Below are positions 1-41,973 of a stretch of DNA of 41,973 nt, piece by piece. Each line of letters starts with the position of its first letter. Position 1 is the first letter of the stretch. The translations under genes and the position numbers were made by a program. Below the pieces are notes generated by a model, which was not told the DNA's origin, searched no databases, and saw nothing but the letters and a program-made list of their open reading frames with translations. The stretch spans positions 1 to 41,973 of the forward strand of contig JAQUKH010000025.1 in the NCBI GenBank assembly GCA_028719205.1, read 5' to 3'. The DNA is from a bacterium (lineage in GTDB: Bacteria > JACRDZ01 > JAQUKH01).

Positions 1-104
1 TGGAATTGATATCAAAAATAGCGATGGAAAAAGGATTAAAATTTGCAATACGCGAGGGAGGCCGGACGATCGGTGCCGGAGTTATTGCGGAAATTTTGGA
101 GTAA
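1..104 (+). CDS. tuf: Elongation factor Tu, C-terminal end (partial)
   Basis: Only the last 33 codons lie in the window; the reading frame starts at base 3 and stops with TAA at 102-104. The ending [20 protein letters not shown] is the conserved end of EF-Tu domain III, the part of the GTPase that packs against aminoacyl-tRNA. The stop codon is three bases before the rpsJ start, so tuf belongs to the same transcript as the S10 operon (the str-S10 arrangement). The promoter of this transcript must lie outside the window. Confidence 0.95.
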
Positions 105-107
105 AAT

Positions 108-413
108 ATGGCTGAAAAAATAAGAATAAAATTAAAAGCGTTTGATCACCGTTTACTGGATCAGTCAGTAAAGGAAATAGTGAAAACGGTTAAAAAAACT
201 GGTGCCAGGATTTCCGGGCCAGTGCCTATGCCGACAGAAATTAACCGTTGGACTGTTTTGCGTTCGCCTCATGTTGATAAGAAAAGCAGAGAACAATTTG
301 AGATGAGAACGCATAAACGAGTGGTTGATATACTTGATCCGAATCCGCAAACAGTAGATGCTTTGATGAAGCTGGATTTAGCAACTGGTGTGGATGTTGA
401 GATCAAGTCGTAA
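108..413 (+). CDS. rpsJ: 30S ribosomal protein S10
   Basis: This 101-residue protein has the normal S10 length. It shows the signature loop with the motif [13 protein letters not shown] (about residues 53-65) and the [14 protein letters not shown] segment. S10 sits in the 30S head, and as NusE it also joins transcription antitermination complexes. It starts three bases after tuf, and a 60-base spacer with no visible feature separates it from rplC. Confidence 0.97.
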
Positions 414-473
414 ATTTAATTTTTAAATATGATTAATGTTAGAAAACAATTATTTAAATTGGAGTGACAAACA

Positions 474-1172
474 ATGTCTTTAGGTCTATTAGGTAAAAAA
501 TTGGGTATGACCCAAATTTTTGATAAAGATGGGAAAATAACCGGAGTAACTGTAATTGAGGCTGGTCCCTGTTATGTAGTTAAAAATATAACAGACGAAA
601 AAGACGGGTATAGGGCTGTTCAAGTTGGATATAAACCTGTAAAAGAATCTAAATTGGATAAACCACAGCTCGGGCATTTAAAAAAGAGTGGAGTTCAACC
701 GTTGAAACATTTACATGAATTTATTGTGAACAAGGGTGAAACAGCGGAAGTTGGAAGCCAACTGAAGATTGATAATTTGTTCAAAAGCGGTGACTTTGTT
801 GATATTGTAGGAAAATCACGAGGTAAGGGTTTTGCGGGTGTTGTTAAGAAGTATCATTTTAAAGGTGGTAAGGAAAGCCGAGGTTCTAATTTCCATAGAG
901 CTCCCGGATCGATAGGTGCGAATACTTTCCCAGGAAGAGTATGGAAAGGGAAAAAATTACCCGGTCATATGGGAGATGCTAAAATTACAACGATCGGGCT
1001 TTATATTGTTCAAGTGGATTTGGAAAATAATTTTATAATGGTAAAAGGATCAGTCGCGGGTGCTCCGGGCGGGTTAGTTATAATCCAAAAAAGCAAAAGA
1101 GATAAAAAGGTCAAACTGACACAAAAAAATATAGAAGATAAAAAAGGTAAAAAACCAACTGTTAAGAAATAA
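474..1172 (+). CDS. rplC: 50S ribosomal protein L3
   Basis: L3 is an early assembly protein whose long loop reaches toward the peptidyl-transferase centre. The 232-residue product begins GLLGKKLGMTQIF and carries the conserved stretches VDIVGKSRGKGFAGVVK and RAPGSIGANTFPGRVWKGKKLPGHMG (the latter about residues 143-167). A lysine-rich tail of about 20 residues makes it slightly longer than the 205-215 residues common in the family. An SD-like GGAG lies about ten bases before the ATG. Confidence 0.97.
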   Translation: MSLGLLGKKLGMTQIFDKDGKITGVTVIEAGPCYVVKNITDEKDGYRAVQVGYKPVKESKLDKPQLGHLKKSGVQPLKHLHEFIVNKGETAEVGSQLKIDNLFKSGDFVDIVGKSRGKGFAGVVKKYHFKGGKESRGSNFHRAPGSIGANTFPGRVWKGKKLPGHMGDAKITTIGLYIVQVDLENNFIMVKGSVAGAPGGLVIIQKSKRDKKVKLTQKNIEDKKGKKPTVKK

Positions 1173-1201
1173 ATTTAACTAAATATATCGAGGCATTATT
1201 T

Positions 1202-1825
1202 ATGGAAAAAATTAGCATTTTAAATCAAAGCGGTAAGCAGGTCGGTGAGTTAAAACTGAATAAAGATATTTTCTCCGGTCCTGTTAATAAAACAGTTCTT
1301 GCTGACTCAGTTAAGGCATATCTTAATAATCAGCGGCATGGAACGTCTGATACTAAAGTTCGCAGTGAAGTGCGTGGTGGTGGGCGTAAGCCTTGGAAGC
1401 AAAAAGGAACCGGAAGCGCGAGGGTTGGGAGTATCCGGTCACCGCTTTGGCGTGGTGGAGCAATAATATTCGGGCCGCATCCGCGATCCTTAAGTTATCA
1501 GCTCCCAAAGAAGGTTAAAAAAATAGCTATAAAATCGGCCTTGACAGACAAGTTAATTAGTGGTAAAATTAAAGTTTTAGATGATATTGTATTTGAACAG
1601 CCAAAAACAAAATCAGGTTTAGGATTATTAAAAGCCTTAAATGTATCCGGTAAAATATTATTGATCTTAGCTGATAAGACTGAAAATGTTGTAAAATCTA
1701 TGCAAAATATCAGCGGGGTTAACATAATTTATACGAATTCTATTTCGGTTTATTCTTTAGTGAATTGTGATGAGATTGTTACAACTGCAAAAGCATTGAA
1801 AAATATAGAGGAGCTTCTAGGATGA
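1202..1825 (+). CDS. rplD: 50S ribosomal protein L4
   Basis: L4 lines the peptide exit tunnel. The 207-residue protein has the conserved tunnel-loop region RSEVRGGGRKPWKQKGTG (about residues 54-71) followed by ARVGSIRSPLWRGG and FGPHPRS. Its last four bases overlap the start of rplW (ATGA), which indicates translational coupling. In proteobacteria L4 represses its own operon; nothing in this leaderless junction shows whether that happens here. Confidence 0.97.
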   Translation: MEKISILNQSGKQVGELKLNKDIFSGPVNKTVLADSVKAYLNNQRHGTSDTKVRSEVRGGGRKPWKQKGTGSARVGSIRSPLWRGGAIIFGPHPRSLSYQLPKKVKKIAIKSALTDKLISGKIKVLDDIVFEQPKTKSGLGLLKALNVSGKILLILADKTENVVKSMQNISGVNIIYTNSISVYSLVNCDEIVTTAKALKNIEELLG

Positions 1826-2112
1826 AATATATTCCGCAATCAATAATTGTAAGGCCGGTTATTACTGAAAGAGCTACAGAAATGCGGGATAAGAACAATA
1901 AGTATTTGTTTGAGATATCAACTCAAGCTAATAAACAGGAAGTAAAGGCTGCAATTGAGGAACTCTTTAAAGTTAAAGTTGAAAGCGTTAATATCCTGAA
2001 CGTTTTGGGAAAATTCCGCAGGATTCGCGGAAAGCTTGGTAAAAAATCGGATTGGAAAAAAGCGTTTGTTACCTTAAAAGAGGGAAATAAAATAGATATA
2101 GCTGGAGCATAA
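1822..2112 (+). CDS. rplW: 50S ribosomal protein L23
   Basis: L23 sits at the tunnel exit and is the docking site for trigger factor and SRP. The 96-residue product has the family features [14 protein letters not shown] near the N-terminus and [22 protein letters not shown], and ends with the [23 protein letters not shown] loop and strand. It overlaps rplD by four bases and is followed by rplB after two bases. Confidence 0.96.
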
Positions 2113-2114
2113 AT

Positions 2115-2951
2115 ATGGGAATAATTCAATATAAACCAACTTCACCTGCAAGAAGGGCCATGAGTGTGCAGGATTTTTCAGAGCTTACTAAAAAGCGTCC
2201 GGAAAAATCATTAACTACTTCCAGTAGAAGAATTAACGGGCGTAATAATCAAGGCAGGATAACTATTCGTTATCGCGGCGGCGCGCACAAAAAATTGTAT
2301 CGCGTTATGGATTTCAAAAGGGATAAATATAATATTCCGGCCTGCGTAACTGCTATAGAGTATGATCCTAACAGGACAAGCTGGATCGCGCTTTTGAATT
2401 ATCGTGATGGAGAAAAAAGGTATATTGTAGCTCCGAATGGGCTTAAGGTTGGGGATAATGTTGTATCAGGAAAAGGCTCAGAAGTAAAACTCGGGAATTA
2501 TTTACCTTTGAGAGAGATACCCTTGGGGACTGATATACACAATTTAGAAATAAAAATAGGTAAAGGCGGGCAGCTTGGCCGCAGCGCCGGTTGCGCAATA
2601 AATTTAATGGCTAAAGAAGGCGATTACGCGCAAGTTAAAATGCCGTCAGGTGAGATTCGATTTATTCATCTTGATTGTTGCGCGGCAATAGGCCAGGTTA
2701 GCAATACGGACCATATGAATGTATCTATTGGTAAAGCGGGCAGATCCCGTTGGCTTGGAAAACGGCCTCATGTCCGTGGTGTAGCAATGAACCCGATTGA
2801 TCATCCATTAGGTGGAGGAGAGGGAAAAACATCGGGCGGAAGGCATCCATGTTCCCCATGGGGCCAGCTTGCTAAAGGATATAAAACCAGAAGAAATAAA
2901 AGAACAACAAATATGATTATTAGAAGAAAAAGCAAAAAGGAGAGGGGCTAA
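2115..2951 (+). CDS. rplB: 50S ribosomal protein L2
   Basis: L2 is needed for subunit association and supports peptidyl-transferase activity. The 278-residue protein has the normal length. It carries the conserved N-terminal [19 protein letters not shown] segment, the central SH3-like core, and the C-terminal signature [20 protein letters not shown] (about residues 224-244) containing the histidine implicated in peptide-bond formation. It abuts rpsS with no gap. Confidence 0.97.
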
Positions 2952-3239
2952 ATGTCGCGCTCTATAAAAAAAGGTCCATTTGTGGATCCAAATGTATTAG
3001 CAAAGATAGAAAAAATGAATAAATCCGGTAAAAAAGAGGTAGTTAAGACTTGGTCTCGCTCTACTACTATTATACCGGAATTAGTTGGATTTACTTTTGC
3101 TGTCCATAATGGTAAAAAATTTATTCCGGTTTATTTGACAGAAAATATGGTGGGACATAAGCTTGGGGAGTTTTCCCCTACCAGGACGTTCAAGGCGCAT
3201 GGTTCCGCTCATGTAGATAAAGCCACTGCATTAAAATAA
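2952..3239 (+). CDS. rpsS: 30S ribosomal protein S19
   Basis: S19 lies in the 30S head and contacts S13 and the A-site side of 16S rRNA. The 95-residue product begins [12 protein letters not shown] and carries the conserved [25 protein letters not shown] block (about residues 61-85). The ATG immediately follows the rplB stop. A 59-base gap holding a short hairpin repeat follows, which is unusual inside this otherwise tight cluster. Confidence 0.97.
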
Positions 3240-3245
3240 TAATAA

Positions 3246-3278
3246 TGTAGGGGCGGGCAATTCATGATTGCACCTACA
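3246..3278 (+). repeat. Short hairpin repeat (TGTAGG...CCTACA) between rpsS and rplV
   Basis: Outer arms TGTAGG (3246-3251) and CCTACA (3273-3278) are perfectly complementary, with an inner stem GCAAT (3257-3261) / ATTGC (3267-3271) around a TCATG loop. The sequence GTAGGGGC also occurs, inverted, in the hairpin at 25661-25686, so both look like members of one dispersed hairpin family. There is no T-tract, so it is probably not a terminator. It could modulate read-through or mRNA processing between rpsS and rplV. Confidence 0.65.
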
Positions 3279-3298
3279 ATTAAAATTCAGGAGAAATA

Positions 3299-3691
3299 AT
3301 GGCAGAGATTGCTATAGCTAAAGTAAAGAACATTAGGGCGATTCCTTATAAGGCCAGACAAGTAGTTGATCTGGTTAGAGGGAAAAACATAGATGAGGCT
3401 ATTAACACTGTAAGTTTTATGCCGCATGCTGCAGCCCGGATTGTAAAGAAATTATTAAAGTCCGCGTTGGCTAATGCAGGCCAGCGTAAAGGAATTAATA
3501 AAGAAAATTTGTTTATAGAAAAAATATTTGTAGATGGTGGCCCGACGCTCAAAAGAGTCAGACCTGCCTCAATGGGCAGATCTATGACTGTGTTAAAGAG
3601 GATGTCACATATTACAGTTGTTTTGGGCGAAAAAGAAAAGAAGCAAAATAGGAGGAAACGTGGGGCAGAAGACACATCCAATAGGGTTTAG
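3299..3691 (+). CDS. rplV: 50S ribosomal protein L22
   Basis: L22 spans the 50S and lines the exit tunnel; its beta hairpin is the site of macrolide-resistance mutations. The 130-residue protein shows [26 protein letters not shown] and the hairpin region [16 protein letters not shown] (about residues 79-94). The ending ITVVLGE is normal, but about 17 charged residues follow. That tail is encoded where rpsC begins: the reading frame runs 32 bases into rpsC, so the overlap region codes for both. An AGGAGAA ribosome site precedes the ATG. Confidence 0.95.
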
Positions 3692-4304
3692 GTTAGGGTT
3701 CATAAAGGATTGGGATTCCCGTTGGTTCGCTAAGAAAGGGTATGCTGATTTATTGCATGAAGATATTAAGATCCGGGGTGCCATAAAGAAAAGGTTATAT
3801 CATGCAGGAATTCCTAAAGTAAGGATCGAACGGGCATCAAAAAAAGTGAAGGTAGATATTTTTGCGGCAAGGCCCGGAATTGTAATTGGAAAACAAGGTT
3901 CAGAGGTTGAAAAGCTGAAAAAAGATTTACAGCAATTAACAGGTAAGCAGGTTACTATAAATATTCAGGAAGTTAAAGATGTTAATCAGAATGCCCAGTT
4001 GATAGCGGAAAATATTGCTTCGCAAATTGAAAAAAGAATAAGTTACCGCAGGGCGATGAAAAAGTCGGTAGATTTGGTTTTGAAATCGGGTGCGTTAGGG
4101 GTTAAGATCATGTGCGGCGGAAGATTAAACGGCGCAGAAATTGCCAGAAATGAGTGGTATTTGCGCGGTAGAGTGCCGCTTCATACTTTACGTGCGGATA
4201 TTGATTATGGACTCGCAGAATCACATACTACGTATGGGCTTATTGGAATAAAAGTCTGGGTTTTTAAGGGCGAAATTTTAGATACCAAAAATATTAATTT
4301 ATAA
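3660..4304 (+). CDS. rpsC: 30S ribosomal protein S3
   Basis: S3 lines the mRNA entry tunnel. I place the start at GTG 3660, because it is preceded by AGGAGG at 3650-3655 and gives the canonical N-terminus (V/M)[12 protein letters not shown]; the longer in-frame ATG at 3618 would add 14 non-conserved residues. The product is 214 residues. It has the KH-domain GxxG element ([16 protein letters not shown], about residues 60-76) and the C-terminal [20 protein letters not shown] block. The first 32 bases overlap the end of rplV, so its ribosome-binding site lies inside rplV. Confidence 0.94.
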
Positions 4305-4325
4305 TAAGTATAGGAGAGAGATACA

Positions 4326-4739
4326 ATGTTAATGCCTTCAAGGGTTAAATATAGGAAAAGGCAAAAAGGAAGGTTAACCGGCAAGGCGACAAGCGGAGCT
4401 GAGGTTAATTTTGGCGAATATGGGCTTAAGTCAATGGAGCCGTATTTGCTTACCGATAGGCAGATTGAAGCTTCCCGTATAGCAATTACACACTTTATTA
4501 AACGAGGCGGCAGGGTTTGGATCAGGATTTTTCCGGATAAGCCAATTACAAAAAAACCGGCTGAAACAAGAATGGGTAAGGGTAAAGGAATGGTAGAATA
4601 CTGGGTTGCGGTAATAAAACCCGGTAGAATTTTGTTTGAATTGGGAGGAGTGACTGAAGATATCGCCAAACAGGCCTTAAGACGCGCGGCTTTTAAATTA
4701 CCGTTTAAAACCAAGTTCGTTTCGAGGGATAAATTTTAA
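4326..4739 (+). CDS. rplP: 50S ribosomal protein L16
   Basis: L16 helps shape the A site and organises 23S rRNA near the peptidyl-transferase centre. The 137-residue product has the full family length. It begins [16 protein letters not shown] and contains the signature [19 protein letters not shown] (about residues 81-99). A GGAGAGAG ribosome site precedes the ATG. Confidence 0.97.
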
Positions 4740-4758
4740 AAATTATAAGGAGTTATAA

Positions 4759-4971
4759 TTGAAACCCGTTGATTTTAGAAATATGACAAAAGAAGAATTA
4801 GATAGTAAATTGAAAGAGGAAAGACAGGCTCTTTTTAATTTAAAATTTCAAGCTACTATCGGGCAAGTGGAAAATCGGCTGAAGTTAAGAACAGTTCGTC
4901 GTGATATAGCTCGTATGTTGACAATTATGAGAGAAAAAGAGATAAAGGAGAGTAAGCATGCCTCTAGGTAA
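4759..4971 (+). CDS. rpmC: 50S ribosomal protein L29
   Basis: L29 is a small two-helix protein beside L23 at the tunnel exit. The 70-residue reading frame starts at TTG 4759, behind AAGGAG at 4747-4752; no ATG in this frame would give a complete protein. It carries the family pattern LKEERQALFNLKFQATIGQVEN and RDIARMLTIMRE. The last 14 bases overlap rpsQ, so the two are probably translationally coupled. Confidence 0.93.
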   Translation: MKPVDFRNMTKEELDSKLKEERQALFNLKFQATIGQVENRLKLRTVRRDIARMLTIMREKEIKESKHASR

Positions 4972-5230
4972 AAGGAAGGAATTTGTTGGTCTGGTTAAGA
5001 GTGACCGGATGGAGAAGACAGTTGTTGTTCGATGTACGAGGAGATGCAGCGACCGGGTTTACGGAAAAGTTTTAAATAAGTATTCTAATTTTATGGCTGA
5101 AAATCCTGATAATAAGGCTAAGATCGGGGATAAGGTAAGAATTATTGAAACCAGGCCATTAAGCAGAAATAAACGGTGGTTTGTTGTTGAAATTTTAGAA
5201 AAGAAACTGGCAACAGGAGACAGTAAATGA
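4958..5230 (+). CDS. rpsQ: 30S ribosomal protein S17
   Basis: S17 is an OB-fold protein that binds the 5' domain of 16S rRNA early in assembly. The 90-residue product has [20 protein letters not shown] and the conserved [23 protein letters not shown] segment (about residues 57-79). It starts inside the end of rpmC (14-base overlap), and its stop overlaps the rplN start as ATGA. Confidence 0.96.
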
Positions 5231-5595
5231 TCCAACCTAGAGCAATGTTAACTGTAGCGGATAATTCCGGCGCAAAAATAATTCAATGTATAAAAGTTCT
5301 GGGCGGCACCAGAAAACGGTATGCATATATCGGGGATATTATTGTGGCAGCGGTAAAAGAGGCTATACCGGGCGGAACAGTGAAAAAAAGTGAAGTTGTT
5401 AAAGCTGTAATTGTCAGAACGGCCGGCATATCTGCCAGGAAAGACGGTTCTTTTATTCGTTTTGACAATAATGCCGCGGTAATTATTAATGATCAGCTTG
5501 AACCCAGGGGAACAAGAATTTTTGGCCCTGTAGCCAGAGAGTTAAGAGACAAACAATTTATGAAAATTATTTCTTTGGCGCCAGAGGTGCTGTAA
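5227..5595 (+). CDS. rplN: 50S ribosomal protein L14
   Basis: L14 lies on the 50S interface and forms intersubunit bridge contacts. It starts [17 protein letters not shown], the family hallmark, and contains [15 protein letters not shown] and the terminal [24 protein letters not shown]. The length of 122 residues is exactly that of most L14 proteins. It overlaps rpsQ by four bases. Confidence 0.97.
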
Positions 5596-5603
5596 GGAGA
5601 AAG

Positions 5604-5927
5604 ATGGCAATGGGTATTAGAAAAAATGATAATGTGGAAGTAATTTCAGGAAAAGAAAAAGGCAGAAGAGGAAGGGTGCTGAAAGTATTGCCTAAAACAC
5701 AGCGGGTAATGGTTGAAAATGTGAATTTGGCAAAAAAACATACGCGTCCTACTCAAGAAAATCCTCAGGGAGGAATAGTAAAAAAAGAACTTACATTAGA
5801 TGCGTCTAATGTGATGTTAGTATGCAATAAATGTGATGAGCCGAAGCGGATAGCGCATAAAGTGATCAGTGCAGGCAATAAGGTTCGTGTGTGCAGGGAA
5901 TGCGGAGAAATGTTTGAAACAAAATAA
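5604..5927 (+). CDS. rplX: 50S ribosomal protein L24, with a C-terminal four-cysteine zinc-ribbon motif
   Basis: L24 initiates 50S assembly. The KOW motif is at the N-terminus ([19 protein letters not shown]), followed by [18 protein letters not shown]. The C-terminus has CNKC and CREC pairs (about residues 73-76 and 96-99) that would bind a metal ion. AGGAG at 5595-5599 is 4 bases before ATG 5604 and 10 before ATG 5610, so the true product is either 107 or 105 residues. Confidence 0.95.
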
Positions 5928-5941
5928 ATTTAAGGGAAAAT

Positions 5942-6484
5942 ATGGCAAGATTAAAAGAAAAATATAAAAAAGAAATATCGTTAGCAATGAAGGATAAGTT
6001 CAAGTATAAAAATATAATGCAAATTCCAAAGCTGGAAAAAATTGTTATTAATATGGGGCTTAGTGAAGCGCTTCAGAATCCGAAGGTAATGGATGTCGCG
6101 GTTCAGGAGTTGACATTAATAAGCGGCCAGAAACCTTCAATCAGAAGGGCTCGAAAATCAATATCTAATTTTAAATTGCGTGCAGGTGTTCCCATAGGGT
6201 GCATGGTTACTTTGCGTGGAGACAGAATGTATGAATTTTTTGATAGATTTGTAAATGTTGTTCTTCCAAGGGTCAGGGATTTTCGAGGCGTTAATGGTAA
6301 AAAATCTTTTGATGGAAAAGGGAATTATAGTATTGGAATGAAAGAACAGATAATTTTTCCTGAAATTGAATATGATAAAGTAGATAAAATCAGGGGAATG
6401 GACATTACTTTTGTGACAAATGCAGATTCAGATGATGAGGCTATGGCGTTGCTTAGAATGTTAGGAATGCCATTTAAGGATTAA
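5942..6484 (+). CDS. rplE: 50S ribosomal protein L5
   Basis: L5 binds 5S rRNA and contacts P-site tRNA in the central protuberance. The 180-residue protein has [18 protein letters not shown], the [19 protein letters not shown] loop and the conserved [21 protein letters not shown] stretch near the C-terminus. It lies 14 bases after rplX and 15 before rpsN. Confidence 0.97.
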
Positions 6485-6499
6485 TGGAAGGAAAAGAAT

Positions 6500-6685
6500 A
6501 TGGCAAAAACATCAGTAGTTGAAAGATCAAAAAGAGTACCAAAACATAAGATACATAAACACAACAGATGCCGAATTTGCGGACGCCCGCGTGGATATTT
6601 GAGAAAGTTTGATATGTGCCGAATTTGTTTTCGAAAGTTGGCGCTTTGCGGTCAGGTTCCAGGGGTTACAAAGGCGAGTTGGTAA
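6500..6685 (+). CDS. rpsN: 30S ribosomal protein S14, zinc-binding (type Z) form
   Basis: The 61-residue length and two CxxC pairs ([10 protein letters not shown] at about 24-33 and [10 protein letters not shown]) mark the short zinc-binding form of S14, as opposed to the ~100-residue form of many proteobacteria. S14 assembles late in the 30S head. It is one of several C+ ribosomal proteins in this cluster, together with S4, L36 and L24. Confidence 0.97.
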
Positions 6686-6707
6686 TGAAGATTAGGAGGA
6701 ATAAATA

Positions 6708-7106
6708 ATGCCGATAACGGATCCAATTGGTGATATGTTAACATGTATACGAAATGCAAGTAAGGTTCATAAGGTAAAAGTGGATGTTGCTTCATCTCGC
6801 GTAAAAGAACAGATTGCCAAGGTTTTAAAAGAAGAAAGATATATCAAAAATTTCGAGAAAGTCAAAGAAGGTCCTGGGTCTGTTTTAAGAATCACTTTGC
6901 TGTATACTCATGATAAGCAGGGAATTATTAGTGGAATTAGAAGATTAAGTTCCCCGGGTTTAAGAGTATATTGTAACAAAACAAGTTTATCCAAAGGGTT
7001 TAAGGGACTGGGAATGACTATTATTTCAACCTCAAAGGGAATTATGAGTGACAAAATGGCGAGAAGAGAAAATGTCGGGGGAGAGGCCATTTGTTATGTT
7101 TGGTAA
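6708..7106 (+). CDS. rpsH: 30S ribosomal protein S8
   Basis: S8 binds helix 21 of 16S rRNA and in E. coli represses the spc operon. The 132-residue product begins ITDPIGDMLTCIRNA and ends with the conserved KGIMSDKMARRENVGGEAICYVW block. The ATG follows GGAGGAATAA. No spc-type operator mimic was identified. Confidence 0.97.
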   Translation: MPITDPIGDMLTCIRNASKVHKVKVDVASSRVKEQIAKVLKEERYIKNFEKVKEGPGSVLRITLLYTHDKQGIISGIRRLSSPGLRVYCNKTSLSKGFKGLGMTIISTSKGIMSDKMARRENVGGEAICYVW

Positions 7107-7121
7107 AGGAGCGAAAATACG

Positions 7122-7679
7122 ATGTCAAGAATAGGTAAAACACCGATAGCAATTAGTTCTGAAGTTAAAGTGCAATTAGAAAATAATATTTTAACTGTTC
7201 AGGGCCCAAAGGGAAAATTATCTCAAGAACTATCAAAAGGGATAAATTTTAAGTTGGAAGATAAAAAAATAGTTTTGACAAGAGATAATGATGATAAAAC
7301 GGGAAGATCCCTTCATGGTTTAATGAGGAGTTTAATTGCTAACATGGTAAAAGGTGTGACAGAGGGTTACAAGAAGGAATTAGATATTATAGGTGTTGGT
7401 TTCAGGGCTCAGGTAAAGGATAAAAAATTAATAATGCAATTGGGATTTAGTCATCCTATTGAATATCCGGCGCCGAATGGAATAAATTTATCCGTAGATG
7501 AAAAAGGCACCAGGATCACAGTTTCAGGCTTTGATAAGCAATTAGTAGGTGAAACTGCTGCAGTAGTAAGAAGATTTAAAGAGCCTGAACCTTATAAAGG
7601 CAAAGGTATAAGATATGTTAATGAGTATGTACGTAAGAAAGCGGGTAAAGCGGCGGCTGGAGCGGGCGCGGCGAAGTAA
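7122..7679 (+). CDS. rplF: 50S ribosomal protein L6
   Basis: L6 lies near the sarcin-ricin loop. The 185-residue protein begins SRIGKTPIAI and contains two tandem L6 folds. The signature PEPYKGKGIRYVNEYVRKKAGK is close to the C-terminus (about residues 155-176). An alanine/glycine-rich tail (AAAGAGAAK) ends it. Confidence 0.97.
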   Translation: MSRIGKTPIAISSEVKVQLENNILTVQGPKGKLSQELSKGINFKLEDKKIVLTRDNDDKTGRSLHGLMRSLIANMVKGVTEGYKKELDIIGVGFRAQVKDKKLIMQLGFSHPIEYPAPNGINLSVDEKGTRITVSGFDKQLVGETAAVVRRFKEPEPYKGKGIRYVNEYVRKKAGKAAAGAGAAK

Positions 7680-7726
7680 GAAAAAATAAATCAAATTTTG
7701 AAAAAATTAAATTAAGGTAATAAAAA

Positions 7727-8092
7727 ATGAGTAACATAAAAAAAATTACACCAAGAGAAGCAAGTCATAAAAAGATTAGGCAAAAAATAAAGGGAAATGA
7801 AGGACGTCCCCGATTAAATGTATTTCGTTCCACAAAACATATTTATGCCCAGATCATTAATGATGAAACCGGGAAAACTTTAGTTACTGTTTCTTCATTA
7901 TCCCCCAAATTAAAGGATAAGATAAAAACTGGCGGGGATATTCAAGCCGCTAAAGTGGTTGGCGAAGAAATAGCGGGTTGTGCGTTGGAAATGGGTATAA
8001 AAAAGGTAGTTTTTGATAGGGGCGGTTATGTATTTCATGGCAGGGTAAAGGCTTTAGCAGAATCTGCTAGAGGTAAAGGATTGGATTTTTAA
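7727..8092 (+). CDS. rplR: 50S ribosomal protein L18
   Basis: L18 binds 5S rRNA with L5. The 121-residue product has the conserved [20 protein letters not shown] segment (about 27-46) and the terminal [29 protein letters not shown] 47-base AT-rich spacer separates it from rplF. Confidence 0.97.
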
Positions 8093-8116
8093 TAAAAATC
8101 TATAAAGGGGTAGAAA

Positions 8117-8608
8117 TTGGATAAAGCACAAGATGTTCAATTGATAGAGAGAATAGTTAGAATTACTCGTACTGCCAAAGTTGTTAAAGGTGGAAGAAGG
8201 TTTGGTTTTAGCGCGTTAGTAGTTGTTGGTAATGGTTATGGCAAGATCGGCAAAGGATTAGGTAAGGCGAATGAGGTACCGGATGCTATTAGAAAAGCAT
8301 TAGAGCAGGCAAAGAGAAATATGATCGATATCCCTATTAAAGGGGCGACTATTCCATTCCGTATGGATGGATTAGCTCTTGCTACTAAAGTTATATTAAG
8401 GCCGGCTGCGCCAGGAACCGGAGTTATCGCGGGCGGTGCTGTACGGGCTGTTCTTGAGGGATTGGGAGTACAGGATATTTTAACAAAGGTTATTGGCTCC
8501 AGTAATGCCCTTAATATCGTTGACGCTACTTTTAATGCCTTAGAAACTATTAAAAATTTAGAAGAGATTGCAAAAGTTCGCAAGAACTCAATTGAGGATG
8601 TAAAATAA
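8117..8608 (+). CDS. rpsE: 30S ribosomal protein S5
   Basis: S5 acts at the mRNA entry channel and in decoding fidelity. The reading frame starts at TTG 8117, six bases after AAAGGGG. It gives 163 residues with VIRITRTAKVVKGGRRFGFSALV-type sequence near the N-terminus, GNGYGKIGKGLGKANEV, and the PAAPGTGVIAGGAVRAVLEGLGV region. The TTG start on a highly expressed ribosomal gene is notable but has a good ribosome site. Confidence 0.95.
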   Translation: MDKAQDVQLIERIVRITRTAKVVKGGRRFGFSALVVVGNGYGKIGKGLGKANEVPDAIRKALEQAKRNMIDIPIKGATIPFRMDGLALATKVILRPAAPGTGVIAGGAVRAVLEGLGVQDILTKVIGSSNALNIVDATFNALETIKNLEEIAKVRKNSIEDVK

Positions 8609-8609
8609 A

Positions 8610-8792
8610 ATGGCTAAACAAATAAAATTAACTTTAATAAAAAGTATTATTGGCACAACCCCTAAACAAAGAAAGATCGTTCAATCGCTCGGTTTAAGGA
8701 ATATGCATCAGGAAGTAGTTCATCAAGATTCATTAATAATACGCGGTATGGTTAATAAAATACCCCATATGTTAAAGGTTTTGGAAATATAA
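8610..8792 (+). CDS. rpmD: 50S ribosomal protein L30
   Basis: This 60-residue protein is the short bacterial form of L30. It has LIKSIIGTTPKQRKIVQSLGL and MVNKIPHMLKVLEI, both typical of the family. It lies between rpsE (1-base gap) and rplO (11-base gap), the standard spc-operon position. Confidence 0.95.
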   Translation: MAKQIKLTLIKSIIGTTPKQRKIVQSLGLRNMHQEVVHQDSLIIRGMVNKIPHMLKVLEI

Positions 8793-8803
8793 GGAGCAAT
8801 ATA

Positions 8804-9247
8804 GTGAAACTGGAAGAATTAGGCAAGTGGGGGAGTCCACGAAAAAAAAGAAAATTACTTGGAAGAGGTCCCGGTTCCGGTCATGGGAAAACATCATGCA
8901 AAGGGCATAAGGGGCAGAAAGCGCGTTCGGGTGGAAGTATTTGTCCTGGTTTTGAAGGTGGGCAGATGCCGTTGGTACGAAGGCTTCCCAAACGCGGTTT
9001 TACGAGTTTAGATAAAAAAGAGTATGTTGTTATAAACTTGAAAGATTTAAATAAATTTGAAAAAGGGACAAAGATAACACCTGAATTGCTGATGGAAAAA
9101 GGTTTCTATAAAAAAAATGATTCTAAAATAAAAATTTTGGGCATGGGAGAGTTGAAAAATCCATTGGATTTAAAAGCTCACAGTTTCAGCAAAGATGCGC
9201 AAGAAAAAATAAAAAGTGCCGGCGGTACTTTTGAGATAATTAAATAA
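8804..9247 (+). CDS. rplO: 50S ribosomal protein L15
   Basis: L15 is a late 50S assembly protein. The start is GTG 8804, behind AAGGAG at 8791-8796. The 147-residue product has the glycine- and basic-rich N-terminal half (GRGPGSGHGKTSCKGHKGQK, about 21-40), FEGGQMPLVRRLPKRGF, and the C-terminal globular signature ending KIKSAGGTFEIIK. secY begins two bases later. Confidence 0.96.
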   Translation: MKLEELGKWGSPRKKRKLLGRGPGSGHGKTSCKGHKGQKARSGGSICPGFEGGQMPLVRRLPKRGFTSLDKKEYVVINLKDLNKFEKGTKITPELLMEKGFYKKNDSKIKILGMGELKNPLDLKAHSFSKDAQEKIKSAGGTFEIIK

Positions 9248-9248
9248 T

Positions 9249-10559
9249 ATGCTAAAAGGTTTCCAGAATGTATTACAACTTGAAGATTTAAAAAAGAGAA
9301 TCGGTTTTACGATTCTCTTATTGGCTGTTTACAGGCTAGGATCCCATATCCCTACTCCGGGGATTGATGGGCAGGCTTTAAGCGCTTTTTTTAAACAATC
9401 CAGTAAAGGATCGCTTTTAGGTATGTTTGATCTTTTTGCCGGAGGCGGGTTAAAGCGGGCTACGATTTTTGCTTTGGGAGTAATGCCGTATATTAACGCG
9501 TCGATCATTACGGAGCTTCTCTCAACCGTAATTCCTCATTTGGAAAGCTTAAAAAAAGAAGGGGAAGAGGGACGAAAAAAAATCATTCAATATGTGAGAT
9601 ATTTTACAATTGTACTGGCAATGGTTCAGTCTTTTGGTATAAGTTTCTGGCTGGAATCTTTAAAAAGCGAAGCAGGGATGGTTGTTACTAACCCTGGTTT
9701 AGGGTTTAAAATTTTAACGATAATAACCTTATCTTCCGGTACTGCCTTTATAATGTGGCTGGGTGAACAAATTACTGAGCGCGGTATAGGAAACGGGATT
9801 TCTCTGATTATTTTTATAGGTATTATTTCAGAAATGCCGGGTGCGTTAATAAAGAGTGTTCAGTTAATAAAAGGCGGACAGATAAACATTATAATTGCTT
9901 TAGTGATACTTGTGTTAATGGTTCTTGTTATTGGGGCAGTTGTTGTTCTTGAGAGCGCTCATCGGAAGGTTCCGATTCAATACGCAAAAAGAATAGTTGG
10001 AAGAAAAGTTTACGGTGGTCAGTCAACACATCTTCCTTTGAGGGTTGATCAGTCAGGTGTTATTGCTGTTATTTTCGCGTCTTCTGTGATTATTTTCCCT
10101 GCAACTATTGCGGAATTTACGCATATCGGAATTTTAGTGAAAATAGCAGGGTGGATAAATTATGGAACTTTTTTGCATACATTATTATTTGTTGGTTTGA
10201 TCATTTTCTTTTGTTATTTTTATACGGCAGTTACGTTTAATCCAAGTGATATCGCGGAAAACATAAAAAAATCCGGCGGATATATTCCGGGGATACGCCC
10301 CGGTAAACCTACGGCTGAATACATTGATTTTATTTTGACGCGTATTACATTAGCTGGCGCTTGCGGAGTTGCGGCTTTAGCCGTATTACCAAGTTTTCTA
10401 ACACAAGGGCTGAATGTGCCTTTTTATTTTGGCGGTACTACAATTTTAATTGTTGTGGGAGTTGCATTAGATTTGATGCGTCAAATTGAATCTCATCTTT
10501 TAATGCGTAATTATGATGGATTCATGAAAAAGGGAAAGCTAAAGGCAAGAGGTAACTGA
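9249..10559 (+). CDS. secY: Preprotein translocase subunit SecY
   Basis: SecY forms the protein-conducting channel of the inner membrane with SecE and SecG. The 436-residue product has ten predicted hydrophobic segments, the plug-region signature GMFDLFAGGGLKRATIFALGVMPYINASII (about 58-87), the RKVPIQYAKRIVGRKVYGGQ loop and ITLAGACGVAALAVLP late in the chain. It follows rplO by one base and precedes adk, as in many bacteria. Confidence 0.97.
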   Translation: MLKGFQNVLQLEDLKKRIGFTILLLAVYRLGSHIPTPGIDGQALSAFFKQSSKGSLLGMFDLFAGGGLKRATIFALGVMPYINASIITELLSTVIPHLESLKKEGEEGRKKIIQYVRYFTIVLAMVQSFGISFWLESLKSEAGMVVTNPGLGFKILTIITLSSGTAFIMWLGEQITERGIGNGISLIIFIGIISEMPGALIKSVQLIKGGQINIIIALVILVLMVLVIGAVVVLESAHRKVPIQYAKRIVGRKVYGGQSTHLPLRVDQSGVIAVIFASSVIIFPATIAEFTHIGILVKIAGWINYGTFLHTLLFVGLIIFFCYFYTAVTFNPSDIAENIKKSGGYIPGIRPGKPTAEYIDFILTRITLAGACGVAALAVLPSFLTQGLNVPFYFGGTTILIVVGVALDLMRQIESHLLMRNYDGFMKKGKLKARGN

Positions 10560-10598
10560 TATTAAGTAATATTTACTGTTTAAGTGAAGGGAGAGGTT

Positions 10599-11252
10599 TT
10601 GCAGGTTATTATGCTTGGAGCCCCAGGTGTTGGTAAAGGAACACAGGCCAGTCTTTTGGCACAGGGACAAGGAGTACCTCATATTTCAGCAGGTGATATT
10701 CTTCGTCAGGAAATGAAGTCTGAGACTAACTTAGGGCGTGAGGCTAAAAGTTTTGTTAATCAGGGGAAATTAGTGCCTGATGAGCTTATAATTAATATTA
10801 TAAAGAATACGATAAATGGTAGAAATTATCAAAAAGGCTTTATCCTTGATGGTTTTCCACGAACAATCGTTCAGGCGAAAGCGCTGGATAGCCTTTTACA
10901 GGAATTAGGCAAAAAGATAGATGTTGCGATCAATATTAATGTTTCAAATGATGAAATTGTTAAGAGGCTTTCGGGAAGAAGAGTTTGTGAAAATTGTAAG
11001 GAAAATTTTCACATAGAGTTTAAAGCGCCAAGAGTAATGAATAAATGTGATCGTTGCGGTGGAAGGCTTGTTATCCGTGATGACGATAAACCGGAGACAA
11101 TAAAGAATAGATTAGAAGTGTATAAAAATATGACTGAGCCCTTAATTGATTATTATGAAAAAAAAGGGCTTTTGGAAAATGTATCCGGTAATAAAAGTAT
11201 ATTAGAGATTAAGCGGGATATTGAAGAGGTTATAAGAAAAAAAGGACAATAA
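10599..11252 (+). CDS. adk: Adenylate kinase, zinc-LID type
   Basis: Adk catalyses ATP + AMP = 2 ADP. The P-loop GAPGVGKGTQA is near the N-terminus, followed by the AMP-site element DGFPRT. The LID carries four cysteines (CENC ... CDRC) that would bind zinc. I favour TTG 10599, which gives MQVIMLGAPG as in other Adks, with GGAG five bases upstream; an upstream GTG at 10584 would add five residues and lacks a good ribosome site. The product is 217 residues. The stop overlaps the map start by one base (TAATG). Confidence 0.93.
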   Translation: MQVIMLGAPGVGKGTQASLLAQGQGVPHISAGDILRQEMKSETNLGREAKSFVNQGKLVPDELIINIIKNTINGRNYQKGFILDGFPRTIVQAKALDSLLQELGKKIDVAININVSNDEIVKRLSGRRVCENCKENFHIEFKAPRVMNKCDRCGGRLVIRDDDKPETIKNRLEVYKNMTEPLIDYYEKKGLLENVSGNKSILEIKRDIEEVIRKKGQ

Positions 11253-12001
11253 TGATTCCACTTAAAACTGTGGAAGAGATAAAACATATTCGTGAAAGTG
11301 GATTAATAGTTGCGGGTGTGCTGGATAAATTGAGTAAGGCTATTGAGCCTGGGATAAAGACGATAGATCTGGACAGAATAGCGAGTGATTTTATACATTC
11401 TAAAAAAGCTGAGTCAGCGTTTTTAGGTTTTAAGGGTTTTCCGAAAAGTATATGTGTATCCATTAATAACGAAGTTATTCACGGTATACCGAATAGCCGT
11501 ATGGTAGAAGCAGGGGATATTGTAAGTTTGGATGTTGGGGTGTTTAAAGACGGATATTATGCTGACGCGGCGGTAACTGTAGCATTTGGAGAAATTAAAG
11601 CTGACGCGGAAAGGCTTGTAAATACAACGAGAGAGGCTCTTGCAAAAGGTATTGAAAAGTCGGTTACGGGTAACAGGCTGGGGGATATTTCCTGGGCGGT
11701 TCAGTATTACACTGAAAAATCCGGTTTTTCAATAGTAAGGCAGTTTGTCGGCCATGGGATCGGTAGACAGCTTCATGAAGAACCTCAAATACCTAATTTT
11801 GGGAGCCCGGGACAAGGCCCTAAATTGAAAGAGGGAATGGTATTGGCTATAGAGCCAATGGTAAATTTTGGCGGGTATGAGGTAGAGATTTGTAATGATG
11901 GATGGACTGCTGTTACTAAAGACAGAAGTTTATCGGCTCATTTTGAACATACTGTGGCGATTACAAATAACGGGCCTGTGATTATGACAAGCCTTGAATA
12001 G
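11252..12001 (+). CDS. map: Methionine aminopeptidase, type I
   Basis: This enzyme removes the initiator methionine from nascent proteins with a dinuclear metal site. The 249-residue product has the metal ligands in order: SLDVGV (first Asp), DAAVTVAFG (second Asp), GHGIGRQLHEEP (His), AIEPMV (Glu) and HFEHTVAI (Glu). The short N-terminus without a zinc-finger extension indicates type Ia. It is the last gene before infA, the standard order in this cluster. Confidence 0.96.
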   Translation: MIPLKTVEEIKHIRESGLIVAGVLDKLSKAIEPGIKTIDLDRIASDFIHSKKAESAFLGFKGFPKSICVSINNEVIHGIPNSRMVEAGDIVSLDVGVFKDGYYADAAVTVAFGEIKADAERLVNTTREALAKGIEKSVTGNRLGDISWAVQYYTEKSGFSIVRQFVGHGIGRQLHEEPQIPNFGSPGQGPKLKEGMVLAIEPMVNFGGYEVEICNDGWTAVTKDRSLSAHFEHTVAITNNGPVIMTSLE

Positions 12002-12020
12002 CAGGTAGTTAAAGGAGAAA

Positions 12021-12239
12021 ATGGCTAAAGAAAAAGCTGTTGAAGTTGAAGGTAAAGTATTAGATGCCTTGCCTAATGCTATGTTCCGTGTCGAGCTGAA
12101 GAATGGGCATAAAATGTTAGCTCATATTTCAGGAAAAATGAAAATGCATTTTATCCGAATTCTTCCCGGAGATAAGGTGTTGGTTGAATTGTCACCTTAT
12201 GATTTAAGCAGAGGAAGAATTACATATAGATATAAATAG
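12021..12239 (+). CDS. infA: Translation initiation factor IF-1
   Basis: IF-1 occupies the A site during initiation. The 72-residue OB-fold protein has [22 protein letters not shown] and the family ending [16 protein letters not shown]. The ATG follows AAAGGAGAAA. Confidence 0.97.
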
Positions 12240-12248
12240 GAAATAACC

Positions 12249-12362
12249 ATGAAAGTAAGATCATCAGTAAAACCGATTTGTGAGAAGTGTAAGATAATCA
12301 GAAGAAAACGTGTAGTTAGGGTTATTTGTAAAAATCCTAAACACAAACAGAGACAGAAATAG
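12249..12362 (+). CDS. rpmJ: 50S ribosomal protein L36, zinc-binding form
   Basis: A 37-residue reading frame starting at ATG 12249 reads [20 protein letters not shown] and ends [11 protein letters not shown]. The CEKC pair plus a later Cys and His form the C+ zinc site of L36. It lies nine bases after infA and before rpsM, its usual place. There is no strong Shine-Dalgarno sequence directly upstream, so it may be translated by coupling to infA. Confidence 0.95.
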
Positions 12363-12409
12363 ACGTGTAGTGCATTAAAGCATTGCGCAAAGAAAGGAGA
12401 CTGTGGAAT

Positions 12410-12790
12410 ATGGCGAGAGTCGCGGGAATAGATATACCACGTGATAAAAGAGTAGAAATAGCTTTGACTTATATATATGGCGTTGGAAGAAATACAGCTA
12501 AAGATGTTTTACAAAAAGCTAAGGTTAATCCTGACACACGGGTGAAAAATTTAACAGAACTAGAGGCAGCCAAAATTAATGAAATAATTTCAAGAGAATA
12601 TAAAGTTGAGGGTGAAATCAGGACTGCCGTTGCTATGAATATTAAGAGATTGATGGATATTGGTTCTTATCGGGGGATCAGACATAGAAAAGGATTACCC
12701 TTACGCGGTCAGCGGACACGTACAAACGCGAGAACAAGAAAAGGCCCTAGAAGAACAATGGGGATAAAGAAAGGTAAAATTGAAAAATGA
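12410..12790 (+). CDS. rpsM: 30S ribosomal protein S13
   Basis: S13 contacts P-site tRNA and bridges to the 50S. I start at ATG 12410 because AAAGGAGA lies nine bases upstream and the sequence then begins [20 protein letters not shown], the canonical N-terminus; the frame is open for nine more codons upstream without homology. The product is 126 residues and includes the C-terminal motif [20 protein letters not shown]. It overlaps rpsK by four bases. Confidence 0.96.
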
Positions 12791-13158
12791 GTACTAAAAA
12801 AGAAAAAAAAGATATCAGAAACGGAATAGCTCATATTCATTCAACATTCAATAATACTATAGTAACTATTACTGATTTACAGGGGAACGTAATTTGCTGG
12901 TCGAGTGCCGGGATTACAGGTTTCAGTGGTTCGAGAAAAAGTACCCCTTTCGCTGCTCAGAAGGCTGCGGAAAACTGCGCGCAAAAGGCCGCAGGGCATG
13001 GGATGAAAAAGATCGATGTTTTCGTAAAAGGCCCCGGTGCGGGAAGGGAATCTGCTATACGCGCCCTTCAAACAGCAGGGATAGAGATAAGTTTAATAAA
13101 AGATGTAACACCAATTCCTCATAATGGATGTCGTCCACCGAAGAGAAGAAGGGTGTAA
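12787..13158 (+). CDS. rpsK: 30S ribosomal protein S11
   Basis: S11 forms part of the 30S platform and the mRNA exit region. The 123-residue protein contains [17 protein letters not shown] and [20 protein letters not shown]. It ends with the signature [21 protein letters not shown]. It overlaps rpsM as ATGA; rpsD starts 11 bases after its stop. Confidence 0.97.
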
Positions 13159-13169
13159 TAGGAGATTTA

Positions 13170-13802
13170 ATGGCAAGATATATAGCTTCGGATTGTAAAT
13201 TATGTAGAAAAACAGATTATAAATTGTTTTTAAAAGGCAGCAGATGTTATTCGGATAAGTGCGCTTTGGAAAAACGAAAGACTATTCCCGGACAACATGG
13301 CGCGAGTAAGGGTAAGAAAAAAACATCTGAATATGGTTTACGGCTTAAGGAAAAACAGCGTTTAAGATTTACTTACGGGCTTTTAGAAAAACAATTCAGT
13401 AATTATTTTGATAAAGCTGCTAAAGCAAAAGGGGTTAAAGGTGAGAATCTTTTGTTACTGTTAGAAAGACGCCTGGACAATATAGTTTTTAAATTAGGAT
13501 TTGCTGTTTCCAGAATAGAGGCGAGACAATTAGTCACACACGGTCATTTTTTAGTTAATAAAAAGAAAGTAAGTTTCCCTTCATATTCAATGAAAGTGGG
13601 AGATGTTGTTGAAGTAAAAGAGAAGTCAAAAGAAAATATCAGAATTAAAGATGGTTTGGAGTTGTTGGGAAAACGCGGGGAAGCTCCGTGGCTGGAATTG
13701 AATAAGGAACAGTTAAGCGGGATTGTAAAATATTTCCCTGCAAGAGATGAGATGGGTATTCAGATACAAGAGAAATTGGTTGTAGAATTTTATTCGCGTT
13801 AA
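13170..13802 (+). CDS. rpsD: 30S ribosomal protein S4, zinc-binding form
   Basis: S4 nucleates 30S assembly and in many bacteria represses the alpha operon. I start at ATG 13170 (AGGAG 13160-13164), which gives MARYIASDCKLCRKTDYKLF; a longer frame from 13128 would lie inside rpsK. The four cysteines at the N-terminus (CKLC ... C ... C) are the C+ zinc site. The S4 RNA-binding domain (RLDNIVFKLGFAVSRIEARQ, about 92-111) follows. Length 210. Confidence 0.96.
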   Translation: MARYIASDCKLCRKTDYKLFLKGSRCYSDKCALEKRKTIPGQHGASKGKKKTSEYGLRLKEKQRLRFTYGLLEKQFSNYFDKAAKAKGVKGENLLLLLERRLDNIVFKLGFAVSRIEARQLVTHGHFLVNKKKVSFPSYSMKVGDVVEVKEKSKENIRIKDGLELLGKRGEAPWLELNKEQLSGIVKYFPARDEMGIQIQEKLVVEFYSR

Positions 13803-13830
13803 TTGTTTTCCAAAAAAGGAGATAATATAA

Positions 13831-14832
13831 ATGGAAAAAACACTTTGGAAAGGCATGGAGCGGCCAAGGAAGGTAGTAGTTGATCAGGAAACCTTGACTC
13901 CAACCTATGGAAAGTTTATTGCAGAACCTTTCGAAAGAGGTTACGGACTTACAATTGGGAATTCACTTCGCAGGGTATTAATATCGTCTCTTCCGGGAGC
14001 AGCGGTGGTTTCTGTCAAATTTGATGGAGTCACACATGAATTTACCACAATTCCTGAAGTTAAAGAGGATGTTACTGATATAATTTTAAATCTTAAAGAA
14101 TTGATCCTTTGTTTGGATGGAACGGGCCCTGTGAATATTAGTTTAAATGCCCATGGGGAAGGAGAAGTTAAAGCCAAGGATATAAAAATACCTTCTTCTG
14201 TAGTGATAATTAACCCTGAATTGCATATTGCCACGCTGGGTAAAAAAGGAAAGCTGAATTTAGAAATGACGGTGGATGTCGGCCGTGGTTATATTCCCGC
14301 GGAACTTAATAAAAAAGAAGGCCAGGCTCTTGGGGTTATTCCCATAGATTCTCTTTTTTCACCTGTTAAGAAGGTAACTTTTGAAGTACAGAAGACCAGG
14401 ATCGGTCAGATGACAGATTATGACCGTGTAGTTTTAGAAATATGGACAAACGGCAGTATTAAACCGGAAGATGCGTTAGGATACGCTGCCAAGATAGTAA
14501 AAGACCACATGTCTGTTTTTATTAATTTTGAAGAAAAAGAAGAAGTGATATCCAATGAAAAAGATGAGGATAAGAAGCTTAACGAAATGCTGGATCAGAG
14601 CGTGGAAGAGTTAGAGCTTTCCGTGCGTGCGGCAAATTGCTTAAGAAATTCAGAAATTAAAACCATCAGGGATCTGGTCGGCAGAACAGAAATGGATATG
14701 CTGAGATTCAGAAATTTTGGAAGAAAATCCTTAAACGAAATAAAAGAACTTTTGATTGCTATGGGTCTTTCTTTTGGTATGAAAATAGATGAAAAAAATA
14801 AGAAAAAGAAAGAAAAAGTAAAAGAGGAGTAA
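13831..14832 (+). CDS. rpoA: RNA polymerase alpha subunit
   Basis: The alpha dimer scaffolds RNA polymerase assembly. The N-terminal domain (about 1-230) has FERGYGLTIGNSLRRVLISSLPGAAV and the dimer and beta-contact regions. The C-terminal domain (about 255-320) has the helix-hairpin-helix element LGRKSLNEIKELL in variant form (FGRKSLNEIKELLIAMGL), which binds UP elements and activators. The 333-residue product ends in a lysine/glutamate-rich tail. AAAGGAG precedes the ATG, and rplQ follows after two bases. Confidence 0.97.
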   Translation: MEKTLWKGMERPRKVVVDQETLTPTYGKFIAEPFERGYGLTIGNSLRRVLISSLPGAAVVSVKFDGVTHEFTTIPEVKEDVTDIILNLKELILCLDGTGPVNISLNAHGEGEVKAKDIKIPSSVVIINPELHIATLGKKGKLNLEMTVDVGRGYIPAELNKKEGQALGVIPIDSLFSPVKKVTFEVQKTRIGQMTDYDRVVLEIWTNGSIKPEDALGYAAKIVKDHMSVFINFEEKEEVISNEKDEDKKLNEMLDQSVEELELSVRAANCLRNSEIKTIRDLVGRTEMDMLRFRNFGRKSLNEIKELLIAMGLSFGMKIDEKNKKKKEKVKEE

Positions 14833-14834
14833 CT

Positions 14835-15185
14835 ATGCGACATCGCAATAATAAACGAAGATTAGGAATTAAACCTGCGCATCGGACCGCAATGCTTAGA
14901 AATATGGTTACTTCATTTTTGGAACATGAAGAAATTGTTACTACTACAGCAAAGGCTAAGGAGCTTAGGCGAATAGCGGAAAAGATGATCACTTGGGGTA
15001 AAGCTAACAACTTAAGCGCCAAACGGGAAGTAATGCGTGTTGTCAGAAGCGAAGATGTTATGCGGAAGCTTTTTGAGACAATAGCACCGCGTTTCGCGAC
15101 CCGTATGGGAGGTTATACGCGAATTATAAAAATTGGTGCCCGTTTGGGGGATGCCACTGAAATGGTTATGATTAAATTAGTGTAA
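14835..15185 (+). CDS. rplQ: 50S ribosomal protein L17
   Basis: L17 is the last gene of the ribosomal supercluster. The 116-residue product begins MRHRNNKRRLGIKPAHRTAMLRNM and contains EHEEIVTTTAKAKELRRIAEKMI and GGYTRIIKIGARLGDATEMVMIKLV. It lies two bases after rpoA. An intrinsic terminator follows 33 bases after its stop. Confidence 0.97.
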   Translation: MRHRNNKRRLGIKPAHRTAMLRNMVTSFLEHEEIVTTTAKAKELRRIAEKMITWGKANNLSAKREVMRVVRSEDVMRKLFETIAPRFATRMGGYTRIIKIGARLGDATEMVMIKLV

Positions 15186-15218
15186 AATAACAACCTTTTC
15201 TTATAATTAATTTTAAGG

Positions 15219-15250
15219 GCCTGTAATTTAAAAAGTTACAGGCTTTTTAT
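15219..15250 (+). terminator. Intrinsic terminator closing the ribosomal supercluster
   Basis: A perfect 8-base stem GCCTGTAA (15219-15226) / TTACAGGC (15236-15243) around a 9-base AT-rich loop is followed directly by TTTTTATTTT. It lies just after rplQ. The right arm also supplies the -35-like element of the next promoter, so terminator and promoter overlap. Confidence 0.85.
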
Positions 15251-15263
15251 TTTGGTGTATAAT
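15236..15263 (+). promoter_or_regulatory. Promoter of the radical SAM gene, overlapping the terminator
   Basis: TTACAG (15236-15241) and TATAAT (15258-15263) are separated by 16 bases. With a normal 6-base discriminator, transcription would start near 15270, two bases before ATG 15272. The mRNA would therefore be leaderless, and the ATG at 15266 would fall upstream of the transcript start. Confidence 0.6.
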
Positions 15264-15271
15264 CTATGTGC

Positions 15272-16177
15272 ATGATTACTCCAAACTGGTTCAATTATTT
15301 TTTATCTTACTATTTTGAAACCCGTTTTTTGAGCCGCAAAAAACCGGTTTTAGCGGGATTTAAACTTACGCATAAATGTAACCTGGCATGCCGTCACTGT
15401 CCTTTCTGGAGGCGGCAGTATAACGAGATGCTGAAATTTGATCAGGTTGTTGATATACTGCATAAACTTTATCAGACAGGTGTCCGTATTGTGATTTTTG
15501 AGGGAGGAGAACCCTTTTTGTGGGAAGATGGAAAATATAACCTCAACGACGTGATCGCAGAGGCGAAAAAAATATTTTTTAGTGCAGGCGTTACTACAAA
15601 TGGAACATTTCCTATAGAGATCCCTTTGGCAAACACAGTTTGGGTTAGTTTTGACGGTTTAAAAGAGACGCATAATTATATCCGGGGAAAACAAATATTT
15701 GATGATGTAATAAAAAATATAAAATTGTCACCTCATCCGAATATTTACGCGAGTGTTACTATTAACAGTATAAATGTGAAGGAGATACCGGAGCTTGTAA
15801 AGTATTTGAGTAAACTAGTAAAAGGAATAACGATTCAATTCCATTATCCTTATGATGAAGTGGATGATCTGATGGTGGTAAGGGATGACCGGCATTGGGT
15901 TTTGGATGAATTGATAAAACTTAAAAAAGCAGGGTTTCGCGTAGCTGATTCATATAGCGCTTTAGAGGCATTGAAAGAAAATAAATGGAAGTGCCATGAC
16001 TGGATGCTTGCGGATGTTGATCCGGATGGGAAAATAAATCTGGGATGTTATGTCAAAAACCGTGGCAAGGTCAGCTGCCGGGATTGCGGTTTCGCCGCGC
16101 ACACTGAAATTTCTCTCGCGTATGATCTAAATATTGAGGCTATTAAGGTTGGATGGAAGATATTTAAATATCAGTAA
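15272..16177 (+). CDS. Radical SAM protein of unknown substrate
   Basis: The motif CNLACRHC (Cys 36, 40 and 43 from this start) is the CxxxCxxC ligand set for the [4Fe-4S] cluster that cleaves S-adenosylmethionine. EGGEPF at about residue 77 is the GGE motif that contacts SAM. Several cysteines near the end (C-W-K-C, LGCYV, CRDC) may hold an auxiliary cluster, as in SPASM/twitch proteins, but the spacing does not fit a family I can name. I start at ATG 15272, not 15266, because the upstream -10 box would put the transcript start at about 15270. It stands alone between a terminator and accessory genes. Length 301. Confidence 0.8.
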   Translation: MITPNWFNYFLSYYFETRFLSRKKPVLAGFKLTHKCNLACRHCPFWRRQYNEMLKFDQVVDILHKLYQTGVRIVIFEGGEPFLWEDGKYNLNDVIAEAKKIFFSAGVTTNGTFPIEIPLANTVWVSFDGLKETHNYIRGKQIFDDVIKNIKLSPHPNIYASVTINSINVKEIPELVKYLSKLVKGITIQFHYPYDEVDDLMVVRDDRHWVLDELIKLKKAGFRVADSYSALEALKENKWKCHDWMLADVDPDGKINLGCYVKNRGKVSCRDCGFAAHTEISLAYDLNIEAIKVGWKIFKYQ

Positions 16178-16197
16178 AAGTGGACTCTATAATTTCT

Positions 16198-16323
16198 ATG
16201 GAATATAATCCTGATATATCTTACAGAAAATCAAATAGATTAAGAGAATATAACTATTCCCAAAATGGAGCGTATTTTATAAGCATGTGCGTCAAAGATA
16301 GAAACAAGAACCGAATATATTAA
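16198..16323 (+). pseudogene. Truncated REP-associated (Y1, IS200-like) transposase, N-terminal fragment
   Basis: The 41-codon frame contains RKSNRLREYNYSQNGAYFIS followed by MCVKDRNKNR. This is the characteristic N-terminus of the RAYT / Y1 transposase family, up to the first strand of the catalytic domain. Full members are about 150-250 residues. Here the frame hits TAA at 16321. Two bases earlier in register the sequence would read NRILTENE, as expected for the family, so a 2-base change plus loss of the rest of the gene is likely. The HUH histidines and catalytic tyrosine are absent. Confidence 0.7.
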
Positions 16324-16329
16324 CCGAAA

Positions 16330-17058
16330 ATGAATAATGATAAATTTGACAAAATAGCACGATATATTTCTTTTGAAAGATTTGAGGATATATGCAGTAA
16401 AGGACTTTTTCTTGCAAATGTCACTTTGTTTGATGATGAGCAAGAAGGATATATAGCAGTAAAGAGCATGTTCCCCAACATTGATAATAGAAGCTTAAAA
16501 AACATAGAAATAATGAAAAGTTATTTCTATGTAAACTCTTGGTACACAGGAGAAGAAGATTCTAAAGCAATGAGGAGTCGATATGGAGAAATTTGCATTG
16601 AAACATCTTCGGAACAACTTAAAAACATCTGCAGGAGGTATGGGGAAAATAACCCAACTCATAATATTATTATTGCTAAGATACAATATGTAAATCCGTC
16701 TGATAATAAAATTGGCAATAAAAATCCAAATTGGGAGTGGGATTATTGGTGTGAGAAGAAAAATAATCCACAGTGTGGATATAATTTTTGCAGTATAAAA
16801 ACACTTCAGGGCTTATTTTTTAAATATGATATCTTTTCTTATGAGAAAGAAATTAGATTGATATGTGATTCATTTATGGGGAACAATCAAGGTGTTGCTT
16901 TTAAGAATGCTAAAAATGGGGTGCGAATACCCTTTAATAGCAATTTTTTATCTAGAATCGTTTTATCTGCCGATAAGTTTACACTTATGAAAGATCGTGT
17001 GGAGGAAGTATTAAAAAAATACGGGTACGAATCCGAGATCGTATGTTCGAATCTGTAA
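16330..17058 (+). CDS. DUF2971-like protein
   Basis: The 242-residue product resembles the DUF2971 family. It has an N-terminal element on how little is displayed or lost (KGLFLANVTLFDDEQEGYIA), a central YVNSWYTGEEDSKAMRSRYG segment (aromatic-W, then M-x-x-x-Y-G), and later EKEIRLIC, equivalent to the conserved E-x-E-x-R pattern. The function of the family is not established; members often occur in accessory and defence-rich regions. The ATG has no Shine-Dalgarno sequence. A TATATT at 16316-16321, eight bases before the ATG, could make a leaderless transcript, but no -35 element is seen. It directly follows the transposase fragment. Confidence 0.55.
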   Translation: MNNDKFDKIARYISFERFEDICSKGLFLANVTLFDDEQEGYIAVKSMFPNIDNRSLKNIEIMKSYFYVNSWYTGEEDSKAMRSRYGEICIETSSEQLKNICRRYGENNPTHNIIIAKIQYVNPSDNKIGNKNPNWEWDYWCEKKNNPQCGYNFCSIKTLQGLFFKYDIFSYEKEIRLICDSFMGNNQGVAFKNAKNGVRIPFNSNFLSRIVLSADKFTLMKDRVEEVLKKYGYESEIVCSNL

Positions 17059-17126
17059 AAATGGGGATATATGAGAAGGAAAAACAGTTTTTAAAAAAAA
17101 GCAGACGTCAATTAATCTAGGATTTT

Positions 17127-17183
17127 GGCTAACACTGGACTCGGGCCACTTGCCTTCCTTCTCGGTTAGCTCAAACGTTGTGT
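17127..17183 (+). other. attC-like recombination site candidate upstream of the HNH gene
   Basis: GCTAAC (17128-17133) and GTTAGC (17165-17170) are complementary. The right half, GGTTAGC-TCAAAC-GTTGTGT (17164-17183), resembles the L'-spacer-R' half of integron attC sites. The 57-base span matches the shortest attC sites. R' (GTTGTGT) departs from the GTTRRRY consensus and does not pair well with the left end, so this is a weak candidate. No integrase gene lies in the window. Confidence 0.3.
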
Positions 17184-17198
17184 GGAGAAAGGACAAAC

Positions 17199-17579
17199 GT
17201 GGCATATTGCACTTATTGTGGCAAACCTGAACCGAATACAGTAGATCACATTCCGCCGATATGTCTTTTTCCCTTACCGCGGCCTTCGAATCTTGTAACC
17301 GTGCCATGTTGTCTCGACTGCAACAAAGACACATCCAAAGATGATGAATACTTTCGGATGATGCTGGTAATGCGGCGTGATGTAAAGCATCCAGCCGTAC
17401 CGAAACTTTTGGATACAGTTCATCGAGGACTTGGCAAACCTCGGAAGCGAGGCATGCTTTATGGGTTGCTTCGAAGTATGCGGTCAGTGTCCGTAAAAAC
17501 GCATGCTGGTCTCTACATCGGTCGTGCTATGGCATATGATGTAGATTTGGAACGTCTAGGCCGAGTTGCCGACCGCATT
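17199..17579 (+). pseudogene. HNH endonuclease-like gene, 5' part (interrupted)
   Basis: The fragment starts at GTG 17199 behind GGAGAAAGG. It shows CTYCGKPEPNTVDHIPP and VPCCLDCNKDTSKDDEYFR, i.e. two CxxC-type zinc pairs with the D-H and N residues of HNH nucleases. The N-terminal 127 codons match the family through GLYIGRAMAYDVDLERLGRV. Continuing into the insertion, the frame would add seven unrelated residues and stop at 17603. The missing C-terminal half is found at 19304-19615. Codon choice is visibly richer in G and C than in the neighbours, suggesting acquisition. Without the C-terminal half, activity is doubtful. Confidence 0.65.
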
Positions 17580-17590
17580 GATAATATAAA

Positions 17591-17692
17591 GGCCCCCTTA
17601 TAAAACAGGCTTGATACGGGAAATATTTACCCGTATCATCCTAATTAGTGGATCCTGTGCATGGAGCACGGATAATAAAAAAGGGGGCTTTT
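17591..17692 (+). promoter_or_regulatory. Structured leader of the IS110-type transposase gene
   Basis: GATACGGG (17613-17620) and CCCGTATC (17630-17637) form a perfect 8-base hairpin. GTGC/GCAC (17656-17659 / 17665-17668) form a second small hairpin around ATGGA. The outer GGCCCCCTT (17591-17599) can pair with AAGGGGGC (17681-17688), which contains the ribosome-binding site of the transposase. The leader could therefore hide that site. IS110-subgroup elements encode a bridge RNA in this position; this could be one, but the loops were not assigned. Confidence 0.4.
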
Positions 17693-18745
17693 ATGAACTT
17701 TTATAACGCTCAAAAATCATTTTACTGCGGAATTGACCTGCATTCAAGAAATATTTATATCTGCCTAATGGATAAAGACCGGAAAATATTAGTCCACAGA
17801 CAGCTTAAAAGCAGAGCTACTGATATTCTCATTAAAATATTTGAACCATATAAGCATGATCTGGTTGTTGCCGCTGAATCTACTTTCGCCTGGTATTGGC
17901 TTGCGGACTTCTGCGCGGAAAATAATATCGAATTTATTTTAGGCCATGCTTTATATATGAAAGCCATTCATGGAGCTAAAGCAAAAAATGATCGAATAGA
18001 TTCTGAGAAAATAGCTCTGCTGGCGCAAGGTGGTATGTTTCCTTTATCATATGTCTATCCAAAAGAGAAAAGAGCTTTACGAGATCTATTAAGAAGAAGG
18101 CTTCATTTTGTTAATATCAGAGCCAAATTATTCGCTCATGTTCAGATCGTCAATTACCAGAACAATAATGAATCCTTAAAAAAACTCAGCAATAATAAAT
18201 CTATCCGCCCGGATATTCCTTCTTTCTTTTTCGATGAAGATATTAAAAAATCCATAGAAGCCGATCTGGAAACAATTGCTTATTTTGATAACATCATCCC
18301 TAAATTAGAGTGGCATATTCTATCTAAAGTTAAACAACAATATCAAAAAGAACTTTCTATTCTTTCTTCCGCCAGAGGTATGGGAGACATCATTGCATTA
18401 ACCATTCTTTTTGAAATTGACACTATAAACAGGTTCGAATCCGTTCAGGATTTCGCTTCTTATTCCAGAGTAGTTAAATGTCAGCATAGCTCTGCGGGTA
18501 AAATATGCGGCTCAGGCGGATCCAAAATAGGCAATCCTTATCTTAAAAGGGTATTCTCTGAAGCCGCCTGCCTTATGGCAACCTATAATCCCTCAATTAA
18601 AAAGTATCTCGATAAATTAAAACGCAAACACCATAATAGAAAGGCTTTAATAATTTTAGCTCACAAAATAGCTAAAGCTGTTTACTATATGCTGAAAAGG
18701 GAGACTGTATTTGATATAAATAAATTTTTAGAAAATAATAATTAA
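17693..18745 (+). CDS. IS110-family transposase (DEDD/RuvC-like)
   Basis: The 350-residue product has the N-terminal RuvC-like DEDD set: GIDLHSRN (Asp15), AAEST (Glu62) and KNDRIDSEK (Asp100, Asp103). The C-terminal Transposase_20 region has RGMGDIIALTILFEI, then HSSAGK around residues 265-270, where the serine nucleophile is expected, and KIGNPYLKR. I start at ATG 17693, preceded by AAGGGGG; the frame is open back to 17648 but without homology. The gene looks intact. It is the only complete mobile-element gene in the window. Confidence 0.85.
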   Translation: MNFYNAQKSFYCGIDLHSRNIYICLMDKDRKILVHRQLKSRATDILIKIFEPYKHDLVVAAESTFAWYWLADFCAENNIEFILGHALYMKAIHGAKAKNDRIDSEKIALLAQGGMFPLSYVYPKEKRALRDLLRRRLHFVNIRAKLFAHVQIVNYQNNNESLKKLSNNKSIRPDIPSFFFDEDIKKSIEADLETIAYFDNIIPKLEWHILSKVKQQYQKELSILSSARGMGDIIALTILFEIDTINRFESVQDFASYSRVVKCQHSSAGKICGSGGSKIGNPYLKRVFSEAACLMATYNPSIKKYLDKLKRKHHNRKALIILAHKIAKAVYYMLKRETVFDINKFLENNN

Positions 18746-19189
18746 TATTGGATCCTGACGGTGATTTCCGGCTTCTAACTGGAGCAAAAATACAGCAGCT
18801 TACATTAAGTCCGTAATAAATAATTAAAATTCATGAAACTTATAAGCGCTTTGGGCAGCTCTTTCGCATTGATTGAAACACCGTCAGCGTCCATATATTT
18901 TACATGAAGCAATATATGATTCTATTACGTTGTTCTGCGCCTTCCCCGAGCCCGATTGATACTGGCCGGCATATTTTACGCCGAGCTCCTTTTTTGAATG
19001 GGACGGTATGAGGCCGTATGATATTATTCTCTGGGCCGCACGGATACAGGCTGTTATGCCTCTGTGCTGTCGTTATAAGTTTAAATTATTAATTTATGCT
19101 TATAGCTATTGAGCCCCTATAGGTGTTTAGAGCAGACACGTAAAGTGTTTTAGCCTCACTTGAGAATAAGTTGGAAATTAACGTGATAG
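18746..19189. other. Non-coding debris to the right of the IS110 transposase gene
   Basis: This 444-base stretch has no intact gene. It begins with TGGATCCTG (18749-18757), a 9-base copy of the sequence at 17649-17657 in the transposase leader. CTGACGGTG (18755-18763) and CACCGTCAG (18879-18887) are a 9-base inverted repeat enclosing 115 bases. A degraded transposase frame lies on the minus strand at 18884-19072. The rest is AT-rich and shows nothing I can name. Confidence 0.5.
18884..19072 (-). pseudogene. Remnant of a second transposase (DDE type suspected)
   Basis: On the minus strand a 62-codon stretch between two stops contains KKELGVKYAGQYQSGSGKAQ. This resembles the region after the first catalytic aspartate in IS701/DDE_5-type transposases (K-x-S-x-G-V-x-x-Q-Y-x-G-x-x-G-K-x-x-N). 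There is no start codon, the expected aspartates are not clear, and the frame ends at 18884. A shifted frame continues with YMDADGVSINAKELPKAL, suggesting a frameshift. The family assignment is uncertain. Confidence 0.35.
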
Positions 19190-19303
19190 ATGATTATTGT
19201 GCTTGTGATCTTTCTACTTATGATCACTTTACCAAAAAGATTTTCCTTAATCTATTTTTGGTTAGGAGCTATTTTTTTGCTTGACACCGGGGGCCTTATA
19301 GGT

Positions 19304-19615
19304 GTTAAAGGACTGTTCTTTAAAGAATTTGGTACACGCTTGCCGGATACCCACGGAGTTCGATCATTTGCAGAGTCCGGTCTCACAGAGGTTGATTCAA
19401 ATTTGCGATTGACCATCGGGCAAACTGTAGCAACGCTTGTGTCAAAGTTGCCGAGGGTTATTGTGGATGGAGTGTTTGAATATTGGGTTCAGGCTACAGC
19501 AGAGGATCCGGCAACAACCGTTTGGTTGATGCGCTTTTATGCCGTAGAGTCATTTCTTTGTATCACTGCGCCTAATGTGAAGCCGGCTGGTGATTGTAGC
19601 GTTAAATATGGATAG
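19304..19615 (+). pseudogene. HNH endonuclease-like gene, 3' part
   Basis: The 103 codons from 19304 read KGLFFKEFGTRLPDTHG, then VFEYWVQATAEDP and VWLMRFYAVESFLCITAP. From memory of the family, this is the C-terminal half of the same HNH-type proteins as the fragment at 17199-17579 (pattern R-I-V-x-G-L-F-x-x-E-x-G-x-x-L-P ... V-F-x-Y-W). The frame is also open upstream to ATG 19190, which would add a hydrophobic N-terminus. That part lies in the insertion and is not genuine. No ribosome site precedes 19190. Confidence 0.6.
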
Positions 19616-19705
19616 TTTGAAAACTTGAGATACAAATTTCCCCCTCATTTAAATTCTAATATTAAGCGGAGTTTAGAAGGTAAATTCTGCAAATACTGAA
19701 GGAAT

Positions 19706-19731
19706 TTTCTTATATTATTCAATATAAGAAA
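19706..19731 (+). promoter_or_regulatory. Perfect 11-base inverted repeat upstream of the toxin-antitoxin pair
   Basis: TTTCTTATATT (19706-19716) and AATATAAGAAA (19721-19731) are exact inverted copies around ATTC. It lies about 30 bases upstream of a TATAAT at 19762-19767. Without a T-tract it is not a standard terminator. An operator for autoregulation of the operon is plausible but not shown. Confidence 0.45.
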
Positions 19732-19814
19732 CTTATTAAGCAAAAAAAGTGAGTTTTATAGTATAATATTTGGGTAAATAATGTTGTTTTTCAATTTTTA
19801 AGGCAGGAAAAATT

Positions 19815-20111
19815 ATGTTAACGACAGATACTATTCAAAATAAATTAAAAGAGCATAAAAAATATATTAACGAAAATTATCATATAACAAATATTGGTAT
19901 TTTTGGGTCATATGTTAAAAATATGCAAGAAGAAAAAAGTGATATTGATATTTTGGTGCAATTTAAAAAAGGGCATAAAGGCTTTTTTAATTATGTGAGG
20001 TTAAAACATTATCTTGAAAATATTTTCGGGAAAGAAGTAGATCTGGTTATGAAAGATGCTGTTAAATCGGGATTGAAAAAGAGGATATTTAAAGAGGTGA
20101 AGTATGTCTAA
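19815..20111 (+). CDS. mntA: MntA-type nucleotidyltransferase antitoxin
   Basis: The 98-residue protein has the minimal nucleotidyltransferase motif GS-x10-D-x-D exactly (Gly31-Ser32 to Asp43 and Asp45), plus a third acidic residue in KEVDLVMK (Asp76). In characterised pairs MntA adds AMP residues to a tyrosine of HepT and so neutralises it. An AGGCAGGA lies before the ATG. A lone TATAAT is at 19762-19767, with no clear -35 element. It overlaps hepT by eight bases. Confidence 0.85.
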   Translation: MLTTDTIQNKLKEHKKYINENYHITNIGIFGSYVKNMQEEKSDIDILVQFKKGHKGFFNYVRLKHYLENIFGKEVDLVMKDAVKSGLKKRIFKEVKYV

Positions 20112-20466
20112 AGATGATAGGGAGTATACTTTATTTATTAGGGATATAATAACGGCTATTAGGAAAATAGAGAAATATACCAATAAATTAACTTATAAGC
20201 AATTTAGCAAAAATGAAATGGTAGTTGATGCGGTTGTGCGGAACTTTGAAATAATTGGAGAATCTATAAGTAATATTCCTCTGGATATTCAAAAAAAATA
20301 TCCGGATGTAGAGTGGAAAGAAGCTAAAGAATTCCGAAATGTCTTAATTCATAATTATTTTGGTATTAATCTGGAATCTGTTTGGGATACAATTGAAAAA
20401 GATATTCCTGCCTTAAAGAAACACATCAAGAAATTATCTAAAGAAATAGATTTAGTAGAAAAGTAG
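20104..20466 (+). CDS. hepT: HepT-type RNase toxin
   Basis: The 120-residue helical protein has the HEPN-family active motif RNVLIHNY (Arg78-x4-His83-x-Tyr85), the R-x4-H-x-Y form in which the tyrosine is AMPylated by MntA. The conserved VRNFEIIGESISNIP segment (about 45-59) also fits. It starts inside mntA, so the two are translationally coupled. The intact catalytic motif suggests a functional toxin. Confidence 0.87.
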   Translation: MSKDDREYTLFIRDIITAIRKIEKYTNKLTYKQFSKNEMVVDAVVRNFEIIGESISNIPLDIQKKYPDVEWKEAKEFRNVLIHNYFGINLESVWDTIEKDIPALKKHIKKLSKEIDLVEK

Positions 20467-20481
20467 GTATATTTAGGGAGT

Positions 20482-20527
20482 CGTAATCCAAAATTATTGG
20501 ATACGAACGCCAAATTGATTAGGTGTT
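20482..20527 (+). other. Two adjacent stem-loops between hepT and prfA
   Basis: The first is CGT-A-ATCCAA (20482-20491) with TTGGATACG (20497-20505), with one bulged A. The second is AACGCC (20506-20511) with GGTGTT (20522-20527), including one G-U pair. They are directly adjacent and neither has a T-tract. They may form part of the prfA leader or mark the right edge of the accessory segment. Confidence 0.35.
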
Positions 20528-20572
20528 AATAAATTATTTGGATTTGCAAACAGTAAAAATAGAGGGTAAATA

Positions 20573-21658
20573 ATGATCTTAGAAAAGCTTGGGAAAATTG
20601 AAGAAAATTACAAGGATATTAATGCGAGGATTTCGGATCCGGCGACGATCTCGAACAGGGCGGAGTTCCAGCGGCTCGCAAAAATGCAAAAAGACCTGGA
20701 ACCTTTAGTGTTGAGTATTCAGGCATTGAAAAAAATTGAAAATGATATAAAGGAGACAAGAGAAATAATTGAGGATAAAACCTCTGATAAAGAAATGGTT
20801 TTAATGGCGGAGGCGGAGCTTTTAGACCTGGAGGGAAAAAAAGCGGAACTGAGTAAAGAGGTTAAAATAATGCTTTTGCCGAAAGACGCTAACGACGAGA
20901 AAAACGTTATTGTTGAAATGCGCGCGGGGGCGGGGGGGGATGAATCGGCGCTTTTCGTGAGCGAACTTTTCAGGATGTATTCCCATTATGCCGAACGGCA
21001 GCGCTGGAAAATTGAGATCTTAAGCAGCAGCCCTATCGGGATTGGCGGATTAAAAGATATTGTTTTTAATATTATAGGAAAAGGTGTTTACAGTAAATTA
21101 AAATATGAAAGCGGGACACACCGTGTCCAGCGCGTTCCGGTTACAGAGGGAAGCGGGCGGATACATACTTCCACGGCAACAGTGGCTATTCTTCCCGAGG
21201 TTGAAGAAGTGGAGCTGGAAATCAAGCCTGAAGAATTGAAGATCGATATATGCCGCGCGGGCGGGGCAGGCGGCCAGCATGTAAATACCACGGATTCCGC
21301 GGTCAGGATCACGCATCTGCCTTCCGGACTAGTTGTTTCGTGCCAGGATGAGCGGTCCCAGCATAAAAATAAAGCTAAGGGGATGAAGATATTACGCGCG
21401 AGGCTTATGGAGCAAATGATCGAAAAGAAAGAAAATGAAAGGGCCTCAGAGAGAAGGACTCAGATAGGAACTGGAGACAGGAGCGAGAAAATAAGAACTT
21501 ATAATTTTCCTCAAAACAGGCTTACGGACCATCGTATAAAAGTTACACTTTATAAATTACAGGCGATCATGGAAGGCGATCTGGATGAGTTAATAGCTTC
21601 TCTGACCGCTTATGACCATGATGAACAAATGAAGAAAATGGGAGAGGATGTAAAATAA
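20573..21658 (+). CDS. prfA: Peptide chain release factor 1
   Basis: RF1 recognises UAA and UAG and triggers peptide release. The 361-residue product has the P-x-T codon-recognition motif as PVT in RVQRVPVTEGSGR, and the GGQ motif in AGGAGGQHVNTTDSA, whose glutamine is methylated by PrmC. The N-terminal helical domain (1-~100) is complete. It starts the prfA-prmC-murA-hisD run, and prmC follows one base after its stop. Confidence 0.97.
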   Translation: MILEKLGKIEENYKDINARISDPATISNRAEFQRLAKMQKDLEPLVLSIQALKKIENDIKETREIIEDKTSDKEMVLMAEAELLDLEGKKAELSKEVKIMLLPKDANDEKNVIVEMRAGAGGDESALFVSELFRMYSHYAERQRWKIEILSSSPIGIGGLKDIVFNIIGKGVYSKLKYESGTHRVQRVPVTEGSGRIHTSTATVAILPEVEEVELEIKPEELKIDICRAGGAGGQHVNTTDSAVRITHLPSGLVVSCQDERSQHKNKAKGMKILRARLMEQMIEKKENERASERRTQIGTGDRSEKIRTYNFPQNRLTDHRIKVTLYKLQAIMEGDLDELIASLTAYDHDEQMKKMGEDVK

Positions 21659-21659
21659 A

Positions 21660-22532
21660 TTGAAGATAATATTGGAAGAAGAATTAAAAAAAGGGTCAGA
21701 ATATTTATTACGGGCCGGCATTAAACAGTACCGGCTGGAAGCGGAAATCCTTTTGAGCCACATTCTCAAGATCTCGAGGCAAAAGCTTTACATCCAGAAT
21801 GAAATGGAGATAATGGATAGGGATTATGCCGGTTGGATGTCACTTCTGGCTGAAAGAAAAACACTGAAACCTATCGCGTATATCTTAGGCCGGAAGGAAT
21901 TTATGTCGATGGATTTTTTAGTGGATGAAAATGTTTTGATTCCGAGGCCTGAGACTGAATTTATTATAGAAAAGATATTGGAAATAATAAAGGATAAAAA
22001 AATATTTCCTTGGTGGATCGTTGACCTTGGGACAGGCAGCGGCAATATCACAGTAAGCTTGTTGAATTCTTTGACTGAAAGTTTAGTCTTTGCTATAGAT
22101 ATATCGGATAATGCCTTAACGGTCGCGAAAAAAAATGCCGAAAAGTATAAAGTCGAAAACAGGGCGGTATTTTTCCAGGGAGATTGGTTTGCGCCTCTTG
22201 AGGAAAAACACCTGGAAGAGAAAATGGATTTTATTGTTTCTAATCCTCCTTATTTAACGAAAGGTGAGATGAATTCCCTGCCGCCTGATGTGGAGTATGA
22301 ACCTAAGATCGCGCTGGATGGGGGCGATGAAGGGATGAATTTTTATGAAGGGATCATTAATAACAGCCTTCGGTTTTTAAAAAAAGGAGGGTATCTTTTT
22401 TTAGAGATCGGTATCAGGCAAAAAAAGAATATTATTGATATAATAAAAAGATCCGAGGGATATTCTGATGTTGAAGTAATAAAAGATTACGCGGGTTACG
22501 ATCGTATTATTTTCACAAAGAAAAGGATTTAA
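21660..22532 (+). CDS. prmC: Release factor glutamine methyltransferase
   Basis: PrmC methylates the glutamine of the GGQ motif in release factors with SAM. The 290-residue product has an N-terminal helical domain, the SAM-binding VDLGTGSGNITVSL (about 120-133) and the catalytic NPPY in DFIVSNPPYLT. The start is TTG 21660; the pairing with prfA is standard. murA starts on the base after its stop. Confidence 0.95.
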   Translation: MKIILEEELKKGSEYLLRAGIKQYRLEAEILLSHILKISRQKLYIQNEMEIMDRDYAGWMSLLAERKTLKPIAYILGRKEFMSMDFLVDENVLIPRPETEFIIEKILEIIKDKKIFPWWIVDLGTGSGNITVSLLNSLTESLVFAIDISDNALTVAKKNAEKYKVENRAVFFQGDWFAPLEEKHLEEKMDFIVSNPPYLTKGEMNSLPPDVEYEPKIALDGGDEGMNFYEGIINNSLRFLKKGGYLFLEIGIRQKKNIIDIIKRSEGYSDVEVIKDYAGYDRIIFTKKRI

Positions 22533-23801
22533 ATGGATAAAATTGTTATTAACGGCGGGAAAAAATTAGAGGGTGAAGTTTCTATAAGCGGGTCGAAAAA
22601 CGCGGCCTTGCCCATTATTGTCGGGGTGCTGTTATCAAGCGGAAAAACCCGTTTGGAAAATATTCCGCATTTAAAAGATATTGATACCATTCTTGAGGTT
22701 ATTCGTTACCTTGGCGCGAAAGCGGATTTTATTGATAGGCATACCCTTGAAATTGACGGTAAAAATCTGGATAAAGAAATTGCCCCGTATAATTTAGTTA
22801 AAACAATGCGCGCGTCATTTTTGGTTATTGCGCCGCTTTTGGCGAGGCTTGGCAAAGCTAAGGTATCATTACCCGGCGGATGCGCGATAGGCGCAAGGCC
22901 TGTTAATTTTCATATAAAAGGATTAAAGCAGTTAGGGGTCGATATCGAAGTAGAGGAAGGTTATGTCATTGCGAAAACTAAGGGTTTGCGGGGCGCGAAG
23001 ATCTATCTTGATTTCCCGAGTGTAGGCGCGACTGAAAATCTGATAATAGCGGCTTGTTTAGCTAAAGGTGAGACTATAATTGAAAATGCCGCGTGTGAGC
23101 CGGAAATCGAAGATCTGATTAATTTTCTTTCTCTCATGGGCGCGAAAATTGAAGGCGTGGGGAAAAATGTGATACATATACAAGGTGTCAATAAATTAAA
23201 TCCGGTCAATTACAAAATAATACCCGATAGGATCGAAACCGGAACATTTATGATCGCCGCTGGAATAACTAAAGGCCGGATCAAAATAAATAACGCGGTT
23301 CCAGGGCATAATGAGGCGCTGGAGAAAAAGCTTTTGGAAGTAGGAATGGATATCTCAAAAGGTAAAGACTATTTTCTTGTTAAGGGAGATGGAATATTAA
23401 AGGCAGTAGATATTAAAACAATGCCTTATCCGGGTTTCCCGACAGATATACAGGCGCAGATGATGGCGTTAATGACTGTCACGCCCGGAAAAAGCGTGGT
23501 AAATGAAACGGTTTTTGAAAATCGTTTTATGCATGTTTCAGAACTTAACCGGATGGGGGCTAAGATAGAGGTTAACGGGCATCAGGCGATCGTTGAGGGT
23601 GTTCCCTATTTAAGCGGTGCGCCTGTTCTGGCGTCGGATCTTCGGGCCAGCGGAGCGCTTATTCTGGCGGGCCTTGTCGCGAAAGGGCGTACCGAGATAA
23701 AACGTGTTTATCATCTTGACAGGGGATATGAAAATATAGAAAAAAAATTTTCTTTGTTAGGCGCGGAAATCCGGCGGGAAAAAGATATAGATCTATTTTA
23801 A
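22533..23801 (+). CDS. murA: UDP-N-acetylglucosamine 1-carboxyvinyltransferase
   Basis: MurA adds enolpyruvate from PEP to UDP-GlcNAc, the first committed step of peptidoglycan synthesis. The 422-residue protein starts DKIVINGGKKLEGEVSISGS and has the substrate-site KN (SKNAALP). The loop Cys117 in LPGGCAIGARPVN is the residue that fosfomycin alkylates. PTDIQAQMMAL and DLRASGALILAGL are also conserved. Its presence shows the cell makes a peptidoglycan wall. Confidence 0.97.
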   Translation: MDKIVINGGKKLEGEVSISGSKNAALPIIVGVLLSSGKTRLENIPHLKDIDTILEVIRYLGAKADFIDRHTLEIDGKNLDKEIAPYNLVKTMRASFLVIAPLLARLGKAKVSLPGGCAIGARPVNFHIKGLKQLGVDIEVEEGYVIAKTKGLRGAKIYLDFPSVGATENLIIAACLAKGETIIENAACEPEIEDLINFLSLMGAKIEGVGKNVIHIQGVNKLNPVNYKIIPDRIETGTFMIAAGITKGRIKINNAVPGHNEALEKKLLEVGMDISKGKDYFLVKGDGILKAVDIKTMPYPGFPTDIQAQMMALMTVTPGKSVVNETVFENRFMHVSELNRMGAKIEVNGHQAIVEGVPYLSGAPVLASDLRASGALILAGLVAKGRTEIKRVYHLDRGYENIEKKFSLLGAEIRREKDIDLF

Positions 23802-23810
23802 GGGGTATTA

Positions 23811-25097
23811 ATGGAACTTATTAAAATCAAAACAATAAATGATTGGAAGAATGTTTGCGGTACGTTCCGGCAAAAAAACAAAGATACAAAAAAAGAAGAA
23901 TCAATAGTCCGGAAAATATTAAATGATGTCCAGGATCAAGGAGATAAAGCATTAGTTTTATATTCGCGAAAATTTGATCATCCGAAATTCAGTGTCCGGT
24001 CAATTAAGCTCGGCCATAAAGAAATATCTCAGGCTAAAAAGAATGTCCCGCAGGATTTTATTAAAACCCTGGAAAATGCCGTCAAAAATATAACGGAATT
24101 TCATCGTGAAGAAAAGAGAAGGATCCTTTCATGGGAAAAGAAAAAAAAGGATAGTTTTGTCGGACAAAGAGTTATTCCTATCGAGAAAATCGGTGTTTAT
24201 GTGCCGGGCGGCAGGGCGCCTCTTTGTTCCACAGTTTTAATGAATGTTATCCCCGCGAAAATAGCAGGTGCCGATAAAATAATTTTATGTACCCCATTTG
24301 GGAAAGACGGGAAGATAAATCCTTATATTTTACTGGCGGCTGATCTTTTAGGGATAAAAGATGTATATTGCCTGGGAGGGGCACAAGCGATAGGCGCGAT
24401 GGCTTATGGTACAGAAACTGTACCGAAGGTTGATAAGATCGTAGGGCCCGGAAATATATATGTGGCGCTGGCGAAAAAAATGGTTTTTGGAAATGTCGGA
24501 ATTGATTCCTTTGCCGGCCCAAGCGAGGTTCTAATTATTGCTGATGATTCGGCTGATCCTAGATTTGTGGCGGCGGATCTTTTATCCCAGGCGGAACATG
24601 ACCCGGATGCCCAGTCAGTTTTAATAACAAATTCTTTACTATTAGCTAAATCCGTTAAGAAGGAAATAAATATTCAAAAAGAGTTTTTGTCCAGAAAGAG
24701 TATCATAGACGTTTCTCTTAAAAAGAATGGGATGGTGATTGTTGTTGAAGATCTGGACCAGGCGATTGAATTATCCAACCTCAAAGCGCCGGAACATTTA
24801 GAGCTGATGGTTAAAAATCCATCGGATTTATTAAAAAAGGTAAAAAATGCGGGAGCGGTTTTCCTTGGGGCGTATACACCGGAATCTGTGGGTGACTACT
24901 GGGCGGGCCCTAATCATGTCCTTCCAACCGGCGGTACGGCACGTTTTTCTTCAAGTTTAAGCGTTTATGATTTTATCAAACGGACAAATTATATGTCATA
25001 TTCCAAAAAAGCATTGGATAAAATTAATATAGAAGTTTCAAAAATCGCGGAAGTCGAAGGCCTTACTGCCCATGCAAATTCAGTGAAGATAAGATAA
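23811..25097 (+). CDS. hisD: Histidinol dehydrogenase
   Basis: HisD performs the last two steps of histidine synthesis, L-histidinol to histidine with two NAD+. The 428-residue protein has [18 protein letters not shown], the [12 protein letters not shown] region, the zinc-ligand element [12 protein letters not shown] and [18 protein letters not shown]. It follows murA by nine bases. No other histidine gene is in the window, so the pathway is dispersed in this genome. Confidence 0.96.
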
Positions 25098-25121
25098 AAA
25101 ATAATAAAAGAAAATACAACA

Positions 25122-25643
25122 ATGAGCAAAATAGCCCTATTCACGGATGTAAGTATAGATCCAAAATCAAAGATAGGGTTTGGCGCTTATTTAGTTATTC
25201 CGGAATCGGATTTAAGTGAGAATTCATTTGATACGATCAAAGATGAAGTGAAAGTCCGGAAATTTGAATCGACTTCATCAACTAAGTTAGAGATCGAAAC
25301 TGTTTTGTGGGCATTGGAGGAATTAGAAAAAAGTTATAAGATAAAAGATATAGAATGTAATTTATTGATATATACGGATTCTCAATGTATTGACGGTTTG
25401 TTAAACCGGAGGAACAGGTTAGAATATTTTGGGTTTAAAAGTTCAAGAACGAAAAATGAATTACACCATGCTATTCTTTATCGAAAGTTCTACGATCTTA
25501 GTGATCGGATAAAATTTGAAATCGTAAAATTAAAAGGCCATTCAAAAGTAGTTTCAAAAGATTTATTACATAAAATATTCTCAAATGTGGACAAGGGAGC
25601 CAGAAAGGCTTTAAGGGAATATCTGGAAAACACAATTAAATAA
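25122..25643 (+). CDS. RNase H-like protein
   Basis: The 173-residue product has an RNase H fold with four acidic residues in the right order: Asp9 in LFTDVS, Glu57 in TKLEIETVLWALEEL, Asp86 in IYTDSQ and Asp157 in NVDKGARKAL. A His140 (KLKGHSK) stands where the catalytic histidine of RNase HI lies. The overall sequence is divergent and longer loops separate the motifs, so an RNase HI-like nuclease is likely but the substrate is unknown. It follows hisD by 24 bases without a clear ribosome site. Confidence 0.65.
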   Translation: MSKIALFTDVSIDPKSKIGFGAYLVIPESDLSENSFDTIKDEVKVRKFESTSSTKLEIETVLWALEELEKSYKIKDIECNLLIYTDSQCIDGLLNRRNRLEYFGFKSSRTKNELHHAILYRKFYDLSDRIKFEIVKLKGHSKVVSKDLLHKIFSNVDKGARKALREYLENTIK

Positions 25644-25653
25644 TAATTTAAAT

Positions 25654-25682
25654 AAAAAAAGGGCAGACACAGGGGTCTGCCC
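25654..25682 (-). terminator. Intrinsic terminator for the minus-strand NFU gene
   Basis: Read on the minus strand, GGGCAGAC (25682-25675) pairs with GTCTGCCC (25668-25661) and is followed by seven T residues (25660-25654), a textbook terminator 25 bases after the NFU stop. The same hairpin with its flanking GTAGGGGC belongs to the family of the repeat at 3246-3278. On the plus strand there is no T-tract. Confidence 0.8.
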
Positions 25683-25707
25683 CTACAAAAATAAATAAAT
25701 TACTGAA

Positions 25708-25941
25708 TTATACCGCTATTACTTCTTTTACTGACGGTACTTCCTTTTTTAATATTTTTTCTACCCCGTTCTTTAAAGTCATCTGGCTCATGGGGCAGCA
25801 TCCGCAGGCGCCGGTTAATTTTACCTTTACTTTACCGTCGGAGGTTACTTCAACCAATTCTATATCTCCGCCGTCAGCTTTAAGCATGGGCCTTATTTTA
25901 TTCAAAGCAGCTTCAACTTTTTCTTTCATTTTGTCCTCCAA
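25708..25941 (-). CDS. NifU-like (NFU) iron-sulfur scaffold protein
   Basis: The 77-residue product is a stand-alone NFU domain with the CxxC motif Cys46-Gly-Cys-Cys49 in GACGCCPMSQMTL. Such proteins carry and deliver [4Fe-4S] clusters. It is the only supported gene on the minus strand, with its own promoter at 25980-25952 and a terminator. It may serve the many Fe-S proteins nearby: Rrf2, CysH, sulfite reductase and the radical SAM protein. Confidence 0.92.
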   Translation of the reverse strand: MEDKMKEKVEAALNKIRPMLKADGGDIELVEVTSDGKVKVKLTGACGCCPMSQMTLKNGVEKILKKEVPSVKEVIAV

Positions 25942-25951
25942 TGTTTAGACC

Positions 25952-25980
25952 TTTATATTATAGTTAGCGGTATTTGTCAA
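25952..25980 (-). promoter_or_regulatory. Promoter of the NFU gene
   Basis: On the minus strand, TTGACA (25980-25975) and TATAAA (25957-25952) are separated by 17 bases. The start codon is at 25941. This promoter is back to back with the plus-strand promoter at 25992-26019, so one short region controls both directions. Confidence 0.75.
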
Positions 25981-25991
25981 GTATTTTTTTC

Positions 25992-26019
25992 TTGACAAGA
26001 ATATTACTAAGAGTATAAT
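25992..26019 (+). promoter_or_regulatory. Promoter of the DNA glycosylase gene
   Basis: TTGACA (25992-25997) and TATAAT (26014-26019), both perfect consensus, are separated by 16 bases. The predicted transcript start is near 26026, about 16 bases before the TTG start of the gene at 26042. Confidence 0.8.
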
Positions 26020-26041
26020 AATCCCAAGTTAATAAGGCTTT

Positions 26042-26701
26042 TTGGGGTGTGAGATCTTTAATAAAGATTTGGTTAATAAGTTAAAAAAAGATTATCTTTT
26101 GCAAAAAAATAAGATAACGGCAAGAATAAGAGATTTCGATTCAATAGGCAAGAATGGAAATAATAAGGGTATTTTTGTTGAGCTCGTTTTTTGTATATTA
26201 ACACCTCAGTCTAAGGCGAAGTCCTGCTGGGCAGCAGTAGAACGTCTTTTAAAAAATGAACTGCTGTGGAAAGGAACACAAGTTCAAATCGTTAATGAAT
26301 TAAGTGGAGTAAGATTTAAGTACAAAAAGGCCGAGTATATTATTGAGGCAAGAAATAATTTTTTCAACCGCATACCTCTTAAGTCCACACTTGATGACTT
26401 TCCTGATAATATTGAAACTAGAGATTATATAGTAAATAATATAAAAGGTATTGGTTATAAAGAGGCAAGCCATTTTTTACGAAATATTGGAAAAGGGCAA
26501 GACCTTGCAATACTTGACAGGCATATACTAAAAAATCTTGTTATTTATAATGTGATAAATGAGGTTCCTGGTTCTATAACAAAAAATAAATATTTTGAAA
26601 TAGAAAATAAAATGATAAAGTTTTCTAAAAAGGTTGGAATACCGGTTATGCATTTAGATCTTTTGTTTTGGTCTAAGGAAACAGGTGAAATATTTAAATA
26701 A
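26042..26701 (+). CDS. N-glycosylase/DNA lyase, Ogg2-like
   Basis: The 219-residue protein belongs to the helix-hairpin-helix glycosylases. IKGIGYKEASHFLRNIG carries the hairpin with the catalytic lysine (Lys140), and LAILDRHIL has the active-site aspartate (Asp159). The N-terminal LVFCILTPQSKAKSCWAA helix matches archaeal-type Ogg (Ogg2). These enzymes remove 8-oxoguanine and cut the strand by beta-elimination. The start is probably TTG 26042, with AAGG four bases upstream. The cell therefore faces at least some oxidative damage. Confidence 0.82.
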   Translation: MGCEIFNKDLVNKLKKDYLLQKNKITARIRDFDSIGKNGNNKGIFVELVFCILTPQSKAKSCWAAVERLLKNELLWKGTQVQIVNELSGVRFKYKKAEYIIEARNNFFNRIPLKSTLDDFPDNIETRDYIVNNIKGIGYKEASHFLRNIGKGQDLAILDRHILKNLVIYNVINEVPGSITKNKYFEIENKMIKFSKKVGIPVMHLDLLFWSKETGEIFK

Positions 26702-26794
26702 GGAGGTGGGAGAAAAGTTAGTTGTTTTTTGCAATGAGTTTTATTAAATTTCTCTTGTGTTTAAAAGAGAGCAATGAGAAAAAGGAGATTTGGA

Positions 26795-27061
26795 ATGGCA
26801 AGTACTAGACTTTATGTAGGAAATTTGAAGTATTCTACAACAAATGAACAGTTACAAGAAATATTTTCTGTCTATGGTGAAGTAAAACAAGTCAATATAA
26901 TTGAAGGCAAAGGTTTTGGTTTTGTTGAAATGTCAAATGAAGAAGAAGCTGAAAAAGCAAAAACTGCATTGAATGGAACTGATTTTTTAGGCAGGACACT
27001 AAAGATCGATGAAGCTCATCCACCGAAAGAAAGACAACCAAGAAGGGATTTCAGAAGCTAA
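26795..27061 (+). CDS. RNA recognition motif (RRM) protein
   Basis: The 88-residue protein is a single RRM, with RNP2 as LYVGNL (5-10) and RNP1 as KGFGFVEM (about 41-48), ending in a short arginine-rich tail. Such small bacterial RRM proteins resemble cold-shock-linked Rbp proteins. I start at ATG 26795, seven bases after AAAGGAG; the open frame extends back to 26774 without homology. A 93-base AT-rich leader precedes it, with a possible stem TCTCTT/AAGAGA. A terminator follows. Confidence 0.9.
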   Translation: MASTRLYVGNLKYSTTNEQLQEIFSVYGEVKQVNIIEGKGFGFVEMSNEEEAEKAKTALNGTDFLGRTLKIDEAHPPKERQPRRDFRS

Positions 27062-27107
27062 TATCTGAAATTCTTATTTGAATAAATGATAGTTTGATGT
27101 AAATAAA

Positions 27108-27140
27108 GGGGAAATCTTTAATTAGATTTCTCCTTTTTTT
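27108..27140 (+). terminator. Intrinsic terminator after the RRM gene
   Basis: GGGGAAATCT (27108-27117) pairs with AGATTTCTCC (27124-27133), ten pairs with one G-U, around a 6-base loop. Seven T residues follow directly. It separates the RRM gene from the sulfur operon. Confidence 0.88.
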
Positions 27141-27161
27141 ATTTCTTATAACATTTTTATC

Positions 27162-27190
27162 TTGACAAATAGGTTTTTGTTTATTATAAT
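27162..27190 (+). promoter_or_regulatory. Promoter of the sulfur-assimilation operon
   Basis: TTGACA (27162-27167) and TATAAT (27185-27190) match the consensus perfectly with a 17-base spacer. A GATAGGAG ribosome site and ATG 27220 follow. No second promoter was seen before 34733, so all genes from 27220 to 34723 may share this one. The first gene encodes an Rrf2 regulator, which suggests autoregulation; no operator could be defined. Confidence 0.85.
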
Positions 27191-27219
27191 ATCACTAAAA
27201 CGATAGGAGTAGTAGTGTT

Positions 27220-27663
27220 ATGAGGCTTTCAACAAAAGGACAATATGGTACCAGGGCGATGCTTGAATTGGCTCTTTATAAAGAGGGCCCATTATTGCTG
27301 AGAACTATTGCAAAAAATCAGGATTTATCTGAAAGATATCTTGAGAGGATAATGACTGACTTAATTTCAGCGGGTCTTGTAAGAAGTTTAAGAGGGAAAT
27401 GCGGAGGTTTTATTTTGGCAAAACCCCTGGATGAAATTAAGTTAAGCCACATTATTCAGGCAACAGAGGGATCAATCAGCCCGGTTGATTGTTTGGATGA
27501 TCCTAAATCATGTAAGCGTGTTAAATATTGTGTGACTTATGATATCTGGGGAAGATTGAAAGATGAAATGCAAAAGGTGCTTGATTCAATAACCTTGGCT
27601 GATATGGTCCAAATGCAAAAGAAAAAAACTAAAGAATTAGAAAAAGAAATGTATTACATCTAA
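27220..27663 (+). CDS. Rrf2/IscR-family transcriptional regulator
   Basis: The 147-residue protein starts MRLSTKGQYGTRAMLELAL, with the winged helix following (LSERYLERIMTDLISAGLVRSLRG). Three cysteines at 91, 98 and 104 sit where IscR binds its [2Fe-2S] cluster. It heads the sulfur operon, 12 bases before cysH. I infer that it controls the operon in response to Fe-S or cysteine status; related Rrf2 proteins (CymR, IscR) do this. The ligand is not known. Confidence 0.88.
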   Translation: MRLSTKGQYGTRAMLELALYKEGPLLLRTIAKNQDLSERYLERIMTDLISAGLVRSLRGKCGGFILAKPLDEIKLSHIIQATEGSISPVDCLDDPKSCKRVKYCVTYDIWGRLKDEMQKVLDSITLADMVQMQKKKTKELEKEMYYI

Positions 27664-27675
27664 TAAGGAGAAAAA

Positions 27676-28374
27676 ATGACGGAAGATTTAGAGCAAAAAA
27701 CACCGCAGGAAATAATCAAGTGGGCGCTTGAAAAATATCAAAACAAGGTTGCCCTGGCTTCAAGTTTTGGGGCAGAGGATGTAGTTTTGATAGATATGCT
27801 GGTAAAAGTTGCAAAAGAGAATGATCTGGGGGATGTGGAAATTTTTACGTTGGATACCGGCAGGCTGCCTGAAGAGACATATAAATTGATGGATAAAATA
27901 AGAGAAAAATATGGTGTAAATCTGGAAGTTTATTTTCCTGATACAAAAGCTGTGGAGGATATGGTCTATGAGCATGGATTTAATTTGTTTTACAAGAGTA
28001 TTGATTTAAGAAAATTATGCTGCAAAGTCAGAAAAGTTGATCCTTTAAACCGCGCGTTGAAAGGTTTAGACGCATGGATTTGTGGGTTAAGAAAAGAACA
28101 GTCTGTGACAAGGTCTGAAGTTAAAAAAGTTGAATTTCCTAAAGACGGTAAAGGGATAGTTAAAATAAATCCACTAACTGATTGGACGGAAAAAGATGTA
28201 TGGAATTACATAAAAAGGAATGACGTGCCATATAATGAACTTCATGATAAGAATTATCCAAGTTTAGGTTGTGGGCCTTGTACCAGGTCTATTAAACCGG
28301 GCGAGGATGTAAGAGCTGGCAGGTGGTGGTGGGAAAGCCCGAACAAGAAGGAATGTGGATTACATAGTAAGTAA
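27676..28374 (+). CDS. cysH: Adenylylsulfate (APS) reductase, Fe-S type CysH
   Basis: The 232-residue enzyme reduces adenylylsulfate to sulfite and [17 protein letters not shown] and [12 protein letters not shown] are the nucleotide-binding parts. Cys115-Cys116 (KLCCKVRK) and Cys199-Cys202 (GCGPCTR) are the four [4Fe-4S] ligands that distinguish APS reductases from cluster-free PAPS reductases. ECGLH at the end (Cys227) carries the catalytic cysteine. No APS kinase gene follows, which fits direct APS reduction. It is preceded by AAGGAG. Confidence 0.93.
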
Positions 28375-28382
28375 GCAAAGAC

Positions 28383-28414
28383 AAGTCACAAGTTTCAAGT
28401 CACAAAGTCACAAG
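28383..28414 (+). repeat. Three short copies of AAGTCACAA between cysH and sat
   Basis: AAGTCACAA occurs at 28383-28391, 28397-28405 and 28405-28413. Downstream, GTGAC (28433-28437) and GACTTGTG (28444-28451) are inverse to parts of it, so the 107-base gap can fold back. It resembles dispersed intergenic repeat sequence more than a regulatory site. Confidence 0.5.
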
Positions 28415-28481
28415 AAAAAAAAGTATGTTACTGGTGACGTGGGGACTTGTGCACTGGAGGCTTTTTATAAAAGGAGCTAAA

Positions 28482-29636
28482 ATGATTCTACCTCATGGTG
28501 GTAAGTTAACAAATTGTGTCAAAATTGGAGATGAAAAAGAAAAGCTTATAAAAAAATCGAAACATTTAAAAAAAATTCACCTCACTCCAAGGGAAATATC
28601 TGATCTGGAGATGATTGCTATTGGTGGATTTAGTCCGTTAGATGGATTTATGAGAAAAAAGGACTATCACAATGTAATAGAGTATAACCGGTTGGTTACG
28701 GGGTTGCCTTGGACTATTCCTATTACTCTAGCGGTTAATAAAGAAGAAGCAGATACTCTTAAAGAAGGCGAAGATGCCGCGCTAGTTGATGCTTCCGGAA
28801 AAGTGCTTGCTATTCTTCATTTGGATGAAAAATATGAATATGACAAAAAAAAAGAGGCCAGATTGGTCTATGGTACAGAGGAAGCAGTCCATCCGGGCGT
28901 AAAAATAGTTTATGAGCAGGGAGAAGTTCTTTTAGCCGGTAAAGTCAGTGTTATAGAATGCCCTAAACATAATGATTTTATAAACTATAGATTAAATCCT
29001 GCTGATACACGGAGGATCTTTAAAGAACGCGGATGGAAAAGGGTTGTCGGCTTTCAGACAAGAAATCCTGTTCATCGGGCGCATGAATATATTTTAAAGT
29101 GCGCGCTGGAGGTGGTTGACGGGTTACTGCTTCATCCTATTGTCGGAGAAACCAAGAGCGATGATATTCCGGCGGATACACGGATGAAATGTTATGAGGT
29201 TTTATTGGAAAAATATTACCCGAAAGAAAGAGTTCTTTTAGCGGTGAATCCGGCGGCAATGAGATACGCGGGCCCGAAAGAAGCGATTTTCCATGCCATT
29301 GTCCGGAAAAATTACGGCTGTACGCATTTTATAGTCGGCAGAGATCATGCCGGTGTTGGAAATTATTATTCTCCTTTCGCGGCTCAGGATATCTTTGATG
29401 AGTTCTCGCATGATGAGATCGGTATAATCCCGCTTCGGTTCGGGAACAGTTTTTATTGTAAAAAATGTGAAGGAATAGTTTCTGAAAAGACTTGTCCTCA
29501 TCCAAAAGAAGAACACTTTTCTCTTAGCGGGACAAAAGTAAGGGATCTATTGAGAAACGGCGAGATGCCGCCGGTTGAATTTACGAGGCCGGAAATCGCG
29601 AAAATTTTGATCGGATGGGCGAAAAATCTGGCATAG
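28482..29636 (+). CDS. sat: Sulfate adenylyltransferase (ATP sulfurylase)
   Basis: Sat makes adenylylsulfate from ATP and sulfate, the substrate of the CysH just upstream. The 384-residue protein has the active-site signature [13 protein letters not shown] (QxRNPxHxxH) and [11 protein letters not shown]. It also has a C-terminal zinc-type CKKC...C...H region, as in the homo-oligomeric bacterial and archaeal form. I start at ATG 28482 behind AAAGGAG; the frame extends to 28425 through repeat sequence without homology. There is no fused APS kinase domain. Confidence 0.95.
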
Positions 29637-29659
29637 GGCAAAGAGCATGGAGCATAGAG
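29637..29659 (+). repeat. AGCATRG short repeat between sat and the JAMM gene
   Basis: GCATAGG (29632-29638) is followed by AGCATGG (29644-29650) and AGCATAG (29651-29657), a degenerate 7-base tandem repeat starting at the sat stop codon. It fills the gap to the next gene and supplies part of its ribosome site (AGAGGG). Confidence 0.4.
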
Positions 29660-29665
29660 GGAAAA

Positions 29666-30067
29666 ATGATGGAGATTAAGAAAGAATTTATAGCCCAAAT
29701 TATGGAACAGGCAAAAAAGGGGCGTCCCAAAGAGGTTTGCGGAATTATCGCGGGTAAAGAAGGTACGGTAAAAAAAATATATGAAATGGCAAATGTTTCA
29801 GAGACTCCGGAAACATTTTATTTTATGGATTCACAGGAGCAGTTTAAGGTATTAAAGGATATGCGAAATTCAGGGATAGAGATGCTGGGGATCTATCATT
29901 CTCATCCGGCATCCAGGGCTTATCCTTCAGAAGAAGATTGCAGGATGTGCTTTTATCCTGATGCGTTTTACATGATAATTTCGCTTAAGAATTTTGACAG
30001 GCCGGAAATTGGCGCGTTTAAAGTAAATGGGAACAAAATTACTGAAGAAAGATTGGAGATCGTATGA
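29666..30067 (+). CDS. JAMM/MPN+ metalloprotease (Mec/HcyD-like)
   Basis: The 133-residue protein has the complete JAMM zinc site: Glu23 in KEVCGIIAG, His78 and His80 in YHSHP, then Ser88 and Asp91 in PSEED (H-x-H-x7-S-x2-D). Bacterial members such as Mec and HcyD trim residues after the C-terminal diglycine of sulfur carriers. The operon encodes two carriers whose diglycines are internal to fusions (31600 and 33328), which are the obvious substrates. The start is ATG 29666 or 29669, behind AGAGGG. Its last four bases overlap the sulfite reductase gene. Confidence 0.9.
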   Translation: MMEIKKEFIAQIMEQAKKGRPKEVCGIIAGKEGTVKKIYEMANVSETPETFYFMDSQEQFKVLKDMRNSGIEMLGIYHSHPASRAYPSEEDCRMCFYPDAFYMIISLKNFDRPEIGAFKVNGNKITEERLEIV

Positions 30068-31590
30068 GCGATAAAATAAATGTTGAAGAATTAAAAAGAG
30101 GCGGAGTTGTAAAGTTAAAAGAAAAAGGGTTATTTTCTGTCTGGGTTAAAACTTATTGCGCTAATCTTAATTCAAAGCAATTAAAAAAAGTTGCGGAATT
30201 GAGCGAAAAATACGGGCGCGGCATTATCCTGTTTTCTACACGGCAGATTCCGATCATTCCTTTTGTAAAGCTTGAGGATATTGATGCCATAAAAAGAGAG
30301 CTGAAAAAAGTTGAGGTAGGCCTTGACAGGTGCGGGCCGAGGATCCGGAACATAAATGTCTGCTATGAAGATAGTATCTGCAAAGACGCTATAAGTAATT
30401 CTTTGCTTTTAGGTGAAAAGCTGGAAAAATATTTTGATGACCCGATACTTCATAAAACAAAAATTGGTATTTCCGGATGTTCCAGAGACTGTATTGCCGC
30501 AAGGGTTTTAAATGATCTATGTTTTATCAGCGTGGGGAAGAACGGCCTTTATGACGCGTATCTGGGCGGCAAGCTTGGATTAAAACCATTTATCGGTTTA
30601 AAAATGGCCGGGCCGATTTCGGAGGATAATTGTATTAAATTTGTTGATAATTATTTTAATTTAATGAAGAGAGAAGGGAAAGACAAGGAACGCTCAGCGG
30701 ATATAATAAACAGGCTTGGCAAAGAGGCAGTTCAAAAAGACGTTTTAAAGGACCTTGATAAAATTGATATTTCAAAAATAAAATGTTCAACGCATGTTGA
30801 GGATAAACAATTTGATAAAGTAATTCTGAAAATTAAGGCAACCTGCGGTGAGCTTACAGCAAAACAGGTTAAAAATATATCAGATGTGGCAGAAAAATAC
30901 GGAAATGGATTTATACATTTTACGATCTATGGTTCGCCGGAAGTACCGGGTATAGACAAAAACAATATTGAAAAGATAAGGCTGGAACTTTTAAAGGAAA
31001 ATGTGGAGATACTTGATAAGGGTATTGATAATATACAGACATGTTTTGGGGGGTATTGTGTTAAAGGAGTATTTGATACTCAGTCTTTGTTAAAAAAAGT
31101 AGATAGATCAATTGGAGAATCCGGTTTAAAAAATCAGGATATAAAAATATCCGCGTCCGGCTGCCCCAGTTCCTGCGGGATTTCATACCTTTCCGATATC
31201 GGATTTTTAGGGGTAGTTGAACCTGTGATAGATGAGGGTAAATGCAGCGGATGTGGTATTTGCGAAAAAAACTGCAAGGTTAAGGCAATAAAGATCATTA
31301 ATAAAATAGCCTTTGTTGATAAAACAAAATGCAGTTATTGCGGAGAATGTATCAAAAGCTGCCCTGTTGATGCTGTCCAGGCAAAAAGAGCGGGAATAAA
31401 AATGCTGGCTGGCGGGGCTTACGGCAAAGAAACAGCATTAGCGGAGCCTATCGCTGAGTTTTTATCCGAAGAGAAGGCATTAAACATTACAAAAAATTGT
31501 TTACAAATAATAAAAGAAAGAAATATCAAATTAAGAACAATAATTAACGAAGTAGGGCTCGATAAGTTTAAAAAAATGGTTTTAAAATAG
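30064..31590 (+). CDS. Two-module siroheme sulfite reductase with inserted ferredoxin domain
   Basis: The 508-residue chain holds two sulfite reductase modules. Module 1 (about 1-235) has Cys100, 106, 139 and 143 (C-x5-C ... C-x3-C). Module 2 (about 250-508) has Cys327, 332, 367 and 371 (C-x4-C ... C-x3-C). A 2x[4Fe-4S] ferredoxin (Cys394/397/400/404 and 423/426/429/433) is inserted in module 2 after FLGV, the place it occupies in DsrA and AsrC. Both modules therefore keep a siroheme/[4Fe-4S] set; in CysI only one half does. The role is sulfite to sulfide, the product feeding the carriers downstream. AsrC- and low-mass-type reductases are the nearest relatives. Confidence 0.85.
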   Translation: MSDKINVEELKRGGVVKLKEKGLFSVWVKTYCANLNSKQLKKVAELSEKYGRGIILFSTRQIPIIPFVKLEDIDAIKRELKKVEVGLDRCGPRIRNINVCYEDSICKDAISNSLLLGEKLEKYFDDPILHKTKIGISGCSRDCIAARVLNDLCFISVGKNGLYDAYLGGKLGLKPFIGLKMAGPISEDNCIKFVDNYFNLMKREGKDKERSADIINRLGKEAVQKDVLKDLDKIDISKIKCSTHVEDKQFDKVILKIKATCGELTAKQVKNISDVAEKYGNGFIHFTIYGSPEVPGIDKNNIEKIRLELLKENVEILDKGIDNIQTCFGGYCVKGVFDTQSLLKKVDRSIGESGLKNQDIKISASGCPSSCGISYLSDIGFLGVVEPVIDEGKCSGCGICEKNCKVKAIKIINKIAFVDKTKCSYCGECIKSCPVDAVQAKRAGIKMLAGGAYGKETALAEPIAEFLSEEKALNITKNCLQIIKERNIKLRTIINEVGLDKFKKMVLK

Positions 31591-31599
31591 GAGAATTTT

Positions 31600-32061
31600 A
31601 TGGCTGTAAAATTGATAGTCAGCGGAAAACCGGAAGACTTTGAAAGTGAATTGACCATATTGGAATTTTTAAATAAAAAAAATATTTGGGTTGATATGGT
31701 TACTGTTGAGGTTAATGATAAGATCATTCCGAAGCAGGATTATCAAAAGGTGTCCTTAAAGGAAAACGACAGGGTAGAAACAGTGTTTTATATGGGCGGC
31801 GGCATGGTTGATATTAAAATTAATGAAAAACTTGATATCCGCGGGGTGCTTTGTCCCATGAATTTTGTTAAGACGGTTTTAAAGCTGGAACAAATGCAGG
31901 ATGAAGAAATATTAGAGGTTTTACTCGATGACGGTGATCCGATCGCGAATGTACCGCGGAGTGTGAAGGAAGAAGGTCATGAGATCGTGGCAGTTGATAA
32001 AATGGAGAATGGATTCAGGCTATTAATTAGAAAGAAACTCCCCCTTGATCCCCCTCTTTAA
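31600..32061 (+). CDS. ThiS-TusA fusion: ubiquitin-like sulfur carrier with internal triglycine joined to a TusA domain
   Basis: Residues 1-68 are a ThiS/MoaD-like beta-grasp domain ending KENDRVETVFYMGGG, where a free carrier would end. After one methionine, residues 70-144 are a TusA domain with LDIRGVLCPMNFVKT (Cys85 the sulfur-carrying cysteine) and VPRSVKEEGHEIV. The second proline of the usual CPxP motif is replaced (CPMN). The diglycine can only be adenylated if cut free, which the operon's JAMM protease could do. The last eight residues (KLPLDPPL) are encoded by a palindromic repeat that overlaps the stop codon. The start follows AGGAG. Confidence 0.85.
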   Translation: MAVKLIVSGKPEDFESELTILEFLNKKNIWVDMVTVEVNDKIIPKQDYQKVSLKENDRVETVFYMGGGMVDIKINEKLDIRGVLCPMNFVKTVLKLEQMQDEEILEVLLDDGDPIANVPRSVKEEGHEIVAVDKMENGFRLLIRKKLPLDPPL

Positions 32062-32084
32062 TTAAAGAGGGGGGTGGGGGAGTT
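32036..32084 (+). repeat. 49-base palindromic repeat covering the 3' end of the ThiS-TusA gene
   Basis: Outer arms AACTCCCCC (32036-32044) and GGGGGAGTT (32076-32084) flank an inner perfect palindrome, CCCCCTCTTTAA (32050-32061) with TTAAAGAGGGGG (32062-32073). It looks like a dispersed C-rich MITE/REP-type repeat. It supplies the last codons and the TAA of the upstream gene and ends 14 bases before the ATG of the next. Such a strong hairpin could lower expression of the distal genes. Confidence 0.8.
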
Positions 32085-32097
32085 AAAGGAGTTTAAT

Positions 32098-33321
32098 ATG
32101 TCTTTTGTAAAAGGATTGAAATGCAGAGAATGCGGAAGGTTGTTTCCGAAAGAGCCGCTTTATGTTTGCGAGTATTGTTTCGGGCCGTTGGAATTGGATT
32201 ATGATTATCCGCTGATAAAGAAAAAACTTAATAAAGAAGTAATCGAGTCGCGCGCGAAAAATCTTTGGAGATATAAAGAATTACTGCCTGTTGACGGAAA
32301 CCCGATAGTCGGGCTTGATTCAGGTTTTACGCCTCTGGTAAAGGCTCATAATCTTGCAAAAAGATTAGGAGTGAAGGAATTATATATTAAAGATGATTCG
32401 GTATGCCATCCAACATTATCTTTTAAAGACAGAGTAGTATCGGTCGCGATCACAAAGGCTAAGGAATTTGGTTTTGATACTGTCGCATGCGCTTCCACGG
32501 GTAATCTGGCGAATTCGGTTTCGGCGCAGGCCGCGAAAGCGGGAATGAAATGTTTTGTTTTTATCCCGTCTGACCTTGAGGCCGGAAAAGTGATAGCCTC
32601 GCTTATTTACGCGCCTAAGGTCATATCGGTAGAAGGCAATTATGATGAGGTCAACCGCCTTTGCACGGAAATAGCGGCTAAATATAAATGGGCGTTTGTT
32701 AATATTAATATAAGGCCGTATTACGCGGAAGGGTCGAAAACATTCGCGTACGAAATTGCGGAACAGCTGGGTTGGAAAGCTCCTAAGCATATTATTTCGC
32801 CCGCGGCAGGAGGTTCGTTAATAACGAAAATTTATAAGGGCCTGCATGAATTAAAAAAACTGGATTTAATTAATGATGTTCCTACAAAAATTTACGCTGC
32901 CCAGGCAAAAGGCTGCGCGCCGATCGTAAACGCGATAAAAGAAGGAAGTGAAATTATAAAGCCGGTAAAGCCGGATACGATAGCCAAATCACTGGCGATC
33001 GGTAATCCAGCGGACGGTTATTACGCGTATAAAACAGTTATTGAAAGCGGCGGTTTCGCGGATGACGCGACGGATGAAGAAATAGTTGAGGGAATAAAAT
33101 TACTTGCTTCGACGGAAGGGATATTCACGGAGACCGCGGGCGGAGTTACAGTCGCTGTAACTAAAAAATTAATTGAATCAGGCAGGATCCCGAAGGATGA
33201 GTCAATTGTAATTTCGATCACAGGGAACGGATTAAAAACACAGGAGGCGGTTTTAGGCAAAGCGGGGAATGTTTTCAGGATAAAACCGGATATTGATTCT
33301 TTTGAAAAAACGTTATATTAA
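32098..33321 (+). CDS. Threonine synthase-like PLP enzyme (candidate homocysteine synthase)
   Basis: The 407-residue fold-type-II PLP enzyme starts with a zinc ribbon (Cys9, 12, 24 and 27). It has the PLP lysine in TLSFKDR (Lys110), the substrate loop STGNLANS and phosphate-binding residues late in the chain. By sequence alone it would be called threonine synthase (O-phosphohomoserine to threonine). The operon instead suggests that it adds sulfur from a carrier thiocarboxylate to O-phosphohomoserine, making homocysteine, as CysM does with O-phosphoserine. I start at ATG 32098 behind AAAGGAG; the upstream open frame is repeat sequence. Both roles remain possible. Confidence 0.85.
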   Translation: MSFVKGLKCRECGRLFPKEPLYVCEYCFGPLELDYDYPLIKKKLNKEVIESRAKNLWRYKELLPVDGNPIVGLDSGFTPLVKAHNLAKRLGVKELYIKDDSVCHPTLSFKDRVVSVAITKAKEFGFDTVACASTGNLANSVSAQAAKAGMKCFVFIPSDLEAGKVIASLIYAPKVISVEGNYDEVNRLCTEIAAKYKWAFVNINIRPYYAEGSKTFAYEIAEQLGWKAPKHIISPAAGGSLITKIYKGLHELKKLDLINDVPTKIYAAQAKGCAPIVNAIKEGSEIIKPVKPDTIAKSLAIGNPADGYYAYKTVIESGGFADDATDEEIVEGIKLLASTEGIFTETAGGVTVAVTKKLIESGRIPKDESIVISITGNGLKTQEAVLGKAGNVFRIKPDIDSFEKTLY

Positions 33322-33327
33322 GGAGAT

Positions 33328-34431
33328 ATGATGAGTATAAAAATAAGAGTTCCAACCCCATTGCAGGTTTTAACTAAAAATCAGTCAGAAATAGAAAGTG
33401 CCGGAGAAGATATTAAAGGCCTGATCGATAATCTTGAAACGCAATATCCGGGTATTAAGCAGAGATTATGTGATGAAAGCGGTAAAATTAGAAGGTTTAT
33501 AAACTTTTTTGTGAATGAGCAGGATATCAGATTTTTGCAGGGCGACAGGACAAAATTAAATGACGGTGATATAGTCTCTATCATTCCGGCGATCGCAGGC
33601 GGCGAACATCAAAACAAAAGAGTAAAAGAATTAACAGATTCACAGATCGAAAGATACAGCAGACAGATAATTTTACCCGAGGTGGGCGGCGCCGGCCAAT
33701 TGAAATTACTTTCCGCGAAGGTTTTAATAATCGGGTGTGGAGGATTAGGTTCTCCCTGCGCATATTATCTGGCAAGCGCGGGTATCGGGAAAATTGGCCT
33801 TGTTGACGGCGATAAGGTTGAATTAAATAATCTTCAGCGCCAGATCATTCATTTTACAAAAGATGTGGGAAAGCTAAAGGTAGAGTCCGCTAAAGAAAAA
33901 TTAAAGGCAATTAATCCGGACATTGATGTGGTTACCTATCCTTTGAGGGTCAATTCACAAAACATTCTGGATATAATAAAAGATTATGATATCGTTGTTG
34001 ATGGAAGCGATAATTTCCCGACACGATATTTAGTTAACGATGCCTGTATAATGGCTAAAAAACCGTTTTCACACGCCGGAATTTTAAGGTTTGAAGGACA
34101 GGCTATCACGATAATCCCTAATGAAGGGCCTTGCTACCGCTGTCTTTTTCCGGATCCTCCTCCTCCGGGTATGGTGCCTTCCTGTTCACAGGCAGGAATT
34201 TTGGGCGGGGTCGCCGGTATTTTAGGAGAGATCCAGGCTACAGAGGTTTTAAAATTCATTTTAGGGAAAGGTGAATTATTGCTCGGCAAACTTCTTGTAT
34301 TCAATGCCCTGAAGATGGATTTCAGAAAACTGAATATTCAAAGAAATCCCGGTTGTCCGATTTGCGGAAATAAACCTACCATAACTGAGTTGATAGATTA
34401 TGAATTATTCTGCAGCGCGAGAAAAGAGTAA
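33328..34431 (+). CDS. CysO/MoaD-like sulfur carrier fused to a ThiF/MoeB-type E1 activating enzyme
   Basis: Residues 1-92 are a beta-grasp carrier ending DGDIVSIIPAIAGG, close to the ending of CysO-type carriers. EHQNKRVKELTD links it to an E1-like enzyme (about 103-367). That part has GCGGLGSP (ATP site, 137-143), LQRQIIHF (arginine finger region), DGSDNFPTRYLVND, the likely catalytic Cys286 in MVPSCSQAG, and zinc pairs Cys269/272 and Cys343/346. Such enzymes adenylate a C-terminal glycine for sulfur transfer. Substrate and enzyme on one chain, with the diglycine internal at 91-92, imply proteolysis before activation. Starts ATG 33328 or 33331. Confidence 0.88.
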   Translation: MMSIKIRVPTPLQVLTKNQSEIESAGEDIKGLIDNLETQYPGIKQRLCDESGKIRRFINFFVNEQDIRFLQGDRTKLNDGDIVSIIPAIAGGEHQNKRVKELTDSQIERYSRQIILPEVGGAGQLKLLSAKVLIIGCGGLGSPCAYYLASAGIGKIGLVDGDKVELNNLQRQIIHFTKDVGKLKVESAKEKLKAINPDIDVVTYPLRVNSQNILDIIKDYDIVVDGSDNFPTRYLVNDACIMAKKPFSHAGILRFEGQAITIIPNEGPCYRCLFPDPPPPGMVPSCSQAGILGGVAGILGEIQATEVLKFILGKGELLLGKLLVFNALKMDFRKLNIQRNPGCPICGNKPTITELIDYELFCSARKE

Positions 34432-34468
34432 AAACGTTAATATATATGTTTAAAATAGGGAGGAAGTT

Positions 34469-34723
34469 ATGTCTGAGAAAAAAATGTCGAAGAAAATAGT
34501 CAAATTAGTGTTTCCTCAGAAATTAATTAAAGAGCCTGTTACATACCTGATGGCAATAAAATATGGTATTATTCCCAATATACGCAGGGCAAAGGTTACA
34601 GAGACCGTCGGAGAACTGATTCTTGAGTTGGAAGGAGAAGCAAAGAATATAGAAAAAGGGGTAAAATATCTGCTTGAGTCAGGTGTGGATGTTGAACCTA
34701 TTGAGGGAGATATTGTAGATTAA
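34469..34723 (+). CDS. Stand-alone NIL-domain protein
   Basis: The 84-residue product is a single NIL domain (KKIVKLVFPQKLIKEPVTY, then GIIPNIRRAKVTETVGELILEL). NIL domains occur at the end of MetN, the methionine ABC transporter ATPase, where they bind methionine. They also occur, next to ferredoxins, in proteins needed for homocysteine formation in methanogens and sulfate reducers. At the end of a sulfur-carrier operon it supports a homocysteine/methionine role. GGGAGG precedes the ATG. Confidence 0.85.
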   Translation: MSEKKMSKKIVKLVFPQKLIKEPVTYLMAIKYGIIPNIRRAKVTETVGELILELEGEAKNIEKGVKYLLESGVDVEPIEGDIVD

Positions 34724-34732
34724 AAAAAGATA

Positions 34733-34761
34733 TTTACATTGATCCGCGGTTTTATTATAAT
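34733..34761 (+). promoter_or_regulatory. Promoter giving a nearly leaderless SUMF1-gene mRNA
   Basis: TTTACA (34733-34738) and TATAAT (34756-34761) have a 17-base spacer. With the usual discriminator, transcription starts near 34768, only about five bases before ATG 34773. No Shine-Dalgarno sequence fits in that space. Confidence 0.75.
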
Positions 34762-34772
34762 GAACATCTATT

Positions 34773-35561
34773 ATGAGAAATAAAACTGTAAATCTTTTTT
34801 TAATATTTTTGCTGGTTTTTACCTTTAAGTTGTTCGCGGAGGAAAAAGAAAATAAGTTACTGGAGGTAATTTCTCCTCCGCCCGCGCGTTCGGCGATGAT
34901 ATTAATCCCCGCGGGTGAATTTGTAATGGGATATGATAGCGGGAATTCAGATGAAAATCCGGTACATAAAGTCAATTTAAGCGCGTATTATATAGATAAA
35001 TATGAGGTTAACAACAGGGAATATCAGAAATTTGTAAGAGAAACTGATTATCCTCCTCCTGAGATCTGGAACAGTAAAGAATATAAAATTTTTAGTAAGC
35101 CGGATAAACCTGTAGTAGGTGTTAGCTGGGAAGACGCGTATAATTACGCTTCATGGGCGGGGAAAAGGCTTCCTACGGAAGCTGAGTGGGAAAAGGCGTG
35201 CAGAGGAGACAGCAGTTTATTGTATCCGTGGGGAGATAAAAAACCCGACAAGAGTTTAGGCAATTTCTGCAGTGACAAAACGGAAGACGTGAAATCTTTT
35301 CCTGAAGGTGTAAGCCCTTACGGCGTTTACAATATGCTTGGGAATGTATGGGAATGGTGTAATGACTGGTATGATGAAAATTATTACAAAGACTCTGTTT
35401 ATCAAAATCCATCCGGCCCCAAAATTACCGGCCGCCGCGTTTTGCGCGGAGGTTCCTTCTTATGTTCATTGGACATTTTACGCGCGACACTTCGAGGATA
35501 TGCCGATCCAAAAGATAAAACCATTTATTGCGGTTTTCGCTGCGCGAAAGATGTAAAATAA
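34773..35561 (+). CDS. Exported SUMF1/FGE-sulfatase-domain protein
   Basis: The 262-residue protein starts with a signal peptide (about 1-22, cleavage after KLFA). A complete SUMF1 domain follows: IPAGEFVMG, KYEVNNREYQKFV, VSWEDAYNYASWAGKRLPTE, LGNVWEWCNDWY, RRVLRGGSF and a final CGFRC. Formylglycine-generating enzymes need two cysteines in the segment after GGSF; here only Cys231 (GGSFLC) is present and the second is replaced by DIL. A structural or binding role outside the cytoplasm is therefore likelier than sulfatase maturation. It has its own promoter. Confidence 0.85.
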   Translation: MRNKTVNLFLIFLLVFTFKLFAEEKENKLLEVISPPPARSAMILIPAGEFVMGYDSGNSDENPVHKVNLSAYYIDKYEVNNREYQKFVRETDYPPPEIWNSKEYKIFSKPDKPVVGVSWEDAYNYASWAGKRLPTEAEWEKACRGDSSLLYPWGDKKPDKSLGNFCSDKTEDVKSFPEGVSPYGVYNMLGNVWEWCNDWYDENYYKDSVYQNPSGPKITGRRVLRGGSFLCSLDILRATLRGYADPKDKTIYCGFRCAKDVK

Positions 35562-35594
35562 AAAATTGGTTTCCTGATCCTAAAATGGTTTTAT

Positions 35595-38500
35595 ATGTCT
35601 GACGTGTTTAAGGATTTTCTTGATAAGCTGAGTTTGCTTCAAAATGTTTCTGAGAGGAAAGAATTAAATATCAGCGGGTTTTACGGAAGTTCGCCTGCTT
35701 ACTTTTTTTCTCTTATGGGGCGGAGCCTGCCCTCCGGTTTTAAAAAACCTGTCGTTTTTATTTTTTCCCAGCCGGAAGAAGCTGAAAATTTTTATCTGGA
35801 TCTTCTTACTTTTTATGAAAAGGATAAAATATTATTTTTCCCCGATTGGGAAATCCTGCCTTTTGAGGATTTGCCTGTGCATCCGGATATTATCAGCGAC
35901 CGTGTTTCCGCTCTTTCAAAAATTTTGGACAATAAAACCTATTTTTTAGTTACAAGCGTACCGGCGATTTTTTCCAAAACACTTTCTTTTGACGGCCTGG
36001 TCAGCAAAATTAAACATATCAAAGAAAAATCCCAATTAAATTTTGATCAGTTCCTTGCCTTTTTAACTGCAGCGGGTTATGAAAGAGAAAATCTGGTTGA
36101 AAAAAGAGGTCAGTGGAGTGTTCGTGGAGGAATAGTGGATTTTTTCCCGCCGGGAAAAGACTCCCCTGTCCGTATTGAATTTCTGGGAGATCTTATAGAA
36201 AGCATAAGGGAATTTGATTCAGATACGCAAAAAACAGCAAAGAGGATCCTGGATATCACTGTTTTACCCGTTAATGAGCTTATGGAAGATGGGGAGGCTT
36301 CTGACTTGTTTTCTTATTTATCAGGGGAAACCATTTTTTATTTTGCTGATAATAGAAAGATCAAAGAGAAGCTTTTGGAATTTGAAGAGTTGATCAGAGA
36401 AGGCGAAAAAAATGCCGCGAATTCAGAAAGGAAGAATTATCTATCACTGAATGAATTAGAAAATAAACTGGAAAATTTTTCCAAAATAATATTCCAGCCT
36501 CTGGCGGAAAAAAATAATGATATTTTTTGTTTTGATTTTATGCCGTTAGAGCCGTTTTTAGGTAAGGTGGATGATCTTGAAAACAAGCTGCAAAGGTGGC
36601 ATAGAAATCAATATAAAGTGGATATATTTTGTGATAATGAAGGCCAGAAAGAAAGATTAAGGGAACTATTAAGCAGTGACCTTTCGGGTTCGGGTTTTAT
36701 AAATATCAAGATCGGGAGAATAGCCCGCGGATTTAAGTCGGATTTTTTGCGGCAGGTAGTTTTTAGCGAGGATGAGATCTTTGGCAGGTATCGCCGGAGG
36801 GCAAGATATTCAGAAAAAAAATCCATGCCTTTTTCTACCGACCTTTCTGATTTGAAAATAAGCGATTATGTTGTTCATAATAACCATGGTATTGGGATTT
36901 ATGAAGGATTAAATCGTTTAACAATTGACGGCCGTGAGTCAGATTATGTGACTATTACCTACGAAGGGAATGATAAGCTTTACCTGCCGGTTGATCAGAT
37001 CGGGCTTGTAAAAAAATATATAGGTTCGGAGGGAAGCATCCCTGACTTATCAAAATTGGGCGGGCAGAATTGGGAAAAGACAAAAAAGAAAGTAAAAGAA
37101 AAAATAGCCACGCTGGCAATTGAACTTTTGGAGATCTATACCCTCAGGCAGAACATGGAAGGTTTTGCCTTTGCGGGTGATTCAGAATGGCAGAGGGAAT
37201 TTGAGGCGTCGTTTATTTATGAAGAGACAAAAGATCAGTTAACGGCGATCGAGGACATCAAACGCGATATGGAAGATAAAAAGCCTATGGACCGTCTTCT
37301 ATGCGGAGATGTGGGTTATGGTAAAACAGAAGTGGCGATGCGGGCGGCATTTAAGGCTGTAATGGATAATAAACAGGTTGCGGTCTTAGTTCCGACTACG
37401 CTTCTCGCGGAACAGCATTTTAATACTTTCAGGGAGCGAATGGCGGATTATCCCGTGAAAATTGAAATGTTAAGCAGGTTTCGTTCAGCTTCGGAACAGA
37501 AACTTATAATAGAAATGCTGAAAAAGGGAGAAGTAAACATCATTATAGGTACTCATCGCCTGATCCAGAAAGACATTGAGTTTAAAGACCTGGGCCTCGT
37601 TATTATTGATGAAGAACACCGCTTCGGAGTGAAACATAAAGAGCAGCTTAAAAAATTAAGAAAAAATGTGGATATTCTGGCTATGACCGCGACACCGATT
37701 CCCAGGACCCTGCATCTTTCCCTGTCATCAACGAGGGATATAAGTTTGATAAATACTCCTCCTGAAGGCAGGTTCCCGGTAAAAACTTTTGTTGAGCCGT
37801 ATAACGTGAAAATTATATCCATGGCCATAAGAAGGGAGTTAAACCGGCAGGGACAGATATTTTTTGTTCATAACTGTATTGAAGACCTGGAAGGAATTTC
37901 AGAAAAAATAAAGGAATTATGCCCTGCAATTAAAATAGGGACAGCGCATGGCCAGATGAATGAAAATGAATTGGAAAAGGTAATGGTCAAATATTTAAAC
38001 CATGAATGTGACCTCTTGCTTTCCACAACCATCATTGAATCAGGGCTTGATATCTCAAACGCGAATACAATTATTATAGACCACGCTGAAGATTTTGGCC
38101 TCGCGCAGCTTTATCAGTTAAGGGGGCGTGTCGGAAGATCTCATCATCAGGCGTATTGCTATCTTTTTTTTGACGCGGATAAAAAGATCTCCGAAGAGGC
38201 GGAGAAAAGGCTGCAGGCCATTTTTGATTTTACCGAGTTAGGGTCGGGTTTTAAGATCGCGATGAAGGATCTTGAGATACGTGGCGCGGGTAATCTTCTT
38301 GGTTCGCAGCAGCATGGCCATATTTCAGAGATAGGTTTTGAATTGTATTGCGAACTCTTAAAAGAGAGCGTTGAGGAACTGAAAGGGAATAAGATCGAAG
38401 AGGCGGAAATTACAGAAGTAAATCTGAAAATTCCCGCGTATTTTTCAGAAAATTACATTCCTGATGAGCATCAGAAGCTGATCTTATATCAGAGATTAGC

Positions 38501-38861
38501 GTTATGCGGCAGTGAAGAAGAATGGAGATCGATAAAAAATGAGCTGGAAGACCGTTTTGGAACGATTCCAAAGGAGGGTGAAAATCTTCTTTCAATAATC
38601 CGGATAAAAATACTAATGCGGGAGGCCGGAATAATTTATACAGGAGAAAAACCGAAGGGATTGATCCTTAGATTCAGTTCAAAGTTTAAATTTTTATTGA
38701 AAGAAGTTTCTGATATTTTCGCGAACTCAATATGGAAAAAAAATATTGAGGTCTTATCTTCTGAACCGATCGTTTTAGAACTGAAAACAGATATCCCTAA
38801 TGGGAAAGAAAGACTTGATATCCTGGAGAAAATTCTGATATTTTTGATGAAAAAATTGTGA
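35595..38861 (+). CDS. mfd: Transcription-repair coupling factor
   Basis: Mfd removes RNA polymerase stalled at DNA damage and recruits UvrA. The 1088-residue chain has the UvrB-like N-terminal module (about 1-350, FFPDWEILPFEDLPVHPD), the CarD-like polymerase-interacting domain (about 420-500, DYVVHNNHGIGIYEG) and the translocase motor. The motor has Walker A GDVGYGKTEVAMRAAF near 570, DEEHRFGVKHKEQLK near 672, TATPIPRTLHLSL and QLRGRVGRSHHQAYCYL. The TRCF C-terminal domain (about 940-1040) is complete. The final TGA overlaps the next promoter. Confidence 0.96.
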   Translation: MSDVFKDFLDKLSLLQNVSERKELNISGFYGSSPAYFFSLMGRSLPSGFKKPVVFIFSQPEEAENFYLDLLTFYEKDKILFFPDWEILPFEDLPVHPDIISDRVSALSKILDNKTYFLVTSVPAIFSKTLSFDGLVSKIKHIKEKSQLNFDQFLAFLTAAGYERENLVEKRGQWSVRGGIVDFFPPGKDSPVRIEFLGDLIESIREFDSDTQKTAKRILDITVLPVNELMEDGEASDLFSYLSGETIFYFADNRKIKEKLLEFEELIREGEKNAANSERKNYLSLNELENKLENFSKIIFQPLAEKNNDIFCFDFMPLEPFLGKVDDLENKLQRWHRNQYKVDIFCDNEGQKERLRELLSSDLSGSGFINIKIGRIARGFKSDFLRQVVFSEDEIFGRYRRRARYSEKKSMPFSTDLSDLKISDYVVHNNHGIGIYEGLNRLTIDGRESDYVTITYEGNDKLYLPVDQIGLVKKYIGSEGSIPDLSKLGGQNWEKTKKKVKEKIATLAIELLEIYTLRQNMEGFAFAGDSEWQREFEASFIYEETKDQLTAIEDIKRDMEDKKPMDRLLCGDVGYGKTEVAMRAAFKAVMDNKQVAVLVPTTLLAEQHFNTFRERMADYPVKIEMLSRFRSASEQKLIIEMLKKGEVNIIIGTHRLIQKDIEFKDLGLVIIDEEHRFGVKHKEQLKKLRKNVDILAMTATPIPRTLHLSLSSTRDISLINTPPEGRFPVKTFVEPYNVKIISMAIRRELNRQGQIFFVHNCIEDLEGISEKIKELCPAIKIGTAHGQMNENELEKVMVKYLNHECDLLLSTTIIESGLDISNANTIIIDHAEDFGLAQLYQLRGRVGRSHHQAYCYLFFDADKKISEEAEKRLQAIFDFTELGSGFKIAMKDLEIRGAGNLLGSQQHGHISEIGFELYCELLKESVEELKGNKIEEAEITEVNLKIPAYFSENYIPDEHQKLILYQRLALCGSEEEWRSIKNELEDRFGTIPKEGENLLSIIRIKILMREAGIIYTGEKPKGLILRFSSKFKFLLKEVSDIFANSIWKKNIEVLSSEPIVLELKTDIPNGKERLDILEKILIFLMKKL

Positions 38862-38867
38862 TACAAT
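38859..38867 (+). promoter_or_regulatory. Extended -10 promoter overlapping the mfd stop codon
   Basis: TG-A-TACAAT (38859-38867) matches the extended -10 pattern TGnTATAAT with one mismatch, and its TGA is the mfd stop codon. Transcription would begin near 38874, five bases before ATG 38879. No -35 box at a good distance was seen. No ribosome site lies in between. Confidence 0.45.
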
Positions 38868-38878
38868 ATTAAATTATT

Positions 38879-39262
38879 ATGAATCAGGAAGAAAAAAAGA
38901 AAAACAGAAAATTATTTATACTTTGGCTGATCTTATTTTTAATTGTATTTCTGGCGTTTAAATTTCATATAGATAAAAAAATAACGGCTTCCATGGTTAT
39001 TCTATACGGGTTGATTACGCCTGTGTTTTATGGTATTATTTCAGTGCTTGGTGTGTGGTTAGCCGCGGTGCCATGGATAGGGCCTATTATAATTAAAATA
39101 ATAAGTATTCCTGTTTTTTGGATTTTACATGGTGCCGCGTATTTGGGTTCTCTGATTTTTGTGGCAAAGGGGGAATCTAAAAAGGCTATTGATGCCAGAG
39201 TAATTACTTTAGTTTTTCTTAGCGGGTTTCTTTTGGGATATATTATCAGTAAAATATTCTGA
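38879..39262 (+). CDS. Small multi-spanning membrane protein, function unknown
   Basis: The 127-residue protein has a charged N-terminus (MNQEEKKKNRK) and about four hydrophobic segments: roughly residues 12-27, 38-62, 66-96 and 109-126. I do not recognise a family. It starts 17 bases after mfd and is followed after 20 bases by the cytochrome gene, so both may be expressed together from the extended -10 element. Confidence 0.7.
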   Translation: MNQEEKKKNRKLFILWLILFLIVFLAFKFHIDKKITASMVILYGLITPVFYGIISVLGVWLAAVPWIGPIIIKIISIPVFWILHGAAYLGSLIFVAKGESKKAIDARVITLVFLSGFLLGYIISKIF

Positions 39263-39282
39263 TTAATAAAAATGGAGGAAAA

Positions 39283-39714
39283 ATGAAGAGATTTTATATT
39301 CTGATTGCTGTCAGTTTTTTTGTTATTGCGGCTGTAAATAAAATCTGTTTATCAGAAGATAAAAAAGGCAATATTTCTAATAGTACGCAGATAGTTATTG
39401 AACATGACACTGCTGTTAATGAGGAAAATATGACACAGGCGGAATGGGAAGAAAGGGAGCGAAATCTCGCGGATAAGGCTCTATTTGAAAAGAAATGCGG
39501 AAAATGTCATTCTATAGATCGGCCGCTTTCTTATAAAAAGACACTTAAAGAATGGAATGCGACAGTTGACAAAATGCAAAAAAAGGATCTTACGTGGATT
39601 TTGCCCGCGGAAGCCGTAACTATTGCTGATTATTTATTTAAAATAAATGGAATAAAAGAAAAGGAAGAGGGAATAAAACCGGATACAACTTTTCAACTGA
39701 AAAAGATAAAATAA
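39283..39714 (+). CDS. Exported monohaem c-type cytochrome
   Basis: The 143-residue protein has an N-terminal signal sequence (about 1-24) and one haem site, Cys72-Gly-Lys-Cys75-His76, in FEKKCGKCHSIDRPL. A methionine about 22 residues later (Met98, TVDKMQKKD) may be the second iron ligand, and the domain ends ADYLFKINGI, as in small class I cytochromes. It would carry electrons outside the cytoplasmic membrane. It shows that the organism has periplasmic electron transfer and a cytochrome c maturation system. GGAGG precedes the ATG. Confidence 0.88.
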   Translation: MKRFYILIAVSFFVIAAVNKICLSEDKKGNISNSTQIVIEHDTAVNEENMTQAEWEERERNLADKALFEKKCGKCHSIDRPLSYKKTLKEWNATVDKMQKKDLTWILPAEAVTIADYLFKINGIKEKEEGIKPDTTFQLKKIK

Positions 39715-39753
39715 GTTTAGGTGCTTTATTGTGTCACAGTTCCTTAAGGCAAA

Positions 39754-41409
39754 TTGGATTTAATTATGAGGAAAAACCTGAAAACTCAGGAAGGTTATTT
39801 TTGTCTGATGTTACACGCCCATTTGCCTTTTGTGCGTCATCCGGAGGAAGAACATTTCCTGGAAGAAAATTGGCTTTATGAGGCAATAACAGAAACATAT
39901 ATCCCGTTAATAATTGCCTTTGATAAACTGGTAGAAGAAGGCGTTGATTTCCGGATAACAATGTCTCTGACCCCGCCGCTTGTTTCAATGCTTACGGACC
40001 CGCTTTTACAGAATCGCTATATTCGTCACCTGAAAAAATTGATCGAACTGTCGCATAAAGAAATAAGCCGTACAGAATATGACCCTAAATTTCATAAACT
40101 CGCGCTTATGTATAACGGGCGTTTCAATGAAACAATGGATGTGTTTGTTAATAAGTATAACAAGGATATTGTTTCCGCGTTCAGGAAATTTCAGGATCTG
40201 GGAGTGCTTGAAATTGTGGCTTCATGCGCGACCCATGGTTTTTTGCCAAATCTTAATATTAATATTTCGGATGTTAAAGCGCAGATACTTGTCGGTGTTG
40301 AAAATTACATAAAAACATTTAAAAAAAAGCCAAAAGGTTTCTGGCTGCCGGAATGCGGATATTACGCGGGTGTGGATGAAGTTCTTAAAGAGGCCGGGAT
40401 AAAATATTTTTTTCTTGATTCACACGGTATAATGAACGCGGACCCCAGGCCGCGATATGGTGTTTACGCGCCGCTTTTTTGTCCTTCAGGCGTCGCGTGT
40501 TTCGGCCGCGATTTCGAGTCGTCGAAACAGGTATGGAGTTCAAAGGAAGGCTATCCCGGGGATCCGGATTATCGCGAATATTACAGGGATATCGGCCATG
40601 AACTGGATTATGATTATATAAAACCATATATTCATAATTTAGGTTTCAGGATCAATACAGGCATGAAATATTGGCGGATAACAGGTCCAACAGAACTTAA
40701 AGAGGTTTATCTGCCTGACGCGGCACGGGAAAAAGCCGCTGTGCATGCCGGTAATTTTATGTTTAACAGAGAGAGACAGATAGAACATCTTTCAGCTCAT
40801 ATGGACAGGAAACCTATTATTATTGCTCCTTATGATGCCGAACTTTTCGGGCATTGGTGGTTTGAAGGCCCGATTTTTATAGAATATCTGATAAGAAAAA
40901 TCGTTTTTGACCAGAAAACAGTTGGTTTAATTACACCTTCGGAATATATAGAAGAGTATCCGGTCAATCAGATGTCTCTTCCTTCAGCTTCAAGCTGGGG
41001 ATATAAGGGTTATGGTGAGGTATGGCTTGATGCTTCAAATGACTGGTTATATCCGCATCTTCATGAAGCGGGCCGAAGGATGGCGGAGCTTAGTAAAAAA
41101 TTTTCTTCACATTTAAATAAAAATAATTTAATAAAACGGGCATTGAATCAGGCAGGAAGAGAATTATTATTAGCCCAGTCAAGCGATTGGCCATTCATAA
41201 TGAAAACCGGAACGATGGTACCTTACGCGGAAAAAAGATTTAAACAGCATATCAGCCGGTTTAATAAGATCTATAATGATCTGCTGAATAAAAATATTGA
41301 TAAAAACTGGCTGGAAGAAGTTGAATCCAGGGATAATATATTCGGCAATATTGATTGCGCGAAATATTATTCAAATAAAATAAAAAAGGAGGTATTATGC
41401 AGGACATAA
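39754..41409 (+). CDS. GH57 glycoside hydrolase (1,4-alpha-glucan branching enzyme type)
   Basis: The 551-residue protein is a family 57 enzyme. It begins with MLHAHLPFVRHPE (catalytic-barrel histidines), has the nucleophile Glu200 in FWLPECGYY, and the acid/base Asp361 in IAPYDAELFGHWWFEGP. A C-terminal helical domain with DWPFIMKTG follows. This layout matches GH57 branching enzymes (TK1436/AmyC type), which make alpha-1,6 branches in glycogen. Start TTG 39754 (TAAGG five bases upstream) or ATG 39766. It overlaps the next gene by 13 bases. Confidence 0.88.
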   Translation: MDLIMRKNLKTQEGYFCLMLHAHLPFVRHPEEEHFLEENWLYEAITETYIPLIIAFDKLVEEGVDFRITMSLTPPLVSMLTDPLLQNRYIRHLKKLIELSHKEISRTEYDPKFHKLALMYNGRFNETMDVFVNKYNKDIVSAFRKFQDLGVLEIVASCATHGFLPNLNINISDVKAQILVGVENYIKTFKKKPKGFWLPECGYYAGVDEVLKEAGIKYFFLDSHGIMNADPRPRYGVYAPLFCPSGVACFGRDFESSKQVWSSKEGYPGDPDYREYYRDIGHELDYDYIKPYIHNLGFRINTGMKYWRITGPTELKEVYLPDAAREKAAVHAGNFMFNRERQIEHLSAHMDRKPIIIAPYDAELFGHWWFEGPIFIEYLIRKIVFDQKTVGLITPSEYIEEYPVNQMSLPSASSWGYKGYGEVWLDASNDWLYPHLHEAGRRMAELSKKFSSHLNKNNLIKRALNQAGRELLLAQSSDWPFIMKTGTMVPYAEKRFKQHISRFNKIYNDLLNKNIDKNWLEEVESRDNIFGNIDCAKYYSNKIKKEVLCRT

Positions 41410-41973
41410 TCGACGGCCTTCCGAATATAACAGGAATTGATATAAGAAAATGTTTGCCTTCCCGTGAACCTGTTTTTGCGCCAATTTCAAATATAAAGTT
41501 TAAAAATATTCAATCGGGTTTTGGTGTAGCGCTCCATATGCATCAGCCTACAATACCCGCGTCTGCGGATGACCTGAAGAACGCGGAATTAATTTCTAAC
41601 CTGAAATATATGATGGACCATCAAAACATAGGCGATAATCATAACGCGCCGGTTTTTTTAGATTGCTATTCAAGAATGTCTGATATTATCAGGGAGTTCG
41701 TGGGGCAGGGTCATAATCCCCGTATTATGCTTGATTATTCAGGGAACCTTTTATGGGGAATCCCCCAGATGGGCGAAGGCAGGGTTATAGATAATCTAAA
41801 ACTTGTTACAACTGATAAAAAATATCACCGGTATGTGGAATGGTTAGGGACTACATGGTCTCATGCGGTTGTCAGTTCCACGCCTGTGCCTGATATTGAA
41901 CTTCATATAATGGCATGGAGGTCCCATTTCGCGTCAATATTCGGTATGGAAGCGATAAAAAGGGTAAAGGGTT
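41397..41973 (+). CDS. Second GH57-family protein, N-terminal part (cut by window end)
   Basis: The frame from ATG 41397 (AAGGAGG seven bases upstream) is open to the end of the window, giving 192 residues. It contains GVALHMHQPTIPASADD, the GH57 first motif with its histidines, and later WLGTTWSHAVVSSTP. The nucleophile and acid/base motifs would lie beyond the edge. It overlaps the branching enzyme gene by 13 bases, so both probably act on the same alpha-glucan. Substrate specificity cannot be judged. Confidence 0.8.
   Translation, partial: MQDIIDGLPNITGIDIRKCLPSREPVFAPISNIKFKNIQSGFGVALHMHQPTIPASADDLKNAELISNLKYMMDHQNIGDNHNAPVFLDCYSRMSDIIREFVGQGHNPRIMLDYSGNLLWGIPQMGEGRVIDNLKLVTTDKKYHRYVEWLGTTWSHAVVSSTPVPDIELHIMAWRSHFASIFGMEAIKRVKG

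Follow-up and report, generated by a model that had tools for sequence, protein, structure and literature searches.

A sulfate-assimilation operon with a predicted MetM/MetO-type homocysteine synthesis set and fused sulfur carriers

Overview

An operon of nine co-directional genes (27220-34723, + strand) very probably combines sulfate assimilation with homocysteine synthesis of the MetM/MetO type. The operon was defined by open reading frame (ORF) reading and Pfam/NCBIfam domain search in the window, i.e., the whole stretch of bacterial DNA that was analysed (41,973 nucleotides, contig JAQUKH010000025.1). New here are (i) the joining of sulfate assimilation to MetM/MetO, (ii) the fusion of MetO to an E1 enzyme, and (iii) the fusion of ThiS to TusA. 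An earlier sequence-only reading proposed a flow from sulfate to sulfide, to a protein thiocarboxylate and on to an amino acid via a threonine-synthase-type enzyme; this appears broadly right, with homocysteine from O-phosphohomoserine the best-supported product.

Operon organization

The genes run in the order Rrf2, APS reductase, Sat, JAMM, sulfite reductase-ferredoxin, ThiS~TusA, ThrX, MoaD~E1 and NIL, where ThrX is a working name for the threonine-synthase-like PLP enzyme. Order, strand and coordinates agree with the sequence-only reading, as do the small intergenic gaps, which range from a 4-base overlap up to 107 bases.

27162..27190, + strand: candidate sigma-70 promoter, TTGACA-17-TATAAT, from a 12/12 consensus match only, 29 bases before the Rrf2 start
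27220..27663, + strand: Rrf2-family regulator, CymR/IscR-like (Pfam/NCBIfam), under the CymR and IscR equivalog cut-offs
27676..28374, + strand: CysH, APS reductase type, above the TIGR02055 cut-off, with CC and CxxC cluster motifs
28482..29636, + strand: Sat, ATP sulfurylase (Pfam/NCBIfam), ATG at 28482, ORF open from 28425
29666..30067, + strand: JAMM (Prok-JAB) metallopeptidase, motif HSHPASRAYPSEED, proposed carrier-maturing/releasing protease
30064..31590, + strand: sulfite reductase, two NIR_SIR repeats and a 2x[4Fe-4S] ferredoxin domain (Pfam/NCBIfam)
31600..32061, + strand: ThiS~TusA fusion, ThiS 31600-31803 ending MGGG, TusA from its own Met at 31804
32098..33321, + strand: ThrX, putative MetM-type PLP enzyme of the ThrC family, Cys9, 12, 24 and 27, PLP Lys110
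33328..34431, + strand: MetO~E1 fusion, MoaD-type carrier 33328-33603 ending PAIAGG, then ThiF/MoeB-type E1
34469..34723, + strand: stand-alone NIL protein, proposed amino-acid-binding partner of MetM/MetO

The single promoter claimed ahead of Rrf2 is found as the consensus match above, and the assignment of CysH as an APS reductase holds at 269 bits against the thioredoxin-dependent APS reductase model TIGR02055 (cut-off 235). The two modules noted in the sulfite reductase are present and are more precisely the usual internal repeat of the family, joined by a ferredoxin domain. The JAMM protein retains the full HxH...S..D motif. In the fusion proteins, ThiS spans residues 1-68 and TusA 69-153, while a ThiS/MoaD domain (1-92) precedes ThiF (Pfam/NCBIfam). 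The Rrf2 gene holds the same place in the operon of the same-genus genome G001 (L044) and adjoins several other ThrX loci. Neither the ORF list nor the domain search revealed ThiG, ThiH or MoaE genes inside the operon, and a repeat scan of the operon found nothing with bearing on function.

ThrX and its relatives

ThrX is a ThrC-type PALP domain protein with four N-terminal cysteines (9, 12, 24 and 27) and a PLP lysine (110), nearly all of which are invariant across 39 relatives. The predicted model has a pLDDT of 91.6; its closest solved structures are threonine synthases, and NCBIfam names the protein thrC. In phylogeny, however, ThrX proteins form one clade (support 100/99) apart from ThrC, with actinomycete (L138, L227), cyanobacterial and Aquificota members; identity to a Nonomuraea protein is 52.8%. 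The substrate-site residues of the housekeeping ThrC are not kept. In a residue alignment (the first five positions of its Thermus ThrC sequence being filler), Thermus T88, S155, N157 and R160 correspond to ThrX L137, N204, R206 and Y209, and nearly all of 135 ThrX proteins carry these replacements. Thermus T88, S155 and R160, which are changed to L, N and Y in ThrX, are presumably phosphate-binding, and Arg206, near the replaced residues, is invariant in ThrX. Based on orthology and genomic context rather than activity, ThrX and its MoaD-type carrier are filed as putative MetM and MetO.

Of 386 genomes searched, more than 60 encode a ThrX with at least 50% identity, and public genome contigs hold at least 585 relatives. 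The best 80 of these include members from Omnitrophota, Nitrospirota, Nitrospinota, Methylomirabilota, Rokubacteria, Poribacteria, Planctomycetota, Verrucomicrobiota, Aquificota and others. The neighbourhood search suggested by the sequence-only reading was productive: within 3.5 kb of ThrX (137 loci) are found a MoaD-type carrier (114), NIL (86), CysK (59), ThiF (56), JAMM (33) and TusA (29). Parts of the operon gene set thus recur across many phyla. In Nitrospirota the ThrX block is accompanied by ThrC, and one operon (L089) reads homoserine dehydrogenase-TusA-ThiF-JAMM-ThrX-MoaD-NIL-ThrC-proposed homoserine kinase-aspartokinase, in which the proposed kinase matches TIGR02535 above the cut-off.

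Evidence for homocysteine as the product

A second ThrC-type protein is encoded in 48 of 51 ThrX genomes; thus, ThrX is not the housekeeping threonine synthase, and a role as sole threonine synthase is rejected. Enzymes that would otherwise make homocysteine are depleted in the same genomes. Gamma-family Cys/Met enzymes occur in 16/51 ThrX genomes versus 20/28 controls, and neither a gamma-family enzyme nor HcyBio is detected in 29/51 versus 4/28 (p = 3e-4, with related genomes taken as independent and several genomes incomplete). Among the 35 ThrX genomes in which no gamma-family enzyme is detected, 26 carry a homocysteine methyltransferase domain. MetX is confined to ThrX genomes that also carry PF01053 enzymes, which, as far as the MetX search goes, leaves O-phosphohomoserine as the likely activated homoserine.

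Of 50 ThrX loci scanned, 15 have a SAM-I or SAM-II riboswitch on the same strand, no more than about 1 kb upstream of ThrX, including the actinomycete-like L138 (72% GC) and Nonomuraea L227; the riboswitch scan found none in the window or in G001. Together, the co-occurrence with ThrC, the missing homocysteine enzymes, the SAM riboswitches and operons of the L089 type point to homocysteine, and its formation from O-phosphohomoserine is by far the best-supported route for ThrX.

Other cysteine and homocysteine routes in the window genome

The genome-wide search likewise proposed by the sequence-only reading for metB/metY/metZ-type enzymes (PF01053), cysK and thrC located a housekeeping threonine synthase on contig C63 and two cysteine synthases (CysK on C46 and a CysK/M-like protein on C26); no PF01053 enzyme was found at E <= 1e-60, the best match being 42 bits. 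Searches of the genome for MetX and for the PF02574 methionine-synthase domain likewise gave no match. A complete DUF39 homocysteine route is present: HcyBio on C46 adjoins a COG2122-type protein (NF003323), and a NIL-ferredoxin is encoded on C36 downstream of a cysteine desulfurase. ThrX is, therefore, unnecessary to explain the homocysteine of this genome. Since the DUF39 set and ThrX/MetO are both present, the organism would have two ways to homocysteine, either of which may carry the flux. The operon NIL was considered as the DUF39 partner, which is unlikely because the separate NIL-ferredoxin on C36 (genome G000) is available.

The sequence-only reading held that conventional cysteine and homocysteine pathways elsewhere in the genome, in the absence of conserved clustering in relatives, would speak against it. 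Two CysK-type enzymes and the DUF39 route are indeed found elsewhere, but the clustering is strongly conserved in other genomes; thus, the function is not refuted.

Carrier fusions and their unfused counterparts

The operon of G001, whose ThrX is 91% identical to that of the window, reads Rrf2-CysH-Sat-JAMM-SIR-ThiS-CysK-TusA-ThrX-MoaD-ThiF, with every carrier unfused and CysK between the separate ThiS and TusA genes. In the window CysK is gone, and ThiS, with its MGGG end retained, continues directly into TusA at the initial Met of the latter. The window and G380 (L087; ThrX identity 79%) share the MoaD~ThiF fusion. In G001 the two genes are separate, with an AT-rich palindromic sequence between them; the simplest interpretation is that the fusion was split in G001. 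The two different fused carriers emphasized by the sequence-only reading are real in the window but are a lineage-specific feature, as the sister genome has both unfused. ThiS~TusA as a general, ancient two-carrier device is rejected because this fusion is seen in the window genome alone and the genes of its sister flank CysK.

ThiS is instead fused to CysK in G380 and three named genomes (L147, L154 and L208); thus, ThiS looks like the partner of a cysteine synthase, with MoaD that of ThrX. Carriers at ThrX loci nearly always have the end motif PA[IV]AGG, which forms the exact terminus or is followed by a short tail or an in-frame extension, the latter by NIL in about 17 loci and by E1 in 3. 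NIL, stand-alone in the window operon, is hence joined to the carrier in other genomes. JAMM is nearby in 13/19 fused-carrier loci versus 7/36 loci with a carrier that ends exactly in GG (p = 8e-4, with related loci counted as independent).

A broader scheme is offered tentatively, as one possibility. JAMM may cut the carrier precursor fusions (ThiS~TusA, ThiS~CysK, MetO~E1 and MetO~NIL) after Gly-Gly, in the manner of ubiquitin-ribosomal protein precursors, such that one E1, one JAMM and one sulfate-reduction line supply both ThiS, which would work with CysK towards cysteine, and MetO, which would work with MetM towards homocysteine, while NIL would serve as a methionine-sensing subunit.

Comparison with known systems

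The MetM of Hasebe and colleagues is said to use O-phosphohomoserine together with thiocarboxylated MetO. MetM is a homocysteine synthase of Streptomyces and metO is annotated as a sulfur-carrier gene (Hasebe et al. 2024, as cited in PMC12172450), and the S. albulus metM has a SAM riboswitch, according to the latter source, a paper of 2025. In the same paper, a Microcystis enzyme with 51.6% identity to MetM and an extra N-terminal region forms threonine from O-phosphohomoserine and deaminates threonine in vitro (PMC12172450). The riboswitch is no requirement for the pathway and is lacking in Microcystis. The window system resembles MetM/MetO in pairing a ThrC-family PLP enzyme, extended at its N terminus, with a Gly-Gly sulfur carrier. 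ThrX falls in the MetM clade, distinct from ThrC, in a comparison based on actinomycete and cyanobacterial members of that clade. The window carrier lies directly downstream of ThrX and continues in frame from PAIAGG into E1, and L138, presumably a Streptomyces-like orthologue, has an adjoining carrier and an upstream SAM riboswitch as described for S. albulus metM (PMC12172450). By contrast, the window MetO is fused to E1, the operon adds sulfate reduction, JAMM, NIL, TusA and a second carrier, and it is led by Rrf2 without a SAM riboswitch in a host that also has DUF39.

The HcyS/HcyD/HcyF/MetY system of Wolinella succinogenes similarly supplies homocysteine synthesis through a carrier, JAMM and E1, and relatives such as L046 and L047 carry sulfate assimilation genes close by. 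The acceptor enzyme of that system is MetY (PF01053, acting on O-acetylhomoserine), whereas the window genome is without PF01053 and MetX. The mycobacterial CysO/Mec/CysM, the best-known carrier system, shares a carrier thiocarboxylate, JAMM and a fold-type II PLP enzyme but yields cysteine with CysM, not a ThrC-family enzyme, as acceptor; a CysM-type synthase is absent from the window operon, and a CysK partner is found only in relatives (G001 and G380).

The nearest of the earlier accounts, the sulfur-assimilation operons of class 4e of Iyer et al. 2006 (PMC1779556), likewise contains ThiS/MoaD, JAB, E1 without rhodanese, TusA/SirA, PAPS/APS reductase, Sat and sulfite reductase. Its PLP enzyme is, however, an O-acetylhomoserine sulfhydrylase, the place held by ThrX in the window, and the passages searched mention neither a threonine-synthase-like enzyme nor NIL. 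Relatives L045-L047 have this carrier/JAB/E1 version with O-acetylhomoserine sulfhydrylase. The DUF39/COG2122/NIL-ferredoxin route shares a NIL domain and the homocysteine product but starts from aspartate semialdehyde and uses no carrier (PMC5764234); its NIL protein has a ferredoxin domain that the operon NIL lacks. A literature search returned no description of the system besides the MetM/MetO and class 4e accounts.

Proposed mechanism and alternatives

The proposal builds on observed gene content, orthology, conserved clustering, phyletic pattern and riboswitch linkage, from which the reaction steps, cleavage, TusA hand-over and NIL role are inferred. Sat and APS reductase would activate sulfate and reduce it to sulfite, and the sulfite reductase-ferredoxin would carry sulfite to sulfide. 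The ThiF part (E1) is predicted to adenylate MetO, the MoaD-type carrier, at its C-terminal Gly-Gly, which sulfur, perhaps delivered by TusA, would convert to a thiocarboxylate. ThrX (MetM) would then swap the phosphate of O-phosphohomoserine for the sulfur of MetO to form homocysteine, for methionine. The JAMM peptidase may cleave after Gly-Gly to release MetO from E1 and ThiS from TusA. ThiS would be a second carrier whose ancestral partner is a cysteine synthase, still located between ThiS and TusA in G001. NIL probably binds a Met-like amino acid, and Rrf2 is the likely regulator of the operon.

That ThrX is instead a second threonine synthase (or threonine synthase/deaminase), with a neighbouring carrier unrelated to its reaction, would fit its nearest solved structures, its NCBIfam label and the Microcystis activities reported in PMC12172450. 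This is improbable given the other ThrC-type protein of most ThrX genomes, sometimes in the same operon, the carrier beside ThrX at 114/137 loci, the upstream SAM riboswitches and the altered active-site residues. Little credence is likewise given to ThrX as a cysteine synthase that moves carrier sulfur to O-phosphoserine or O-acetylserine. The precedent of CysO/Mec/CysM favours it, as do CysK-type genes and Rrf2 as common neighbours and a regulator nearest IscR/CymR, but the window genome already has two cysteine synthases, 59/137 cassettes include their own CysK, and the riboswitch and enzyme-gap patterns indicate methionine. Most improbable is that the carriers and E1 work in thiamine, molybdopterin or tRNA thiolation pathways and are in this operon by coincidence; the named families closest to them are ThiS/MoaD and ThiF/MoeB, but the carrier-PLP enzyme-NIL block repeats across phyla and the operon is without ThiG, ThiH and MoaE.

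An unlikely, yet weightier, alternative is that the operon leads mainly to cysteine, via sulfide and the remote CysK enzymes, with homocysteine made by DUF39 and ThrX/MetO a backup when sulfide is scarce. In its favour are the two CysK enzymes, the complete DUF39 set and the occurrence of HcyBio in 7/51 ThrX genomes; however, the intact and strongly conserved state of ThrX and MetO speaks for regular use. This alternative is compatible with the MetM/MetO explanation, flux being the sole difference. Observations that sit less easily with MetM/MetO are the activities of the Microcystis homologue, the changed ThrC residues, the presence of DUF39, and the absence of a SAM riboswitch (window and G001) and of PF02574.

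Implications

ThrX was considered as an O-phosphohomoserine-dependent homocysteine synthase unknown to science, i.e., the pathway missing in Price et al., and this is rejected: MetM/MetO was published in 2024, so the acceptor-carrier pair is not new. The sequence-only reading had regarded a ThrC-type acceptor with a carrier as undescribed, but the Streptomyces MetM/MetO, as presented in PMC12172450, already is that pair. Price et al. 2018 (PMC5764234) concluded that one or more homocysteine pathways had yet to be found and named Aquifex aeolicus, Pyrolobus and Acidimicrobium. Three Aquificota genomes encode ThrX, one of which carries the label Aquifex aeolicus (L187; the others are L197 and L220), and searches for PF01053, HcyBio and MetX gave no matches in any of them. 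The MetM/MetO block, found in the Aquifex aeolicus-labelled genome, other Aquificota, Nitrospirota, Nitrospinota, Omnitrophota and numerous further groups, would fill the Price et al. gap in 29/51 genomes sampled. The fused carriers make it straightforward to test JAMM as a carrier-maturation protease. As current models still label ThrX proteins as threonine synthase, it is likely that methionine prototrophy is being misjudged across many uncultured phyla.

Homocysteine genes outside the operon

The window genome carries a second, complete homocysteine gene set, located outside the operon (HcyBio, the DUF39 homocysteine enzyme):
contig C36, 10312-10734 (L234:1813-2235): NIL-ferredoxin, immediately 3' of a cysteine desulfurase gene
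contig C46, 1627-4604 (L141): COG2122-type protein, HcyBio and CysK, in that order

ThrX neighbourhoods in other genomes

In Nitrospirota-type operons (L089, L093, L155, L157, L160, L161, L164-L167, L172 and L176), the genes for ThrX (the ThrC-family PLP enzyme), MetO (the MoaD-type carrier) and NIL lie immediately 5' of the housekeeping threonine synthase gene, ThrC, which is followed in L089, L093, L157 and L164 by an ApgM-like proposed homoserine kinase and an aspartokinase, as called by family search in L089 and from the sequence start in the other three. Proteins carrying a tandem pair of NIL domains are found within or close to ThrX cassettes (L100:5246-5737, L101, L105 and L122).

Other genes of the window, and repeats

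Outside the operon, the window holds the following, the second and third recognized by eye only:
34773-35561: FGE/sulfatase-modifying-factor-like protein, directly 3' of the operon (position conserved in the same-genus genome G001); a promoter-like site of its own lies at 34733
25708-25941, minus strand: NifU C-terminal-like small Fe-S scaffold protein, upstream of the operon
17648-18742: ORF resembling an IS110-type transposase, 3' of the ribosomal protein operon

Two repeats are associated with the carrier genes:
end of ThiS~TusA (window 32038-32081): inverted repeat rich in G+C, CTCCCCCTTGATCCCCCTCTTTAATTAAAGAGGGGGTGGGGGAG
G001, L044:9840-9920: AT-rich palindromic stretch, between MetO and ThiF (E1)

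The window repeat, which looks like a small palindromic element that moved in, encodes the final ThiS~TusA residues (LPLDPPL), and these are missing from the G001 TusA. MetO and ThiF form one fused gene in the window and in G380 (the genome of L087) and are apart in G001; thus, the AT-rich palindrome of G001 may have split a formerly fused MetO~ThiF gene.
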